The notes under the pieces were generated by a model that ran no database searches, had not been told where the DNA came from, and saw only the letters and a list, made by a program, of their open reading frames with translations. Below, one piece after another: positions 1-64,000 of a DNA stretch of 64,000 bases. The first letter of the stretch is position 1; each line of letters opens with the position of its first letter. The stretch spans positions 62,001 through 126,000 of the forward strand of contig NZ_MUKU01000013.1 of the NCBI RefSeq assembly GCF_002081825.1, given 5' to 3'. Source of the DNA: Chromobacterium haemolyticum (lineage in GTDB: Bacteria > Pseudomonadota > Gammaproteobacteria > Burkholderiales > Chromobacteriaceae). The position numbers and the translations under genes were made by a program.

Positions 1-516
1 CTCAACGCCGACCAGTGGGACGGCTACAACGCCGAGCGCAAAGCGCTGATGGCCTATCTGAAAGCTCAGGGCATCGCCAATGTGGTGGCGCTCACCGGCG
101 ACATCCACGCCTTCTTCGCCGGCCCGGTGATGGATGACTACGACGCCGCCAGCCCCAGCCCGGTGATGGTGGACCTGGTCACCGCCGGCGTGTCCAGCAA
201 CTCGCTGTTCAGTTACTTCAAGAACGTGGTGGACACCGTGCCGGCCTTCTCCAAGGCCAAGCCCCTGATCTACACCACGGTCAGCGGCCAAGTGGTCAAC
301 ACTTTCACCAGCACCTTGCAGAACTTCAACAGCTGGCTCAAATACGTGGACAGCGACGCCCAGGGCTACGCGCTGGTGACGCTGACGCCGGCCAAACTCA
401 GCTGCGCCTTCCACAAAGTGGGCGCGCTGAGCGGCGGCTCGGCCCCCAGCCCGGCCACAGCCGGCGTCAAAACCGTGGAGGTGGCGGCCGGCAGCCCCGC
501 CGTCAACGTGCTGTAA
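1..516 (+). CDS. PhoD-like alkaline phosphatase, C-terminal part (5' end outside window)
   Basis: The reading frame is open from base 1 to the TAA at 514-516, so only the last 171 residues of the protein are present. The stretch DQWDGY followed by NVVALTGDIHAFF is typical of the C-terminal half of PhoD-family metallophosphoesterases/phosphodiesterases, where the GD-H residues bind catalytic metal. These are usually exported by the Tat pathway, but the N-terminus that would show this is missing. A 9-bp GC hairpin lies just downstream. The first in-frame ATG (49) is internal to the domain and is not a start. Family assignment is good; the exact substrate is not known. Confidence 0.8.
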   Translation, partial: LNADQWDGYNAERKALMAYLKAQGIANVVALTGDIHAFFAGPVMDDYDAASPSPVMVDLVTAGVSSNSLFSYFKNVVDTVPAFSKAKPLIYTTVSGQVVNTFTSTLQNFNSWLKYVDSDAQGYALVTLTPAKLSCAFHKVGALSGGSAPSPATAGVKTVEVAAGSPAVNVL

Positions 517-542
517 ACCCGAGCACAAACCAAACGCTCCGA

Positions 543-563
543 GCGCCCGGCCCAGCCGGGCGC
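543..563 (+). terminator. GC-rich hairpin after the PhoD-like gene
   Basis: GCGCCCGGC (543-551) pairs perfectly with GCCGGGCGC (555-563) across a 3-nt loop, 27 bases after the stop codon. There is no clear T-run on the plus strand, so it may be a weak terminator or only a 3'-end stabiliser. The rest of 564-873 shows no further gene; it holds the leader of the downstream ABC transporter operon. Confidence 0.4.
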
Positions 564-873
564 CCGAGAGCGAAACGCCACTCAGTTTCAAACAGTACAA
601 TCCGTCACAAAACCCCAACAAATCTGCCGCGTCGGTAACATTCCCGTCCACGCAACTCTGCTAGTATCCAGCGCCGACGCCCTGCGCTCCCATTCCCGAT
701 GCATGGCCTTGCTGGCAGTCTGCGCCCGATGCCCTTGGCCTATGCTTCAGGTGACAGGCATGCTGATTCCTGCCGCATGGCACGCTTCCGCGGCTCCGCC
801 CGAATAAAACAGACTAAAAAACCGCTGACCGCCGCTGGCGGCGCTGTCGGCGGCGCTCAATCGGAGAGGCCAG

Positions 874-2613
874 ATGACTACCGTTGTCCGCCATTTCATG
901 CCCGCCACGGCCAAACGGTTGATTCCCAACCGCTGGGATCTGATCGCGTTTCCGCTCCTGCTCGGCTTCCTGCTGATAGCCACCACCGGCATCCGCGAAA
1001 CCTGGGCGCCGCTGACCGCGCTGCAAACCGTTCCCATCACGCTGGACCCGGCCAATCTGCCGGAATACGCGCTGCGCACCACACTGCGCATGCTGGCCGC
1101 CATGGCCGCCGCACTCGTCTTCACCCTGATCTACGGCACGCTGGCGGCCAAGAGCCGCCGCGCCGGCTTGCTGCTGGTGCCCATGCTGGACATCCTGCAA
1201 TCAGTGCCGGTGCTGGGCTACATTTCCTTCACCGTCACCTTCTTCCTGGCGCTGTTTCCCGGCCGGGTGCTGGGGGCGGAATTCGCCGCCATCTTCGCCA
1301 TCTTCACCAGCCAGGCCTGGAACATGACCTTCAGCTTCTACCAATCGCTGCGCACCGTGCCGCGCGATCTGGAAGAAGTCTCGCTCAATCTGCGGCTGAC
1401 GCCGTGGCAGAAGTTCTGGAAGCTGGAAGTGCCGTTCTCCATGCCCGGCATGATCTGGAACATGATGATGAGCATGTCCGGCGGCTGGTTTTTCGTGGTG
1501 GCCTCGGAAGCCATCACCGTCGGCGACAAGACCGTCACCCTGCCCGGCGTCGGCTCCTACCTCGCCATGGCCATCCAACATAAGGATCTGGCCGCCGTGG
1601 GCTGGGTGATTCTGACCATGACCGTGGTCATCGTCATCTACGACCAATTCCTGTTCCGCCCCATGGTGGCCTGGGCGGACAAATTCCGCCTGGAAGACAC
1701 TGCCAGCCAATCCGCGCCGGAGTCCTGGGTGCTCAAGCTGATCCAGCGCACCCGCGCCATCCAGCTGCTGCTCAAGCCCTTTGGCAAGTTACTGCGCAAA
1801 ACCGCCCGGCTGCGCCTCAATTACCGCCTGCCGCAAGGCCTGCACTCGGAAGCGCAAACCTCGGTGTCGCGCGGCATTGATGTAGTCTGGTGGCTGTTGG
1901 TGGCGACGCTGGGTCTGCTGGCCAGCTGGAAACTGGTGAGCTTCATCCACACCGAAGTGGGACCGGCCGAAGTCCTGCGCGTGCTGGGCCTGGGCCTGAT
2001 CACCCTGGTGCGGGTATCCCTGCTGATACTGCTCGCCTCCATCGTCTGGGTACCGCTGGGCGTGCACATCGGTCTGCGTCCGGCGCTGGCGGAAAAGATC
2101 CAGCCACTGGCGCAATTCCTGGCCGCCTTCCCAGCCAATCTGCTGTTCCCGGTGTTCGTGGTGTTCATCGTCCACTTCAAACTCAACCCGGACATCTGGC
2201 TGTCGCCGCTGATCGTGCTGGGCACCCAGTGGTACATCCTGTTCAATGTGGTGGCCGGCGCCAGCGCCTTTCCCAACGATTTTCGCGAGGCGGCGGCCAA
2301 TTTCCGCATCCGCGGCTGGCAATGGTGGCGGCAAGTGATGCTGCCCGGCATTTTCCCCTACTACGTCACCGGCGCGATTACCGCATCGGGAGGCGCCTGG
2401 AACGCCAGCATCGTGTCCGAATACGTCTCCTGGGGCGACGACAAGCTGGCCGCCCACGGCCTGGGCGCCTACATTGCCCAAACCACAGCCGCCGGCGACT
2501 ACCCCAAGATACTGCTCGGCATCGCCGTGATGTCCATCTTCGTCGTCCTGTTCAACCGACTGCTGTGGCGTCCTTTGTACGCCATCGCCGAAAACAAACT
2601 TCGTCTCAACTAA
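874..2613 (+). CDS. ABC transporter permease, two fused BPD_transp_1 domains (NitT/TauT type)
   Basis: This 579-aa inner-membrane protein contains two complete permease halves. Each carries an EAA-loop motif that docks on the ATPase: LEEVSLNLRLTPWQKFWKLE in the first half (about residue 165) and FREAAANFRIRGWQWW in the second (about residue 470). Normal NitT/TauT permeases are about 260 aa and act as dimers, so this is a tandem fusion. RBS GGAGAGG precedes the ATG. The ATPase gene follows after 10 bp, giving a two-gene operon. No periplasmic binding protein is encoded next to it, so the substrate (nitrate, sulfonate, taurine, bicarbonate or other) cannot be named. Confidence 0.88.
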   Translation: MTTVVRHFMPATAKRLIPNRWDLIAFPLLLGFLLIATTGIRETWAPLTALQTVPITLDPANLPEYALRTTLRMLAAMAAALVFTLIYGTLAAKSRRAGLLLVPMLDILQSVPVLGYISFTVTFFLALFPGRVLGAEFAAIFAIFTSQAWNMTFSFYQSLRTVPRDLEEVSLNLRLTPWQKFWKLEVPFSMPGMIWNMMMSMSGGWFFVVASEAITVGDKTVTLPGVGSYLAMAIQHKDLAAVGWVILTMTVVIVIYDQFLFRPMVAWADKFRLEDTASQSAPESWVLKLIQRTRAIQLLLKPFGKLLRKTARLRLNYRLPQGLHSEAQTSVSRGIDVVWWLLVATLGLLASWKLVSFIHTEVGPAEVLRVLGLGLITLVRVSLLILLASIVWVPLGVHIGLRPALAEKIQPLAQFLAAFPANLLFPVFVVFIVHFKLNPDIWLSPLIVLGTQWYILFNVVAGASAFPNDFREAAANFRIRGWQWWRQVMLPGIFPYYVTGAITASGGAWNASIVSEYVSWGDDKLAAHGLGAYIAQTTAAGDYPKILLGIAVMSIFVVLFNRLLWRPLYAIAENKLRLN

Positions 2614-2623
2614 GGGGGCAACC

Positions 2624-3937
2624 ATGACACCAGACACCACCACCCTTGGGCGGGAAATCTTCCGGCTGGAAAACGTCTGCCGCGGCTTCAAAAAGGGCAA
2701 TGACGAAATCCAGGTGCTGGACGACGTCAACCTGACGCTGCGCGAAGGCGAGATCGTCGGCCTGCTGGGCCGCTCCGGCTCCGGCAAATCCACCTTGCTG
2801 CGCATCATCGCCGGCCTGATCAAGCAAAATAGCGGCGATGTCAGCTACCACGGCAAGCCCCTGACCGGCCCTGCCGAAGGCGTGGCCATGGTGTTCCAGA
2901 CCTTCGCGCTCTTCCCCTGGCTGACCGTGCTGCAAAACGTGGAAGCCGGGCTGGAGGCGCTGGGCGTGGAAGCCAAGGAGCGTCGCCGCCGCGCGCTGGC
3001 CGCCATCGACCTGATTGGCCTGGACGGCTTTGAGAACGCCTACCCGCGCGAACTGTCCGGCGGCATGCGCCAGCGCGTCGGCTTCGCCCGCGGCCTGGTG
3101 GTCAACCCCACCCTGCTCCTGATGGACGAGCCCTTCTCCGCGCTGGACGTGCTCACCGCCGAAACGCTGCGCACCGATATGCTGGACCTGTGGAGCGAAG
3201 GCCAGTTGCCCATCCAGTCCGTGCTCATCGTCACCCACAACATCGAAGAAGCCGTATTCATGTGCGACCGCATCCTGGTGCTGTCGTCCAATCCCGGCCG
3301 CGTGGTGGCGGAAATCAAAGTGCCCTTCCCGCACCGCCGCAACCGGCTGGACCCGGCCTTCCGCAAAATGGTGGACGACATCTACGCGCTGATGACCGCG
3401 CGCCGCAGCGCCCACACCCTGCACAAGTTGCCGCTGGAAATCGGCAGCCAGTTAAGCGAGGTGTCCACTAACCTGATGGCCGGCTTAATTGAGGAAGTGG
3501 CTCAAGCGCCCTATCACGGCAAGGCGGACATGCCGGAAATCGCGGAAAAACTAAGGCTGGAAGTGGACGAACTGTTCCCGGTGGCCGAAATCCTGGAACA
3601 CTTGGGCTTTGCCGAACTAAAGGACGGCGACATCCTGCTCACCGCCGCCGGCAAGCTGTTCGCCGACTACGGCACCCAGGAACGCAAAGTGCAGTTCGCC
3701 GAACACCTGCTGCGCCACGTGCCAATGGCGGCCCACATCCGCAAAGTGCTGCAAGAACGCCCGGGCCAACGCGCGCCGCGGCTGCGCTTCGCCCAGGAAC
3801 TGGAGGATTCTCTGTCCGACGAGACCGCCGAGGAGACGCTGGACACCGTGATCAGTTGGGGACGCTACGCGGAAATCTTCTCCTACAATGACCACACTGA
3901 AACCTTCAGCCTGGAAGACGTGGAAGGCGGTCAATAA
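2624..3937 (+). CDS. ABC transporter ATP-binding protein with C-terminal AAA-associated domain
   Basis: The protein has 437 aa. The N-terminal ~260 residues are a NitT/TauT-type ATPase: Walker A LLGRSGSGKST, Q-loop VFQTFALFPW, signature ELSGGMRQRVGFARGL, Walker B LLLMDEPFSALD and an H-loop histidine in VTHNIEEA. The last ~150 residues form an extra domain that matches my knowledge of the 'AAA-associated' C-terminal domain (PF09821 type) found on a subset of these ATPases, possibly a substrate-sensing or regulatory module. RBS AGGGGG sits 6 nt before the ATG. It works with the fused double permease directly upstream. Confidence 0.88.
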   Translation: MTPDTTTLGREIFRLENVCRGFKKGNDEIQVLDDVNLTLREGEIVGLLGRSGSGKSTLLRIIAGLIKQNSGDVSYHGKPLTGPAEGVAMVFQTFALFPWLTVLQNVEAGLEALGVEAKERRRRALAAIDLIGLDGFENAYPRELSGGMRQRVGFARGLVVNPTLLLMDEPFSALDVLTAETLRTDMLDLWSEGQLPIQSVLIVTHNIEEAVFMCDRILVLSSNPGRVVAEIKVPFPHRRNRLDPAFRKMVDDIYALMTARRSAHTLHKLPLEIGSQLSEVSTNLMAGLIEEVAQAPYHGKADMPEIAEKLRLEVDELFPVAEILEHLGFAELKDGDILLTAAGKLFADYGTQERKVQFAEHLLRHVPMAAHIRKVLQERPGQRAPRLRFAQELEDSLSDETAEETLDTVISWGRYAEIFSYNDHTETFSLEDVEGGQ

Positions 3938-4069
3938 GGCCTCTGGCCGGGCAGGCGCCCGGCCGTCCCGTCGACAAATCCGGTCCGCCGGCGCAAGCGC
4001 GTCGGCCGCGACCTCCCCAAGCACCCCCGTCAGCGGCTACAATGAACTGTTTTCACTCGACAGCCCGCC

Positions 4070-4495
4070 ATGTACGGACGCCAATTCAACGACATTGCCC
4101 GCAAAGACAGCACCTTGACCCGGCTCACCGCCGAGGCTCAAGCACTGATGAAGCTGAACCGAGCCTTCCAGAAACTGCTGCCGCCGCTGCTGGCCGGCAC
4201 TTGCCGCGCCGTGCGCATCCGCGACGACGAACTGGTGATTTACACCGATACCGGCATCATCGCCGCCCGCCTGCGCATGCTGGCGCCCGGCCTGCTGCCG
4301 CAATTGGCACAGCAAGGCTATGTGGCCAGCAAAGTGCGGGTCAAAGTGGATATCCGCCTGGCGCGCAAACCCAAGGAAAAAACGCTGAAGATCAGCCAGA
4401 ACGCATTGGACGGCATGGAAGAGGCCGCCGCCAGCGTCAGCAACCCGCTGGTCAGCGCCGCGCTGGCCAAGCTGATCGCCCACCACCGCAAGTAA
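4070..4495 (+). CDS. DUF721 (DciA-like) domain protein
   Basis: A 141-aa cytosolic protein with one DUF721-type domain: an N-terminal helix with LMKLNRAFQKLLPP, then a basic core (CRAVRIRDDELVIYTDTGIIAARLRML) ending in PQLAQQG and a basic strand. DUF721 includes DciA, the loader of replicative helicase DnaB in bacteria lacking DnaC/DnaI. In many beta- and gammaproteobacteria this gene lies upstream of secA; here it stands alone after an ABC operon. The ATG at 4070 has no strong RBS. Domain assignment is fairly confident; a helicase-loading role is inference. Confidence 0.72.
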   Translation: MYGRQFNDIARKDSTLTRLTAEAQALMKLNRAFQKLLPPLLAGTCRAVRIRDDELVIYTDTGIIAARLRMLAPGLLPQLAQQGYVASKVRVKVDIRLARKPKEKTLKISQNALDGMEEAAASVSNPLVSAALAKLIAHHRK

Positions 4496-4554
4496 AGGCA
4501 GGCAAGCCGCCGGCCATCTTGCCGCCGCCGGTCAAACCGGCTTAAAGTCGCGGC

Positions 4555-4959
4555 ATGAAACAATACATCATCATGGCGCTCGCCGGCCTGGCCGCCGGAC
4601 TCGCCCAAGCCGCCCCGAGCGAACAACCCACGCCGGCCGAGGCGGAAGCCGCCTTCAAGGCCCAGGCGCTCGCCGAGTTCGACGCCAAGCCGGAATCCAC
4701 CCACACCCTGCTGATGCGCTCGATGGTGGAATCCATGCTCAAGGACCTGCGCGTCACCTCGGTGAGCGACTGTCAGAACGACGAGGAAAACACCACCCTG
4801 GATTGCGAAGTCAGCTACCAGGGCCGCAAACTTACCGGCAAGCCGGTGGAGCGCGAGCAGCGGATGCGCTTCAGCCGCCAGGACGGCCAATGGCGCATCG
4901 TGCCCCCGCCCAAAGACGCGGACGACGAAGAGGCCGGCGCCGCGCCCTCTGCGCAATAG
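4555..4959 (+). CDS. Small exported hypothetical protein
   Basis: The 134-aa product begins with a clear Sec signal peptide (MKQYIIMALAGLAAGLAQA, likely cleaved after AQA). The mature part is acidic, with two cysteines (CQND and DCEVSY) that could form a disulfide, and ends in a low-complexity acidic/Ala tail. I do not recognise a family. It is convergent with the glutamate-synthase-like gene, with stops 2 bp apart. Confidence 0.6.
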   Translation: MKQYIIMALAGLAAGLAQAAPSEQPTPAEAEAAFKAQALAEFDAKPESTHTLLMRSMVESMLKDLRVTSVSDCQNDEENTTLDCEVSYQGRKLTGKPVEREQRMRFSRQDGQWRIVPPPKDADDEEAGAAPSAQ

Positions 4960-4961
4960 GT

Positions 4962-6572
4962 TCAGACAGGCTGCGCCTCAAAGCTGTCCGCCCGCGCCAT
5001 CTGCCACATGCGGCCGTAGAACGCCGCCTTGATCTCAGGCTCCAGCAACTCGCCCGGCTGCAAAAAGACATGCAGCTGCGAGAACAGCCTGATCTCGGTG
5101 TCGCTGACGCGGCGCACCAAATGGTGCGGCCGCAACTGCGACGGGTGCTCCAGCCCGGCCGAGGCCAGCATCTCCGCCAAGGCTTTCATGGTGTTGCGAT
5201 GGAAATGGAACACCCGGTCCGCCTTGTCCGGCACCACCAACGCGCGCTGACGCAAGGCATCCTGTGTCGCCACCCCGGTGGGGCAACGGTTGGTGTGGCA
5301 GCTCTGGCTCTGGATGCAGCCGATGGCGAACATAAAGCCGCGCGCGGAATTGGCCCAGTCCGCGCCGATGGCCAGCACGCTGGCGATGTCGAAAGCGCTG
5401 ACCAGCTTGCCGCTGGCGCCGATCTTGATCTTGTCGCGCAGATTCAAGCCCACCAGCACATTGTGGACAAACAGCAATCCCTCGCGCAGCGGCACGCCGA
5501 TATGGTCGGTGAACTCCAGCGGCGCCGCCCCGGTGCCGCCCTCCTTGCCGTCCACCACGATGAAGTCCGGCAGAATCCCCGTTTCCAGCATCGCCTTGGC
5601 GATGCCCATGAACTCCCACGGGTGACCCAGACAGAACTTGAAGCCCACCGGCTTGCCGCCGGACAGCTCGCGCAGCCGGGCGATGAAACGCATTAGCTCA
5701 ATCGGCGTTGAAAACGCGCTGTGGCGGGACGGCGACACGCAATCCTGCCCCAGCGGCACGCCGCGGGTGGCGGCGATTTCCGGCGTCACCTTGTGCTTGG
5801 GCAGAATGCCGCCGTGGCCGGGCTTGGCGCCCTGGCTCAGCTTGATCTCAATCATTTTCACCTGCGGGTTGCGCGCCTGATCGGCAAAGCGCTCCGCATC
5901 GAAACCGCCGGTCGCGTCTCGGCAGCCGAAATAACCGCTGCCCAGTTCCCACACCAGCGCGCCGCCATGCTCCAAGTGGTAAGGGCTGATGCTGCCCTCG
6001 CCGGTGTCGTGATAGAAATCGCCGCGCTGCGCGCCCTGGTTCAAGGCGCGGATGGCGTTGGCGCTGAGCGCGCCGAAACTCATCGCCGATACATTGAACA
6101 AGGACGCCGAATACGGCTGGGCGCACTGCGGACCGCCGATTTCCACACGAAAACCGGCCGGATCGCTCAGCGGCGCCGGCCGCATCGAATGGCTGATGAA
6201 CTCGAAACCCGGCTGATACACATCGATCAAGGTGCCGAACGGCTTGTCCGCGCCCTCGTTCTTGGCCCGCGCGTACACCAAAGAGCGCTGAGCGCGCGAG
6301 AACGGCAGTTGCTCGCGGTCGGACTCCAGCAAGTACTGGCGGATTTCCGGGCGGATGCTTTCCACCAGGTAACGAATATTGCCCAAAATCGGATAGTTGC
6401 GGCGCACCGCGTGGCGCGTTTGCAGCAAATCGAACACCCCCAGCAGCGTCAACGCGGCGGCGGCCAGCGTGAACGGCCACAACCACTCATAGTGGACAAA
6501 GGGCAAGCTGAACAGCGTGAACAACAGGCAACAGGAGAAAAAAGCGTAGCGGCTCAACAAGGACACACTCAT
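4962..6572 (-). CDS. FMN-binding glutamate synthase family protein
   Basis: A 536-aa protein with two N-terminal transmembrane helices (residues ~8-45) followed by a GltS-type FMN/TIM-barrel domain. Landmarks are SAMSFGALSANAIRALNQGA, EIKLSQGAKPGHGGILP, VDGKEGGTGAAPLEF and the iron-sulfur motif CIQSQSCHTNRCPTG. It lacks the glutaminase and C-terminal beta-helix domains of full GltB, so it is the widespread membrane-anchored 'GltB2-like' family whose physiological reaction is not settled. ATG at 6570-6572 with GGAG 5 nt upstream. Confidence 0.88.
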   Translation of the reverse strand: MSVSLLSRYAFFSCCLLFTLFSLPFVHYEWLWPFTLAAAALTLLGVFDLLQTRHAVRRNYPILGNIRYLVESIRPEIRQYLLESDREQLPFSRAQRSLVYARAKNEGADKPFGTLIDVYQPGFEFISHSMRPAPLSDPAGFRVEIGGPQCAQPYSASLFNVSAMSFGALSANAIRALNQGAQRGDFYHDTGEGSISPYHLEHGGALVWELGSGYFGCRDATGGFDAERFADQARNPQVKMIEIKLSQGAKPGHGGILPKHKVTPEIAATRGVPLGQDCVSPSRHSAFSTPIELMRFIARLRELSGGKPVGFKFCLGHPWEFMGIAKAMLETGILPDFIVVDGKEGGTGAAPLEFTDHIGVPLREGLLFVHNVLVGLNLRDKIKIGASGKLVSAFDIASVLAIGADWANSARGFMFAIGCIQSQSCHTNRCPTGVATQDALRQRALVVPDKADRVFHFHRNTMKALAEMLASAGLEHPSQLRPHHLVRRVSDTEIRLFSQLHVFLQPGELLEPEIKAAFYGRMWQMARADSFEAQPV

Positions 6573-6810
6573 GTGGACTCCAGACAGGGGTGGCGGGGAA
6601 GGCTCAGGGTAAGGTCGAAAACCCGCAGCTTACAAGGCGCGGCAGGCGCCAATTCACATTAATAAATACATTCACTATAAAGATAATCTATCACCTGACC
6701 TAAAGGCCGGCTCCGCAGACACGGTAAATATCCAGAAGATAACATCTCTCGACATCCACACCGCCGCGGCCCGGCCGCCGGTTCTTTAATAAAGCGATGG
6801 AACCCAAGAC

Positions 6811-7698
6811 ATGCCCTGCCTGCAACGCTTCCTCCCGGACACCGCGCCGGAAACCCTGATCGCCGCGCTAGAACAAGACGGCGGCATCGTGATAGAACAT
6901 CTGTTGACCCCGGATGGCCTGGCACAGTTCCGCTCCCAGCTGCAACCGCTGCTGGACCGCTCCGCCCCCTGTCAGGGCGACTTCTACGGCTACGCCACCC
7001 GCAGGGTCAGCGGCCTGATAGAGCGCGTGCCCGCCGCCCGCGAACTTGCCATCCACCCCTTGATCCTGCAAGTGATGGATGCCTTCCTGCTGCGCGGCTG
7101 CCGCGAATACCAACTCAACCTCACCCAGGCCATCAGCATCGGCCCCGGCGAACCGCGTCAATTCCTGCACAGCGACGACCTGATGTTTCCCGGCACCGCG
7201 CCCGGATCGGAAAAAATGATCAACTGCATGTACGCGCTGGACGACTTCACCGAGCAGAACGGCGCCACCTGCGTCGTGCCTGGCAGCCACCGTTGGCCCG
7301 AACCGCGCGATCCCAAGCCGGAAGAAGTCATCAGCGCCGCCATGCCCGCCGGCTCCGTTCTAATCTACCTGGGTTCGCTGATCCACGGCGGCGGCGCCAA
7401 CCAAAGCGCCCAAGCGCGCACCGGCGTCGTCATCAGCTACAACCTGGGCTGGCTGCGCCAGGCGGAAAACCAATACCTCGCCGTCTCCCGGGAACTGGCC
7501 CGCGCGCTGCCGCCGCGGCTGCAACGGCTGCTGGGCTACTTTGTCCACGCGCCCAATCTCGGCAGCATAGACGGCCGCGACCCGATAGAACTGCTGCGCG
7601 ATCAGCCGCCGGCGGATACGCTGTTCCGCGAATTCCTGCCGGAAGAAATTATCCAACCGCTGGCGGAAGCGCGCGCCGCCGCGTTGCGCATCGATTAA
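6811..7698 (+). CDS. Phytanoyl-CoA dioxygenase (PhyH) family protein
   Basis: A 295-aa non-haem Fe(II)/2-oxoglutarate-dependent oxygenase of the PhyH family. The double-stranded beta-helix metal triad is visible: H120-S-D122 (FLHSDDLMFPG) and H192 (LIHGGGANQS), with a following arginine (ARTGVVISYN) that normally holds 2-oxoglutarate. The substrate cannot be read from sequence; relatives hydroxylate lipids, amino acids or secondary metabolites. It is monocistronic, with a ~240-bp AT-rich leader upstream and the exported phosphatase 120 bp downstream. The GGAA before the ATG is a weak RBS. Confidence 0.83.
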   Translation: MPCLQRFLPDTAPETLIAALEQDGGIVIEHLLTPDGLAQFRSQLQPLLDRSAPCQGDFYGYATRRVSGLIERVPAARELAIHPLILQVMDAFLLRGCREYQLNLTQAISIGPGEPRQFLHSDDLMFPGTAPGSEKMINCMYALDDFTEQNGATCVVPGSHRWPEPRDPKPEEVISAAMPAGSVLIYLGSLIHGGGANQSAQARTGVVISYNLGWLRQAENQYLAVSRELARALPPRLQRLLGYFVHAPNLGSIDGRDPIELLRDQPPADTLFREFLPEEIIQPLAEARAAALRID

Positions 7699-7818
7699 TC
7701 TTATCTCCGCACGCCGACATCCCGCCGCAACACCGCGGCGGGATGATGGACAATGGAACACGCCGGCCGTCTGGCTGACGCGCGCCGCCACCGCACTCCC
7801 TAAACCAAGGATCACAGC

Positions 7819-9486
7819 ATGAACGCCAGCGAAGATCAGGACAGCCTGCAGCAAACCGAAGCGGACGCCCCGCAAGACCCCTCCCGCCGCCGCCTGTTCG
7901 AAGGCCTGGCCGCCATCGGCGCCAGTTGCGCGCTGCCGGCCGCCGCCGCACCGGCGGCAAGCAGCCACCCGCGCCACGGCCAGCTAGACGCCCTGCTCAA
8001 GGCCAATATCAAGAACGTGGTGGTGATCTATCTGGAAAACCGCAGCTTCAACAACCTCTACGGCAACTTCCCCGGCGTGGCCCAGCCGCTGAGCGCGGTC
8101 AGACAGCAACAGGCGCTGCAACGCGACCGCGACGGCCAACCGCTGTCCGGCCTGCCCAAGATCTGGGGCGGCTTGGTGCCCACCGGGCAGACCGTGGCCG
8201 GCAAACGCTACTTCATCGAAGAAAAAGACATTCACGGCCTGCCCAACGCGCCGTTCCCGCTGAAAGACGCCGAGGGTCAGCCCTTGCCGGAAGCGGTGAT
8301 CACCCGCGATCTCTGTCATCTGTTCTATCACAACCAGATGCAGATCAACGACGGCCGCAACGACCAATTCGTCGCCTGGGCCGATTCCGGCGCCCTGGTC
8401 ATGGGCCACTACCCGAACACCGCGCACACCCTCAATCAATGGCAGATCGCCCGCCGCTTCACCCTGTGCGACAACTTCTTCATGGCGGCTTTCGGCGGCT
8501 CCTACCTCAACCACCAGTTCCTGATCGCCGCGCGCACCCCGGAATACTTCAACGCCGCCCAGACCCCGGCCAAGAAGAAAATCGCCGTGCTGGCCGATGG
8601 CCCCACCGGCCGCCAGTTGGCGCTGGACCCCAAATCCCCGGCCTCGGCGCTGGACGGCCCGCCCAAATTCGTCAACAACGGCGCCATCACCCCTGACGGC
8701 TACGCGGTGAACACCATGGCCCCGCCCTACCAGCCCAGCTTCGTACGACCGGCGGAAGGCGGAGACAAACGCTACGCCGATCCGCAAGACCCCAGCACCC
8801 TGCCGCCGCAAAGCTACCGCACCATTGGCGACCTCTTGTCCGAGAAGCACATCGGCTGGGCCTGGTACGGCGGCAGCTGGCAAGCGGCGCTGGACGGCAA
8901 GGGCGGCGGCGACGCGCCCAACTTTCAGTACCATCACCAACCCTTCAATTACTTCCGCCAGTTCGCGCCCGGCAGCGCCGCCCGCGAGCGCCATCTGCTG
9001 GACGGCGGCCTGGGCGACAGCCCGATTTCCAACCGCTTCATCGCCGACGCCGTGGCCGGCAAACTGCCCGCGGTGACGTTCTACAAGCCGCAGGGCAATC
9101 TGAACATGCATGCCGGCTATTCCGACGTGGAATCCGGAGACCGTCACGTGGCCAATGTGTTGCAGCATTTGATGAGCGGGCCGCAATGGAAGCATATGCT
9201 GGTGGTGATCACCCATGACGAGAACGGTGGCTGGTGGGACCATGTGGCACCGCCGCAGGGGGACCGCTGGGGGCCGGGTTCGCGGATTCCGGCGATCATC
9301 GTGTCGCCGTTCGCCAAGCGCGGGCATGTGGATCACACCTTTTACGATACGACGTCCATCATCCGTTTCATCAGCCGGCTGCATGATTTGCCGGAGCTAG
9401 AAGGGGTCAGCGCGCGCAATGCGGCCTTCCGCGCGCGCGGCGCGCAGCCGCCGGGGGATTTGACCGGGGCTTTGGTATTTGCGTGA
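7819..9486 (+). CDS. Tat-exported acid phosphatase / phospholipase C-type phosphoesterase (AcpA-like)
   Basis: A 555-aa member of the phosphoesterase superfamily that includes phospholipase C and AcpA (PF04185 type). The N-terminus has a twin-arginine motif (S22-R-R-R-L-F27) followed by a hydrophobic stretch and AxA cleavage sites, so export by Tat is likely. The superfamily's ENRSFNNLYG nucleophile/metal motif follows at about residue 75, and THDENGGWWDHVAPP near the C-terminus supplies further ligands. RBS AAGGA. Overall layout looks closer to AcpA acid phosphatases than to haemolytic PlcH, but I cannot separate these with certainty. The stop codon abuts an inverted-repeat element. Confidence 0.82.
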   Translation: MNASEDQDSLQQTEADAPQDPSRRRLFEGLAAIGASCALPAAAAPAASSHPRHGQLDALLKANIKNVVVIYLENRSFNNLYGNFPGVAQPLSAVRQQQALQRDRDGQPLSGLPKIWGGLVPTGQTVAGKRYFIEEKDIHGLPNAPFPLKDAEGQPLPEAVITRDLCHLFYHNQMQINDGRNDQFVAWADSGALVMGHYPNTAHTLNQWQIARRFTLCDNFFMAAFGGSYLNHQFLIAARTPEYFNAAQTPAKKKIAVLADGPTGRQLALDPKSPASALDGPPKFVNNGAITPDGYAVNTMAPPYQPSFVRPAEGGDKRYADPQDPSTLPPQSYRTIGDLLSEKHIGWAWYGGSWQAALDGKGGGDAPNFQYHHQPFNYFRQFAPGSAARERHLLDGGLGDSPISNRFIADAVAGKLPAVTFYKPQGNLNMHAGYSDVESGDRHVANVLQHLMSGPQWKHMLVVITHDENGGWWDHVAPPQGDRWGPGSRIPAIIVSPFAKRGHVDHTFYDTTSIIRFISRLHDLPELEGVSARNAAFRARGAQPPGDLTGALVFA

Positions 9487-9804
9487 AGGGGTTGTTGCAT
9501 CCGCTTTGCGGATGATGTTTCAAGAAGAAACCACGTAGCCGACGCGCCCCCAGTCCCTTCAAGCCTGCCGACGGGTGGCAGGCCCGAGGTCTTAAGCGGC
9601 TGCCTGTTCGAGCAGCGCGACGGTAGCGCGCTGCGAGTTCAGCCGCGCCTCGGGCCTGACGGGCCCCGGCGGGAAGCCGTAGGCCAGGCTTGCAGGGCGG
9701 CCTTTGGGGTGAAGGGGAATTTGGCCGCGCAAATTCCCCTTCCTGCCCGCCGGGCAGCCCCGGCAATGAAAATCATCATCCGCGCAGCGGATTCAAAACC
9801 CTCT
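9487..9804. mobile_element. MITE-like element with terminal inverted repeats and nested hairpins
   Basis: The ends form an imperfect inverted repeat: 9487-9520 against 9771-9804 match at 27 of 34 positions, and the inner 22 (9499-9520 / 9771-9792) match at 19. Inside are further nested stems: 9560-9567/9685-9692, 9579-9589/9649-9659 (CAGGCCCGAGG, 11 bp), 9596-9602/9640-9646 and 9612-9619/9627-9634. A separate perfect 12-bp hairpin lies at 9711-9722/9731-9742 (GAAGGGGAATTT, 8-nt loop). The element begins immediately after the acpA stop codon. No transposase is encoded. A non-autonomous element or a highly structured RNA are the main readings; no target-site duplication is obvious. Confidence 0.6.
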
Positions 9805-9874
9805 CACCTAACCAAACTCACCACGTCGCCTTGATCCACCCCTTTTCCTCGGCAACAATCCCAGCCTTGCTACG

Positions 9875-9964
9875 TCATTTGGCAGGCGCATGGAGGGAGA
9901 GTGTAATGCACTCACCGGTTTGGAGTTCACTCGGTACGCCAATCCCGCTACGCGCTTGCCTAAT
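9875..9964. repeat. 85-bp repeat family, copy A
   Basis: Bases 9881-9964 match 10141-10224 (same orientation, 260 bp apart) at roughly 80 percent. The copy is framed by imperfect inverted ends (GGCAGGCGCATGG and CGCGCTTGCC) and contains a near-palindrome around GAGTGTAATGCACTC. The minus-strand frame through here is open but looks like coding-free repeat sequence. Confidence 0.7.
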
Positions 9965-10058
9965 CCTCACCCGCACACCTTGCTGAACCAGCCACACCGC
10001 CTTGACCCCAAGCACTCCCTCAGGAACAATCCCCACGTTGCCGCCCACATGCGGCACA

Positions 10059-10087
10059 CGGGATTGGCGTCTCGTTTCCGAAGTCGA
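10059..10087. repeat. Partial inverted copy of the 85-bp repeat
   Basis: CGGGATTGGCGT (10059-10070) is the exact reverse complement of 9936-9947 in copy A. TCCGAAGT (10077-10084) is the reverse complement of ACTTCGGA (10183-10190) in copy B. This places a third, truncated, inverted repeat unit between the two direct copies. Confidence 0.6.
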
Positions 10088-10089
10088 CA

Positions 10090-10115
10090 AGCCAACGCAG
10101 CATGCTGCGTTGGCT
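10090..10115. repeat. Perfect 26-bp palindrome
   Basis: Bases 10090-10115 are self-complementary with no loop: half-site AGCCAACGCAGCA followed by its exact reverse complement. It sits between the inverted partial repeat and copy B. It could be a dimeric protein-binding site, a recombination site, or the tip of a mobile repeat. Confidence 0.8.
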
Positions 10116-10134
10116 GCTTTATCCATGGCAAAGC

Positions 10135-10224
10135 CATTTTGGCAGGCGCATGGTGGGAGAGTGCTATGCACTCGCCGGCTAGACTTCGGACCGGTACGCC
10201 AATCCTGCCACGCGCCTGCCTAAT
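10135..10224. repeat. 85-bp repeat family, copy B
   Basis: The better-preserved copy. The ends GGCAGGCGCATGGTGGGA (10141-10158) and TCCTGCCACGCGCCTGCC (10203-10220) are inverted repeats matching at 15 of 18. Inside is a perfect 6-bp hairpin GAGTGC-TAT-GCACTC (10159-10173). It ends about 55 bp before the start of the next gene. Confidence 0.7.
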
Positions 10225-10278
10225 ACCTCAGCTTCCCCCGGCAGGTGGTTTATCTTGTGTCACAGCAGGAGAAACACC

Positions 10279-10728
10279 ATGCATCACGCTCAAAACTTTC
10301 CCCGTCGTCGCCGCTACAAACTGCACTCGCTGGAACAGCAGGAAGCCCTGCTCCCCTTTGTTCGCTTCTGCCCCGGCCGCACCTATCGGCATTACTGGCA
10401 AATGCCCACGCCCCGTAAGGATTACCCCGCCGACAGCGCCTATGGCCGCGAATGCGCGGCGCATTTGCTGCAATGGATGAAGGACAACCGCGAATATGTC
10501 GGCAAGGGCCTGCTCAGCCGCGTGGCGCGCGACATCGATTTTGACGACCGCGACGGACGCGGCCAGTGGATGGGTTTCTTCAACTATCTGGAAATCATGA
10601 TGCTGTTGGACGCTGATCGGGTGCGCGTCTATCGCCATGTGGACAGCCAACACCAGCTCTACCTGGCGCTGGGGCAGCGGTTTAGCCTGGAGGCGCGTTT
10701 CCGCCGTATCCGCCTGCGCAATCGCTGA
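10279..10728 (+). CDS. Orphan hypothetical protein, 149 aa
   Basis: A basic, soluble-looking protein (RRRRYKLHSLEQQ near the N-terminus, RFRRIRLRNR at the C-terminus) with a central WMKDNREYVGKGLLSRVARDIDFDDRDGRGQWMGFFNYLE segment. No signal peptide, membrane helix or family that I recognise. I place the start at ATG 10279 rather than 10255, because CAGGAG lies 8 nt before 10279 and the extra eight residues lack an RBS. It is flanked on both sides by repeat families, suggesting acquired or strain-variable DNA. Function unknown. Confidence 0.6.
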   Translation: MHHAQNFPRRRRYKLHSLEQQEALLPFVRFCPGRTYRHYWQMPTPRKDYPADSAYGRECAAHLLQWMKDNREYVGKGLLSRVARDIDFDDRDGRGQWMGFFNYLEIMMLLDADRVRVYRHVDSQHQLYLALGQRFSLEARFRRIRLRNR

Positions 10729-10738
10729 CCTCAGCTGG

Positions 10739-10860
10739 TGGGTATCGCTTCGCTCCACCCACCCTACGGCAGGCGGTTTGTAGGGTGGGTGGAGCCGGTA
10801 GGCGATACCCACCAAACCTCGCCATCAAAACCCAAGGATGGATTCCGCCACATGTCCGCG
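10739..10860. repeat. 121-bp palindromic repeat, unit 1
   Basis: The unit starts TGGGTATCGCTTCGCTCCAC and contains CCACCCACCCTAC facing GTAGGGTGGGTGG, then GGCGATACCCACC, so it folds into a long stem. It is followed by a unique tail (CATCAAAACCCAAGGATGG) shared with unit 2. Units of the GTAGGGTGGGT...ACCCACC kind are dispersed in many proteobacterial genomes (from general knowledge). Confidence 0.8.
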
Positions 10861-10980
10861 TGGGTATCGCTACGCTCCACCCACCCTACGGCGAACGGTC
10901 TTGTAGGGTGGGTGGAGCCGGTAGGCGATACCCACCAAACCCCGCCATCAAAACCCAAGGATGGATTCCGCCGCATGTCC
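10861..10980. repeat. 121-bp palindromic repeat, unit 2
   Basis: A near-identical direct copy abutting unit 1. Differences are confined to single bases (for example CTTCGC to CTACGC) and the short loop between the two stem arms. The reading frame across both units is only a by-product of the repeat and is not called as a gene. Confidence 0.8.
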
Positions 10981-11035
10981 TAAAGAACCTGTTCAAAGTC
11001 TCGCGAACCAGGGTGACACGCTATCAGCTCCTTGA

Positions 11036-11326
11036 TCAGGCAGGAACGAGTTCCACCTTGATTTTCTTACCCAGCGCAGTAGCTGCGCCAGCCAGCGTAG
11101 CCAGCGTCAGACTGGTATCCGTATCATCCAGCAAGCGGTTCAAAGCCGCGCGGCTGGTATGCATTTTCTTTGCCATAGCCGTCTTATTCAGTTTCTGCGC
11201 CTTCATTTCCTGCTGAATCTGCCAGGCGATCACCCGCTTCACCGCGATTGCGGTGGCTTCTTCCAGCATGCCCTCTTCGGCCAGGAAGTCATCGAAGCGG
11301 CTGCCGATATGCTCTTTGTTCATCAT
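11036..11326 (-). CDS. HigA-type antitoxin, XRE-family helix-turn-helix
   Basis: A 96-aa protein. After an N-terminal helix (FDDFLAEEGMLEEATAIAVKRVIAWQIQQEM), a helix-turn-helix is seen in LNKTAMAKKMHTSRAALNRLLDDTDTSLTLATLAGAATALG, as in HigA-type antitoxins that bind their own promoter and neutralise the partner. Start ATG 11324-11326 follows AGGAA on the minus strand; the long upstream extension of this frame runs through the toxin gene and is rejected. The ATG overlaps the toxin stop as ATGA, so the pair is translationally coupled, toxin first as is usual for higBA. Confidence 0.85.
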   Translation of the reverse strand: MMNKEHIGSRFDDFLAEEGMLEEATAIAVKRVIAWQIQQEMKAQKLNKTAMAKKMHTSRAALNRLLDDTDTSLTLATLAGAATALGKKIKVELVPA

Positions 11327-11667
11327 ATATTTCCTAGCTGTTTGAGCCGCGCAAGCGCCAGCCCCAAATCTTCCTTCGCGGTGGCCTGCGACTTCTTGAT
11401 GAAACCATGCAGCAGAACCATCGCCTCCGCGACCACGGTGAACATCACTCTGGCGATACGCCCAGGCAGATGGATGCGGACCTCCCATAAATCCTTGGCC
11501 ATTTTCCGCACCAACGGCATGCCAAGCGGCCAGCCAAACTGGACCGTCTTGATAGCTGCGCCTATGACTTTTCGGTCCGGAGCCTCCAGCGCTTTCAACC
11601 AATCACGCACAGGTTCCGTACCGCTTGCCGTCTGGTAGAAACAAACATCCAAGATGGGGGCATTCAT
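11323..11667 (-). CDS. HigB-like toxin (phage Gp49-like family)
   Basis: A 114-aa RelE/HigB-fold protein. GTEPVRDWLKALE, then LGMPLVRKMAKDLWEVRIHLPGRIARVMFTV and a C-terminal LLHGFIKKSQATAKEDLGLALARLKQL are classic for the Gp49-like toxin family. These are ribosome-dependent mRNA endonucleases (family knowledge). I prefer ATG 11667; an alternative ATG at 11694 would add nine residues, and neither has a good RBS. A TGGTACCA palindrome just upstream of 11667 could be an operator. Confidence 0.83.
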   Translation of the reverse strand: MNAPILDVCFYQTASGTEPVRDWLKALEAPDRKVIGAAIKTVQFGWPLGMPLVRKMAKDLWEVRIHLPGRIARVMFTVVAEAMVLLHGFIKKSQATAKEDLGLALARLKQLGNI

Positions 11668-11744
11668 ACTTGAATGGTACCAATTTTGATACATTAGTCA
11701 AATCGAAGCCTAGACTGAAATACCGCCCCACCTAGCAAAGACCA

Positions 11745-11790
11745 TAAAAAACACCGTTCCCCTTATCGGGACGAACGGTGCTTTTCTCTT
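11745..11790. terminator. Bidirectional terminator between higBA and cysA
   Basis: CACCGTTC (11752-11759) pairs with GAACGGTG (11773-11780), with a CCC/GGG extension inside the loop. On the minus strand the stem is followed by GTTTTTTATGG, so it should end the cys operon. The plus side has CTTTTCTCTTT. Confidence 0.8.
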
Positions 11791-11830
11791 TCCAACGAAA
11801 CGGACTCAGCGCGAACGCGGCCTGCAACAC

Positions 11831-12907
11831 TCAAATCACATAATCCTGACCTTCCTGCTTGGCAAACACCGACAGCTTCTTCGGCGTCACATACAGGCTG
11901 TCGCCGGGCAAGACGCCCAACTCGCGGTAACGCTCCTTGCTCACCGCCGCCTCTATGCTCCGGCCGTCGGCCTGCACCAGTTCCACCCGTACAATGGGCC
12001 CCACCGCGTGGATATGCTCCACCGTGCCCTGCGCCAGCGCGCCGTCGGCCTGACGCGACAGATCCAGATCATGCGGGCGCACATAGGCCACCGCCTCGTC
12101 GCCGCTGGCCAGGCTCAGCCCTTCCAGCGCATGGGCGTAGCCGCCGATCTGCAACTGCCCGCGCTCGATGCGGCCGTGGAACAGGTTCACATCGCCCAGG
12201 AACTGGGTGACGAAGGGCGTGGCCGGGTTTTCGTAGATATCGTCCGGGCGGCCCACTTGCTCGATGTGGCCGTGGTCCATCACCACCACCCGGTCCGACA
12301 CTTCCAGCGCTTCTTCCTGATCGTGGGTGACGAACACGCTGGTGATGTGCATATCGTTGTGCAGATCGCGCAGCCAGCGGCGCAGGTCCTTGCGCACCTT
12401 GGCGTCCAGCGCGCCGAAGGGTTCGTCCAGCAGCAGCACCTTGGGCTCCACCGCCAGCGAGCGCGCCAGGGCGATGCGCTGACGCTGGCCGCCGGACAAC
12501 TGGCCGGGATAGGCGTCCGCCAGCCAGTCCAGCTGCACCATTTTCAGCAGCTGCATCACTTTGTCGCGGATCTCGTCCTTGCCGGGCCGGCTCTTGCGCG
12601 GCTTGACGCTGAGGCCGAAGGCCACGTTGTCGAACACCGTCATGTGGCGGAACAGCGCGTAATGCTGGAACACGAAGCCCACTTCGCGCTCGGCCACATG
12701 GGTGTGGGTGGCGTCGGCGCCGGCAAACAGCACTTGCCCGGCGTCCGGCTGTTCCAGGCCGGCGATGATGCGCAGCAAGGTGGTCTTGCCGCAGCCGGAC
12801 GGCCCCAGCAGCGCCAGCAGTTCGCCGGCTTCCACGTTGAGGCTGACATTGTCCAGCGCGACGAAGTCGCCGAACTGTTTGCGGATATTGCGGATTTCTA
12901 TGCTCAT
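11831..12907 (-). CDS. cysA: Sulfate/thiosulfate ABC transporter ATP-binding protein
   Basis: A 358-aa ATPase energising sulfate import. Walker [16 protein letters not shown]-loop [13 protein letters not shown], signature [16 protein letters not shown], Walker [13 protein letters not shown], and a C-terminal TOBE-type domain ([15 protein letters not shown]) as in CysA. The frame is open far upstream, but the true start is ATG 12905-12907: [15 protein letters not shown] matches the family N-terminus and overlaps the cysW stop by 4 nt. Last gene of the operon; a terminator follows at 11745-11790. Confidence 0.95.
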
Positions 12908-13800
12908 GCGGGCTGGTCCTTGGCTATGGCACGGCCGGCGGCGGCCAGGCGAGCGGCCGCGCTGCGTTCCGCGGCGGCGTCGCTCTGTCGCGCCATCCGC
13001 CACTCCACCAGGCTCTTGACGCCCAGGGTGACTAGGGCGAGAAAGGCCAATAGCGAAGCGCAGGCGAAGGCGCCGACGAAGTTGTACTCGTTGTACAGGA
13101 TTTCCACATGCAGCGGAATGGTGTTGGTCTGGCCGCGAATATGGCCGGACACTACGCTCACCGCGCCGAATTCTCCCATCGCGCGGGCATTGGTCAGGAT
13201 CACGCCGTAGAGCAGGCCCCATTTGACATTGGGGAGCGTGACGCGCCAGAAGGTCTGCCAGCCGGAAGCGCCCAAAACCAGCGCCGCCTGCTCCTCGTCC
13301 GCGCCCTGGGCCTGCATCAGCGGGATCAGTTCGCGGGCCACGAAGGGGAAGGTGACGAAGACGGTGGCCAGCACGATGCCGGGCACGGCGAAGATCACTT
13401 GCAGGCCGTGCTGTTGCAACCAGCCGCCCAGCGCGGTGTTGACGCCGAACAAGAGCACGTACATCAGGCCGGCCACCACCGGCGACACCGCGAACGGCAG
13501 GTCGATCAGCGTGGTCAGGAAGCTCTTGCCGCGGAATTCGAAACGGGCGATGGCCCAGGCCGCCGCCACGCCGAACACCAGGTTCAGCGGCACGGCGATG
13601 ACGGCGGCGGTCAAGGTCAGTTTGATGGCCGCCAGCGCGTCCGGCTCCACCAAGGCGGCCAGATACAGATCCCAGCCTTTGCGGAAAGCTTCCCAGAACA
13701 CCGCCAACAGCGGCACCAGCAGGAACAGGAACAAAAAGACCAAGGCCAGGCCGGTCAACAGATAGCGCACCAGGCGCGATTCAGTGGTCAGGCTTTGCAT
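12904..13800 (-). CDS. cysW: Sulfate ABC transporter permease CysW
   Basis: A 298-aa inner-membrane permease with about six helices and the EAA loop around [48 protein letters not shown] is diagnostic for the CysT/CysW pair. It has a longer Ala/Arg-rich C-terminal tail than E. coli CysW. Starts 1 nt after the cysT stop and ends overlapping the cysA ATG. Confidence 0.94.
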
Positions 13801-13801
13801 A

Positions 13802-14656
13802 TCATTTACCCGCGCCGTGGCGGCGCGCGGCCCACCATTGGATGAGATTGATGGCGAACAGGAAGAGGAAGGCGATGACCAGCATCACCAGCGCCACCGC
13901 CACCGCGCCGTTTTGATCAAACTGGTCCAGCTTGGCGGCGATGATCAGCGGGGCGATCTCCGACACCATCGGAATATTGCCGGCAATGAAGATCACCGAG
14001 CCGTATTCGCCGGTGGCGCGGGCGAAGGCCATGGCGCCGCCGGTGATCAAGGCCGGCAAGGCCGCCGGGAAAATCACGCGCCGGAAAATGTCCCAGCGCC
14101 CGGCGCCCAAGCAGGTGGCGGCTTCTTCCAGCTCGCGCTCCAGGTCTTCCAGCACCGGCTGCACCGTGCGCACCACGAAGGGCAGGCCGATGAAGGTCAG
14201 CGCCACGATGATGCCCAGCGGGGTGAACGACACTTTCAGGCCCAGCGGCTCCAGGTATTGGCCTATCCAGCCATTGGGCGCGTACAGCGTGGTCAGCGCG
14301 ATGCCGGCCACCGCGGTAGGCAGCGCGAACGGCAGGTCCACCAGCGCGTCTATCAGCCGCTTGCCGGGAAAGTGGTAGCGCACCAGCACCCAGGCCACCA
14401 GAAAGCCAAATAGCAGATTGATCAGCGCGGCGATGCCGGCGGAAACAAAGGACAGCCGGATGGCGGCCACCACGCGCTCATGGGCCACCGCATCGACGAA
14501 GGCCGCCCAGCCCATGCCATGCGCCGACCACAGCAGCACGGCGAAGGGCAGCAGCACGATCAGGCCCAACCAAAACAGGGTGATGCCGAAGGATAGGCCG
14601 AAGCCGGGCAGCACCGAGTGGCGCTTATTGATCAGATTAAAGCCGCTGGCCGCCAT
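13802..14656 (-). CDS. cysT: Sulfate ABC transporter permease CysT (CysU)
   Basis: A 284-aa permease partner of CysW. EAATCLGAGRWDIFRRVIFPAALPALITG is the EAA loop, and FARATGEYGSVIFIAGNIP is the conserved region after it. The start is ATG 14656; a GTG one codon upstream (14659) is an alternative. It lies 7 bp after the sbp stop within the same operon. Confidence 0.94.
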   Translation of the reverse strand: MAASGFNLINKRHSVLPGFGLSFGITLFWLGLIVLLPFAVLLWSAHGMGWAAFVDAVAHERVVAAIRLSFVSAGIAALINLLFGFLVAWVLVRYHFPGKRLIDALVDLPFALPTAVAGIALTTLYAPNGWIGQYLEPLGLKVSFTPLGIIVALTFIGLPFVVRTVQPVLEDLERELEEAATCLGAGRWDIFRRVIFPAALPALITGGAMAFARATGEYGSVIFIAGNIPMVSEIAPLIIAAKLDQFDQNGAVAVALVMLVIAFLFLFAINLIQWWAARRHGAGK

Positions 14657-14663
14657 CACGCGC

Positions 14664-15656
14664 TCATTTCTTGCTGAAGATCTGGTCGAAGCTGCCGCCG
14701 TCGGCGAAGTGCTTCTGATTGACCGCGGCCCAGGAGCCGAACACGCTGGCCACGGTGAAGGTCTTCACCGCCGGGAAGCGGGAAGCGAACTGCTTGGCCA
14801 CTGCCGGGTCTTGCGGGCGCAGGTAGTTGTCCGCGGCCAGCTTCTGGCCTTCCGGGCTCCACAGGTATTGCAGATAGGCTTCCGCCTGCTTGCGGCTGCC
14901 CTTGCGGTCCACCACCTTGTCCACTACCGACACCGGATTCTCGGCCAGCACCGACAGGCTGGGGTAAACCACTTCGAAGCCGCCGCGGCCAAATTCGCGG
15001 GCGATCATTTCCGCCTCGTTCTCAAAGGTCACCAGCACATCGCCGATCTGGCGCTGCATGAAGGTGGTGGTGGCCGCGCGGCCGCCGCCGTCCAGCACCG
15101 GCACGTTCTTGAAGATCTTGCCCGCCAGTTCGCGGGCCTTGGCTTCGTTGCCGCCCGGCTGCTTCAGCGCATAGCCCCAGGCCGCCAGATAGCTGTAGCG
15201 GCCGTTGCCGGAAGTCTTGGGATTGGGAATCACCACTTTCAAACCCGGCTTGGCCAGGTCGCTCCAGTCGCGTACTTGCTGCGGGTTGCCCTTGCGCACC
15301 AGGAACACGATGGTGGAGGTGAACGGCACTGCGTGATTGGGCAGCCGGCTGGCCCAGTTGGCCGGCAGCAGGCCCTTGCCCGCGAGCAGGTCAATATCGG
15401 TGGCCTGGTTCATGGTGATCACATCGGCGGCCAGGCCGTTGGCCACCGCCAGCGCCTGCTTGCTGGAGCCGCCGTGCGACTGTTGCAGGGTGACGGTTTC
15501 GCCGGTCTTGGCCTTATAGGCTTTCTGGAAAGCCGGGTTGTAGTCCTTGTAGAAGTCGCGCATCACGTCGTAGGACACGTTGAGCAGAGTGGCGTCGGCC
15601 AGCGCGGAGCCGGTCGCGGCCAGCAACAGGGCGGCCAGGGCAAGGCGGAGCTTCAT
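14664..15656 (-). CDS. sbp: Periplasmic sulfate-binding protein
   Basis: A 330-aa binding protein with a Sec signal peptide (MKLRLALAALLLAATGSALA|DATLL). SYDVMRDFYKDYNPAFQKAYK, QSHGGSSKQALAVANGLAADVITMNQATDIDLL and NPKTSGNGRYSYLAAWGYA are hallmarks of Sbp/CysP sulfate-binding proteins. Start chosen at ATG 15654-15656 with AAGG upstream; the frame extends 17 codons further without support. First gene of sbp-cysT-cysW-cysA. Sbp versus thiosulfate-preferring CysP cannot be settled from sequence, though it looks more like Sbp. Confidence 0.92.
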   Translation of the reverse strand: MKLRLALAALLLAATGSALADATLLNVSYDVMRDFYKDYNPAFQKAYKAKTGETVTLQQSHGGSSKQALAVANGLAADVITMNQATDIDLLAGKGLLPANWASRLPNHAVPFTSTIVFLVRKGNPQQVRDWSDLAKPGLKVVIPNPKTSGNGRYSYLAAWGYALKQPGGNEAKARELAGKIFKNVPVLDGGGRAATTTFMQRQIGDVLVTFENEAEMIAREFGRGGFEVVYPSLSVLAENPVSVVDKVVDRKGSRKQAEAYLQYLWSPEGQKLAADNYLRPQDPAVAKQFASRFPAVKTFTVASVFGSWAAVNQKHFADGGSFDQIFSKK

Positions 15657-15697
15657 GGACAGACCTTTTCTTGATGGATGATCGGCGATGTTCCCGA

Positions 15698-15780
15698 CTA
15701 TACCCAAGGACTGTTATATCCATAAATAATATTGTGAAATACTCTTATCCCTCAATAATCTAACAAAACCCACTCGCCCC
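15698..15780 (-). promoter_or_regulatory. Probable cys operon promoter/CysB region
   Basis: An AT-rich stretch upstream of sbp carries TATAGT on the minus strand (complement of ACTATA, 15698-15703) about 42 bp before the start codon, with no good -35. That pattern fits an activator-dependent promoter. CysB control is inferred from the operon's function, not from a recognised site. Confidence 0.4.
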
Positions 15781-15889
15781 CAAGCCATTCCAGCGCGCCC
15801 AGGCGTCGCGCGCTCCGCGCTGGCCGCCCTCCCCGCTTTGGTTTACTCTCAGAGTCAATTCTCTATTCTGGCTCTCGGAAGTTTCCACG

Positions 15890-17149
15890 ATGAACGTCAA
15901 AGACTATATGCAACAGACGGGCAAGGCCGCCCGCAAGGCCAGCCGCGAACTGGCCCGCGCCGACACCGCGCAGAAGAACCGCGCGCTGCTGGCGATGGCG
16001 GACGCCATTCTGCGCGATCAGGCCAAGCTGTTGGCCGCCAATGCTCAGGACATGGACGCGGCGCGCAAAGCCGGCTTGGAACCGGCGCTGCTGGAGCGGC
16101 TGGCTTTGACGGAGAAAACCATCGCCGGCATGGCCGAAGGGCTGCGCCAAATCGCCGCGCTGCCGGATCCGGTGGGCGAGGTCAGCGAGATGGCCTACCG
16201 GCCGTCCGGCATTCAGTTGGGCAAGATGCGGGTGCCGCTGGGCGTGGTGGGCATCATCTACGAGGCCCGCCCCAACGTCACCGCCGACGCCGCCGGCCTG
16301 TGCCTGAAATCCGGCAACGCCGCGCTGCTGCGCGGCGGTTCCGAGGCCTTCCACAGCAATCAGGCCATCGCCGCCTGCGTGTACGAGGGCCTGCGCGCGG
16401 CCGGACTGCCGGCGGAAGCGGTGCAGGTGCTGGCCACCACCGACCGCGCCGCGGTGGGCGAGTTGATCACCATGCCGCAATACGTGGACGTGATCGTGCC
16501 GCGCGGCGGCAAGGGCCTGATCGCCCGCATCAGCGCCGAGGCGCGGGTGCCGGTGATCAAGCACCTGGACGGCAACTGCCATGTCTACATCGACGACACC
16601 GCCAGCCCGGACAAGGCCTTCAACATCGCGCTGAACGCCAAGACCCACCGCTACGGCACCTGCAACACCATGGAAACCCTGCTGGTGCACACCGCCTTCG
16701 CGGAATTCATCCTGCCGCGTCTGGCCGAGGCCTATTGGGAAAAAGACGTGGAGCTGCGCGGTTGCGAACGCACCCACGCCATCCTGGGCGACAAGGTACG
16801 GCCGGCCAGCGACGAGGACTGGGCCAGCGAATATCTGGCGCCCATCCTGGCCATCAAGGTGGTCAAAGACCTTGACGAGGCCATCGAGCATATCAATCAC
16901 TGGGGCAGCCATCACACCGACGCCATCGTGTCCGAGGACTACGGGCGCACGCGCCGCTTCCTGCGCGAGGTGGACTCCGCCAGCGTGATGGTCAATGCCT
17001 CCACCCGCTTCGCCGATGGCTTCGAATACGGGCTGGGCGCGGAAATCGGCATTTCCACCGACAAGATCCACGCTCGCGGCCCGGTGGGCCTGACCGGCCT
17101 GACCAGCCAGAAGTGGATCGTGCTGGGCGACGGCCAGATCCGTTCCTGA
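15890..17149 (+). CDS. proA: Glutamate-5-semialdehyde dehydrogenase (gamma-glutamyl phosphate reductase)
   Basis: A 419-aa enzyme, the family's usual length. It reduces gamma-glutamyl phosphate to glutamate-5-semialdehyde with NADPH, the second step of proline synthesis. [31 protein letters not shown] and the catalytic cysteine C258 in [15 protein letters not shown] are visible, as is the C-terminal [14 protein letters not shown]. The partner proB is not adjacent. A strong terminator follows. Confidence 0.96.
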
Positions 17150-17203
17150 TCCCGCCGCCTCGAAGGCCGGTTGCTTGACCGCCTTTCGCTAAACGCTCGC
17201 GCT

Positions 17204-17233
17204 CGCCGCCGGCCTCGCTGCCGGCGGCGTTTT
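17204..17233 (+). terminator. Terminator after proA
   Basis: CGCCGCCGGC (17204-17213) pairs perfectly with GCCGGCGGCG (17220-17229) over a 6-nt loop, followed by TTTT. It lies 55 bp after the proA stop. Confidence 0.85.
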
Positions 17234-17273
17234 CATTGATAATCGCTGCTTTGCTTCCCTACCGGGCTATTCC

Positions 17274-17750
17274 ATGCTGACCCTGAACCAACAAGACCTG
17301 GCCGCGCTGTCGGCCAAAGCCGCCTGTGCGCCGCGCCTGCGCGCCAACCAGAATTTCCACGCTCAGCTGGAAGACCCTATCCAGCGCCTGGCCATCGCCA
17401 TGGAGCCGGACACCTACGTCCGCCCCCACCGCCACGACCACAGCTGGGAAATGTTGATCGCGCTCAGCGGCGCTTTCGAGGTGATCGTGTTCGACGAGGC
17501 CGGCGTGGTTCAAGGCCGTCATCGCCTGGGCGAAGACGGCGCGCGCGTATTCGAAATGCCGGCCAATACCTGGCATTCGGTCGTGTCGCTGCTGCCGGGC
17601 AGCGTGGTGTTTGAAGTCAAGCACGGTCCTTATCTGCCGCTGCAGGACCAAAACCTGGCCGCTTGGTCCCCGGCCGAGGGCTCCGAGCGCGTGCCGGCGA
17701 TGCTGGATTTCCTGCGCCGCGCCCAAGCGGGCCAGCGCTTCGCCGGCTAA
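17274..17750 (+). CDS. WbuC-family cupin metalloprotein
   Basis: A 158-aa protein with one cupin barrel; metal-binding histidines appear in RPHRHDHSWEMLIALSG and the second motif in NTWHSVV. FEVKHGPY is typical of the WbuC family, whose founder sits in O-antigen gene clusters but whose reaction is unknown. Here it is free of any O-antigen genes. No strong RBS before ATG 17274. Confidence 0.75.
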   Translation: MLTLNQQDLAALSAKAACAPRLRANQNFHAQLEDPIQRLAIAMEPDTYVRPHRHDHSWEMLIALSGAFEVIVFDEAGVVQGRHRLGEDGARVFEMPANTWHSVVSLLPGSVVFEVKHGPYLPLQDQNLAAWSPAEGSERVPAMLDFLRRAQAGQRFAG

Positions 17751-17845
17751 GCCGTCCCCCGGTCAAACGGCTAAGCAAATAAGCTTGCCAGCCGCCGCGC
17801 CCCTGTTTACCGTGTAGGGCATCTCTTGGGGACGGGAGGCAAACC

Positions 17846-18268
17846 ATGTTGTGGCACTGGCTGCTGGCAAGCTTGCATCTACTGGCTCTGGGCGCCGGCC
17901 TGGCCGCGTTATGGAGCCGCGCCGGCCTGCTGCGCCAGCAGCAATTCCCCAGCCAGACCCCGCAGCTATTCCGCAGCCATCGTTGGTGGCTGCTGGCGCT
18001 GGCGCTGTGGACCGTCAGCGGCCTGGGCCTGCTCTCGCTGGACACCTCCCATCTGCAACATCCTCTTTTCATTCTCAAACTGCTGACCCTGGCCCCGCTG
18101 CTGCTGCTGGAAGTCCGCGCCTCCCGCGGTCTGATGCGCTGGCAAAGCCAGCTGCGCATCCAGCGCAGCCTGGAACTGCGCGGCGCCGATTCGCTGGCGC
18201 GCAGCAGCTATTGGCAAATCTGGCTGCTGCTCGCCATCGTCGGCGAATCCGTCGCGCTGCACGGCTGA
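17846..18268 (+). CDS. DUF2214-like small membrane protein
   Basis: A 140-aa integral membrane protein with four predicted helices (residues ~5-25, 48-68, 75-92, 120-138). The second is preceded by FRSHRWWLLALALWTVSGLGLL and the third contains HPLFILKLLTLAPLLLLEV. This resembles the DUF2214 family of predicted membrane proteins; function unknown. RBS GGGAGG is well placed before the ATG. Confidence 0.65.
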   Translation: MLWHWLLASLHLLALGAGLAALWSRAGLLRQQQFPSQTPQLFRSHRWWLLALALWTVSGLGLLSLDTSHLQHPLFILKLLTLAPLLLLEVRASRGLMRWQSQLRIQRSLELRGADSLARSSYWQIWLLLAIVGESVALHG

Positions 18269-18421
18269 AACCCCGTTCACGCTGGCGAACTTTGAGCCGG
18301 CACCGGACGCCGACCGTTCCTCGGACCTCAAACTCCTTAACACCTGCAAAGGGCCTAACTCGAACTTGCGCGCGACGCGGCGTTTCCAATCTTGGTACGT
18401 CGTCCTTCCCGCAAGAAAGCC

Positions 18422-18805
18422 ATGCCCAATCTGATCGAACACTGCAAATCCCTATTGCTGCAAACCGCGCTCGGCGTCGCCCTGAGCTGCGCGGTGGTGC
18501 CGGCGCTCGCCAACCTGAACGACCCGGTCGCCACGCTGAAGGCCAAGGCGCCTCCGCCCGTCGTCGCCAACTGCCTGGACGAGCGCATGCGCAAGCTGCG
18601 CATTCCCAGCGAGTACATCGAACGCGAGCGCGGCGGAGACCGCGGCGAGACCGTGCGGCTGACCAACCCCGCCACCAATAAGGACGGGCTGGAAATTCTC
18701 ATCCGCCCGGACGGCGACGCCAGCAAACTCACGGTGAACACCCATGGCCTCAGCTACAGCAAGGCATGGCGCAAGCTGGTCAATGACTGCGCACAGCGCA
18801 GCTGA
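18422..18805 (+). CDS. Small exported hypothetical protein
   Basis: A 127-aa product with a signal peptide (LLLQTALGVALSCAVVPALA, likely cleaved before NLNDP). The mature part has two cysteines (ANCLDERM, VNDCAQ) and a middle strand-rich segment. No family recognised. The start at ATG 18422 gives a sensible signal peptide; an upstream in-frame start at 18392 would add ten basic residues. Only a weak RBS (AAGAAAG). Confidence 0.55.
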   Translation: MPNLIEHCKSLLLQTALGVALSCAVVPALANLNDPVATLKAKAPPPVVANCLDERMRKLRIPSEYIERERGGDRGETVRLTNPATNKDGLEILIRPDGDASKLTVNTHGLSYSKAWRKLVNDCAQRS

Positions 18806-18822
18806 CGCCTCTCCGGCGGGGC

Positions 18823-19021
18823 TGTGGACAGCGCCGTCCACAACCCCGCCGCTGTGGAAAGTGTGCACAAACTGTGCACAACACTGTGGATAACATAATA
18901 GACACTCCGGCAGACGCCCGGTTTGATTGCATCCGCTTGCCTTTCCACCTTGTGCACAACTTTCTAAAACCCAGCCGCGCTGTGTGTAATGTGGATGAAA
19001 CGGGGACAACCTTGTGGATAA
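18823..19021. promoter_or_regulatory. Cluster of DnaA-box-like 9-mers
   Basis: Eight TGTGnnnAn-type 9-mers lie in one orientation over 200 bp. TGTGGATAA (perfect reverse complement of the DnaA box TTATCCACA) occurs at 18885-18893 and 19013-19021. TGTGCACAA occurs at 18862-18870, 18873-18881 and 18951-18959. Weaker forms are at 18823, 18853 and 18990. No gene occupies this interval. A DnaA-titration or DnaA-controlled promoter is inferred, not shown. Confidence 0.5.
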
Positions 19022-19097
19022 GCCAAGCCGCCGCTCCCACCTGACAAAAATTCTCCAGCGGTTACACTGGACAGGAGATCTTTGTCCAGGAGCCCGC

Positions 19098-20489
19098 ATG
19101 TCCAATTACCACGCCAAGTACGAACTGCACTACGCCGCCGGCAAGGCGCTGCGCCAATCCTGCTCCCGCACCCTGCAAGCGGAAAACCGGCTCAGCGCGC
19201 CGCGAGACGTGGTGGCCATGGTGGAGCAAACCTCTCAGGGACGGGTGCAAGGCCTGATTCCGCTGCGCTACAGCCGCATGCAGGTATCGCCGTTTACCTT
19301 TTTCCGCGGCTTCGCCATGATTCAGGCCGCCGATCTGGCCTCCAATCCCAGCAGCGGCCTGAACTTGCAGATCTGCGGCGATGCCCACCTGATGAATTAC
19401 GGCTTCTTCGCCTCGCCGGAACGGCAGCTGATCTTCGACATCAACGATTTCGACGAAACCCATCACGGCCCGTGGGAATGGGATTTGAAACGGCTGGCGG
19501 TCAGCCTGGTGCTGGCCGCGCGCGGCCAGGGCTTCAGCGAAAGCCAGGCGCGGGACATGGTAAGCCGCGCCAGCGAGGTCTACCGCCGCCGCGTCAACGA
19601 GTACGCCCGCATGGGCCAATTGGAGCTGTGGTACACCAAGGTGGGCTTCGAGCAATTACTGGAGCGCGCGCCCACCGACGCCATCCGCCAGCAAATGCTC
19701 AAGCTGTCCGACAAGGCCAGACACCAGACCCAGGAAAAGCTGCTGCCCAAGATGACGGAACTGGAGGACGGCACGCTGCGGCTGCGCGACAATCCGCCGG
19801 TGATCTTCCACCTTCATGACAAAAACACCCTACTGGACAACGACGACAGCTGGCTGTCCGCCGACGACGCCGAAGCTTTGGTCAAGCCGATGCTGGACAA
19901 CTACATCGTCACCCTGAAGGAAGACCGCCGCCAGTTGCTGGAGCGCTTCCGGCTGGTGGATTGCGCGTTCAAGGTAGTGGGCGTGGGCAGCGTGGGCACC
20001 CGCTGTCTGGTGATGCTGTTGCAGGACAATTTCGACCAACCGCTGTTCCTGCAATTGAAGGAGGCACGCTCTTCGGTGCTGGAGCCCTACACCCAGGCCT
20101 GCGTGCACGGCCACCAGGGCAAGCGAGTCGTGTTCGGCCAGCGCCTGATGCAGGCCGCCAGCGACCTGTTTCTGGGTTGGACCACCGGCCCCGCCGGCCG
20201 CCACTTCTACGTGCGCCAGCTGCGCGACATGAAGGCCGCGCCGTCGCTGGAAGCCTTCGCCACGCCGGAGGCGCTCACCGCCTACGGCCAGGCCTGCGCC
20301 TGGGCATTGGCGCGGGCGCATTCCAAATCCGGCGGCCAAGCCGCCCAACTGGCGGGCTATGTGGGTGACAGCGACAAGCTGGATCAGGCCATCGCCGACT
20401 ACGCGCTGGCCTACGCTGACCAAGTTGAGGCCGATTACCAGGTGTTCAAGGCCGCCATCGCCAGCGGCCGCCTGCAAGTCCACGACTAA
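19098..20489 (+). CDS. DUF2252 domain protein (kinase-like motifs)
   Basis: A 463-aa cytosolic protein of the DUF2252 family. ICGDAHLMNYGFF (H97, N100) followed by IFDINDFDETHHGPWEWDLKRL (D117, D119) resembles the catalytic loop and metal-binding DFD of aminoglycoside-phosphotransferase/protein-kinase folds. Family function is unknown, so phosphotransfer is inference. Start ATG 19098 follows CAGGAG at a good distance; the frame extends 28 codons upstream into the DnaA-box cluster and I reject that part. A 9-bp GC hairpin (20503-20523) follows the gene. Confidence 0.8.
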   Translation: MSNYHAKYELHYAAGKALRQSCSRTLQAENRLSAPRDVVAMVEQTSQGRVQGLIPLRYSRMQVSPFTFFRGFAMIQAADLASNPSSGLNLQICGDAHLMNYGFFASPERQLIFDINDFDETHHGPWEWDLKRLAVSLVLAARGQGFSESQARDMVSRASEVYRRRVNEYARMGQLELWYTKVGFEQLLERAPTDAIRQQMLKLSDKARHQTQEKLLPKMTELEDGTLRLRDNPPVIFHLHDKNTLLDNDDSWLSADDAEALVKPMLDNYIVTLKEDRRQLLERFRLVDCAFKVVGVGSVGTRCLVMLLQDNFDQPLFLQLKEARSSVLEPYTQACVHGHQGKRVVFGQRLMQAASDLFLGWTTGPAGRHFYVRQLRDMKAAPSLEAFATPEALTAYGQACAWALARAHSKSGGQAAQLAGYVGDSDKLDQAIADYALAYADQVEADYQVFKAAIASGRLQVHD

Positions 20490-20502
20490 AAAGCCCGCAA
20501 CG

Positions 20503-20523
20503 GCGCCGCCGCCGGCGGCGCCA
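20503..20523. terminator. GC hairpin after DUF2252 gene
   Basis: GGCGCCGCC-GCC-GGCGGCGCC is a perfect 9-bp stem with a 3-nt loop 14 bp after the stop codon. No T-run follows, so termination strength is uncertain. Confidence 0.45.
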
Positions 20524-20572
20524 ATCCTACAGTATTAATACCAAATCCTTGATCTTGCAGCTTGTAATGTCA

Positions 20573-20598
20573 TAAAACCATACTAGAACAGGCGATAA
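20573..20598 (+). promoter_or_regulatory. Candidate sigma-28 (FliA) promoter for the chemoreceptor
   Basis: TAAA (20573-20576), 14 bp, then GGCGATAA (20591-20598) approximates the flagellar sigma consensus TAAA-N15-GCCGATAA, with 7 of 8 bases in the -10. It lies 80 bp before the start of the methyl-accepting chemotaxis gene, which is the kind of gene FliA usually controls. Confidence 0.5.
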
Positions 20599-20677
20599 TC
20601 CCGGCCCTGCTCTTGCCTCCTGCAGAGGCAGGACCGACAGCCCAAAATCAGACATCCACCTTCGAAAAGCGAACATC

Positions 20678-22285
20678 ATGCGGGTCAATACCAGACTGTT
20701 CATCATCATGGCGGCCAGCCTGCTGGCTCTGCTCAGCATCGCGGCCGTGGCGCTGCTCTCCACCCGCGCCACGCTGGGCCAGGAAAAGCGCGAACAAATC
20801 ACCCACCTGCTGCGCATGGCGGAAGGCACCATGAGCCACTTCCAGAAACTGGAAGAAAAAGGCCTGCCGCGCGCCGACGCCCAAAAACAAGCCATCGCCG
20901 CGCTCAACGCGCTCAAGGTGGACGACATTTACTTCTTCGGCCGCAATCCGCAAAACGTGGTGATGTTCCACCCCAATAAGGACCGGGTGGGCAAAGTGGA
21001 CATGGGCAGCACGCTGCCGGACGGCCGCACCACAGTGGCGGTCTATGAAGAGGCGTTGCAGAAGGACCACTACGGCCTGGTGACCATTCAGACCTCGCGC
21101 AAGGGCAGCAAGGAAGAGTTTCCCAAACTCAACGGCGTAGTGCGCTTCGAACCTTGGGGCTGGATGGTGGGCACCGGCATTTTCATCGACGACATCGACC
21201 AGCTGTTCTGGAGCCAGGCGCGCACGCTGCTCATCATCGCCGCCATCGGCATGATCACGCTGGCCGGGCTGATCCTGCTGGTGTCGCGCAGCATCATGCA
21301 ATCTCTGGGCGGCGACCCCAACTACGCCGCGCAGGTGGTCAAGGCCATCGCCGACGGCGACCTGGGCACCGACATCGCGGTGCAGGGCCCGCCGCACAGC
21401 CTGCTGGCGGCCATGCGCGAAATGCAGCTGAAACTGCGCCAGATGATAGAAGAGATCCGCCTGGCGGCCACCAATATCAACCAGGCCAGCCGCCAGCTGT
21501 CCAGCGATATGGACAAGGTGCACGAAGTGTCCGGCGTGGCCAGCTCCTCCACCAGTTCCGCCGCCGCCGCCATTGAGCAGTTGTCGGTCAGCATCGACCA
21601 CGTTACCGCCAGCGCTCGCGACACCGAATCCGGCTCGCGCGGCACCGTGGAGCTAGCGCGCCAAGGCGAAGCGCTGGCCGCCCAGGCCGCCGACGGCATC
21701 CGCAATATCGCCGGCCAGGTACATGCGGCCAGCGATATGGTGGGCAAACTGGCCGAGCGCACTCGCAACATCAGCGGCATCGCCGAGACCATACGCGATA
21801 TCGCCAACCAGACCAATCTGCTGGCGCTGAACGCCGCCATCGAAGCCGCCCGCGCCGGCGAAACCGGCCGCGGCTTTGCCGTGGTGGCCGACGAAGTGCG
21901 CAAGCTGGCCGAACGCACCGCCACCGCCACCGATGAAATCTCCACCATCGTGCAAGCGGTGGTGAGCGAAACCGGCAGCGTGTCCAATCAGATGGACGAC
22001 ATCCGTCCGGCGGTGGAGGGCGGCGTTGAACAGGTGCAGCAGGCGGCCCAGACTCTGGACGCGATCAGCAAGCAAGCCAGCCAGGCGCTGGAGAACGTGC
22101 ACAATGTCGTGGTGGCGATGGGCGAGCAAAGCCAGGCCGGCACCAATATCGCCGGCAATGTCGAGCAGGTGGCCGGCGTGGTGGAGGAAACCCAGAACTC
22201 GGTCAGCAACGCCGTGCAGGCGGTGCGCGCCATCGATCAGCAGGCGGATACCCTGCAGCAGACCGTGGGCCGCTTCCGCCTCTAA
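20678..22285 (+). CDS. Methyl-accepting chemotaxis protein
   Basis: A 535-aa transmembrane chemoreceptor. TM1 is at residues ~8-28, then a ~150-residue periplasmic single-Cache-like domain ([25 protein letters not shown]... [17 protein letters not shown]). TM2 is at ~183-205, then HAMP, then the methylation helices and the conserved signalling tip [24 protein letters not shown] at ~370-395. No C-terminal CheR-docking pentapeptide (NWETF-like) is present. The Cache type suggests a small organic acid ligand, by inference. A sigma-28-like promoter precedes it. Confidence 0.93.
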
Positions 22286-22367
22286 AAGCCTGTTTGCGAT
22301 CCGCTGCGCGTCGGCGAGATCGATGGAAAAGGGCGTTGGAAACACGTTCGGAGCCTTCTCCTCCCCC

Positions 22368-22392
22368 AAGCCCCGGTTCGCCGGGGCTTTTT
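22368..22392 (+). terminator. Terminator after the chemoreceptor
   Basis: AAGCCCCGG (22368-22376), UUCG tetraloop, CCGGGGCTT (22381-22389), then a T-run. A textbook intrinsic terminator, separating the chemoreceptor from the glutamine synthetase gene. Confidence 0.88.
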
Positions 22393-22536
22393 GCCGCCTT
22401 CATTCCGAGCTTGCCCTCCCGACCCTGCCTGATGGCATAATGGCCGCAGAGCAAACGCTCCAAAAATAAAACAACGCCACGGACAGACAGACCCAAACAT
22501 GCAAACAATAACGCGCAAGCGCATCGGGAGAGACTC

Positions 22537-23886
22537 ATGTCCCAGGCCACCATCCCGGCGGACTTGGCCGAATGGCTGATTCAACAGAATGTTCGTGACG
22601 TAGAACTGGCTTTCGCCGACGTGCACGGTTTTGCCCGCGGCAAAACCCTGCCGGCCAAAGCCTTCATCAAGGGGCAACCGCTGCGCATTGCGCGGGCGGT
22701 GCCCATTCAAAGCTGCATAGGGGAGTTTCCGGACTACCGCTTCTACGGCGAGCACGATCCCGACGTCACCCTGGCGCCGGACTTCGCCACTCTGCGTCAG
22801 GTGCCATGGGCCCAGACCCCGCGCGCCAGCGTGATCTGCGACTGCGTCGATCACGACGGCAGCCTGACGCCGCTGGCGCCGCGCTCGGCGCTGAAAGCGG
22901 TGCTGGCGCGTTACGCGGCGCTAGGCTGGACGCCGGTGGTGGCGCCGGAACTGGAGTTCTACATCTTCTCCGCCCACGGCGACCCGCAACAGCCGTTTCA
23001 ACCTCCGACGCTGCGCAGCGGCCGCCGCGAAGCCGGTTTCGACTCCTTCAGCTTCTCCTCGCTCAACGACCTGGAAGCGTATTTCGACGATCTGTACCGC
23101 GCCTGCGAAATGCTGGGCATCGCCACCGACACCTTCGTCCACGAGATGGGCCCCAGCCAGTTTGAAATCAATCTCAAACACGGCGACGCGCTGGCGCTGG
23201 CCGACCAAACCTTCCTGTTCAAGACCGCGCTTAAGGAGATAGGCAACCGCCACGGTCTCAGCGTGGTGTGCATGGCCAAGCCGCTGCCGGGCCAGCCTGG
23301 CAGTTCCATGCACCTGCACCAAAGCGTGGTGGACCAGCGCGGCGACAATGTGTTCAGCCGCGCCGACGGCGAGGCCTCGGACACTTTCCACGGCTTCATC
23401 GCCGGACTGCAGCGTTATCTGCCGGAACTGATGCCCTTGTTCTGCCCCAGTCCCAACTCCTATCGCCGCTTCGTCAAGGGCATGGCCGCGCCGGTCAACC
23501 TGAGCTGGGGCCTGGACAACCGCTCGGTGGGGCTGCGGGTGCCGGTGTCCGGCCCCGAAGGCCGCCGCGTGGAAAACCGGCTGCCCGGCTGCGACGCCAA
23601 CCCCTATTTGTCGCTGGCGGCCAGCCTGGGCGCCGGCCTGCTGGGCATTGAAGGCCGCTTGCAGCCCAGCGAGCCCGCCACCGGCAATGTGTTCAAGAGC
23701 GAGCGCGCCAGCCTGCCCAACACCCTGGACGCGGCCTGCGAGGCCATGGCCGGCGGCGACGCCGCCAAGCGGCTGTTCGGCGCGGAGTTCAGCGCCGCCT
23801 ACCTGGCGGTGAAGGAGGTGGAGTTGAGCCACTACCATAGCCAGATTACGCCGTGGGAGCGTCAATACCTGGGCCTGCTGGCCTGA
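22537..23886 (+). CDS. Glutamine synthetase family protein (gamma-glutamylputrescine synthetase-like)
   Basis: A 449-aa GS-fold enzyme with the N-terminal beta-grasp (VRDVELAFADVHGFARGKTL), the ATP/metal motifs PELEFYIF and GPSQFEINLKHGDAL, and PGQPGSSMHLHQS. The C-terminal half carries NLSWGLDNRSVGLRVP and ENRLPGCDANPYL. The last motif and the short length resemble PuuA-type gamma-glutamylpolyamine synthetases more than GlnA, and the GlnA adenylylation tyrosine region is absent. No other putrescine-utilisation gene is adjacent, so substrate remains open. RBS GGGAGAG. Confidence 0.85.
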   Translation: MSQATIPADLAEWLIQQNVRDVELAFADVHGFARGKTLPAKAFIKGQPLRIARAVPIQSCIGEFPDYRFYGEHDPDVTLAPDFATLRQVPWAQTPRASVICDCVDHDGSLTPLAPRSALKAVLARYAALGWTPVVAPELEFYIFSAHGDPQQPFQPPTLRSGRREAGFDSFSFSSLNDLEAYFDDLYRACEMLGIATDTFVHEMGPSQFEINLKHGDALALADQTFLFKTALKEIGNRHGLSVVCMAKPLPGQPGSSMHLHQSVVDQRGDNVFSRADGEASDTFHGFIAGLQRYLPELMPLFCPSPNSYRRFVKGMAAPVNLSWGLDNRSVGLRVPVSGPEGRRVENRLPGCDANPYLSLAASLGAGLLGIEGRLQPSEPATGNVFKSERASLPNTLDAACEAMAGGDAAKRLFGAEFSAAYLAVKEVELSHYHSQITPWERQYLGLLA

Positions 23887-23907
23887 GAACTCGTGGAGCA
23901 ATGCAAA

Positions 23908-23934
23908 CAGGCCCGTTTATGCGGGCCTGTTTTT
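23908..23934 (+). terminator. Terminator after the glutamine synthetase-like gene
   Basis: CAGGCCCG (23908-23915) pairs with CGGGCCTG (23922-23929) over a 6-nt loop, followed by TTTTT. It lies between this gene and a converging small gene. Confidence 0.88.
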
Positions 23935-23954
23935 ATTCTCTCGTGCTGAAAACC

Positions 23955-24275
23955 TCAGCTGCGGCTCAATAACAGCCGCCTCGCCAGCAGTTCGATCGCC
24001 TCATCCCGGCTGACCGGCACGTTGCCGCGATATTGCTCGGCCACAATCCACTTTTCCACCGCGGTGCGATCGCCGCGCGCAGCCTTGAGCAGTACGCCGA
24101 AAGCCATCCCCGTGGAATGCTCCGGCGGCTCCACCGCGCGGATCTGAGTATTCAAGGCGTACACCTTGTCCTCGGTCCGCGTCCTTTTGACCAGACGCGG
24201 CGCGCGGCGCGAGTGCAAAATCCACCCCAGCAAAGCCAGCAAGCACGCGCCGATGATCAATAGAAAAACAAGCAT
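23955..24275 (-). CDS. Small membrane-anchored hypothetical protein
   Basis: A 106-aa protein with one N-terminal transmembrane helix (MLVFLLIIGACLLALLGWIL) and a cytosolic basic/amphipathic tail (HSTGMAFGVLLKAARGDRTAVEKWIVAEQYRGNVPVSRDEAIELLARRLL). The tail looks helical and may bind a partner. I do not recognise the family. AAAGG lies upstream of the ATG. Confidence 0.6.
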   Translation of the reverse strand: MLVFLLIIGACLLALLGWILHSRRAPRLVKRTRTEDKVYALNTQIRAVEPPEHSTGMAFGVLLKAARGDRTAVEKWIVAEQYRGNVPVSRDEAIELLARRLLLSRS

Positions 24276-24443
24276 TTCAAATCAAACCTTTAACTGAATA
24301 TTGAATTGTAAAACACCGACCGGCCCCTTCGTCAATGCTTTGCGCCAGGTCAAGCCCGGCCTATGCCGACTTGGCCTGAGCAGCCCGCCGCGATATGCTG
24401 TCACGATAGCCCTCCGTCTCACCAGCCATAAAGGACATCGAAC

Positions 24444-24920
24444 ATGTACCAACACATCATCGCCGCGCTGGACGGCAGCAGCAATTCGGACAAGGCGCTG
24501 CTGGAGGCCGTTCGCATCGCCAAGTTCTGCAAAGCCAGCCTGACGTTGTTCCACATCGCCAGCCTGCGCGACCTCGCGGTGGAAGGCGTCGGCCTGCTCG
24601 GCACCCACGAACTGCACGATCAAGCCTTCCGCGACGGCAACCGCGTGCTGGAACAAGCGCGCAAGCAGGCAGTGGAAGCCGGCGTGGAACAAGTGCAGAT
24701 CCACATGGCGGAAAGCTGGGACGGCGGCGCCGACATGGCGGAACTGCTGGTGCGCTACGCGGACAGCCACAACGCCAATCTGGTCGTGCTCGGCACTCAT
24801 GGCCGCAGCGGCATCGCCCACCTGTTGCTGGGCAGCTTCGCCCAAAACCTGCTGCGCCGGGCCAATTGCCCGGTCATGGTGCTGCGCAGCGAACAAAGCG
24901 AGTTTGGCCAAGCGGAATAA
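24444..24920 (+). CDS. Universal stress protein (UspA family)
   Basis: A 158-aa single-domain Usp. The N-terminus MYQHIIAALDGSSNSDKALLEAV and the C-terminal ATP-binding signature G-T-H-G-R-S-G followed nine residues later by G-S (LLLGSFAQNLLRRANCPVMVLR) are both present, so an ATP-binding Usp is likely. RBS AAAGGA. Single gene between two minus-strand genes. Confidence 0.93.
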   Translation: MYQHIIAALDGSSNSDKALLEAVRIAKFCKASLTLFHIASLRDLAVEGVGLLGTHELHDQAFRDGNRVLEQARKQAVEAGVEQVQIHMAESWDGGADMAELLVRYADSHNANLVVLGTHGRSGIAHLLLGSFAQNLLRRANCPVMVLRSEQSEFGQAE

Positions 24921-24980
24921 TAACCGCGACACGCGGCCGTGGCGATGCCAAAACCATAAAAAGGCTTTGCCTCGCGCCGC

Positions 24981-25727
24981 TCAGCGTTTGCGCGCGTAAA
25001 TGAAGAACTCGCGGTTGCCATCGCCGCCGGTGATCGGGCTGTCAAACCACTTCAACAGTTCGAAACCCTGCTCCCGCACGGCTTCGCTGATCTTTTCCCG
25101 CACCCGCGGGTACAGGCTCTCGTCGCGTACGATGCCCCCCCTGGCCAAACCTTCGCGTCCCACCTCGAACTGCGGCTTCACCAGGCTGAGCAGATGGCCG
25201 CCGGGACGGATCAAGGGCAGCGCCGACGGCAGCACCAGGCTCAGAGAGATAAAGGACACGTCGCACACCATCAGGTCGAAGGGCCGCCCGTCATTGGCCT
25301 CCAACAAGGCGGCATGGTCCAGCGCCCTGGCGTTTACTCCCTCGAAATAGCGCACCCGCGGGTCCGTTCGCAGCCGCGAATGCAATTGATCGTGGCCCAC
25401 GTCCACGCCCACCACCCTCCGCGCGCCTTGTTGCAGCAGGCAATCGCTGAAACCGCCGGTGGACTGGCCCACGTCCAAAGCCAGCGCGCCGCGCGGGTCC
25501 AGGCCGGACGACTCCAGCGCGCCCAGCATTTTCAGGCCGCCGCGCGACACGAAACGATCGGACGGGTCAGCGGCGATATCGAAACGGCTGCCCGGCGCGC
25601 ATTTCTGGCTGGGCTTGCTCACTAGCGCGCCGTCGCAACTGACCCGCCCGGCGGCGATCAAGTTTTGCGCCGCCGTGCGCGAAGCCGCCAAGCCCAGTTC
25701 CACCAGCAACACGTCCACTCGCGTCAT
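24981..25727 (-). CDS. tlyA: TlyA-family rRNA 2'-O-methyltransferase / putative haemolysin
   Basis: A 248-aa protein with an N-terminal S4 RNA-binding domain (MTRVDVLLVELGLAASRTAAQNLIAAGRVSCDG) and an FtsJ-like methyltransferase core (ALDVGQSTGGFSDCLLQQGARRVVGVDVGH, DLMVCDVSFISL, LVKPQFE). TlyA 2'-O-methylates cytidines in rRNA in mycobacteria and others; the haemolysin name is historical. Start ATG 25727 has GGGAGA upstream; the frame opens 20 codons earlier without an RBS. Confidence 0.9.
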   Translation of the reverse strand: MTRVDVLLVELGLAASRTAAQNLIAAGRVSCDGALVSKPSQKCAPGSRFDIAADPSDRFVSRGGLKMLGALESSGLDPRGALALDVGQSTGGFSDCLLQQGARRVVGVDVGHDQLHSRLRTDPRVRYFEGVNARALDHAALLEANDGRPFDLMVCDVSFISLSLVLPSALPLIRPGGHLLSLVKPQFEVGREGLARGGIVRDESLYPRVREKISEAVREQGFELLKWFDSPITGGDGNREFFIYARKR

Positions 25728-25899
25728 CACGCTCTCCCAACCATCGACAAAACCGCACAGGGTGGCAAGCACGCCGGCCGCTGTCAAGCCAAGACCATGA
25801 TCTCACCGTGCGGAGGCCCCTCCAACCGCGCTAGAATCGCTACATGCCAATCCGGCCCGCCGCCGCCCCCGGCGTCGGCAGCCTCAAGCGGAGACATGG

Positions 25900-26541
25900 A
25901 TGGATACACATCAACTGGAAGCGCATGAAGTGCGCGTGCTGGGCGCCCTGGTGGAAAAGCAGGCGCTGACCCCGGACGCCTACCCGATGACCTTGAACGG
26001 CCTGGCCTCGGCCTGCAATCAGCTGACCAGCCGCGAGCCGGTGATGCAACTGTCCGAAGCCGACATCAGCGCGGCGCTGGACAGCCTGATCGCCAAGAAA
26101 CTGGCAAACGAGCGGCTGCCCGCCGGCAGCCGGGTGGCCAAGTACGAACACAGGCTCAATTACGAATGGAACATCGAAGGCGCGCGATTGGCGGCGCTGG
26201 CGCTATTGATGTTGCGCGGGCCGCAGACCGCGGCGGAGATTCGCACCCGCTCCGGCCGCATCTACGGTTTCAGCGGCGTGGAGGAGGTGGAGACCGCGCT
26301 CAACGCGCTGGCCGACAAATACCCGCCGCTGGTGCTGAAGCTAGAGCGTCAACCCGGCGAGCGCGAGGCGCGTTGGGCCCACCTGCTCAGCGGCGAACCG
26401 CCGTCTTTGCCGGCCGCCGGCGACAATGGCTGCGGCGTGATCGAGGTGGGCATAGCCGGCCGCGTCGCCGCGCTGGAAGCGGAAGTGGCCGCCCTCAAGA
26501 CCCGGCTGCTGGAACTGGAAAACCTGCTCGCCAACGAATGA
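25900..26541 (+). CDS. YceH family (DUF480) protein
   Basis: A 213-aa protein with two winged-helix repeats: LEAHEVRVLGALVEKQALTPDAYPMTLNGLASACNQLTSREPVM is the family's signature start, followed by RGPQTAAEIRTRSGRIYGFSGVEEVE. The C-terminus is a coiled coil (VAALEAEVAALKTRLLELENLL). YceH function is not established. GGAG lies 8 nt upstream of the ATG. Confidence 0.88.
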   Translation: MDTHQLEAHEVRVLGALVEKQALTPDAYPMTLNGLASACNQLTSREPVMQLSEADISAALDSLIAKKLANERLPAGSRVAKYEHRLNYEWNIEGARLAALALLMLRGPQTAAEIRTRSGRIYGFSGVEEVETALNALADKYPPLVLKLERQPGEREARWAHLLSGEPPSLPAAGDNGCGVIEVGIAGRVAALEAEVAALKTRLLELENLLANE

Positions 26542-26633
26542 TTCGCACGTGAATATTTGGCGGCGCGTCGAACTTGTTATTTAAAAAGCGGTCACTTCCC
26601 TTGTTGTCTAACTCACCCAAGAGAAGTGACCCC

Positions 26634-27170
26634 ATGAAAACTCTGCAACTGGGCGCCGCCGCCGCTCTGCTTTCCCTGGCTGCCGCCGCCCACGCCGCCG
26701 ATTACAGCTTCATCGCCGGCAAGGATTTCCAGCAATTCAGCCGCACCCCGCAAGGCCTGGGTCTGGGCCTTTCCATCGACTACCTGAACAGCGACCACAA
26801 GGGCAACGCCGGCGGCGCCGGCTTGGAGTTCGCCATTCCGCTAGGCCCGGTCACTCTGGCCGGCGGCGGCAAGCTGATGGGCCTGAACCCGGACAGCGGT
26901 TCCGGCACCGCCGCCTTGCTCGGCGGCCGCGCCAACATCCAGCTCGCGCCCAAGATCAGCCTCTACGGCCAGGCCTATTACGCCGGCGACAGCATGGCCA
27001 GCGGCAGCGTCAAGAACGTGAGCGATCTCGCCGCCGGCGTGCGCTGGAATCCGATCGGCCCGTTCACCGTGGAAGCCGGCTACCGCTACTTCGACATTGA
27101 GCGCAAGGACAACAACCGCAACCGCCGGCTGGCCGACGGCATGTACATCGGCGCCGGCTTCACCTTTTAA
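26634..27170 (+). CDS. YfaZ-family outer-membrane protein
   Basis: A 178-aa protein with a Sec signal peptide (MKTLQLGAAAALLSLAAAAHA|ADYSF) followed by amphipathic beta strands rich in glycine and ending in an aromatic residue (MYIGAGFTF), as in small outer-membrane barrels. FEVEAGYRYFDIE-type strands resemble YfaZ. Role unknown. I chose ATG 26634 because it gives a clean signal peptide; the frame continues 20 codons upstream. Confidence 0.75.
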   Translation: MKTLQLGAAAALLSLAAAAHAADYSFIAGKDFQQFSRTPQGLGLGLSIDYLNSDHKGNAGGAGLEFAIPLGPVTLAGGGKLMGLNPDSGSGTAALLGGRANIQLAPKISLYGQAYYAGDSMASGSVKNVSDLAAGVRWNPIGPFTVEAGYRYFDIERKDNNRNRRLADGMYIGAGFTF

Positions 27171-27191
27171 GCTCGGCCCGCCGCTACGAAA

Positions 27192-27216
27192 AACAGCCCC
27201 GCAATGCGGGGCTGTT
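27192..27216. terminator. Bidirectional terminator between yfaZ-like and cupin genes
   Basis: AACAGCCCCGC (27192-27202) pairs with GCGGGGCTGTT (27206-27216) across a 3-nt loop. A-rich sequence on the left and T-rich on the right serve the two convergent genes. Confidence 0.85.
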
Positions 27217-27228
27217 GTTTGTCGCGGC

Positions 27229-27600
27229 TCACTCGGCGTGGCGCGCTTCGAACACCGCGTAAGTCTTGCACGCCGGCTCCAGCACCTGCCAGGTGCCGAT
27301 GAAGCCCGCGGGGATCACGAAGTGATCGCCCTGCTTCAACTCCACGCTGTTCCCGGCCTCGTCGCTGACCTTCACTCGTCCTTGCAACAGCGTGCAGAAC
27401 TCGTGTTCGCTGTAGCGCACTTTCCAGCAGCCCAGCCCGCCGCTCCAAATGCCAGCGTGGAACTGCCCGCTGGGATCTGAATAATGGTTGGCCACGCTTT
27501 GCCGGCATTCGCCGGCAATGCGGCGATCTTCCGCCGCCACAAACGATTCCAGCGCCACGTCGTGACGCTGGAACACAATGATATCGCTGGCCTGCTTCAT
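27229..27600 (-). CDS. Cupin domain protein (EutQ/DUF861-like)
   Basis: A 123-aa single-cupin protein: the core runs GIWSGGLGCWKVRYSEHEFCTLLQGRVKVSDEAGNSVELKQGDHFVIPAGFIGTWQV, resembling the cupin_3/DUF861 group. Substrate unknown. The start ATG 27600 has GGAGAG upstream; an ATG five codons earlier (27615) lacks an RBS. Confidence 0.75.
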   Translation of the reverse strand: MKQASDIIVFQRHDVALESFVAAEDRRIAGECRQSVANHYSDPSGQFHAGIWSGGLGCWKVRYSEHEFCTLLQGRVKVSDEAGNSVELKQGDHFVIPAGFIGTWQVLEPACKTYAVFEARHAE

Positions 27601-27681
27601 CGCGCTGCTCTCCATTGCTGTTTGAAATTTTCAACACAATGCCATGAATCAGACAGAATATTCAACTCCCTAGCGGCCCAA

Positions 27682-28842
27682 TCACCGCGCCGCCGGCCAC
27701 ATCGCCGCGCACAGCAGCGCCATGGCCATGGGCTGGTACAAGGTATACGGCTGATAAGCCGCGCCGAGCAAACCCAAACCGCCGGCGATCAGCAGGTAGT
27801 ACATCAGGCCCAATACCGCGCCGGCCGTGCCCTGTACCTGGCGGTAATCCCGCAAGGCCCCGGCCAGCAGCGGCGGAATCGCGCAGCCGAAGGCCGCGGA
27901 AATCGCCAGTTGGCTGAGCAGCAGCACGCCAACGGCGACAGGCTGCCACAGACCCGGCCAGCCGCTGAGCAACTGGACCAGGGCCGCCATGCCGGCGGCC
28001 ATCAAGGCCAGACGCGGCAAGCGCTCGCCGCCGCCGCGCGCCGCCAAGCGGCGGTTGACGGCGCCGCCGAACAAGCCGCCCGCCGCCACCAGCAGGCCGC
28101 TGAGGCCGAACAGCCAGGGTGGCATGCCCAGCAATTGCAGCGTAAACGGCGCCAGCGTGTAAAAGCCGAACAACAGCAGATTGAAGCCGGCCACCAGCCA
28201 TACCGTGGCCAGCACCCGTGGATCGCGCGCCATCCTGGCCGCCACCGCGCCCAAGGCGGCCGGAGGCGGCAGATCCGCCGGCCGGGTCTCGCCGGCAAAC
28301 AGACACGACAGCGTCAGCAACAGCAAGGCCAGCGCGCACAGCGCGGCGAATACGCCCTGATGACCGAAACCGGCCACCAGCAAAGCGCCCAGCGGCGGGC
28401 CCAAGGCCGGCGACAAGGACAGCACCGCGCTGACGGTGGCGAACACCGCCAGCAGCGCCGGTCCCTGGTAACGGTCGCGCAGCATGGTTTGCACCACCAC
28501 CGAGCCGGCGCTGGCGCCGAAGGCCAGCAATAGCCTGGCCAGCAGCAGCACGGTGAAATCGCGGCTCAGCCAGGCCAAGCCCGCCCCGGCGCCGTAACAC
28601 AGCAAGGCCGCCAGCAAGGCCGGCCGCCGGCCGCGCAGATCGGCCAGCCGGCCCCAGCACACCACGCCGAAGGCGAAAGCCAGAAAGTAGACGCTCATCG
28701 TCAACTGTGCCTGGCCGGCGCTGACATGGTAAGCCTGGGCGATCTCGGTCAAGGCCGGCGCGTAAATGGTTTCACTTAATTGCGGAAAACCCAGCAATAA
28801 AATCAGCAGCGCCAGCGGCGCCGCCCGGATCGCGGTTTTCAT
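27682..28842 (-). CDS. MFS drug-efflux transporter, Bcr/CflA type
   Basis: A 386-aa, 12-helix major facilitator. FPQLSETIYAPALTEIAQAYHVSAGQAQLTMSVYFLAFAFGVVCWGRLADLRGRRPALL is the typical helix 1-3 region of Bcr/CflA exporters, with motif A G-R-L-A-D-L-R-G-R-R. Start ATG 28842 has GGAGG. Divergent from an AraC-family regulator 95 bp away, which suggests local control. Exported compound unknown. Confidence 0.85.
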   Translation of the reverse strand: MKTAIRAAPLALLILLLGFPQLSETIYAPALTEIAQAYHVSAGQAQLTMSVYFLAFAFGVVCWGRLADLRGRRPALLAALLCYGAGAGLAWLSRDFTVLLLARLLLAFGASAGSVVVQTMLRDRYQGPALLAVFATVSAVLSLSPALGPPLGALLVAGFGHQGVFAALCALALLLLTLSCLFAGETRPADLPPPAALGAVAARMARDPRVLATVWLVAGFNLLLFGFYTLAPFTLQLLGMPPWLFGLSGLLVAAGGLFGGAVNRRLAARGGGERLPRLALMAAGMAALVQLLSGWPGLWQPVAVGVLLLSQLAISAAFGCAIPPLLAGALRDYRQVQGTAGAVLGLMYYLLIAGGLGLLGAAYQPYTLYQPMAMALLCAAMWPAAR

Positions 28843-28937
28843 TTCGTCCTCCCTAAAACAATTGAGCACGGATTGTAGGAGGATGAAAGCCCGTCTATTA
28901 TCGATGGATAGCCATAAAACATTGAGAATCGGACAAG

Positions 28938-29714
28938 ATGCCGCGCTACCTGGCCATCACCGCTCCGGACCCGGATCAGCTCGCCGATCCCATCGTCGGC
29001 ATGGCCATAGACGCGCCGGCGCCGCACGACTCCGGCCTGCATCGTCATCGCCGCGCGCAACTGATGTACGCGGTCAGCGGCGTGCTGCAGATCCGCATCG
29101 GCCACACCCGCTGCGTGCTGCCGCCGACGATGGCCGCCTGGATTCCCTCCGGGCTGTGGCACCAGGCCGAAACCGGCAAGCCTTTCGCCTATCGCAGCTT
29201 GTATTTCGACCCCGTAGTCTACCCCGCGCTGCCGCAACGGCCGCAGGTCATCGCCGTCGGCCCGCTGCTGCGCGAGTTGATCGTGCGGGTGGCGGAATGG
29301 CCGCTGACGCCGCTGGAGCCGGCGCGGCAGCGGCTGGTGGAGGTGTTGCTGGACGAGGCCGGCCGCGCGCCGGAGCAGGCGCTAAGCCTGCCCTTGCCGC
29401 AGGATAGGCGGCTGCTGCGCATTGCCGAGCAGCTACTGCAGCAGCCCGGCGACGAGGCCGCGCTGGAGCAGCTGGCCGCCCAGGCCGGCGCCAGCGCGCG
29501 CACCGTCAACCGGCTGTTCCAGCAACAGACCGGACTCAGCTTCAGCGCCTGGCGGCGGCAATTGAAAATGATGGAGGCCAGCCGGCTACTGGCCGAGGGG
29601 GAAAGCGTCAGCCGGGTGGCGGCGGAGCTGGGCTATGCGCAGGACAGCGCCTTCATCGCCATGTTCCGCCGCCACGCCGGGCTCACGCCCGGCCAGCTCA
29701 AACGCTCAGTCTGA
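28938..29714 (+). CDS. AraC-family transcriptional regulator
   Basis: A 258-aa regulator with an N-terminal cupin-like sensor (HDSGLHRHRRAQLMYAVSGVLQIRIG) and a C-terminal pair of helix-turn-helix motifs (LEQLAAQAGASARTVNRLFQQQTGLSFSAWRRQLKMMEASRLLAEGESVSRVAAELGYAQDSAFIAMFRRHAGLTPGQ). Divergent from the Bcr/CflA exporter, which is its likely target. Weak RBS. Confidence 0.9.
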   Translation: MPRYLAITAPDPDQLADPIVGMAIDAPAPHDSGLHRHRRAQLMYAVSGVLQIRIGHTRCVLPPTMAAWIPSGLWHQAETGKPFAYRSLYFDPVVYPALPQRPQVIAVGPLLRELIVRVAEWPLTPLEPARQRLVEVLLDEAGRAPEQALSLPLPQDRRLLRIAEQLLQQPGDEAALEQLAAQAGASARTVNRLFQQQTGLSFSAWRRQLKMMEASRLLAEGESVSRVAAELGYAQDSAFIAMFRRHAGLTPGQLKRSV

Positions 29715-29740
29715 GCAGCGCTTCACGCTCCGCGGGCGGC

Positions 29741-31765
29741 TCACCACCACAGATGAAAACGCTGCTTGGGCGATAGATACATCTTGTCGCCCGGCTTGAC
29801 GCCGAAGGCCTGATAGAAGGGCTCCATATTGCTGGCGGTGCCGATCGGCCGCCACAGGTCCGGGGTGTGCGGGTCCGACACCAGCTGCTTGAGCGTGGCT
29901 TCATCGCGGCTCTTGCTGCGCCAGGATTGGGCGAAGGCGATGAAGAAACGCTGGTCGCCGCTCATGCCGTCCAACACCAGCGCGTCCTTGCCGCCCAGCG
30001 CCAGACGATAGGCCTTGTACGCCACTTCCAGGCCGGCGTTGTCGGCGATGTTCTCGCCCAGCGTCAGCTCGCCGTTGACATGATGGCCGGGCACAGGCTG
30101 ATAGCGGTCGTACTGCTTGACCAGCTTGCGCGTGGCCGCCTTGAAGCGCGCCTTGTCGCTGGCGGTCCACCAGTTGCGCATATTGCCGTCGCCGTCGAAC
30201 TGGCTGCCCTGATCGTCGAAGCCATGGCTGATCTCATGGCCTATGGTGGCACCTATGCTGCCGTAGTTGACCGCCGGATCAAAGCCGGGGTCGAAATACG
30301 GCGCTTGCAGAATCGCGGCCGGGAACACGATCTCGTTATTGGCCGGGTTGTAATAGGCGTTCACCGTCTGCGGCGTCATGCTCCATTCCTTGCGGTCCAC
30401 CGGCTGGCCCAGCTTGCCGCTCATATAGCGGTAGTTGAATACTGCGATGCGCCGCACATTGCCGGCCAGATCGTCCGGCGACAGTTGCAGGCCGCTGTAA
30501 TCGCGCCACTTGTCCGGATAGCCTATTTTCAGCGTGTACTTGGATAGTTTGATATGAGCCTGGCGCTTGGTGGCGGCGCTCATCCAGTCCAGGGTGTCGA
30601 TGGACTGGTCGTAGGCCTGCAACAGATTGCGCACCAGTTCGTCGGCCTGGCGCTTGGCCTCCGGCGTGAAGTAGCTCGCCACATAAAGCTTGCCCAGCGC
30701 CTCGCCCAGACCGTTTTCCACCATGGCGACGCCGCGTTTCCAGCGCGGCCGGTTCTGTTTGCGGCCTTCCAGCGTCTTGCCGTAGAAATCGAAATGAGCG
30801 TCGACGAAGGCCGGCGTCAGGCTGGGCGCATAGGCGTCCAGCGTGCGCGCCAGCAGATAATTACGCAGCGTGGCCGCCGGCGTGTCCCGCAATAGCGGCG
30901 CCAGCTTGGCCAGATAGCTGGGCTGGTCCAGGTTCAGGTGCTCGGCCGCGCCCAGGCCGGCATCGCTCAGCAAGGCCGGCCAATCGTAGCCAGGCTGCCG
31001 GCGAGCCAGCTCGGCCAGGCTCAGCTTGTTGTAGGTTTTCTGGATGTCGCGGTTCTCGACATTGGTCCACTGGATTTTCGCCAACCGGGTCTCGAAGGCC
31101 AGCACGTCGCGGGCGCGGCTTTGCGGCTGGTCCAGCTCCGCCAGCGTGAACAGGCGCGTCAGATAGGCCAGATAGGCTTGGCGCGCGGCGGCGAAGTCGG
31201 CGGACTTGCCCAGGTAGTAGTCCTGGTCCATCGCCAGACCGGACTGGCCGACACCGGCCAGGTAGGCGGCGGAATTCTTGGAGTCCTGGCTCACGTAGAA
31301 GCGGAACGGCGTGTCCACCGGCTGATCCTGCAAGCGGCCCATATAGCGCACCGCCTCCGCCGCCGAGCCCAGGCCGGTCACCGCCCGCAGCGATTCGCGC
31401 AGCGGCTCCAGCCCGCGCCGGGCAATGGTGTCCTCATCCATGAAGCTGCGGTACAAGGCGGCGATCTGCCTCGCCTCCGCGCCGCCGTCCGTACGCTGGC
31501 CGGCCTGTTCGATCAACTGGCACAGCCGTTCCAGATTGCGGTCCACCAAGGTTTCCGCCACGCCCGCCGAGGAGCGCTCGGCCGGAATCACCGTGTTCTG
31601 GATCCAGCGGCCATTGGCGTGCAGCGACAGATTGTCCTGCACCCGCACCGCCGGATCGATGCCGTTCAAATCAATGCCGTAGCGGCCGTAGTCCAATCCG
31701 CTATCCGCCCAAGCGCCGGCCGCGCACAGCCAGGCCGCCAAGGGCAGCAATCTGTTCATCTTCAT
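29741..31765 (-). CDS. M13 family zinc metallopeptidase (PepO/neprilysin-like), exported
   Basis: A 674-aa endopeptidase with a Sec signal peptide (MNRLLPLAAWLCAAGAWA). The zinc site H510-E-I-S-H514 with downstream ENIADNAGLEVAY and the substrate region VNAYYNPANNEIVFPAAIL are typical of M13 (neprilysin/endothelin-converting enzyme family). The enzyme probably cleaves short peptides in the periplasm. AAAGGGG lies upstream of ATG 31765; an in-frame ATG two codons later is an equal alternative. Convergent with the AraC gene. Confidence 0.93.
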   Translation of the reverse strand: MKMNRLLPLAAWLCAAGAWADSGLDYGRYGIDLNGIDPAVRVQDNLSLHANGRWIQNTVIPAERSSAGVAETLVDRNLERLCQLIEQAGQRTDGGAEARQIAALYRSFMDEDTIARRGLEPLRESLRAVTGLGSAAEAVRYMGRLQDQPVDTPFRFYVSQDSKNSAAYLAGVGQSGLAMDQDYYLGKSADFAAARQAYLAYLTRLFTLAELDQPQSRARDVLAFETRLAKIQWTNVENRDIQKTYNKLSLAELARRQPGYDWPALLSDAGLGAAEHLNLDQPSYLAKLAPLLRDTPAATLRNYLLARTLDAYAPSLTPAFVDAHFDFYGKTLEGRKQNRPRWKRGVAMVENGLGEALGKLYVASYFTPEAKRQADELVRNLLQAYDQSIDTLDWMSAATKRQAHIKLSKYTLKIGYPDKWRDYSGLQLSPDDLAGNVRRIAVFNYRYMSGKLGQPVDRKEWSMTPQTVNAYYNPANNEIVFPAAILQAPYFDPGFDPAVNYGSIGATIGHEISHGFDDQGSQFDGDGNMRNWWTASDKARFKAATRKLVKQYDRYQPVPGHHVNGELTLGENIADNAGLEVAYKAYRLALGGKDALVLDGMSGDQRFFIAFAQSWRSKSRDEATLKQLVSDPHTPDLWRPIGTASNMEPFYQAFGVKPGDKMYLSPKQRFHLWW

Positions 31766-31816
31766 CTTTTCCCCTTTGCTTTTATCGTGTTGCGTCGCGA
31801 CGGACCCTCCAACTTA

Positions 31817-32515
31817 TCAAGGGTAAAACTCGGCCCGCAGCCTCTCCGCATACGCCACCAGATTGGGCCGCGCCGACACTAGCGCCCGCGACGGCGTTTC
31901 TCCCATGGCGTCGGTCAGCGCGCCGCTGACGAAGGCGTAAACGCTGGCGTCAATCCAAGTGGCGGCGTCGCCCATGAAATAACGCCGCTCGCCCAACAAG
32001 GCTGACAACGCCTCCACGTCCGCTTCCAGCAGCCGCAAGCGTTCCGCCTCGCTGAAACGCCCCATGCCCTGCCCCCACAGATTGGCGCGCACTTTACGCC
32101 GCACCAGCGCCACCACCAATCCGCGCAGCAAGGCCGGCACGCCCTTGAAGAACACACTGGGGCCGCGCTCGAAATGCGCGTCCACCATCCAGCGCTCATG
32201 CACGATGCCCCAGTAGAAATGCTCTCCCAGCATGCAATCCACGCTCCAGGCCAGCGCTTTCTGCTCAGCGTTCAAACCGGCGTCCAGCGTGATGCCGTGC
32301 TTGTCCGCCAAGTGCAGGCGGATCAACGTCGAGTCCGGCACCATCTGGCCATCGTCGTCGATGCAGGGCAGTTTGCCCTTGGGGGCCTTGCGCATATCGC
32401 CGCGCACGCGGCGGTACGGCAGGCCGGACAGCTTAAGCAGCAGATCCGCCTTCACCACAAAGGGGCTGGGATCCATCAGGCCCATGGCCGGGCCGAACTG
32501 GTACAGGGTGATCAT
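31817..32515 (-). CDS. Glutathione S-transferase family protein
   Basis: A 232-aa two-domain protein: an N-terminal thioredoxin-like half (MITLYQFGPAMGLMDPSPFVVKADLLLKLSGLPYRRV ... GKLPCIDDDGQMVPDSTLI) and a helical C-terminal half with WIDASVYAFVSG. The missing classical Ser/Tyr/Cys start motif places it nearer the Tom37/metaxin-like GST group. Activity is not certain. ATG 32515 is preceded by an in-frame TTG. Confidence 0.82.
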   Translation of the reverse strand: MITLYQFGPAMGLMDPSPFVVKADLLLKLSGLPYRRVRGDMRKAPKGKLPCIDDDGQMVPDSTLIRLHLADKHGITLDAGLNAEQKALAWSVDCMLGEHFYWGIVHERWMVDAHFERGPSVFFKGVPALLRGLVVALVRRKVRANLWGQGMGRFSEAERLRLLEADVEALSALLGERRYFMGDAATWIDASVYAFVSGALTDAMGETPSRALVSARPNLVAYAERLRAEFYP

Positions 32516-32616
32516 CAAGCGCCTCCCACGGACAACATGACATTGAACTGAGGCAGACTAGCACGCCGCCGGGAAAACGCGCGATAGGGCGGCGTGAAAA
32601 GAGGAAAGGAAAGGAG

Positions 32617-33543
32617 TTAATCCGCCGCGCACCGGCACAGCCAGTCCATCACCGCCCGCACCCGCGGAGACGGCGATTGCTCCGCGCGCACCAGATAATA
32701 CGCCTGAGGTCCCAGCGGCTCGAACGGCCCCAGCGGCAGCATCAGTTCGCCGCGCTCCACCCGCTCTTGAACCAGGCGCCGCCGGCCCAGCGCCACCCCG
32801 GCGTGATGCGCGGCCGCCTGGGCGCACAAATCGGAACGGTCAAAACTCATGCCGCGCGACGGCAACGCCACGCCCCGGCGGCGTGCCCACTCGCGCCATT
32901 CAGCATCGTGAGCCGCCCGCTCCCAGGCCTGGGCGTCGTGCAGCAGCAAACAATCGGCCAAGGCCGCCGGATTGCCGTGCAGGCCATACCGGTCCGCGTA
33001 CTCCGGGCTGCATACCGGCGCCACTTGCTCGTCCATCAGGCGCTGCGCGTCCAGACCGGGAAACTCGCCTGCCGAGTAATACAACGCCAGGTCGATGTTC
33101 CAGGTGCGAAAATCCACCATCTCGTTGCCGCTGCGGATATCCAGCGCGATGCGCGGATGGCGCTCGGCGAAATCCGCCAGCCTCGGCGCCAGCCAGCATT
33201 GCGCCAGTGAGGGCCGCGCGTACAGCGCCACCGCGCCGGCCGGCTCTGCCTCGTCTCTCGGATTCAAAGCCGCCTCCAGTTGCGCCTGGCCGGCCAGCCA
33301 GGCCTGGTAGATGCGCTCGCCGTCCTCGCTCAAACGCAGGCTGCGGGTCAGCCGCAGGAACAAGCGGGTGCCCAGCGCCCGTTCCAGCCTGGCGATGCGA
33401 TGACTGACCGCGCTGGCGCTCAGGCACAACTCGTCGGCGGCGCGGGCGAAACTCAGATGCCGCGCCGCCGCCGCGAAAGTGTGCAGATTGGACCATTGCG
33501 CGCCGTCCAGCCGGACGCCGGCGCGCGGAGGGAGGTTCAGCAT
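32617..33543 (-). CDS. dsdC: LysR-type regulator, DsdC-like
   Basis: A 308-aa LysR regulator. The N-terminal helix-turn-helix SNLHTFAAAARHLSFARAADELCLSASAVSHRIARLERALG closely follows E. coli DsdC, the D-serine-responsive activator of dsdA. The rest is a typical effector-binding domain. The start ATG 33543 lies 14 bp after the dsdA stop, so it is co-directional and probably co-transcribed with dsdA rather than divergent as in E. coli. A 9-bp hairpin at 32562-32596 follows the gene without a clear T-run. Confidence 0.82.
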   Translation of the reverse strand: MLNLPPRAGVRLDGAQWSNLHTFAAAARHLSFARAADELCLSASAVSHRIARLERALGTRLFLRLTRSLRLSEDGERIYQAWLAGQAQLEAALNPRDEAEPAGAVALYARPSLAQCWLAPRLADFAERHPRIALDIRSGNEMVDFRTWNIDLALYYSAGEFPGLDAQRLMDEQVAPVCSPEYADRYGLHGNPAALADCLLLHDAQAWERAAHDAEWREWARRRGVALPSRGMSFDRSDLCAQAAAHHAGVALGRRRLVQERVERGELMLPLGPFEPLGPQAYYLVRAEQSPSPRVRAVMDWLCRCAAD

Positions 33544-33557
33544 ATCGCCAGTATCGT

Positions 33558-34916
33558 TCACGTCGTCAGCCGTCGCCGGCCCTCCGCCAGATAGGCGTCC
33601 ATTTCCGCCGGCGGCACCATGCCGCCGCCTGTGCCCCACACCAGATGCGCAGCGCGCGCCAGCCGTGCCGGACTCAAGCCCATCCGCTGACGGTAACCCT
33701 GGGACTCGCCCAGCACCCGCAGCGGCCCCGGCATGCCGGCCAGCGCCGACGGCTCCAGCCGCAGCCCCTGCTCGCGCTCCAGCATGGCCAGCAAGCGGTA
33801 GAGCTCGCCATCGTCCACCGTGTAATAGCCGTCTATCAGCCGCTGCATTGCGCGCCCGACGAAGCCGGATGGGCGGCCCACCGCCAAGCCGTCGGCGGCG
33901 GTCAGATTGTCGATGCCGAAGTCCTGCACCGCCGCTTCATCATGCAGTCCGGTGTAGACGCCCAGCAGCATGCAGGGCGCGTGGGTGGGTTCGGCGAACA
34001 GGCAATGCACGGCGTCGCCGAAAACCAGCTTGAGGCCGAAGGCGACCCCGCCCGGCCCGCCGCCCACACCGCAGGGCAGATACACCAGCAGCGGGTGTTC
34101 GGCATCCACTCGTACGCCCTGCTCCGCCAATTGGCCGCGCAGGCGCTCCGCCGCCACCGCGTAGCCTAGGAACAGGTTCTTCGAATTCTCGTCGTCGACA
34201 AAATGGCAGCGCGGATCGGACGCCGCCTGCTTGCGGCCTTCGGCCACCGCCACGCTGTAATCGGACGGATACTCGACCACCTCGACCCCATGGCTGCGCA
34301 GCAAGTCCTTCTTCCACTGTCGCGCGTCCGCCGACATATGCACGCTGGCCTGGAAGCCCAGCTTGGCGCTGATGATGCCGATGGACAGGCCCAGGTTGCC
34401 GGTGGAGCCCACCGCCACCCGGTAGCCGCCGAAGAAGGCCCGCGCCTCGGCGCTGTCCAGCCCGGCGTAGTCCTCCTCCTCCCGCAGCAGGCCGTGGCTC
34501 AGCGCCAGGGCCTCCGCATGCTTCAACACCTCGTAGATGCCGCCGCGCGCCTTGATGGAGCCGGAAATGGGCAGCAGATTGTCCGCCTTCAGCCACAGGC
34601 TGCCGCCGTCCACCCGCCCGGCCTCGGCCCATAGCACCGCGCGCATCGCCGGCAACGGCAGCAGCGGCGATTCGATGATGCCGCCGCTGGCGGCAGCGTC
34701 CGGGAACACCCTCGCCAGATAGGGCGCGAAGCGACGCAAGCGCGCGTCCGCGTCCGCGACATCGGCCCGGCTCAGGCCCACGTCGGCCAGCGCTTCCGCC
34801 GACGACGCCAGCGCGGGGTTGAACCAAGCCAAGGGCTGCAAGGCCATCAAGGGCGTCAATAAGGGGTGGCTGGCCTGCCAGTCGGCCACGGTCTTGCCGG
34901 CAATCGTCGCTTGCAT
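33558..34916 (-). CDS. dsdA: D-serine ammonia-lyase (D-serine dehydratase)
   Basis: A 452-aa PLP enzyme converting D-serine to pyruvate and ammonia. The PLP lysine is K122 in [17 protein letters not shown]; the glycine-rich phosphate loop is in [12 protein letters not shown], and [21 protein letters not shown] is conserved in DsdA. ATG 34916 with GGAG upstream gives the family length (about 440-450 aa); the open frame to 35048 is not used. It is followed by dsdC. Confidence 0.95.
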
Positions 34917-35052
34917 CGCGCGCTCCACGAAATCGAAGACCCGATTAAACCGCGCCGCGCCGCCGCTGGCAAAAGACGATTGCGCAAGCGACGGCTGACG
35001 CTGGATCAGCCATATGAACTCGCGAACTTGCCAGACACCGGGGCGCATCGCC

Positions 35053-35082
35053 TATGATGTGCGGATTATCCGCCGTCAGGAG
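35053..35082 (+). promoter_or_regulatory. Likely -10 and RBS of the disrupted BASS-family gene
   Basis: TATGAT (35053-35058) is followed by CAGGAG (35077-35082), five bases before the GTG start at 35088. Signals for expression therefore remain although the gene is frame-disrupted. Confidence 0.35.
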
Positions 35083-35087
35083 TCGCC

Positions 35088-35994
35088 GTGCTCGCCAAGA
35101 TCACCCGCCTGTTCCCGCTTTGGGCTTTGCTGCTGTCCGCCGTCGCTTACCAGCGGCCGGCGGCGTTCACCCCGCTACTGCCGCATACCGGGCTGCTGCT
35201 GGCGGTGATCATGTTCGCGATGGGGTTGACGCTGACGCTGGACGATTTCAAACGGGTGCTGAGCCGGCCGGCGCCGGTGCTGGCCGGCCTGGGCGCTGGC
35301 GCGGCTGTTCCAGATGCCGACTGAACTGGCCATCGGCATGATTCTGGTGGGCAGCGTCGCCAGCGGCACCGCGTCCAATGTGATCATCTATCTATCGCGC
35401 GGCGACGTGGCGCTATCGGTCACCATCTCCTCGCTGTCCACGCTGGTCGGGGTAGTGGCCACGCCTCTGCTGACCCGGCTGTACGTGGACGCGGCGATCA
35501 AGGTGGAAGTGGCGGCGATGCTGCTGAGCATTCTGCAGATCGTCATCCTGCCGATAGGCCTGGGCCTGCTGGCCCATCGTTTCTTCGCGCCTCAAGTCCG
35601 CCGGCTGGAGCCGCTGCTGCCGCTATTGTCCATGCTGGCCATCGTCGCGCTGATCGCCGCCATCGTCGCCGGCAGCAAGAACCATATCGCCGCGGTGGGC
35701 GGGCTGACCATTCTGGCGGTGATGCTGCACAACGCCATCGGGCTCTTGGGCGGGTATTGGGGAGGACGTTTGCTGGGCTTCGACGAATCGGTGTGCCGCA
35801 CGCTGGCGATTGAGGTGGGCATGCAGAACTCCGGCCTGGCCGCCCAGTTGGGCAAGGCCTACTTCAGCCCGCTGGCGGCCTTGCCCGGCGCGCTGTTCTC
35901 GGTCTGGCACAATATTTCCGGCTCGCTGCTGGCCGGCTATTGGCGGGACAAGCCCGCCGAGCGGACGCCGGCCGGTGCGGAACAACACGGGTAA
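35088..35994 (+). pseudogene. Bile acid:sodium symporter (BASS/PanS-like) family gene, internal deletion with frameshift
   Basis: The first part (GTG 35088) reads [20 protein letters not shown]...[33 protein letters not shown], a typical BASS N-terminus. The protein then continues in a different frame from about 35292 as [45 protein letters not shown] through to 35994. About eleven residues that normally join the parts (VLxxxxMPLLA-like, the second half of a helix) are missing. The frame offset means a net loss of 3n+2 bases (32 or 35 are likely). PanS-like relatives import pantoate precursors or organic anions. As it stands the transporter cannot be made whole unless the sequence is in error. 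Confidence 0.8.
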
Positions 35995-36028
35995 CGACAC
36001 ATGAGACTGCGAGCGACATCGCGCCGGA

Positions 36029-36508
36029 TCAGCTTTCCACCCGCCAATGCCCGCTCTTGCCGCCCTCTTTCTCCAACAAGCGCACGCCGTCGATGACCAT
36101 GCCGCGGTCCACCGCCTTGCACATATCGTAAATGGTCAGCAGACCAACGTTGGCGGCGGTCAGCGCCTCCATTTCCACCCCGGTCTGGCCGCTGCATTCC
36201 GCGGTGACTTCGATGCGCACCGCGTTGTCGGCCTCCAGCAGTTCGAAGTCCACTGCCACGCGGGTCAGCGCGATCGGGTGGCAGAGCGGGATCAGGTCCG
36301 CGGCCTTCTTGGACGCCATGATGGCGGCGATGCGGGCGATGCCGAGCACATCGCCTTTTTTATGGCCGCCGCCTTTCACCAGCGCGAAGGTGGCGGGCAG
36401 CATGCGGATATGGCCTTCGGCCACCGCGCGGCGGCGAGTGTGCGCCTTGGCGCCGACGTCGACCATATGGGCCTGGCCGCCGGCATCGAAATGTGTCAAT
36501 TCGGACAT
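36029..36508 (-). CDS. moaC: Cyclic pyranopterin monophosphate synthase
   Basis: A 159-aa enzyme of molybdenum cofactor synthesis that makes cPMP from the MoaA product. [62 protein letters not shown] (with the active-site KK and LCHP) and [31 protein letters not shown] are all conserved. GGAGGAG lies upstream. No other moa genes are nearby. The downstream gene on the plus strand is the disrupted BASS gene, ending 34 bp away. Confidence 0.96.
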
Positions 36509-36532
36509 GGGTTCATCACTCCTCCGGCCCGC

Positions 36533-36715
36533 TTAGGACAGCAGCCGGTAAATCAGCCAGAAGGCGCTGACCAGCACCACTAGGCCGCCGCTCCAGCGGG
36601 CGATTCGGCCAAGGTAGTGCAGGTAGAGCGGATTGCGGGTCAATAGATAACAGACGCCTGCCCAACCCAGCAGCAGGATGGTGACGAGCAGCCACAAGCG
36701 CCAGAAGCCGAACAC
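36533..36715 (-). CDS. 60-aa two-helix membrane protein
   Basis: A small protein of two predicted transmembrane helices (residues ~5-25 and ~42-58) joined by TRNPLYLHYLGRIARWSGG. Starts with GTG 36715, two bp after the lpxC stop, with AGGTGG upstream overlapping the lpxC end. Tight packing argues for co-translation with lpxC. No family recognised. Confidence 0.6.
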   Translation of the reverse strand: MFGFWRLWLLVTILLLGWAGVCYLLTRNPLYLHYLGRIARWSGGLVVLVSAFWLIYRLLS

Positions 36716-36717
36716 CG

Positions 36718-37632
36718 CTAGGCCACCTCCGGCAGCCGGTGGAAGCTGGACGGCGCGTCCAGCGGATCGTCGTAGCTGACGTATTCCCAGGCTTCCGGCG
36801 TTTCCAGCAGCTTGCGCAACAGCTTGTTGTTCATCGCGTGGCCGGACTTGTGGCCGGAGAAGGCGGCGATCAGCGGATGGCCGATGATGTAGAGGTCGCC
36901 GATGGCGTCCAGGATTTTGTGGCGGACGAATTCATCCGGGAAGCGCAGGCCTTCCGGGTTCAGCACGTATTCGTCGTCGATCACGATGGCGTTGTCCAGG
37001 CTGCCGCCGCGGCCCAGGCCGTGGTTGCGCATGTACTCCACCTCGTGCATGAAGCCGAAGGTGCGCGCGCGGCTGATTTCGTCGGTATAGGAATGACGCG
37101 CGAAATCCACCGCCACCGTCTGCGGCGCCAGATTGAAGGCCGGATGGTTGAAGTCGATCGACAGGGTAACCTTGAAGCCGTCGTGCGGCTCCAGCTTCAC
37201 CCACACGCCGCGCTCTTCCACCGCCACCGTTTGCATCACGCGGATGAAGCGCTTCTTGGCGTTCTGCTCGGCCACGCCCGCGGTCTGCAGCAGGTAAATG
37301 AAAGGGGCGGCGGATCCGTCCATGATGGGGATTTCCGCCGCCGTGACCTCAATCACGAGGTTGTCGATGCCAAAGCCCGCCAGGGCCGACATCAAATGCT
37401 CAATCGTGCCGACACGCACGCCGGTATCAGTCACCAGCGTGGAGGAGAGTCGCGTGTCGTTGACGAGCGATGGATCCACCTTCACCTCCACCGGCTCGGG
37501 CAAGTCGGTGCGGCGAAAGACGATCCCGGTGTCGGGCGCGGCCGGCAGCAGGGTGAGCTTCACCCGCTCGCCGGAGTGCAAACCCACACCCGTGGCGCTT
37601 ATCGCTTGTTTCAGCGTGCGCTGCAATATCAT
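36718..37632 (-). CDS. lpxC: UDP-3-O-acyl-N-acetylglucosamine deacetylase
   Basis: A 304-aa zinc amidase performing the committed step of lipid A synthesis. H79 (TIEHLMSAL) matches the E. coli zinc ligand in position, and the [10 protein letters not shown] motif supplies the other histidine and aspartate. C-terminal [12 protein letters not shown] is also conserved. It closes the dcw cluster as in many proteobacteria. ATG with GAGAAG upstream. Confidence 0.96.
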
Positions 37633-37663
37633 GTCGGACTTCTCAAACAGATGGGAATGCCCG

Positions 37664-37676
37664 ATTCTAGCACAGT
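37664..37676 (-). promoter_or_regulatory. Possible extended -10 promoter of lpxC
   Basis: On the minus strand TGCTAGAAT (TAGAAT = complement of 37664-37669) gives a TG-n-TAGAAT extended -10 about 32 bp before the lpxC start; no strong -35. Fits separate control of lpxC from ftsZ. Confidence 0.45.
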
Positions 37677-37740
37677 CAAAAACCGCACTTTATTGATTGA
37701 TTTGCAGTATTAAATAGCTTTCTTCTATAGCGGCTCCGCC

Positions 37741-38931
37741 TCAGTCCGCCTGCTTGCGCAGGAAGGCCGGGATATCGTAGCTTTCGCTCACTTCCGGGTT
37801 GGAGAAGTCCATGGACGGCGCGGCGCGGCGACGGCCCTGGCGCATGATGGCCGGGGTGTCGAAGTCGTCGTAGCTGACCACTTCCACCGCGCGGTCGTCG
37901 GTGCCGGTCTTCACGATCTTGATGTACTCCGGCCGCTCCTCAGTGTTGCGGGCGGTTTTCTTCTGGCCCAGGCCGGTGGCGATCAAGGTCACGCGGATGG
38001 TGTCTTCCGGCATGTCTTCCACTTCGGCGGTGCCGAACTTGATCTGCGCGTCTTCGTCCGCGTACTGACGCACGATGCCCATGATTTCACGGTACTCGCT
38101 CATCTTCAGGCAACCCGGCGCGGTGGAGATATTGACCAACACGCCGCGCGCGCCTTCCAGAGTGATATTGTCCAGCAGCGGACTGGCCACGGCCTGCTCG
38201 GCGGCCACGCGGGCGCGGTCGATGCCGGAAGCGTAGGCGGAACCCATCATCGCCAGGCCCATTTCGCTCATCACGGTGCGCACGTCGGCAAAGTCGACGT
38301 TGATCAGGCCCGGGCAAGTGATCACCTCGGCGATGCCGGCCACCGCGCCCTTGAGCACATCGTCGGCGGCGCGGAAGGCTTCGCGCATGGTCACGTCGTC
38401 GCCCAGCACTTCCATCAGTTTCTCATTGGGAATCACGATCAACGAATCGACGTGCTTTTTCAGATCCTCGATGCCGTTCTGCGCCACCTTCATGCGCTTG
38501 CCTTCGTGCTCGAACGGCCGGGTGACCACGCCCACGGTCAGGATGCCCATTTCCTTGGCCACTTCGGCCACCACGGGCGCCGCGCCGGTGCCGGTGCCGC
38601 CGCCCATCCCGGCGGTGACGAACACCATATTGGAGCCGCGCAGCATCTCAGCGATGCGTTCGCGGTCTTCCAGCGCCGCGCTGCGGCCCACTTCCGGATT
38701 GGCGCCCGCGCCCAGGCCGCGGGTCAGGTTGTTGCCCAACTGCAGTTTCTGCGGCGATTTGTTGCGCAGCAGCGACTGAGCATCGGTGTTGGCGCAGATG
38801 AATTCCACGCCGTGCACATTGCCGTCGATCATATTGTCGATGGCGTTGCAACCGCCGCCGCCAACGCCGATGACTTTGATGATCGCCACATTGGCGGTTT
38901 CTTGCATAACTTCAAAGACCATTCCGCTCAT
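37741..38931 (-). CDS. ftsZ: Cell division protein FtsZ
   Basis: A 396-aa tubulin-like GTPase that forms the Z-ring. The GTP-binding GGGTGTG loop is at residues 110-116, the T7 loop region NVDFADVRTVMSEMG is present, and the C-terminal docking tail DIPAFLRKQAD (for FtsA/ZipA) is intact. The GAGGAGAGG RBS is strong. It is followed by lpxC after a 108-bp gap. Confidence 0.97.
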   Translation of the reverse strand: MSGMVFEVMQETANVAIIKVIGVGGGGCNAIDNMIDGNVHGVEFICANTDAQSLLRNKSPQKLQLGNNLTRGLGAGANPEVGRSAALEDRERIAEMLRGSNMVFVTAGMGGGTGTGAAPVVAEVAKEMGILTVGVVTRPFEHEGKRMKVAQNGIEDLKKHVDSLIVIPNEKLMEVLGDDVTMREAFRAADDVLKGAVAGIAEVITCPGLINVDFADVRTVMSEMGLAMMGSAYASGIDRARVAAEQAVASPLLDNITLEGARGVLVNISTAPGCLKMSEYREIMGIVRQYADEDAQIKFGTAEVEDMPEDTIRVTLIATGLGQKKTARNTEERPEYIKIVKTGTDDRAVEVVSYDDFDTPAIMRQGRRRAAPSMDFSNPEVSESYDIPAFLRKQAD

Positions 38932-39059
38932 TTTCCTCTCCTCAATAAAGATGAGCTACCTACCCGATACATCTGCCCGATCGCTATCGTGGCCAGCGAA
39001 TGCGCCGGCCGCGTAGCGCTTAGTACAATGTTCACGATCTGCGGATCGTCAACAAACTC

Positions 39060-40298
39060 TTAAAAATTGCCAGCGAACCACGCCTTCATGCGCGAGAACA
39101 TCTGGCCCACGCCCGCCGACTCCACCTTGGGGCCGGCATGCGTTTGAATCTGATCCTTGCCGTACAACAGCAGGCCGACGCCGGTGGAGAAGCGCGGGGT
39201 CTTCACCACTTCCGCCAGGCCGCCCACATACTTGGGCACGCCGACGCGCACCGGCATGTGGAACACTTCTTCCGCCAGCTCCACCATGCCCGGCATCAGG
39301 CTGGCGCCGCCGGTGAGCACGATGCCGGAGGACAGCAAATCCTCGAAGCCGCTGCGGCGCAGTTCCTGCTGCACCAGCTGGAACAGCTCTTCCACCCGCG
39401 GCTCCACCACTTCGGCCAGCGTGGCGCGCGACATCTGCCGCGGCCCGCGTTCGCCCACGCCCGGCACCTCGATCATCTGGCTGGGGTCGGCCATCGCCAC
39501 CAGCGCCACCGCGTGCTGGATCTTGATGTCCTCGGCCTCCTTGGTGGGCGTGCGCAAGGCCATGGCGATGTCGTTGGTGATCTGGTCGCCCGCGATCGGA
39601 ATCACCGCGGTGTGGCGGATCGCGCCGTTGGCGTACACCGCGATGTCGGTGGTGCCGCCGCCGATGTCGATCAGACATACGCCCAGGTCTTTTTCGTCTT
39701 CCGACAGCACCGCGATGGCGGAGGCCATCGGCTGCAGCACCAGGTCGGACACTTCCAGGCCGCAGCGGCGCACGCACTTGGTCACGTTCTGGGCGGCGGA
39801 CACCGCGCCGGTGACAATGTGCACCTTGGCTTCCAGCCGCACGCCGCTCATGCCCAGCGGTTCGCGCACGCCTTCCTGGCCGTCGATGCTGTATTCCTGA
39901 GTCAGGATGTGCAACACCTGATGGTCCGGCGGGATGGTCACCGCGCGCGCGGTTTCAATCACGCGGTCGATGTCCATCTTGGTGACTTCGCGATCCTTGA
40001 TCGCCACCATGCCGTGCGAGTTCACGCTCTTGATGTGGCTGCCGGCAATGCCGGCGAACACCTCGTGAATCTTGCAGTCGGCCATCAGCTCGGCCTCTTC
40101 CAGCGCGCGCTGGATGGCCTGCACCGTGGATTCGATGTTCACCACCATGCCGCGCTTCAAACCGCGCGACGGGGTGTGGCCCATGCCGACGATATTGAGT
40201 TGGCCGTCCTCCAGGACTTCTGCGACGATCGCCACGATCTTGGATGTGCCGATGTCGAGGCCAACCAGCATGTTCTTGCTTTCCTTTGGTTTGCTCAC
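39060..40298 (-). CDS. ftsA: Cell division protein FtsA
   Basis: A 412-aa actin-like ATPase anchoring FtsZ to the membrane. LVGLDIGTSKIVAIVAEV is the phosphate-1 motif, and the C-terminal amphipathic helix (SRMKAWFAGNF) is the membrane anchor. I choose GTG 40298 (GGAG 7 nt upstream); alternatives are TTG 40310 or ATG 40271. Stops of ftsQ and this start are 20 bp apart. Confidence 0.96.
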   Translation of the reverse strand: MSKPKESKNMLVGLDIGTSKIVAIVAEVLEDGQLNIVGMGHTPSRGLKRGMVVNIESTVQAIQRALEEAELMADCKIHEVFAGIAGSHIKSVNSHGMVAIKDREVTKMDIDRVIETARAVTIPPDHQVLHILTQEYSIDGQEGVREPLGMSGVRLEAKVHIVTGAVSAAQNVTKCVRRCGLEVSDLVLQPMASAIAVLSEDEKDLGVCLIDIGGGTTDIAVYANGAIRHTAVIPIAGDQITNDIAMALRTPTKEAEDIKIQHAVALVAMADPSQMIEVPGVGERGPRQMSRATLAEVVEPRVEELFQLVQQELRRSGFEDLLSSGIVLTGGASLMPGMVELAEEVFHMPVRVGVPKYVGGLAEVVKTPRFSTGVGLLLYGKDQIQTHAGPKVESAGVGQMFSRMKAWFAGNF

Positions 40299-40317
40299 CT
40301 GTCGCTCCAACTGCTAA

Positions 40318-41043
40318 TTACTTGTTTCCCTTGGCCGGCGGCGCCTTGTAATCGGGCATCCGCACGGCGAATCCATTCGGGTAGCGCATATCCACGTATT
40401 CCACGTGATACGGCAACGCCGCCAATTTGCTCTTCCAGTACTGGGCGAAGCGGCGGGCGCGCGGACTTACGTCGTTGCGTCCCAACTCCAGCTTCACCTG
40501 GTTGTCCAGCCCCACTCTCCAGGCGCGGCGGCTGGACAGCCACAGCTCCGCGGGTTTGACGCCCGCCGGGGCCAGATCCTGACGCAGCCCGCCCAGCATT
40601 TCGCTCATGTCCTTCTCTGCCCCCGCCGGCCCGTAAAACACCGGCAGGTCCTGATCGCTGGCGGCGTCGAACCGCTCTCCTCGGGTATTGACCAGGCCGT
40701 TCTCTCCCCAGCGCGCAAGCGCCACATGCTCTTCCACCGAAATATCCAGCGCGTCCGGCCAGCGCCGCCGCACCTGGGCATCCCGCACCCACGGCAATTT
40801 GCCGAAGGCCGCCCGCGTTTTGTCGATGTCCAGCGTGAAGAAGGTGCCGGACAGCTCATGCTCGGCAATGAACTTCAGCTGTTCCGGCGTCACGCGTTTC
40901 ATGTCGCCGCGAATCTGGATCTTCTTCACCGAAAACACCGGAGCGTGCGTCAACCAGAACCCTCCTGCATACAGCAACATCAGCGCTGCGGCGGCCAGCA
41001 TCAAATTGGCCAGGCCTTTTAGCAACCGATGGTTATCCCACAT
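40318..41043 (-). CDS. ftsQ: Cell division protein FtsQ
   Basis: A 241-aa bitopic protein: a short cytosolic N-terminus, one helix ([20 protein letters not shown]), then a POTRA domain ([33 protein letters not shown]) and a periplasmic beta domain ending in [15 protein letters not shown]. It links the early and late divisome with FtsL/FtsB. ATG overlaps the end of ddl by 11 bp. Confidence 0.95.
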
Positions 41044-41944
41044 GCACCATATCCAGCACCTTGAGGCACAAATCCTCGTAACTGATGCCCATCGCCCGCG
41101 CCGCCATCGGCACCAGGCTATGGCTGGTCATGCCCGGATTGGTGTTGGCTTCCAGCAAGTAAATGCCGCCGGCCTCGTCCATCAGGAAATCCACCCGGCC
41201 CCAGCCGCGGCCGCCCAATACGCGGAAAGCCGCCAGCGACAGTTCGCGCGCGCGCTGTTCCAGCGCTTCGCTCAGGCCGGACGGGCAACGGTAGACGGTG
41301 TCGTCGCGAAAATACTTGGCGTCGTAGTCGTAGAACTCGGTCGCCGGCTCGATCTTGATCGTCGGATAGGCCGTATCGCCAATCACCGCACAGGTGTACT
41401 CGCCGCCGCCGATGAAACGTTCGGCGATCACGATGCTGTCGTATTTGCGAGCCTCTTCGAACGCCGCCTTCAATTCGCCCGGCTGCTTGACCTTGGTCAC
41501 GCCGATGCTGGAGCCCTCGGTGGCCGGCTTGACGAAGATGGGCAGGCCAAGCTTGGCTTCCACCGCGGCGAAGTCGCTGTTCTCGTCCAGCAGCTCGAAT
41601 GCCGGGATCGGCAGGCCGGCGCCCTGCCACAACAGCTTGGTGCGCCATTTGTCCATGCAGATTGCCGACGCCATCACGCCGCAACCGGTATACGGCAGCC
41701 CCATGCTTTCCAACACGCCTTGCAAGGTGCCGTCTTCGCCGAAGGGTCCGTGCAGGATGTTGAATACGCGATCGAAACCCTCTTCCTTCAACGCCGTCAG
41801 CGGCTGTTCCGACGGATCGAACTTATGGGCGTCCACGCCGCGGGACTGCAGGGCCTTGAGCACGCCGGCGCCGCTCATCAGCGACACTTCGCGCTCGGAG
41901 GAGCTCCCGCCCATCATCACCGCTACCTTGCCGTACTGCTTCAT
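41033..41944 (-). CDS. ddl: D-alanine--D-alanine ligase
   Basis: A 303-aa ATP-grasp enzyme joining two D-alanines. [36 protein letters not shown], and the C-terminal [34 protein letters not shown] are conserved. I choose ATG 41944 ([13 protein letters not shown]), which has an AAGGACAAGG RBS and the usual length; ATGs at 41965/41968 overlapping the murC stop are alternatives. Confidence 0.95.
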
Positions 41945-41967
41945 TGCCTTGTCCTTGTCATTCATCA

Positions 41968-43359
41968 TCACGCGCCCGCCGCCACTTTGGCCGGCACCGC
42001 GCCGATGGAACCCGCGCCCATGGTCACCACCACGTCGCCGTCGCGAGCTTGATCGAAAATGGTCTGCTGCATCTCGGCGATGTCCTCGACGAACACCGGC
42101 TCCACCTTGCCCAGAACCCGCACCGCGCGCGCCAAGGCGCGGCCGTCGGCGGCCACAATGGGCGCTTCGCCGGCGGCGTAGACTTCGGACAGCAACAAGG
42201 CGTCCACGCTGGACAGCACTTTGACGAAGTCTTCAAACAGATCCCGGGTGCGGGTGTAGCGGTGCGGCTGGAAGGCCAGCACCAGGCGCTTGTCCGGGAA
42301 GGCGCCGCGCACCGCGGCCAGCGTGGCGGCCATTTCCACCGGGTGGTGGCCGTAATCGTCCACCAGGGTGAAGCTGCCGCCTTCCTTGGCCGGCACTTCG
42401 CCATAGCGCTGGAAGCGGCGGCCGACGCCGGCGAACTCGGCCAGGCCTTGCTGGATTGCTTCCACGCTGGCCCCGCACTCCAGGCCGATGGCGATGGCGG
42501 ACAAGGCGTTGAGCACGTTGTGGCGACCCGGCATGTTCAGCACCACCGGGAAGCGCACTTCCTTGCCATTCTTCACCACCACGTCGAAATGCATCTGGCC
42601 GGCGGCGGCGCGCACGTTCTCGGCGTAGATGTCGGCGGAATCGTCCAGGCCGTAAGTGGTCACCGGCTTGGTGATGCGGCCGCGGATCTCGCGCACATTC
42701 GGGTCGTCCACGCACAGCACCGCGCGGCCGTAGAACGGCAATCGCTGCAAGAAGTCGACGAAGGCCTGCTTGAGCTTGTCGAAGCTGTGGTCGTAGGTGT
42801 CCATGTGGTCGGCGTCGATATTGGTCACCACCGCCATCACCGGAGTCAGATGCAGGAAAGAAGCGTCCGATTCGTCGGCCTCGGCCACCAGGAATTCGCC
42901 GGACCCCAGGCGTGCGTTAGTGCCGGCCGCGGTCAACTTGCCGCCGATGACGAAGGTGGGATCCAAACCAGCCGCGCCCAGCACCGAAGCGGTCAGGCTG
43001 GTGGTGGTGGTCTTGCCGTGGGTGCCGGCGATGGCGATGCCCTGTTTGAAGCGCATCAGTTCAGCCAACATCAGCGCGCGCGGGATCACCGGTATCTTGT
43101 TGGCGCGCGCTTCCAGCACTTCAGGATTGTCGGACTTGACCGCGGTAGAGGTCACCACCACGTCGGCGCCGTGCATATAGGTGGCGTCGTGGCCATAGAA
43201 CACACGGATGCCCTGGTCGATCAACCGCTTGCTGGTGGCGCTTTCCGCCATATCGGAGCCGGACACGGTAAAGCCCAGGCCGTGCAGCACCTCGGCGATG
43301 CCGCACATGCCCACGCCGCCGATGCCGACGAAATGTATGTGTTTGACCCTGTGTTTCAT
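41968..43359 (-). CDS. murC: UDP-N-acetylmuramate--L-alanine ligase
   Basis: A 463-aa cytosolic ligase adding L-Ala to UDP-MurNAc. [14 protein letters not shown] nucleotide-binding start, the ATP loop [11 protein letters not shown], and [17 protein letters not shown] are present. The start is ATG 43357-43359; the open frame upstream overlaps murG and is rejected. Order murG-murC-ddl is as in Neisseria. Confidence 0.96.
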
Positions 43360-43396
43360 GTCTGTGTCTCTGCTTGAGCGCTCATATGACGCCCTG

Positions 43397-44479
43397 TCAT
43401 TCCCTGGCCAGCTGCTGGCACAAGTCGGCCACCCGGCCGGCCGCGCCGGAGCGGGCCAGCGCGCGCGCGCGTTCAGCCTTGTCCAGCAACTGGTCTCTAT
43501 CCAAACCCGCCAACAGGCCCGCAAGCCCGTCGGCGTTCAATTCTTTCTGCGGCAGATGCCAGGCCGCGCCGGCCTGCGCCATCCACTCGGCGTTGTCGCG
43601 CTGATGGCCGGTGGTGGACACCACCAGCGGCACCAGCACGCTGGGCACGCCGGCCGCGCACAATTCGCTGACCGTGATCGCGCCGGCACGGCAAATCACC
43701 AAGTCACATTCGGCCAGGCGCTTAGGCATGTCGTCGACGAAGGGCAACAATTCCACCTGCTCTCGCAAGCCGGCGGCCTGATAAGCGGCCTCGACCGCGG
43801 CGACATTCGCCTCGCCGGTCTGGTGCGTCAATTGCGGCCGCTGCTCGGCCGGCAACTTGGCCATCGCCTGCGGCAGGGTTTCATTCAAAACCTTGGCGCC
43901 CAGGCTGCCGCCGACCACCAACACCTTCAGCGGGCCGCTGCGCCCGGCAAAACGTTCCGCCGGCGCGGCGATGCTCTCGATCTCGCCGCGAACGGGATTG
44001 CCGGTGACCAGCGCCTTGCCGTTGCGCGCCGCGTCCCCATCGAATCCGCAGACCAATTTCTTGGCGAAGGGCAGCAAAGCCTTATTGCTCAACAACAGGC
44101 CGGCGTCGGCGTTGACCAAAACCAGCGGCTTCCACAGCAGGCCCGCCATCACGCCGCCAGGCAAGCAGACGTAGCCGCCCATGCCCAGCACCACGTCCGG
44201 GCGATGGCGGAAAATCTGCGCCGCGCTGCTGAAGAAAGCGCCAAGCAGCTGCAGAGCCCCCTTGAGCGAGCCCAACAGCCCCTTGCCGCGCACGCCGTGA
44301 AAGTTCAGCCGCTCCAGCGGAATGCCGGTCGGCGGCACCAGCTTGTTCTCCATGCCGCGCCGGGTGCCCAGCCACACCACCTTCCAGCCCCGGCTTTGCA
44401 ATTCCTTGGCCACGGCAAGGCCGGGGACAATGTGTCCACCCGTGCCAGCCGCCATCACCATGACCGTGCGATTCGCCAT
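43397..44479 (-). CDS. murG: UDP-N-acetylglucosamine transferase making lipid II
   Basis: A 360-aa GT-B glycosyltransferase that adds GlcNAc to lipid I at the inner face of the membrane. The [13 protein letters not shown] loop (residues ~9-22), [27 protein letters not shown] and [22 protein letters not shown] are all typical. ATG 44479 chosen by homology; the frame extends upstream without support. A 132-bp gap separates it from ftsW, with the ftsW stop inside a GGGGCTA/TAGCCCC hairpin. Confidence 0.96.
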
Positions 44480-44606
44480 TTCTATCCGTTCCGTTAACTC
44501 TCGTTGCCGCGCATCATGCGCTGGTTTTTGCTTCGCCCTTCGGGCTCGCAGCAACCGAAGGATGCGGCGCCAAGGCACCTGGAAAGACTTGCCCTCTTTC
44601 CTTATT

Positions 44607-44629
44607 CGGGGCTAAACCTTATAGCCCCG
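44607..44629. other. Hairpin over the ftsW stop codon
   Basis: CGGGGCTA (44607-44614) pairs with TAGCCCCG (44622-44629), spanning the ftsW stop. No T-run follows on the minus strand, so it may tune mRNA stability rather than terminate. Confidence 0.4.
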
Positions 44630-45769
44630 CATAATCCTTCGGTTTTCATAATCAACTCGCAGCAGCACCGCCACCGCGATCAAATTCATCAACATCGCCG
44701 AGCCGCCGAAGGACATCAGCGGCAAGGTCAAACCCTTGGTCGGCAGCAGGCCCATATTCACCCCGATGTTGAAAAACACCTGAATGCCGAGCCAGATGCC
44801 CAGGCCCTGCGCCACCAGCGACTGGTAGTAACGCTCCAGCTTTTTCGACTCCACGCCAATGTGGAAAGCGCGGCGCACAATCCAGGCGTACAGGCCCACC
44901 ACCACGCAAATGCCGGCAAAGCCGAATTCTTCCGAAATCACCGCCATGATGAAGTCGGTATGCGCCTCCGGCAGGTAAAACAATTTCTCTATGCTGCCGC
45001 CCAGGCCGACGCCGAACCACTCGCCGCGACCAATGGCGATCAAGGAATGCGACAGCTGGTAGCCCTTGCCGTACGGGTCGTCCCATGGGTCCATGAAGCC
45101 CAGCACCCGCTTCAACCGATACGGCGAGGAGATGATCAACACCACGATGGCGCCCACCGCCATCACCGCCAGCCCGCTGAAGATGCGCATATTGATGCCG
45201 CCGAGGAAGAGCACGCCCATCGCGATGCTCATCACCACCATCAGCGCGCCGAAGTCCGGCTCGCGCAGCAGCAGGAAGGCCACCACCACCATGGCGGCGA
45301 ACATCGGCGCGAAGCCTTCTTTCAGGCTGTGCAGCAGATGGCTCTTGCGCACGGTGTAATCCGCCGCGTACAGCACGGTGGCGAACTTCATCACTTCGGA
45401 CGGCTGCAGGTTCAGCACGAACAGATTGATCCAGCGCCGCGAGCCGTTGACCATCTTGCCGATGCCGGGAATCAGCACCAGCACCAGCAACACCAGCCCA
45501 ATCAGGAAAATCTTGCCGGAGTACTTCTGCCAGAACGCCGTCGGAATCTGGAAAGCGATATAGGCCGCGCTCAGCCCTATCGTCATGAAGATCAGGTGAC
45601 GAATCAGATAGAAGTAGCGGTTGTGCGTGGCCGCGTCGGCCTCGGCGTAGGCGATGGACGCCGAGTACACCATCACCAGGCTGATCGACAACAGCAGGGC
45701 CAGCGCCCAGGACAGCGCTTCGTCGAACGGCTTGATGGCGGCGTAGCGCCGGGCTCCGTGCACGATCAT
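44612..45769 (-). CDS. ftsW: Septal peptidoglycan polymerase FtsW
   Basis: A 385-aa SEDS-family membrane protein with about ten helices. [31 protein letters not shown] and the C-terminal [32 protein letters not shown] are SEDS signatures. It polymerises lipid II together with FtsI. The ATG overlaps the murD stop as ATGA. The related rodA lies 18 kb away in the mre operon. Confidence 0.95.
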
Positions 45770-47142
45770 GGCCGCGTCGCCTCCGCTTGCCGCTTCAGCT
45801 CGCGCACGGCGTCGATGAACACCTGGGCGCGATGCGCGTAGTTGCGGAACATGTCCAGGCTGGCGCAGGCCGGCGACAGCAACACCACGTCGCCCGGCCG
45901 CGCCAGTTCCGCCGCGCAGCGGGTGGCTTCTTCCAGCGTCTCGCAGTCGTGCAGCGGCAGGCCGGAGTCAGCCAGCGCGGCGCGGATCTTGCCTGCGTCG
46001 CGGCCGATCAGCAGCACGGCGCGGGCGATGCGGCGGCAGGCCGGCGCCAGCGGCGCGAAGTCCTGGCCCTTGCCGTCGCCGCCGGCGATCAACACCACCG
46101 GACGAGTCATGCCGTTCAACGCCGCTTCGGTGGCGCCGACATTGGTGCCCTTGGAATCATCGATAAACGCAACCGAGGCGATTTCGTCTACCAGCTCGAC
46201 GCGATGCTCCAGGCCCTGGAAGGTTTTCAGCCCTTGCAACAGCGCGGCGCGCGGCGCGCCCACGGCCTCGCACAAGGCCAGCGCGGCCAGTGCGTTGGCG
46301 GCATTGTGCAGGCCCTGCAAACGCATCTCGGCGCAATCGAAAGCCCGCTCGCCGTCCAGGCTCAGCCAGTAGCGGCCGTCATCCTGCTGCAACGCGTATG
46401 CGGCATTCTCTGTCAGCGAAAACCATTTGACCGCGCGGCCGGGCCGCACCATCGCGCGCACCAGCGCGTCGTCTCGGTTCAGCACCTGGACGCCGGCGCC
46501 GCGGAACACCCGGGTCTTGGTATGGGCGTAGTCCAGCAGATCCTCGTAACGGTCCAGGTGGTCCTCGGAAATGTTCAACACCGTGGCGGCGTCGGCCTCC
46601 AGGCTGTAAGTGGATTCCAGTTGAAAACTGGACAGCTCCAACACCCACACGTCCGGACGCTTGCCGCTTTGCTCGCGTTCTAGCTGCGCTTCCAGCACCG
46701 CCAGGCCGATATTGCCGGCTACTACCGCGTCCAGGCCGGCGGCGGCGCACAAATGGCCCGCGAGGCTGGTGACGGTGCTCTTGCCGTTGGAGCCCGTAAT
46801 GGCGATCACCTTGCTGCCGTCGCCGCGAATCGCCCGCGCCAGCACTTCGATATCACCTATCACCTCGCCGCCGGCTTGGCGGAAGGCGGAGACGGCTGGG
46901 TTCTTCAGCGGCACGCCCGGACTCAGCACCAGCAAGTCGGCGTCGGCGAAGGTCTGGTCGCTGAAATCGCCGCCGCGCACTTCCGCCTGCGGCAGGAAGG
47001 CGCGCAGTTCGGCCACGCGCTCGGCCGACGGCTTGGCGTCGGCCACGCTCACGCGCGCGCCGTGCGCGGCCAGGTAGCGCGCGGCCGCCAGGCCCGAGCC
47101 TCCCAAGCCCACCACCACGACGTGACGATTCGCGTAATCCAT
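45766..47142 (-). CDS. murD: UDP-N-acetylmuramoylalanine--D-glutamate ligase
   Basis: A 458-aa ligase adding D-Glu. [27 protein letters not shown] loop [13 protein letters not shown] and the [20 protein letters not shown] region are typical. Start ATG 47142 has AGGAAG; an in-frame TTG lies four codons up. It begins 8 bp after the mraY stop and ends coupled to ftsW. Confidence 0.96.
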
Positions 47143-47150
47143 GTTCTTCC

Positions 47151-48236
47151 TCAACGCAACTTGATGGTGGACAGGCCGGCCAACACCAGCATCATGGTGA
47201 TGATCCAGAAACGCACCACCACTTGCGTTTCCTTCCAGCCTTTCAATTCATAGTGGTGATGCAGCGGCGCCATGCGGAACACCCGCTTGCCGGTGAGCTT
47301 GAACGAAGCCACCTGGATCATCACCGACAGCGCTTCCACCACGAACAGGCCGCCCATGATCAAGAGCACGATCTCCTGACGCACGATCACCGCCACGGTG
47401 CCCAGCGCCGCGCCCAGCGCCAGCGCGCCCACGTCGCCCATGAAAACCTGGGCCGGATAGGCGTTGAACCATAAAAATCCCAGGCAGGCGCCGCACATCG
47501 CCGCGCAGAACACCACCACCTCGTGCGCGCCGGGAATGAAGGGCAGGCCCAGATATTTGGAAAACACCGCGTGGCCGGCGACATAGGCGAAGATGGACAG
47601 CCCTGCCGCCACCAGCACGGTGGGCAAGGCCGCCAGACCGTCCAGGCCGTCGGTCAGATTCACCGCGTTGGAGGTGCCGACGATGACGAAGTAGGTCAGG
47701 ATGCAGAAACCGATCGCGCCCAGCGGATAGGAGACGGTCTTGACGAAGGGCACGATCAGCTCGGTGGACGCCGGCAGCTTGGCGGTGGCGATCAGGAACA
47801 CGCCGGCGCCGATGGCGATGGCGGACTGCCAGCCCATCTTGAACTTGGCGGACACGCCTTTCGGGTCCTTGTACACCACCTTGCGCCAGTCGTCGTAAAA
47901 GCCCAGCGCGCCGGTACCGAACATCACCGCCAGCAGCAGCCACACGTATTTGTTCGACAGATCCGCCCACAGCAAGGTTGTCAGGCCGATGGCCAGCAGG
48001 ATCAGCGAACCGCCCATGGTCGGGGTCCCCGCCTTGACCAGATGGGTTTGCGGGCCGTCGTTGCGCACCGCCTGGCCCACTTTGAGTTCGGTCAGCTTGC
48101 GAATCACCCACGGCCCCAGCAGCAGGGAGATCGCCAACGCGGTCAGCGCCGCCATCACCGCGCGCAGCGTGATGTAGTTGAAGACGTTGAAGGCCCGGAT
48201 GTGGGAGCCCAGCAGTTCAGCCAGCCAGAGCAGCAC
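47151..48236 (-). CDS. mraY: Phospho-MurNAc-pentapeptide transferase
   Basis: A 361-aa, ten-helix membrane enzyme that makes lipid [20 protein letters not shown] (catalytic aspartates), [13 protein letters not shown] and the [13 protein letters not shown] histidine motif are all present. GTG start 48236 with AGAGGAAC upstream, 2 bp after the murF stop. Confidence 0.97.
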
Positions 48237-48237
48237 G

Positions 48238-49599
48238 TTATTGTTCCTCTCTAAATTGTTGCATCAGGTGTTCCACCACCCGTTCCATGCGCATGAAGCG
48301 CGACCCCTTGACCAGAACGGAGGCACCCAACGGCAACTGCCGGTCGAGAAACTCGTACAACTCGTCAATCGAATCAAAATGTTTGCCGCCCGCGCCGCAG
48401 GCAACGGCGGCATGACGCGAGGCTTCGCCCAGCGTCAGCAGCAGATCAATGCCACTCGCCTGCGCGTACTCGCCCACTTCCGCGTGCAGCGCGTCGGCGG
48501 CTTCGCCCAATTCGCCGATGTCGCCCATCACGAAGCAGCGCGGCGCGGGCAAGCGCGTCAGCACGTCGATTCCGGCCTTCATCGAGTCCGGGTTGGCGTT
48601 GTAGCTGTCGTCGATCACGCTCAAACCGCGCGGGCTTTGCTTAAGCTGCAAACGGCCCTTGGCACCGCCGAAGGCCGCCAGACCGGCGGCGATGTCGTCC
48701 AAGGGCACGCCGGCGGCCAGGGCCAGGCTGACGGCGGCCAGCGCGTTGCGCACATTGTGTTCGCCCGGCACCGGCAGTTCGATCCGCCGTTCGCCGTCGG
48801 CGCAGCGCAAGGTGAAACGGCTGCTGAGTGCGCCCAGTTCGATCTCCGCGGCGTGAACGTCCGCCTCGGAACTCAAGCCGAAGGCGACCTGGCGATGGCC
48901 GTCCGCCGCGCGGCGGAACAAGGCCAGATTGACGTCGTCGGCGTTCAGCACCGCCACGCCGTCGGCGTCCAGACCTTCGAAGATTTCCGCCTTGGCGCGC
49001 GCCACTTCTTCGGTGGAGCCGAAATAGCCGAAGTGAGCGCGCATCGCGTTATTGACCAGCGCGATGCGCGGCCGGGCCAGGCCGGTCAGGTAACGCAGCT
49101 CGCCGTGATGGTTCATGCCCATTTCCAGCACCGCGTAGCGATGCGCCGGCGTCAGTTGCAGCAGGGTCAGCGGCAGGCCGATGTCGTTGTTGAAGTTGCC
49201 GACAGTGGCCAGCACCGCGTCCGCGCCGGCGTGGCGACGCAGAATCGCGGCCAGCATTTCCTTGACCGTGGTCTTGCCGTTGGAGCCGGTGACGCCGATG
49301 CGCAGCGCCGGCAGGCGGAGCGCCCAGCCGGAGGCCAGCCGGCCCAGGGCCAGGCGGGTGTCGTCCACGCGAACCAGACTCGCGCCCGGCAACTCGAAAT
49401 CAGCGCGCACCAGCGCGGCCGCGCCCTTGGCCGTCACATCGGCGACGAAATCGTGGGCATCGAAGCGCTCGCCCTTCAAGGCGACGAACAGATCGCCGGG
49501 ACCGGCCTCGCGGCTGTCGGTCACCACGCGCAGGATGTCGCCGTCCGGGCCGCTCAAAGCGCCCCGGGCCAGCTCGGCGGCCTGCAGCAGCGTCATCAT
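48238..49599 (-). CDS. murF: UDP-MurNAc-tripeptide--D-Ala-D-Ala ligase
   Basis: A 453-aa ligase adding the D-Ala-D-Ala made by Ddl. ATP loop [28 protein letters not shown] and [13 protein letters not shown] are typical of MurF. Its ATG overlaps the murE stop as ATGA. Confidence 0.96.
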
Positions 49600-51077
49600 G
49601 CGCGTTCTCCCCAGGCGGTCAACGCCTCTTCCGCCACGCGGAAGTCGGAGAACGGCCGCTTGACGCCGGCGATGTCCTGGTATTCCTCATGTCCCTTGCC
49701 GGCCACCAGCACCACGTCGCCGGCGCTCGCCTGGCTCACCGCCCAGTGAATGGCGGCTTCGCGGTCCACCTCGACATGGGTGCGCGCGGCGTCCATGCCG
49801 GCCAGCACGTCGCGCAGAATGGCTTGCGGGTCTTCGGTGCGCGGATTGTCGCTGGTCAACACCGCCACATCGGCGATTTTCTCGGCGATGGCGCCCATCA
49901 TCGGGCGCTTGCCCGGGTCACGGTCGCCGCCGCAGCCGAACACGCAGAACAGGCGGCCGCCTTCCGGGCGAATCTCGGCCAGCGTGGACAAGGCTTTTTC
50001 CAGCGCGTCGGGAGTGTGGGCGTAGTCGATCACCACCAGCGGCTCGTGCGCGCCGCCCACGCTCTGCATGCGGCCGCGCGCCGGCTGAATGCGCGCCATC
50101 ACCGCGGCGGCGTCGCGCAGACTGACGCCGTTGACGCACAGCGTGGCCAGACAGGCCAGCAGATTGGCGGCATTGAAACGCCCCACCAGGCCGGTGCGCA
50201 CATCAGCGACGCCCCAGGGCGTGGTCACCGTCAACTGCAGGCCGTCCAGCGTGGCGGCCAGCGCCAGCGGACGCACATCGCCCTGCTCCAGGCCGTAAGT
50301 CACCACCTGGGTCTGGGCCGGGTCGATTTCGGCGGCCAGTTGACGGCCGAATTCATCGTCGGCGTTGATCACCGCGTGCTTCAGGCCTTCCCAGAAGAAC
50401 AGCTTCTTCTTGGATTCGCCGTAGGCTTTCATCGAACCGTGATAGTCCAAATGGTCTCGAGTCAGATTGGTCAGCACCGCGGTGGCGAAGTCCACGCCGT
50501 TGACGCGGCTTTGATCCAGGCTGTGGCTGGACACTTCCATGGTCACCACGTGCGCGCCCTGGCGGCGGTATTCAGCCAGTTTTTGCTGAATGGTCACCGG
50601 GTCCGGCGTGGTATGGGTGGTTTCGGTCAGTTCGCCGTAAAAGCCGTTGCCGACGGTGCCGATCAGCGCCGCCTTCTGGCCCAGCAGCGAGAAAGCCTGC
50701 GCCAGCCAATGGGAAATGGAAGTCTTGCCGTTGGTACCGGTGATGCCGATTACGCGCAGCGCGCGACTGGGGTAGCCGTAGACCTCGGCCGCCAGCATGC
50801 CGATGCGGTCGCGCAGATGCGGCACCGGCAGATTGGGCGCTTGCCACAGCGGGCTCCAGACGAAGCCGCCGGCGTCGTCCCACAACACCGCGGCCGCGCC
50901 TTTCGCCAGCGCGGCCTGGATGTAGTCGCGGCCGTCGGAATGCAGGCCGGGGCATGCCAGGAACACGTCGCCGGGCAGCACGCGGCGGCTGTCGGTCTCT
51001 ACCCGCTTGACGGGCAGTCCCAACTGCTTGATGTCGGCCGGATTCCAGTCCGGCATGGGAGTCAAACGGCTTTTCAT
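49596..51077 (-). CDS. murE: UDP-MurNAc-L-Ala-D-Glu--2,6-diaminopimelate ligase
   Basis: A 493-aa ligase. ATP loop GITGTNGKTSISHWLAQ, EVSSHSLDQSRVNGVDF and the diaminopimelate motif (TSDNPRTEDPQAI, with DNPR) indicate meso-DAP rather than lysine as substrate, as expected for a Gram-negative. Starts 7 bp after ftsI. Confidence 0.96.
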   Translation of the reverse strand: MKSRLTPMPDWNPADIKQLGLPVKRVETDSRRVLPGDVFLACPGLHSDGRDYIQAALAKGAAAVLWDDAGGFVWSPLWQAPNLPVPHLRDRIGMLAAEVYGYPSRALRVIGITGTNGKTSISHWLAQAFSLLGQKAALIGTVGNGFYGELTETTHTTPDPVTIQQKLAEYRRQGAHVVTMEVSSHSLDQSRVNGVDFATAVLTNLTRDHLDYHGSMKAYGESKKKLFFWEGLKHAVINADDEFGRQLAAEIDPAQTQVVTYGLEQGDVRPLALAATLDGLQLTVTTPWGVADVRTGLVGRFNAANLLACLATLCVNGVSLRDAAAVMARIQPARGRMQSVGGAHEPLVVIDYAHTPDALEKALSTLAEIRPEGGRLFCVFGCGGDRDPGKRPMMGAIAEKIADVAVLTSDNPRTEDPQAILRDVLAGMDAARTHVEVDREAAIHWAVSQASAGDVVLVAGKGHEEYQDIAGVKRPFSDFRVAEEALTAWGERA

Positions 51078-51084
51078 GATCTGA

Positions 51085-52833
51085 TCAAAAATCCACCGGC
51101 ACCGGGGTGGATTCCGGCAATAAAGTGTTGTTGGAGGGCTCGTCCGGCTGCACGTTCAGCACCCGCAGCGCGCCGCCGGCGATCTGCGAGAACACCGGCG
51201 CAGCCACCGCGCCGCCGTAATATTTGCCCGCGGAGGGCTCGTCTATCATCACCGACACGATCACCCGCGGCGATTTGCCCGGCGCGAAGCCCATGAACAG
51301 CGCGCGGTGCTTGTTGGCCACGTAGGTGCGGCCTTCCAGCTTGCGCGCGGTGCCGCTTTTGCCGCCTATGCTGTAGCCGATAATGCGGCCGCCGACGGCG
51401 CCGCCGCCCGGCTGGCTGTTGGCGATCAGCAGGTCGCGCATTTCGTGCGCGGTCTTTTCCGCCAACACGCGCTTGCCCGGCATCGGGGAGGCGGTCTTGT
51501 ACAGCGAAATCGGCAACATCACGCCGTCGTTGGCAAACACGGTGTAGGCGCGCGCCATCTGAATCAGGCTGACCGAGATGCCGTAGCCGAAGGACATCGT
51601 CGCCTGCTCGATGGGCCGCCAGTTGTGCCAGTCGCGCAGCCGGCCGCCGGCCTCGCCGGGGAAACCGGTTTCCGGCGCGCGGCCAAAGCCCAGCGCGTCG
51701 TAATGCTTCCACGATTGTTCCGGCGAACTCATCAGCGCCAGCTTGCTGGTGCCGACGTTGGACGATTTCTGAATGATGCCCAGGATGTCCAGGCTGGACC
51801 GCGGCGCCACGTCGCGAATGGTGGCCGGGCCTATCATGTAAGAGTGAGTGTCCAATACCGTGTTGAGGCCGGCCTTGCCGTTTTCCAGCGCCAGCGAGAT
51901 CGACAGCGGCTTCATCGTCGAACCCGGTTCGAACAGATCGATCACGCCGCGGTTGCGCATCATTTCCGGCGTTACGCCGCTGCGGTTGTTAGGGTTGAAC
52001 GACGGGTAATTGGCCAGCGCCAACAACTCGCCGGTATGAGCGTCCAGCACCACCACGCTGCCCGCCTTGGCCTTGTTCAACTCCACAGCGGCCTTCAGCT
52101 CGCGGTAAGCCAAATACTGGATGCGGTGATCCACCGCCAGCGCCAGCTTCTGGCCGTCTCGCGGCGGCTCGATGGCGGCGACGTCTTCAATGATGTGGCC
52201 GCGGCGATCCTTCAGCACTACGCGGCGGCCGTCCTTGCCGGCCAACATCTTCTCGCGCGCCAGCTCCACGCCTTCCTGGCCCTTGCCGTCCACGCCGGTG
52301 AAGCCAATGATGTGGGACACGATTTCGCCGGCCGGGTAGAAGCGGCGGAATTCCTGCTGCTTGGCGATGCCGGGCACGCCCAGCGCCATCACTTTGTCGG
52401 CCAATTCCGGGCTGATCTGGCGCTTGATGTAGACGAACTCCTTCTTGCGGTCGGACAGCTTGGCCGACAGTTCTTCCGGCGACAGATCCAGCATCGCCGC
52501 CAGTTCGCGCAGCTTGGCCGGCGGCACCGGCTCCATGTCCGCAGGGCTGGCCCAAATCGTCTGTACCGGCGAGCTGATCGCCAGCGGTTCGCCGTTGCGA
52601 TCGGTGATCACGCCGCGGTTGGCTTCCAGCGTCATTGCGCGACGGAAACGCGCCTCCCCCTGGTTTTGCAGGAAGTCCTGCTGCACCACTTGCAGGTAAA
52701 CCGCGCGGCCGATCAGCGCCAGAAACAACAGCGCCAGCATCAGCAGCACAAAGCGCACGCGGCCCGGCTTCATGCGCAGCGCGGGGCTGGCGTCCGGGAT
52801 GCGTTGCTGGTGGCGCGGGGAGTAAGTACGCAT
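51085..52833 (-). CDS. ftsI: Septal transpeptidase PBP3
   Basis: A 582-aa bitopic penicillin-binding protein: one helix (RFVLLMLALLFLALIGRAVYLQV), a pedestal domain starting EANRGVITDRNGEPLA, and the transpeptidase domain with S305-T-M-K308 (FEPGSTMKP), SSN (QKSSNVG) and KSG (GGKSGTARK). ATG 52833 overlaps the ftsL stop (TGATG); an in-frame GTG precedes it. Confidence 0.96.
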   Translation of the reverse strand: MRTYSPRHQQRIPDASPALRMKPGRVRFVLLMLALLFLALIGRAVYLQVVQQDFLQNQGEARFRRAMTLEANRGVITDRNGEPLAISSPVQTIWASPADMEPVPPAKLRELAAMLDLSPEELSAKLSDRKKEFVYIKRQISPELADKVMALGVPGIAKQQEFRRFYPAGEIVSHIIGFTGVDGKGQEGVELAREKMLAGKDGRRVVLKDRRGHIIEDVAAIEPPRDGQKLALAVDHRIQYLAYRELKAAVELNKAKAGSVVVLDAHTGELLALANYPSFNPNNRSGVTPEMMRNRGVIDLFEPGSTMKPLSISLALENGKAGLNTVLDTHSYMIGPATIRDVAPRSSLDILGIIQKSSNVGTSKLALMSSPEQSWKHYDALGFGRAPETGFPGEAGGRLRDWHNWRPIEQATMSFGYGISVSLIQMARAYTVFANDGVMLPISLYKTASPMPGKRVLAEKTAHEMRDLLIANSQPGGGAVGGRIIGYSIGGKSGTARKLEGRTYVANKHRALFMGFAPGKSPRVIVSVMIDEPSAGKYYGGAVAAPVFSQIAGGALRVLNVQPDEPSNNTLLPESTPVPVDF

Positions 52834-53105
52834 CACTTCCCCTTTCCAGGCGAAACCACCTGGATTTGACGCGGATCCGGGGTATGCATGTCGAGGCGGC
52901 TGGACGCGGCTTTCTCAATCACCGCGTGCGCGCCCCAGGTGCTCTGCTCCAACTGCAGCTGTCCGAACTCGATCTCCAGCTGCTGCACGGATTTGCGCTC
53001 TTTCTGCAAATCGCTGTAGAGCTTGCGCGACACATGGGTCGAGGTGACCACCGACCAGGCGGACAGCACCACGATGACCAGCAGTATCGCGTTGAGCTTG
53101 TTCAT
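52833..53105 (-). CDS. ftsL: Cell division protein FtsL
   Basis: A 90-aa bitopic protein: [22 protein letters not shown] helix then a periplasmic leucine-zipper-like coiled coil ([29 protein letters not shown]). Joins FtsB and FtsQ in the divisome. ATG 53105 overlaps the rsmH stop as ATGA, with GGGAGA upstream. Confidence 0.94.
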
Positions 53106-54064
53106 GCGTCGATCTCCCGCCACGGCGCGGCGGTGCGCTCGGCCACACGCATGATGGCGCTGCGGGAGCGCGCGTTGGCGCGTACCTCTTCATCGCCCGC
53201 GCGCACCGGTTTGCCCACGGTGGACATCGGCGGCTGCGCCATGTCGGCAGCGCGCACCATCGCCCAGGCCGGCAGTTTTTCCTCGCTGCTGGCGTCGCGC
53301 AGGTATTGCTTGACGATGCGGTCTTCCAGCGAGTGAAAGCAGATCACCGCCAGACGGCCGTTTTCCGCCAGACGGCGCGCCGCCTGCGGCAGCACCGCCT
53401 TGAGTTCGTCCAGCTCGCGGTTCACAAAGATCCGTATCGCTTGGAAGGTACGCGTTGCGGGGTCCTGACCCGGTTCCCGAGTACGGACGTTTTGCCCAAC
53501 GAGCAAGGCGAGCTCACGCGTGGTCTGGAGGGGGGCGTCAGCCCTTTGCGCAACAATGGCTGCTGCGATCTTGCGAGCAAACCGCTCTTCACCATAAGTC
53601 TTGATGACCTCTCTGATATCGGCCTCGTCTGCCGTCGCCAACCATTCGGCCGCGGTGATGCCGCGGGTGGTATCCATACGCATGTCCAAGGGCGCGTCGA
53701 AACGGAAGCTGAAACCGCGCCGTCCGTCGTCGATCTGCGGCGAGGACACGCCCAGATCCATCAACACGCCGTCCACCTGGGGCACGCCCAGGCGGTCCAG
53801 TTCCTGCCCCAGCGCTTCAAAACCGTTGTGCACGATCTGAAAACGCGGGTCTTCCTCCGCCAGCCGCGTGGCCACGGCGATGGCTTCGGGATCCTTGTCG
53901 AAGGCGATCAGGCGGCCTTGCGGCCCCAGTCGCGACAGGATCAAGCGGCTGTGGCCACCTCGACCGAAAGTGCAATCGACGTAGGCGCCATCCGGCCGGA
54001 TGGCAAGCGCGTCGACCGCTTCGGTCAAGAGCACCGTCAGGTGCACGAAAGGGGTGGTGCTCAC
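53102..54064 (-). CDS. rsmH: 16S rRNA (cytosine(1402)-N4)-methyltransferase
   Basis: A 320-aa methyltransferase (MraW). [63 protein letters not shown] and the C-terminal [14 protein letters not shown] are family signatures. GTG start 54064 overlaps the mraZ stop (GTGA). Confidence 0.97.
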
Positions 54065-54507
54065 AGCGTAAAGTCTCCAAGGTGTTGGGCCAGATCGGCT
54101 TGATCGATGGCCAGGGCGTCAGCGGTCTGACTGTCCCATTCCTCGGCATTCCACAGCTCGAAGCGGTTGCCCATGCCCACCAGCGCGACGTCTTTGTCGA
54201 GTCCGGTGAGATCGCGCAAGCGCGCGGGCAGCAGAATGCGTCCGGCACTGTCCATTTCCAGCGTTTCCGCGTGGCCGAGCACGAGGCGCTGGTAACGTTT
54301 CAGAGTGGGATTGCCGGTGGGAAGGGCTAACAGGCGGGCTTCGACCGGACGCCAGTTGGGTTCGGGGTAGATCAGCAAGTGGTCTTGGGACTCGAGGGTG
54401 ACGATCAGTTTGTGCCCGAAAGCGGACAGCAGTGTCTCGCGGTGTTTAGCCGGAATAGCCAAACGCCCCTTGCTATCGAGAGACAAGATGCTGACGCCAC
54501 CAATCAT
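54061..54507 (-). CDS. mraZ: Transcriptional regulator MraZ
   Basis: A 148-aa protein with two SpoVT/AbrB-type repeats ([18 protein letters not shown] and [19 protein letters not shown]). It forms ring oligomers that bind the GTGGG repeats in front of its own operon and repress it (family knowledge). Such repeats lie 59 to 93 bp upstream of its ATG. First gene of the dcw cluster. Confidence 0.97.
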
Positions 54508-54565
54508 GATTTCGAGCCCGCTGACCGAATAAACCTAAGGGGCCGTCGCCCCCTGGGGCAAATGC

Positions 54566-54600
54566 CCCACTTTCACCCACTTCACCCCACTTTCCGCCAC
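54566..54600 (-). promoter_or_regulatory. MraZ operator: four 10-bp-spaced repeats
   Basis: On the minus strand GTGGC-N5-GTGGG-N5-GTGGG-N5-GTGGG: complements of CCCAC at 54566-54570, 54576-54580, 54586-54590 and GCCAC at 54596-54600. Exactly one helical turn apart, as in characterised MraZ boxes, and overlapping the -10 and start region of the promoter. Confidence 0.9.
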
Positions 54601-54627
54601 TATAAGAAAGAACTTCCCCACGGTCAA
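54599..54627 (-). promoter_or_regulatory. dcw operon promoter
   Basis: Minus strand TTGACC (complement of 54622-54627), 17-bp spacer, TATAGT (complement of 54599-54604). A strong sigma-70 match directly over the MraZ operator, about 92 bp before the mraZ ATG. Confidence 0.85.
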
Positions 54628-54825
54628 CATCGAGAAGTTCTAATTCACCTTTTGAGACAATGACTTAGCGGACAGCGCAAAAAGCGGATTCCTTGTCAAA
54701 TCAGAGGCTTAAAAACATCAGTCAAAGTGAGCTGTTAACACTCGAACTATTCTCGAAACACCACAACTCCGGCCTGGGAATATTTCCAAGGACAGTCCAA
54801 TGCAAGACCACTTGCCGCGCCGCAA

Positions 54826-54869
54826 CACAAAAACAGGGCGGCGGCGCCACTATCGGCGCCGCCGCCCTG
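54826..54869 (-). terminator. Terminator after gatB
   Basis: A perfect 15-bp stem: CAGGGCGGCGGCGCC (54834-54848) with GGCGCCGCCGCCCTG (54855-54869), 6-nt loop. On the minus strand it is followed by TTTTTGT. Ends the gatCAB operon. Bases 54628-54825 contain no gene that I can support. Confidence 0.92.
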
Positions 54870-54882
54870 GAGTTCCGTCGGA

Positions 54883-56310
54883 TTAGGCCAGCTTTTGACG
54901 CAGAATATCCTGCACCTGGGCCGGATTCGCCTTGCCTTTGGAGGCTTTCATCACCTGGCCGGCCAAGGCGTTGAGCGCCTTTTCCTTGCCCGCGCGGAAT
55001 TCTTCCACCGCCTTGGGATTGGCGGCGATCGCTTCTTCCACCATCTTCTCGATGGCGCCGACGTCGGACACCTGCTTCAGGCCGTCGCGCTCGATGATGT
55101 CGTCGGCGGAAAGCTCGCTGTCCCACAAAGCGTCGAACACCTGCTTGGCCAGCTTGCTGGACAGGGTGTTGTCGGCGATGCGCGCGATCAGACCGGACAG
55201 ACGCTCGGCCGAGATCGGGCAATCGGCGATCTCATTGCCGTCGCGGTTCAGCCGCGCGGCGATCTCGCCGTTGATCCAGTTGGCGGCCAGCTTGCCCTGG
55301 CCGGAGGCCTTGGCCGCGGCTTCGAAGTACTGGGCCTGGGCCAGGCTGGATGTCAGCAACGCCGCGTCGTAGGCGGGCACGCCGTAGGCCTCGGCCAAAC
55401 GGACTTGCATCGCCGCCGGCAGCTCCGGCATTTCGCCGCGGATGCGAGCGATCTGCTCGTCGGAGATGCGCACCGGCAGCAGATCCGGATCCGGGAAGTA
55501 GCGGTAATCGTGCGCATCTTCCTTGCTGCGCATCATCCGCGTCTCGCCGGTGTCCGGGTCAAACAGCACGGTGGCCTGCTGCACCTTGCCGCCGTCTTCC
55601 AGGGTGTCGATCTGCCACTGGATCTCGTACTTGGCGGCCTGCTCCAGAAAGCGGAAGGAGTTGAGGTTCTTGATCTCGCGGCGGGTGCCGAATTCTTTCT
55701 GCCCTTCCGGACGCACCGACACGTTGACGTCCATGCGGAAGCTGCCTTCCTGCATATTGCCGTCGCAGATGCCCAGCCAGGTCACCAGCGCGTACAAGGC
55801 CTTCACATAAGCCAACGCCTCGTCCACCGAACGCATGTCCGGCTCGGACACCACTTCCAGCAAGGGCGTGCCGGCGCGGTTGAGGTCGATGCCGGACAGG
55901 CCGTGGAAGTCTTCGTGCAGGCTCTTGCCGGCGTCTTCTTCCATATGGGCGCGGGTCACACCGATTACCTTTTCCTGCTCGCCCACCAGAATCTTAAGCT
56001 TGCCGCCCTCGACGATGGGCAGGTCCATCTGGCTGATCTGATAGCCCTTGGGGAGATCCGGATAGAAGTAGTTCTTGCGCGCGAACACGTTCTTCTGATT
56101 GATCTTGGCGTCCAGCGCCAGGCCCAGACGGATCGCCTTGTCCACCGCCGCCTTGTTCAATACCGGCAGCACGCCGGGGAAGGCCAGTTCCACCGCGGAG
56201 GCCTGAGTGTTCGGCTCGGCGCCGAAGGCGGTGCTGGCGCCGGAGAAAATCTTGGAGACGGTATTGAGCTGCACATGCACCTCGATACCGATGACGACTT
56301 CCCATTTCAT
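54883..56310 (-). CDS. gatB: Asp/Glu-tRNA amidotransferase subunit B
   Basis: A 475-aa subunit that phosphorylates the misacylated tRNA carboxylate. [37 protein letters not shown] and EDAGKSLH are GatB signatures; the C-terminal helical GatB/YqeY domain ([44 protein letters not shown]) is complete. AAAGGA upstream of the ATG. Follows gatA after a 168-bp gap with no gene. Confidence 0.97.
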
Positions 56311-56478
56311 GGTCGGAAAATCCTTTTCATGCCAGGACGGAGCTGAAACGCCGCCCTCGTAAACGTAAACTTAGCCTGCCTGCGAGCGGCGCTTTGAAGA
56401 CAAGGCGGGCGGGCACAGACAATAATTAAGTACGGCAAGCGCGCCCAACAACGTATTCGCGTCGCGCAGCGGCTGGCT

Positions 56479-57930
56479 TCACAGCACCGGCGCGCGGCTA
56501 TGCCAATCGGTGGCCAACTGGAACTGATGCGCGACGTTCAACATCTTGGCTTCGCCGAAGTAGTTGCCGATGATCTGCAAACCGATAGGGCGGCCATTCG
56601 CGCTAAAGCCGGCCGGCACGCTCATGCCCGGCAAACCGGCCAGGTTCACCGACAGCGTGTAGATGTCGGACAGATACATCTGCACCGGGTCGTCGTTCAT
56701 CGCGCCGATGTCGAAGGCCGCGGTCGGCGCCACCGGCCCCAGGATCACATCGCACTGCTCGAAAGCGGCTTTGAAATCGTTGGCGATCAAGCGACGGACT
56801 TTCTGGGCCTTCAGATAATAGGCGTCGTAATAGCCGTGCGACAGCACATAGCTGCCCACCAGAATGCGGCGCTTGACCTCGCTGCCGAAGCCTTCGGCGC
56901 GGGTCTTCTCATACATGTCCTCCAGGTCTTTGTACTCGGCGGCGCGATGGCCGTAACGCACGCCGTCGTAGCGCGACAGATTGGTCGAGGCCTCGGCCGG
57001 CGCGATCACGTAGTAGGCCGGGATGGATAGTTCGGTATTGGGCAGGCTGATGTCCACCACCTGCGCGCCCTGCTTCTTCAACACCGCCACCGCCTCGTCC
57101 ACGGCGCGCGCCACGTCGGCGCTCAGGCCGGCGGCGAAGTATTCACGCGGCAAGCCCACCTTGAGGCCGGTCAGCGGCTGATTCAGATCACGGGCGTAGT
57201 CTTCGCGAGCGCGTTCCAGGCTGGTGGAGTCGCGTTGGTCGAAGCCGGCCATCACATTCAGCATCAACGCGCAGTCCTCGGCGGTCTGCGCGATCGGGCC
57301 GCCCTGATCCAGCGAGGAGGCGTAGGCCACCATGCCGTAACGCGACACCACGCCGTAAGTCGGCTTGATGCCAGTGACGCCGCAATGGGAGGCCGGCTGG
57401 CGAATGGAGCCACCAGTGTCGGTGGCGGTGGCCACCGGCGTCAGCCGCGCGGCCACTGCGGCGGCGGAACCGCCAGAGCTGCCGCCCGGCACCGCTTTCT
57501 GGTCCCAGGGATTTTTCACGGCGCCATAGAAGGAGTTCTCGTTGGACGACCCCATCGCGAACTCGTCCATATTGGCGCGACCCAGCGTCACCATGCCGGC
57601 AGCCTCGCATTGCTCAACCACATGAGCGCTGTACGGCGACACGAAGTTGTCCAGCATCTTGGAGCCGCAGCTGGTTTTCCAGCCCTGCTGGCAGAACAGA
57701 TCTTTGTGGATGATGGGCACGCCGGTGAGCGCATGGGCCTTGCCGGCGGCGATGCGCGCGTCGGCGGCGGCGGCCTCGGTCAGCGTCTTGGCGCGGTCGA
57801 CGGTGACCAGCGCGTTGAGCGCCGGATTCAGAGCTTCGATGCGATCCAGATATTGGGTGGCCAGCTCAAGGCTGGAGACTTCCTTGGCCGCCAGCTGCCG
57901 CGACAGTTGCTTCAAAGTAGACTGTGTCAT
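56479..57930 (-). CDS. gatA: Asp/Glu-tRNA amidotransferase subunit A
   Basis: A 483-aa amidase releasing ammonia from glutamine. The amidase signature ...[33 protein letters not shown] supplies the Ser-cisSer pair and the catalytic lysine lies in [11 protein letters not shown]. Works with GatB/GatC to convert Glu-tRNA(Gln) and Asp-tRNA(Asn). The gap to gatC has a small TCCCGC/GCGGGA hairpin (57993-58008). Confidence 0.97.
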
Positions 57931-58042
57931 TTCAAATGGAATCTTTAGCTATCCGGGAATGGCGCCGCCGTCCTTTCAGACAGCGACCGGCGCCGGCCTC
58001 CCGCACGGGCGGGAACCTAAATCGGCGCAGGCAATCAGAGCA

Positions 58043-58330
58043 TCACTCGATGACCTTGGGGACCAGGAACAAGCCCTTTTCTACTTGCGGGGCCACGGCC
58101 TGGAAAGCTTCGCGCTGATTGGTTTCGGTAACGATATCTTCGCGCAAACGCAAAGAGACATCCTGCGGATGGGCCATCGGCTCGATGCCGTCGGTATTCA
58201 CCGCTTGCATCTGTTCGATCAGGCCAAAAATATTATTGAGTTGCTTGCTTGTCGCGGCAATTTCCGCTTCATTGACATTGATGCGGGCAAGCTTGGCAAT
58301 TCGTGCGACATCCTGATGCGTCAGCGACAT
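58043..58330 (-). CDS. gatC: Asp/Glu-tRNA amidotransferase subunit C
   Basis: A 95-aa subunit that stabilises GatA on Gat[56 protein letters not shown] is the full family start. ATG 58330 with GAGGACACC upstream; the extra five codons in the frame are ignored. First gene of gatCAB, divergent from mreB. On the minus strand TATGAT around 58376 could be its -10. The interval 58331-58696 has no other gene. Confidence 0.95.
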
Positions 58331-58642
58331 GGTGTCCTCGTTCAAAACCTTTAATATTTCAAGCGTTATAGGGTATCATAGCCCGCTTGATTCTCCCAAG
58401 ATCGACATCACGCCACGGCGTTATTTCGACAGCGCTTTCACCGCGCTGCCGACAGGCGGCAAGCCGCCGCGCCGGGGCCGGATCGTGCAGGCCTCATCAA
58501 CCCGACACAGCGTCGGAAAATGATGCGCAAGGCCAGCCGGGCGAGGCCGCTTAGCCGGCGTCGCCCAGTGGGCGCCAAGCGTCGTTTTGCCACGCGGCGG
58601 GTAGACTCGGGTCGTACGAGTAGACAACAAACAACAGATTAA

Positions 58643-59740
<1,098 letters not shown>

Positions 59741-59812
59741 ACCGGAACGGCCGACGCCCGCCTGAGCCCGGCTCCGGCGGCGGCGGCCGCTCGTAATGCA
59801 AGCGATGATGGC

Positions 59813-59839
59813 GGGCGCGCGGCAAGCGCGCCCGTTTTT
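59813..59839 (+). terminator. Intercistronic terminator/attenuator between mreB and mreC
   Basis: GGGCGCGC (59813-59820), 5-nt loop, GCGCGCCC (59826-59833), then GTTTTT. It lies inside the operon, 72 bp after the mreB stop. It may lower mreC-D expression relative to mreB by partial termination. Confidence 0.72.
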
Positions 59840-59879
59840 GAAGCACAGCGCCCCGCGTCAAGGGGCGAGGTCTGAGCCG

Positions 59880-60785
59880 ATGGACTTTGCCAACACCCCC
59901 AGCTTTTTCCGCTCCGGGCCGCCGCCCGGCGCGCGCTTGGCCATGGCCGTGGCCGCCTCGGTGGCGCTCCTGGTCGGCGACAGCTATTTCGGCCTGATGG
60001 AACAGGCGCGCGAAGCCACCTCGCTGGCGCTGTACCCGGTGCAGCGCGCGGTGAACATGCCCGCGCAGGCGATGCGCCACGTCAGCGACTTTCTCAGCTC
60101 CCAAACCGAACTCAAACAGGAAAACACTGCTTTGCGCGTGCGCCAGCTGGAAATGTCGGCGCAACTGTCGCGGCTGCAAACCCTGCAACGCGAGCTGGAC
60201 GAAGTGCGCAAGCTCAACGGCATCAAGTCCAGCTACCACCAGCAGGCGCAGATGGCCGAAACGCTGTATACCGGCCGCGATCCGTTTTCCTACAAAATCA
60301 TCATCGACAAAGGCAGCGACGCCAACCTGAAGGCCGGCCAGCCGGTCGTGGATGCCAGCGGCCTGCTGGGCCAAGTCACCCGGGTGCAGCCGCTGACCGC
60401 GGAAGTCACCCTGGTCATAGACAAGAACCAGATGGTGCCAGTAATGGTGGCTCGCACCGGCCAGCGCGCCATCCTGTACGGCTACGGCGGCGGCGTGGAA
60501 ATCCGCTATCTGCCGCAAAGCGCCGACATCAAGGACGGCGACCACATCGTCACCTCCGGCGTGGACGGCGTTTATCCCGCCGGCATCCCAGTGGCCCGCG
60601 TGACCCGGGTGGAGCGAAATCAGGGCGCCACCTTCGCCCGCATCGCCACCTCGCCCCTGGCCGGCGTGCAGCAAACCCGCTATATGCTGGTGCTGGGCGA
60701 GAAGCAGGCGCCGCCGCGTCCGCCAGAGCCGGCCCCCATCGTCAAAAAGAGCAGGGGCGGCAAGAAAGCCGCCGCCGAGGAGTAA
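59880..60785 (+). CDS. mreC: Rod-shape determining protein MreC
   Basis: A 301-aa bitopic protein: one helix (GARLAMAVAASVALLVGDSYFGL), a coiled coil (ELKQENTALRVRQLEMSAQLSRLQTLQRELDEVRKL) and periplasmic beta domains (YKIIIDKGSDANLKAGQPVVDASGLLGQVT). The basic, Pro-rich C-terminus is a low-complexity tail. ATG 59880 with a GGCGAGG RBS; the frame is open 28 codons upstream but reads through the hairpin and is rejected. Confidence 0.95.
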   Translation: MDFANTPSFFRSGPPPGARLAMAVAASVALLVGDSYFGLMEQAREATSLALYPVQRAVNMPAQAMRHVSDFLSSQTELKQENTALRVRQLEMSAQLSRLQTLQRELDEVRKLNGIKSSYHQQAQMAETLYTGRDPFSYKIIIDKGSDANLKAGQPVVDASGLLGQVTRVQPLTAEVTLVIDKNQMVPVMVARTGQRAILYGYGGGVEIRYLPQSADIKDGDHIVTSGVDGVYPAGIPVARVTRVERNQGATFARIATSPLAGVQQTRYMLVLGEKQAPPRPPEPAPIVKKSRGGKKAAAEE

Positions 60786-60791
60786 GCCCCG

Positions 60792-61295
60792 ATGACGTTC
60801 GAGCGCCCCAAGGAACTGCTCAAACCGGTGAAGCGCCGCTTCATCCTGTTCACCTTCATCTTCGCCGTCCTGATCGAACTGATTCCGCTGCCTCACGGCA
60901 GCACGCGCTGGCTGCCGGACTTCATCGGCATGCTGATCCTGTACTGGGTGATCAACCAGCCGCGCCGGGTCAATATCGGCACTGCATTCATGCTGGGCCT
61001 GGTGGCCGACATTTCCACCACCGGCCTGTTCGGCCAGCACGCGCTAGCCTATTCGATCACCGCTTACCTGGCGCTGGCGCGCCAGCGCCAGGTGGTGATG
61101 TTCAACCTAGGCCAGCAAACGCTGGTGGTGCTGGGCCTGTTGCTGACCAACCAGCTGATCATGGTGGTAGTGCGCATGCTCACCGGATCCGCCTTCGTCG
61201 GCTGGGGCTATTTCCTGCCGCCCTTGATCGGCGCCTTGCTGTGGCCGCTGCTGACCAAGCTGATGCTGATGCCCTACCGCCACAACGCGGCATAG
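60792..61295 (+). CDS. mreD: Rod-shape determining protein MreD
   Basis: A 167-aa inner-membrane protein with five to six helices: FILFTFIFAVLIELIPLPHGSTRWLPDFIGMLILYWVINQPRRVNIGTAFMLGLVADISTTGLFGQHALAYS is the conserved MreD core. GGAG upstream. Six bp after the mreC stop. Confidence 0.93.
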   Translation: MTFERPKELLKPVKRRFILFTFIFAVLIELIPLPHGSTRWLPDFIGMLILYWVINQPRRVNIGTAFMLGLVADISTTGLFGQHALAYSITAYLALARQRQVVMFNLGQQTLVVLGLLLTNQLIMVVVRMLTGSAFVGWGYFLPPLIGALLWPLLTKLMLMPYRHNAA

Positions 61296-61310
61296 CGCCG
61301 CGGACCGTCC

Positions 61311-63251
61311 ATGCCTCAACCCACCCGCTTCAAAAACCCGCAGGCCGAAGACAGCCAGTTCCAGCTGCGCCTAATCGTCGCTTACGCGTTGATCGTGCTG
61401 ATGTTCCTGGTGCTGCTCACTCGCTTCATCTGGCTGCAAGTGCTGCAGCACGAACACTTTTCCACGCTGGCGCAGAACAACCGCATCTCGCTGGTGCCCA
61501 TCCTGCCCAACCGCGGTCTGATCCTGGACCGCAACGGCGTGGTGCTGGCGCAGAACTACTCCGCCTATACGCTGGAGCTGACGCCCAGCAAGATCCCGGA
61601 TCTGGCCGCCACCGAGGCCGAGCTGCGCAAACTGGTGGAGATCACCCCGCGCGACGAGCGCCAGTTCAAACGCCTGCTGATTGAAAGCAAGAACTTCGAA
61701 TCCATCCCGCTGAAAACCAAACTCAGCGAAGAAGAGGCCGCTCGCGTCGCCGCCCAGGCCTGGCGCTTCCCAGGCGTGGAAGTCAAGGCTCGGCTGTTCC
61801 GCGATTATCCGTTCAAGGAAATGACCAGCCATGTGCTCGGTTATATCGGCCGCATCAACCAGCGCGACAAGGAAAGGCTGGAAGAGGAAGAAAAAACCGC
61901 CAATTACAAAGGCTCCAATTACATTGGCAAGACGGGTCTGGAAGCCGTGTACGAGGATGATCTGCACGGCAAGGTCGGCTTCGAGGAAGTGGAAACCGAC
62001 TCCGGCGGCCGCGCGGTGCGTTCACTGCGGCGCACGCCGCCGGTCAACGGCAATACCCTGAAGCTGGCGCTGGACATTCGCTTGCAGGAAATGGCGGACA
62101 AGCTCTTTGGCAGCCGCCGCGGCGCGCTAGTGGCGATAGAGCCGTCCACCGGCGGCGTACTCGCCTTCCTATCCAAGCCGGGCTTCGATCCCAATCTGTT
62201 CATCGACGGCATCGACACCCAGACCTGGACCAATCTGAACAACGACTGGCAGAAGCCGATGATCAACCGCGCGCTGCGCGGCACCTACCCGCCCGGCTCC
62301 ACCTTCAAACCCTTCATGGCGATGGCCGCGCTGGAAAACCACGCCATCGGCATGCGCGACATCCGCCCGGCGCCCGGCTACTTCACCCTGCCCGGCTCCA
62401 GCCACCAGTTCCGCGACAGCAAGAAGGCGGGCAACGGCATGGTCAATCTGCAACGCGCGATCGAAGTCTCCAGCGACACCTTCTTCTACAAGCTGGCCTG
62501 GGACATGGGCATAGACAAGATCCACCCGGCGCTGGCGCAGTTCGGCCTGGGCAGCAAAACCGGCATCGATCTGGACGGCGAATCCATCGGCGTGCTGCCG
62601 TCCAAGGAATGGAAGGCCCGCCGCTTCGCCCGCTACAAGGAAGAGTTCCGCCGCTGGTATCCGGCCGACGTGGTCAGCATCGGCATCGGCCAGGGCTTCA
62701 ACGCTTACACCCCGCTGCAAATGGCCAATGCCACCGCAATCATGGCCAATGACGGTCAAGTATTCAAACCGCACCTGGTGCAGCAAGTGGTGGATACCCG
62801 CAGTGGCAAGGCGCGCATCATTGAACCGATGCCCACCCGCCAGATCCCGTTCAAACCGGAAAACTTCGAATACGTGAAGCGCGGCATGGAGGGCGTGATG
62901 ACGCGCGGCACCGGCGCGCGGCTGGGCGTGGGCCTGCAGTACTCGATGGCGGGCAAGACCGGCACCGCCCAAGTGGTGCAGATCAAACAGGGCGCCAAGT
63001 ACAACGCCTCAGCCCTGGCCGAACAATACCGCGACCACAGTTGGTTCATCGCTTTCGCCCCGGTGGACAAGCCTCGCATCGCCGTGGCGGTGATCGTGGA
63101 AAACGCCGGCTTCGGCGCCGCCGCCGCCGCGCCCATCGTGCGCTCGCTGTTCGATTACTACTTGCTGGGCAAAGTGCCGAAAGACATCGAAGGCACGCTG
63201 AAGACCATGCCCACCGACACCGCCAACGACAATGCAGACCTCTCTAATTAA
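61311..63251 (+). CDS. mrdA: Elongation-specific transpeptidase PBP2
   Basis: A 646-aa bitopic PBP: helix at residues ~24-44, pedestal beginning [26 protein letters not shown], and transpeptidase with S330-T-F-K (YPPGSTFKP), SSD ([10 protein letters not shown]) and KTG (MAGKTGTAQ). Cross-links the lateral wall with RodA. Overlaps rodA by 20 nt. Confidence 0.97.
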
Positions 63252-64000
63252 ACGCATCTGGGAACAGATCAAAGAGCCGCTGGACGGCTGGCTGATGCTG
63301 TTCCTGGGCATGATCTTCGTGGTCAGCATGGTGTTGCTGTACTCGGCCAACAACCAGTCCTTCGACAAGATAGACAATAAGCTGATCTACACCAGCCTGT
63401 CGCTGGTCATTATGTGGATCATCGCCCGCATGCGGCCGCAAAGCATCATGAACTTCGCGCCGCCCATCTACGGGCTGGGCGTGCTGCTGCTGCTGGCCGT
63501 CCACTTCAAGGGCGTCACCGTCAACGGCTCCACCCGCTGGCTGGAACTGGGCATCACCCGCATCCAGCCATCCGAAATCATGAAAATCGCGCTGCCGATG
63601 ATGCTGGCCTGGTTCTTCCAGAAATACGAACTGTCGATGCGCTGGTGGCATTACTTGGTGGCCGCCTTGCTGATGGCCGTGCCCAGCGCGTTGGTGCTGA
63701 AGCAACCGGATCTGGGCACCACCCTGCTGATCGCCGCCGCCGGCCTATTCGTGCTGTTCTTCGCCGGCCTGCCATGGAAAGTGATCTTCACCGGCATCGG
63801 CCTGGGCGCAGCCAGCCTGCCCATCGTTTGGAACCTGCTGCACGACTACCAGCGCCGCAGGGTGCTGACCATGATAGACCCCACTACCGATCCCTTGGGC
63901 GACGGCTACCACATCATTCAGTCCATGATCGCCATCGGCTCCGGCGGCCCTTGGGGCAAGGGCTGGCTCAACGGCACCCAGACCCACCTCGATTACATTC
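63232..64000 (+). CDS. rodA: Elongation-specific peptidoglycan polymerase RodA, N-terminal part (runs off window)
   Basis: The frame opens at ATG 63232, inside the end of mrdA, and is uninterrupted to the window edge (256 codons). [54 protein letters not shown] and [27 protein letters not shown] are SEDS-family RodA signatures, including the PSE-KI motif. Partner of PBP2. C-terminal helices are beyond the window. Confidence 0.95.

What the first reader, a model, noticed from the sequence alone, without database searches (positions are those of the whole stretch)
18823..19021. Cluster of eight same-orientation DnaA-box-like sites away from any known origin gene
Two perfect TGTGGATAA boxes, three TGTGCACAA and three weaker boxes fall in 200 bp with no coding content. 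dnaA, dnaN, rpmH, parAB or gidA are not present in the window, so this is not obviously oriC. It could be a datA/DARS-like DnaA-titration or reactivation site, or a DnaA-regulated promoter for the DUF2252 gene.
Basis: partly seen in the sequence, partly recalled or inferred. Interest (0 to 1): 0.7.

Follow-up and report, generated by a model that had tools for sequence, protein, structure and literature searches.

The report
Conserved DnaA-box cluster, probable DnaA sink
A short non-coding stretch near, but not at, the replication origin of a Chromobacterium carries two copies of a rigid five-site DnaA-binding array that has stayed at one chromosomal place in related bacteria while the genes around it changed, so it probably holds or resets the protein that starts DNA replication.

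Summary
Nine sites within two mismatches of TGTGGATAA, plus a weak tenth in register, lie on one strand at 18823-19021. They form two five-box head-to-tail modules of identical geometry (offsets 0, 30, 39, 50, 62), 128 bp apart. None of 300 shuffled windows reached the density. A sequence model finds the cluster in 32 of 61 family genomes (18 of 19 Chromobacterium, 10 of 10 of a second genus, apparently Aquitalea, and 4 others). All 32 invariant columns of the 21-row alignment lie in boxes; spacing within modules is nearly rigid.

It is not oriC: GC skew does not switch there, and a better origin lies elsewhere. It is not primarily the DUF2252 promoter: the boxes remain where DUF2252 lies 0.8-0.9 kb away or is absent, including convergent proA/tlyA gaps. 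In ten genomes it sits 241-527 kb from the probable oriC, on the same side.

Best reading: a datA-analogous DnaA-binding locus that titrates, or otherwise regulates, DnaA soon after initiation. The DARS core geometry is absent from the window; no IHF consensus was found. DnaA binding and function are inferred, not shown.

The parts
18823..18893 (+). Module 1: five head-to-tail DnaA boxes at 18823, 18853, 18862, 18873, 18885 (offsets 0, 30, 39, 50, 62); gaps in the last four 0, 2 and 3 bp
   Evidence: spacing in relatives
18951..19021 (+). Module 2: same geometry 128 bp downstream: 18951, 18981, 18990, 19001 (weak), 19013
18894..18950 (.). Inter-module spacer; its length varies among relatives (box B4 to box C start-to-start 22-67 bp) and it is poorly conserved
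18422..18805 (+). Small ORF (127 aa, no Pfam match at E 0.001) just upstream; a relative lies upstream of the cluster in 27 of 30 cluster loci examined
19040..19075 (+). Promoter-like TGACAA ... TTACACT of DUF2252, outside the box array; a TTACACT stays upstream of DUF2252 in Aquitalea L005 and L006, where the boxes are about 0.9 kb away (read by eye; TTAAACT in L018 and L021)
19098..20489 (+). DUF2252 gene (PF10009), neighbour; not needed for the cluster to be conserved
15890..17149 (+). proA (Aldedh family in Pfam; gene name by recall), left anchor of the conserved locus
24981..25787 (-). TlyA-like S4/FtsJ methyltransferase (name by recall), right anchor; convergent with proA where the genes between are missing

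Best explanation
A chromosomal DnaA-binding locus, analogous to E. coli datA and to the DnaA-box clusters of other bacteria. DnaA, probably ATP-DnaA, binds the stronger boxes and fills the weaker ones between them as two head-to-tail oligomers, one per 71-bp module (about one protomer per 10 bp). Because the locus lies at 13-20% of the replichore from oriC in six Chromobacterium genomes, it is copied soon after initiation; the doubled site then takes up DnaA and lowers the free pool, opposing re-initiation. Shown here: the boxes, their rigid geometry, their conservation at one locus, their independence from neighbouring genes, and the distance to the probable oriC. Inferred: that DnaA binds, that the oligomer forms, and that the net effect is titration (or DnaA-ATP hydrolysis) rather than reactivation.
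For: Density far above shuffles. Two in-register five-box modules. Model R1 matches 32 of 61 family genomes with 53.7-106.3 bits; the next scores are 25.3 and 18.2 bits. Rows used to build it match by construction; the four genomes of genera 7 and 8 (G038, G040, G043, G044) were not in it. Boxes are conserved and spacers are not: mean major-base frequency 0.83 against 0.50, invariant columns 32 of 89 against 0 of 85 (the aligner itself favours lining up boxes). In 21 rows B1-B2 and D1-D2 are 9 in all, A-B1 is 30 in 19 and 31 in 2, C-D1 is 30 in 16, while A-C varies 83-129. Where longer flanks were read the locus follows proA, and ends at tlyA where read that far, while genes between come and go. 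Same side and orientation relative to the probable oriC in ten genomes, 241-527 kb away. E. coli DnaA prefers double boxes with 2-3 bp gaps (PMC11317965, passages); the window has a triple box of that kind, making 2 overlapping of the 3 strict double boxes in G000. DnaA domain IV is 62 of 94 identical to E. coli and 15 of 15 chosen positions agree.
Against: No binding data. Strict double boxes (TGTGNAYAA, gap 2-3) occur in the cluster in only 2 of 7 genomes searched (G000, G012); in the other five the only one is elsewhere. The inner boxes are weak in relatives: at most one mismatch to TGTGNAYAA for B1 in 13, B2 in 11, B3 in 6 and D3 in 4 of 21 rows, against 17-21 of 21 for A, B4, C, D1, D2 and D4. 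No perfect IHF consensus within 150 bp in 29 of 30 loci, unlike datA. Absent from G013, same genus, and no clear match outside parts of one family, so it is lineage-bound. In 18 of 18 Chromobacterium loci the boxes sit about 70-120 bp before DUF2252, so some effect on that gene cannot be excluded. In 12 of 21 rows an inverted box with fixed spacing lies inside the array, which plain titration does not require.
Confidence: 0.6

Rival explanations
1. A DARS-like reactivation site: DnaA-ADP assembles on the array and nucleotide exchange is stimulated, raising DnaA-ATP.
For: In 12 of 21 aligned relatives (a violaceum-like group) an inverted box stands 15 bp before box D1, with further boxes at 24 and 45-46; the E. 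coli DARS1 and DARS2 cores read 0, 14, 26 with the first box inverted (PMC5742627, passages). That review says DARS2 spacing is conserved in beta- or gamma-proteobacteria near E. coli.
Against: The window and the other 8 of 21 rows have no such box; spacing differs (15/24 against 14/26); position is 13-20% of the replichore, against about 66% (DARS1) and 41% (DARS2) in E. coli. No search for a separate DARS2 homologue was made.
Confidence: 0.14
2. A DnaA-responsive control region of DUF2252 (or of another neighbouring gene).
For: In 18 of 18 Chromobacterium loci the last box lies about 70-120 bp before DUF2252.
Against: In nine loci of genus 2 DUF2252 begins 177-885 bp away, five of them 792-885 bp; G038 and G040 have the cluster in a convergent proA/tlyA gap, and G044 before a glutamine-synthetase-like gene, with no DUF2252 in the stretches read (12 kb, 3.2 kb, 3.2 kb). 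A promoter-like TTACACT stays with DUF2252 where the boxes are remote.
Confidence: 0.1
3. A site for another protein whose motif resembles the DnaA box, or for DnaA in a role outside initiation (for example transcription termination or segregation).
For: Function untested; in two relatives the cluster sits between convergent genes.
Against: The degeneracy (any base at position 5, T or C at position 7) is that of DnaA boxes, and three of the variants, TGTGGATAA, TGTGAATAA and TGTGGACAA, also occur at the probable oriC of G018.
Confidence: 0.14
4. A replication origin, main or accessory.
For: Box density resembles an origin.
Against: GC skew negative on both sides; in G018 the cumulative-skew minimum (238,322) lies beside another box cluster (236,334-236,834), 352 kb away; the gap is 43% AT, best 40 bp 62.5%, against 77.5% at the probable oriC.
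Confidence: 0.02

Closest known systems
E. coli datA
   Same: Non-coding DnaA-box cluster near oriC (about 467 kb, 0.20 of the replichore; here 0.13-0.20 in six genomes); tandem head-to-tail double box (window); not essential (datA from PMC12371093, passages; here absent from one congener)
   Different: No IHF consensus; two five-box modules of equal geometry instead of boxes round an IHF site; different neighbours; hydrolysis untested
E. coli DARS1 / DARS2
   Same: Intergenic DnaA-box cluster with fixed spacing; an inverted box precedes a tandem pair in 12 of 21 aligned relatives
   Different: No inverted box in the window; spacing 15/24 instead of 14/26; nearer to oriC
DnaA-box clusters of Bacillus subtilis and Streptomyces coelicolor (named in PMC5742627 and PMC10950094, passages only)
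   Same: DnaA boxes away from oriC, reported there as analogous to datA and repressing untimely initiation
   Different: Other phyla; arrangement not compared here
Origin-near excess of DnaA boxes in E. coli (PMC12371093, passages)
   Same: DnaA boxes concentrated near oriC, proposed to titrate DnaA
   Different: Here many sites follow two fixed designs: the ten-site cluster and pairs 29/30 bp apart

Membership tests
datA | several DnaA boxes in a non-coding region near oriC | tested here: met
datA | IHF-binding site between the boxes | tested here: not met
   perfect WATCAANNNNTTR within the cluster +-150 bp in 1 of 30 loci; the E. coli datA sequence printed holds one by eye; weaker IHF sites not excluded
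datA | head-to-tail double box (2-3 bp gap) | tested here: met
   window 18862/18873/18885; but strict double boxes in the cluster of only 2 of 7 genomes; E. coli datA 3733/3745 in L106
datA | IHF-dependent hydrolysis of DnaA-bound ATP | not testable with these tools
   needs biochemistry
DARS | core of three boxes, box I opposed to II and III, spacing as in E. coli (0/14/26) | tested here: not met
   no inverted box there in the window; 12 of 21 aligned relatives have 0/15/24; E. coli spacing
DARS | stimulates ADP release from DnaA | not testable with these tools
   needs biochemistry
oriC | lies at the GC-skew minimum | tested here: not met
oriC | AT-rich unwinding element | tested here: not met
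   by AT content only
DnaA-regulated promoter of DUF2252 | boxes stay with the regulated gene | tested here: not met
chromosomal DnaA-box cluster (DnaA titration locus) | conserved multi-box array away from oriC | tested here: met
chromosomal DnaA-box cluster (DnaA titration locus) | binds DnaA in vivo and delays initiation | not testable with these tools
   needs ChIP-seq and deletion

The most novel reading that the evidence does not exclude
Chromobacterium and relatives regulate initiation with a chromosome-wide set of DnaA sinks built on one geometry, a strong box every three protomers (29-30 bp): a ten-site double module fixed after proA, plus 5-7 TGTGGATAA pairs per Chromobacterium genome spaced exactly 29 or 30 bp and concentrated round oriC. 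It would be a titration system independent of the datA/IHF design, and would point to a defined head-to-tail DnaA filament with about 10 bp per protomer.
Probability: 0.33. Interest if true: 0.75.

Novelty: new variant of a known kind. Interest (0 to 1): 0.58.

Why it matters
How far bacteria outside the model species limit initiation by holding DnaA on the chromosome is open. This gives a discrete, lineage-conserved, apparently dispensable site in a beta-proteobacterium whose deletion would test it, with fixed box spacing that predicts how DnaA assembles on it. It also corrects the easy assumption that oriC lies beside dnaA in Chromobacterium.

Tried and rejected
Origin reading: rejected on skew, AT content and a better origin candidate. 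DUF2252 promoter reading: rejected as the conserved function. DARS core: absent from the window. IHF site: no perfect consensus in 29 of 30 loci. Plasmid search with the 293-bp gap: no match.

Order-wide search (250 genomes drawn, model R2, strict filters): clear matches only in G000, G024 and G028; 11 other genomes reach E 6e-5 to 0.008 and were not followed up; 236 gave none at 0.01, among them the family members G013, G050, G051 and G053, also without a clear match.

Model-negative family genomes: all 29 were searched for proA, found in 28; 7 of those 28 (4 of genus 10, 3 of genus 7) have two or more exact TGTGNAYAA in tandem within about 330 bp after proA, 21 do not, and in one of these 21 (G050) the locus is cut short, apparently by the contig end about 130 bp after proA. 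Whether the seven are homologous to the cluster was not tested.

Literature: searches for Chromobacterium DnaA boxes/oriC, beta-proteobacterial or Neisseria boxes, DUF2252 with DnaA, and box-pair spacing listed no paper on this locus (open-licence PMC only). PMC3135505 (passages) reports an Ori-finder oriC with eight DnaA boxes in the related Laribacter. PMC5320481 and PMC7512022 were seen only as listings.

Limits: the genomes are related, so counts are not independent events; the p-value for origin-nearness of box pairs is inflated by shared loci. Infernal E-values here are rough for strong matches, so bit scores are given. The oriC query also contained part of the neighbouring gene; in G041 mostly that gene matched. 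Gene names proA, TlyA, priA, IstB, heptosyltransferase and glycosyltransferase are by recall from sequence or Pfam domain. On re-checking I lowered the main confidence from 0.62 to 0.60 and raised the other-protein rival from 0.12 to 0.14, because strict double boxes in the cluster occur in only 2 of 7 genomes.

Full report
Observation. The window belongs to a Chromobacterium close to C. haemolyticum (DUF2252 protein 98% identical); it is contig C5:62001-126000 of G000. Between a 127-aa ORF ending at 18805 and the DUF2252 gene taken to start at 19098 lie nine DnaA-box-like sites on the + strand with at most two mismatches to TGTGGATAA, and a weaker tenth in register. Five exact TGTGNAYAA fall within 200 bp on one strand; 300 shuffles of the window gave at most two. 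Counting exact and one-mismatch TTATCCACA over the whole window the excess is modest, 8 against a mean of 4.0, reached by 3 of 100 shuffles, so the signal is the clustering.

Anatomy. The sites form two modules of equal geometry: offsets 0, 30, 39, 50, 62 in both, 128 bp apart. Each begins with a lone box, then 30 bp on a run of four with gaps of 0, 2 and 3 bp. In E. coli, DnaA binds preferentially to double boxes with 2-3 bp gaps (PMC11317965, passages). Strict double boxes of that kind (TGTGNAYAA, gap 2-3) are rare: G000 has three, two of them overlapping here. Against this, of seven genomes searched only G000 and G012 have one in the cluster; in the other five the only one lies elsewhere.

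Conservation. A protein search found DUF2252 in 18 of 19 genomes of the genus, and box clusters lie upstream in those 18. A sequence-only model from 21 clusters (18 Chromobacterium, 3 Aquitalea) matched 32 of 61 family genomes at 53.7-106.3 bits: 18 of 19 in genus 1, 10 of 10 in genus 2, 3 of 6 in genus 7, 1 of 1 in genus 8; the next scores are 25.3 and 18.2 bits. In the 21-row alignment 32 of 89 box columns are invariant and 0 of 85 others. B1-B2 and D1-D2 are 9 in 21 of 21 rows, A-B1 is 30 in 19 and 31 in 2, C-D1 29-31, B1-B4 31-32, D1-D4 30-32, while the distance between modules ranges from 83 to 129 bp. Not all boxes are equally kept: at most one mismatch to TGTGNAYAA is found in 20-21 of 21 rows for A, B4, C, D2 and D4 and 17 for D1, but in 13 for B1, 11 for B2, 6 for B3 and 4 for D3. 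In the order-wide search (250 genomes) only G000, G024 and G028, all of this family, gave clear matches.

Not tied to its neighbours. Where longer flanks were read (window, L003-L008, L148, L155, L219) the cluster lies downstream of proA; the right side reads to tlyA in the window, L003, L004, L008, L148 and L219, and to the glutamine-synthetase-like gene in L005-L007 and L155. In 18 of 18 Chromobacterium loci DUF2252 follows within about 120 bp; in nine genus-2 loci it begins 177-885 bp away, and 229 bp away in one genus-7 locus. In G038 and G040 the cluster lies between proA (+) and tlyA (-), a convergent gap without DUF2252; in G044 it lies before the glutamine-synthetase-like gene. A promoter-like TTACACT stays directly upstream of DUF2252 in Aquitalea L005 and L006, where the boxes are far away (by eye). 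So the boxes appear to be kept for something other than DUF2252 transcription, though a side effect on it is possible.

Not the origin. GC skew is negative in 29 of 32 2-kb windows, on both sides of the cluster, and near zero in the other three. In G018, cumulative skew falls through the cluster and through dnaA and reaches its minimum at 238,322, beside a second box cluster, with boxes in both orientations, at 236,334-236,834. Skew is positive beyond it and negative in the sampled stretches again from 2.7 Mb. The gap upstream of dnaA holds one perfect box. DNA matching the proposed origin region was found in 11 of 11 genomes searched, in G041 mostly through the neighbouring gene. The cluster lies 352 kb (G018), 354 (G007), 343 (G011), 527 (G012), 425 (G014), 323 (G006) and 246 kb (G038) from it, and about 276 (G020), 241 (G021) and 284 kb (G023) by subtraction of coordinates: ten of ten on the same side and in the same orientation. 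Nine of these genomes are single contigs, G007 has two. In the six Chromobacterium this is 13-20% of the replichore; E. coli datA is at about 20%, DARS2 41%, DARS1 66%. The cluster gap is 43% AT with no strong AT-rich stretch.

Mechanism. DnaA of this genome matches E. coli DnaA in 62 of 94 domain IV residues and at 15 of 15 chosen positions, among them R285, R334, R399 and H434 (the choice is recalled). The simplest mechanism is head-to-tail DnaA assembly on each module, with early duplication of the locus lowering free DnaA after initiation. Two facts hold this back from "it is datA": no perfect IHF consensus in 29 of 30 loci, and no measured binding or hydrolysis. One fact keeps a DARS-like role open for some relatives: in 12 of 21 rows an inverted box stands 15 bp before box D1, with boxes at 24 and 45-46, against 0/14/26 in E. 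coli DARS cores. The window lacks it.

A wider pattern. TGTGGATAA pairs with 2-32 bp between them number 39 in 10 of 13 genomes searched; 37 are 29 or 30 bp apart start to start, with 0 in the reversed-pattern control. In six Chromobacterium 35 of 35 pairs lie within 0.36 of the replichore from oriC, median 0.03 (shared loci inflate the p-value). In G000, 6 of 6 pairs with 0-30 bp between have this spacing. The step from lone box to first array box in the window cluster is also 30. This suggests one assembly rule for DnaA sites in this lineage; it is untested.

Novelty. DnaA-box clusters that regulate DnaA are known in E. coli, B. subtilis and S. coelicolor (PMC5742627 and PMC10950094, passages). 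My searches of open-licence PMC listed no description for Chromobacterium or this design. I call it a new variant of a known kind.

Noticed in passing
G018 C1:236,334-236,834; G000 C8:95,829-96,330 (L107, L109): Probable oriC of Chromobacterium, 161-296 kb from dnaA in six genomes; in G018 between a heptosyltransferase-like (-) and a glycosyltransferase-like (+) gene, beside the cumulative GC-skew minimum; one perfect box in the gap upstream of dnaA.
   Followed up: partly
G006, G007, G011, G012, G014, G018, G021, G023; G000: TGTGGATAA pairs spaced exactly 29 or 30 bp, 5-7 per Chromobacterium genome, concentrated near oriC; 59 and 89/90 bp spacings also recur, the latter at the probable oriC. 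Role unknown.
   Followed up: partly
G006 C1:3,619,294-3,619,489: Second-best cluster match (25.3 bits), about 25 kb from the probable oriC, made of two 29-bp box pairs 133 bp apart.
   Followed up: no
G000 C36:11243-11263 (L216) and six other genomes: Identical double box TGTGGATAACTTTGTGAACAA in 7 of 7 genomes searched; in G000 it lies at the start of a priA-like ORF (name by recall), a candidate DnaA-regulated replication-restart gene.
   Followed up: partly
G007 C1: 776,938, 794,657, 1,255,451, 2,269,866, 4,115,666, 4,330,610: A perfect DnaA box lies about 300 bp from each of six weak Bac_DnaA hits that look like IS21-type IstB ATPases (by recall), so an insertion sequence may carry and spread a box.
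   Followed up: no
L190, L193, L196, L197 and L207-L209, just after proA: 7 of 28 model-negative family genomes with proA still carry tandem boxes 11 bp apart after it.
   Followed up: partly
G013 (C61, L217): A smaller Chromobacterium genome (3.5 Mb, 150 contigs) lacks the cluster and DUF2252, and of 11 window proteins only proA matched in the 16 kb read there, so the element seems dispensable.
   Followed up: partly
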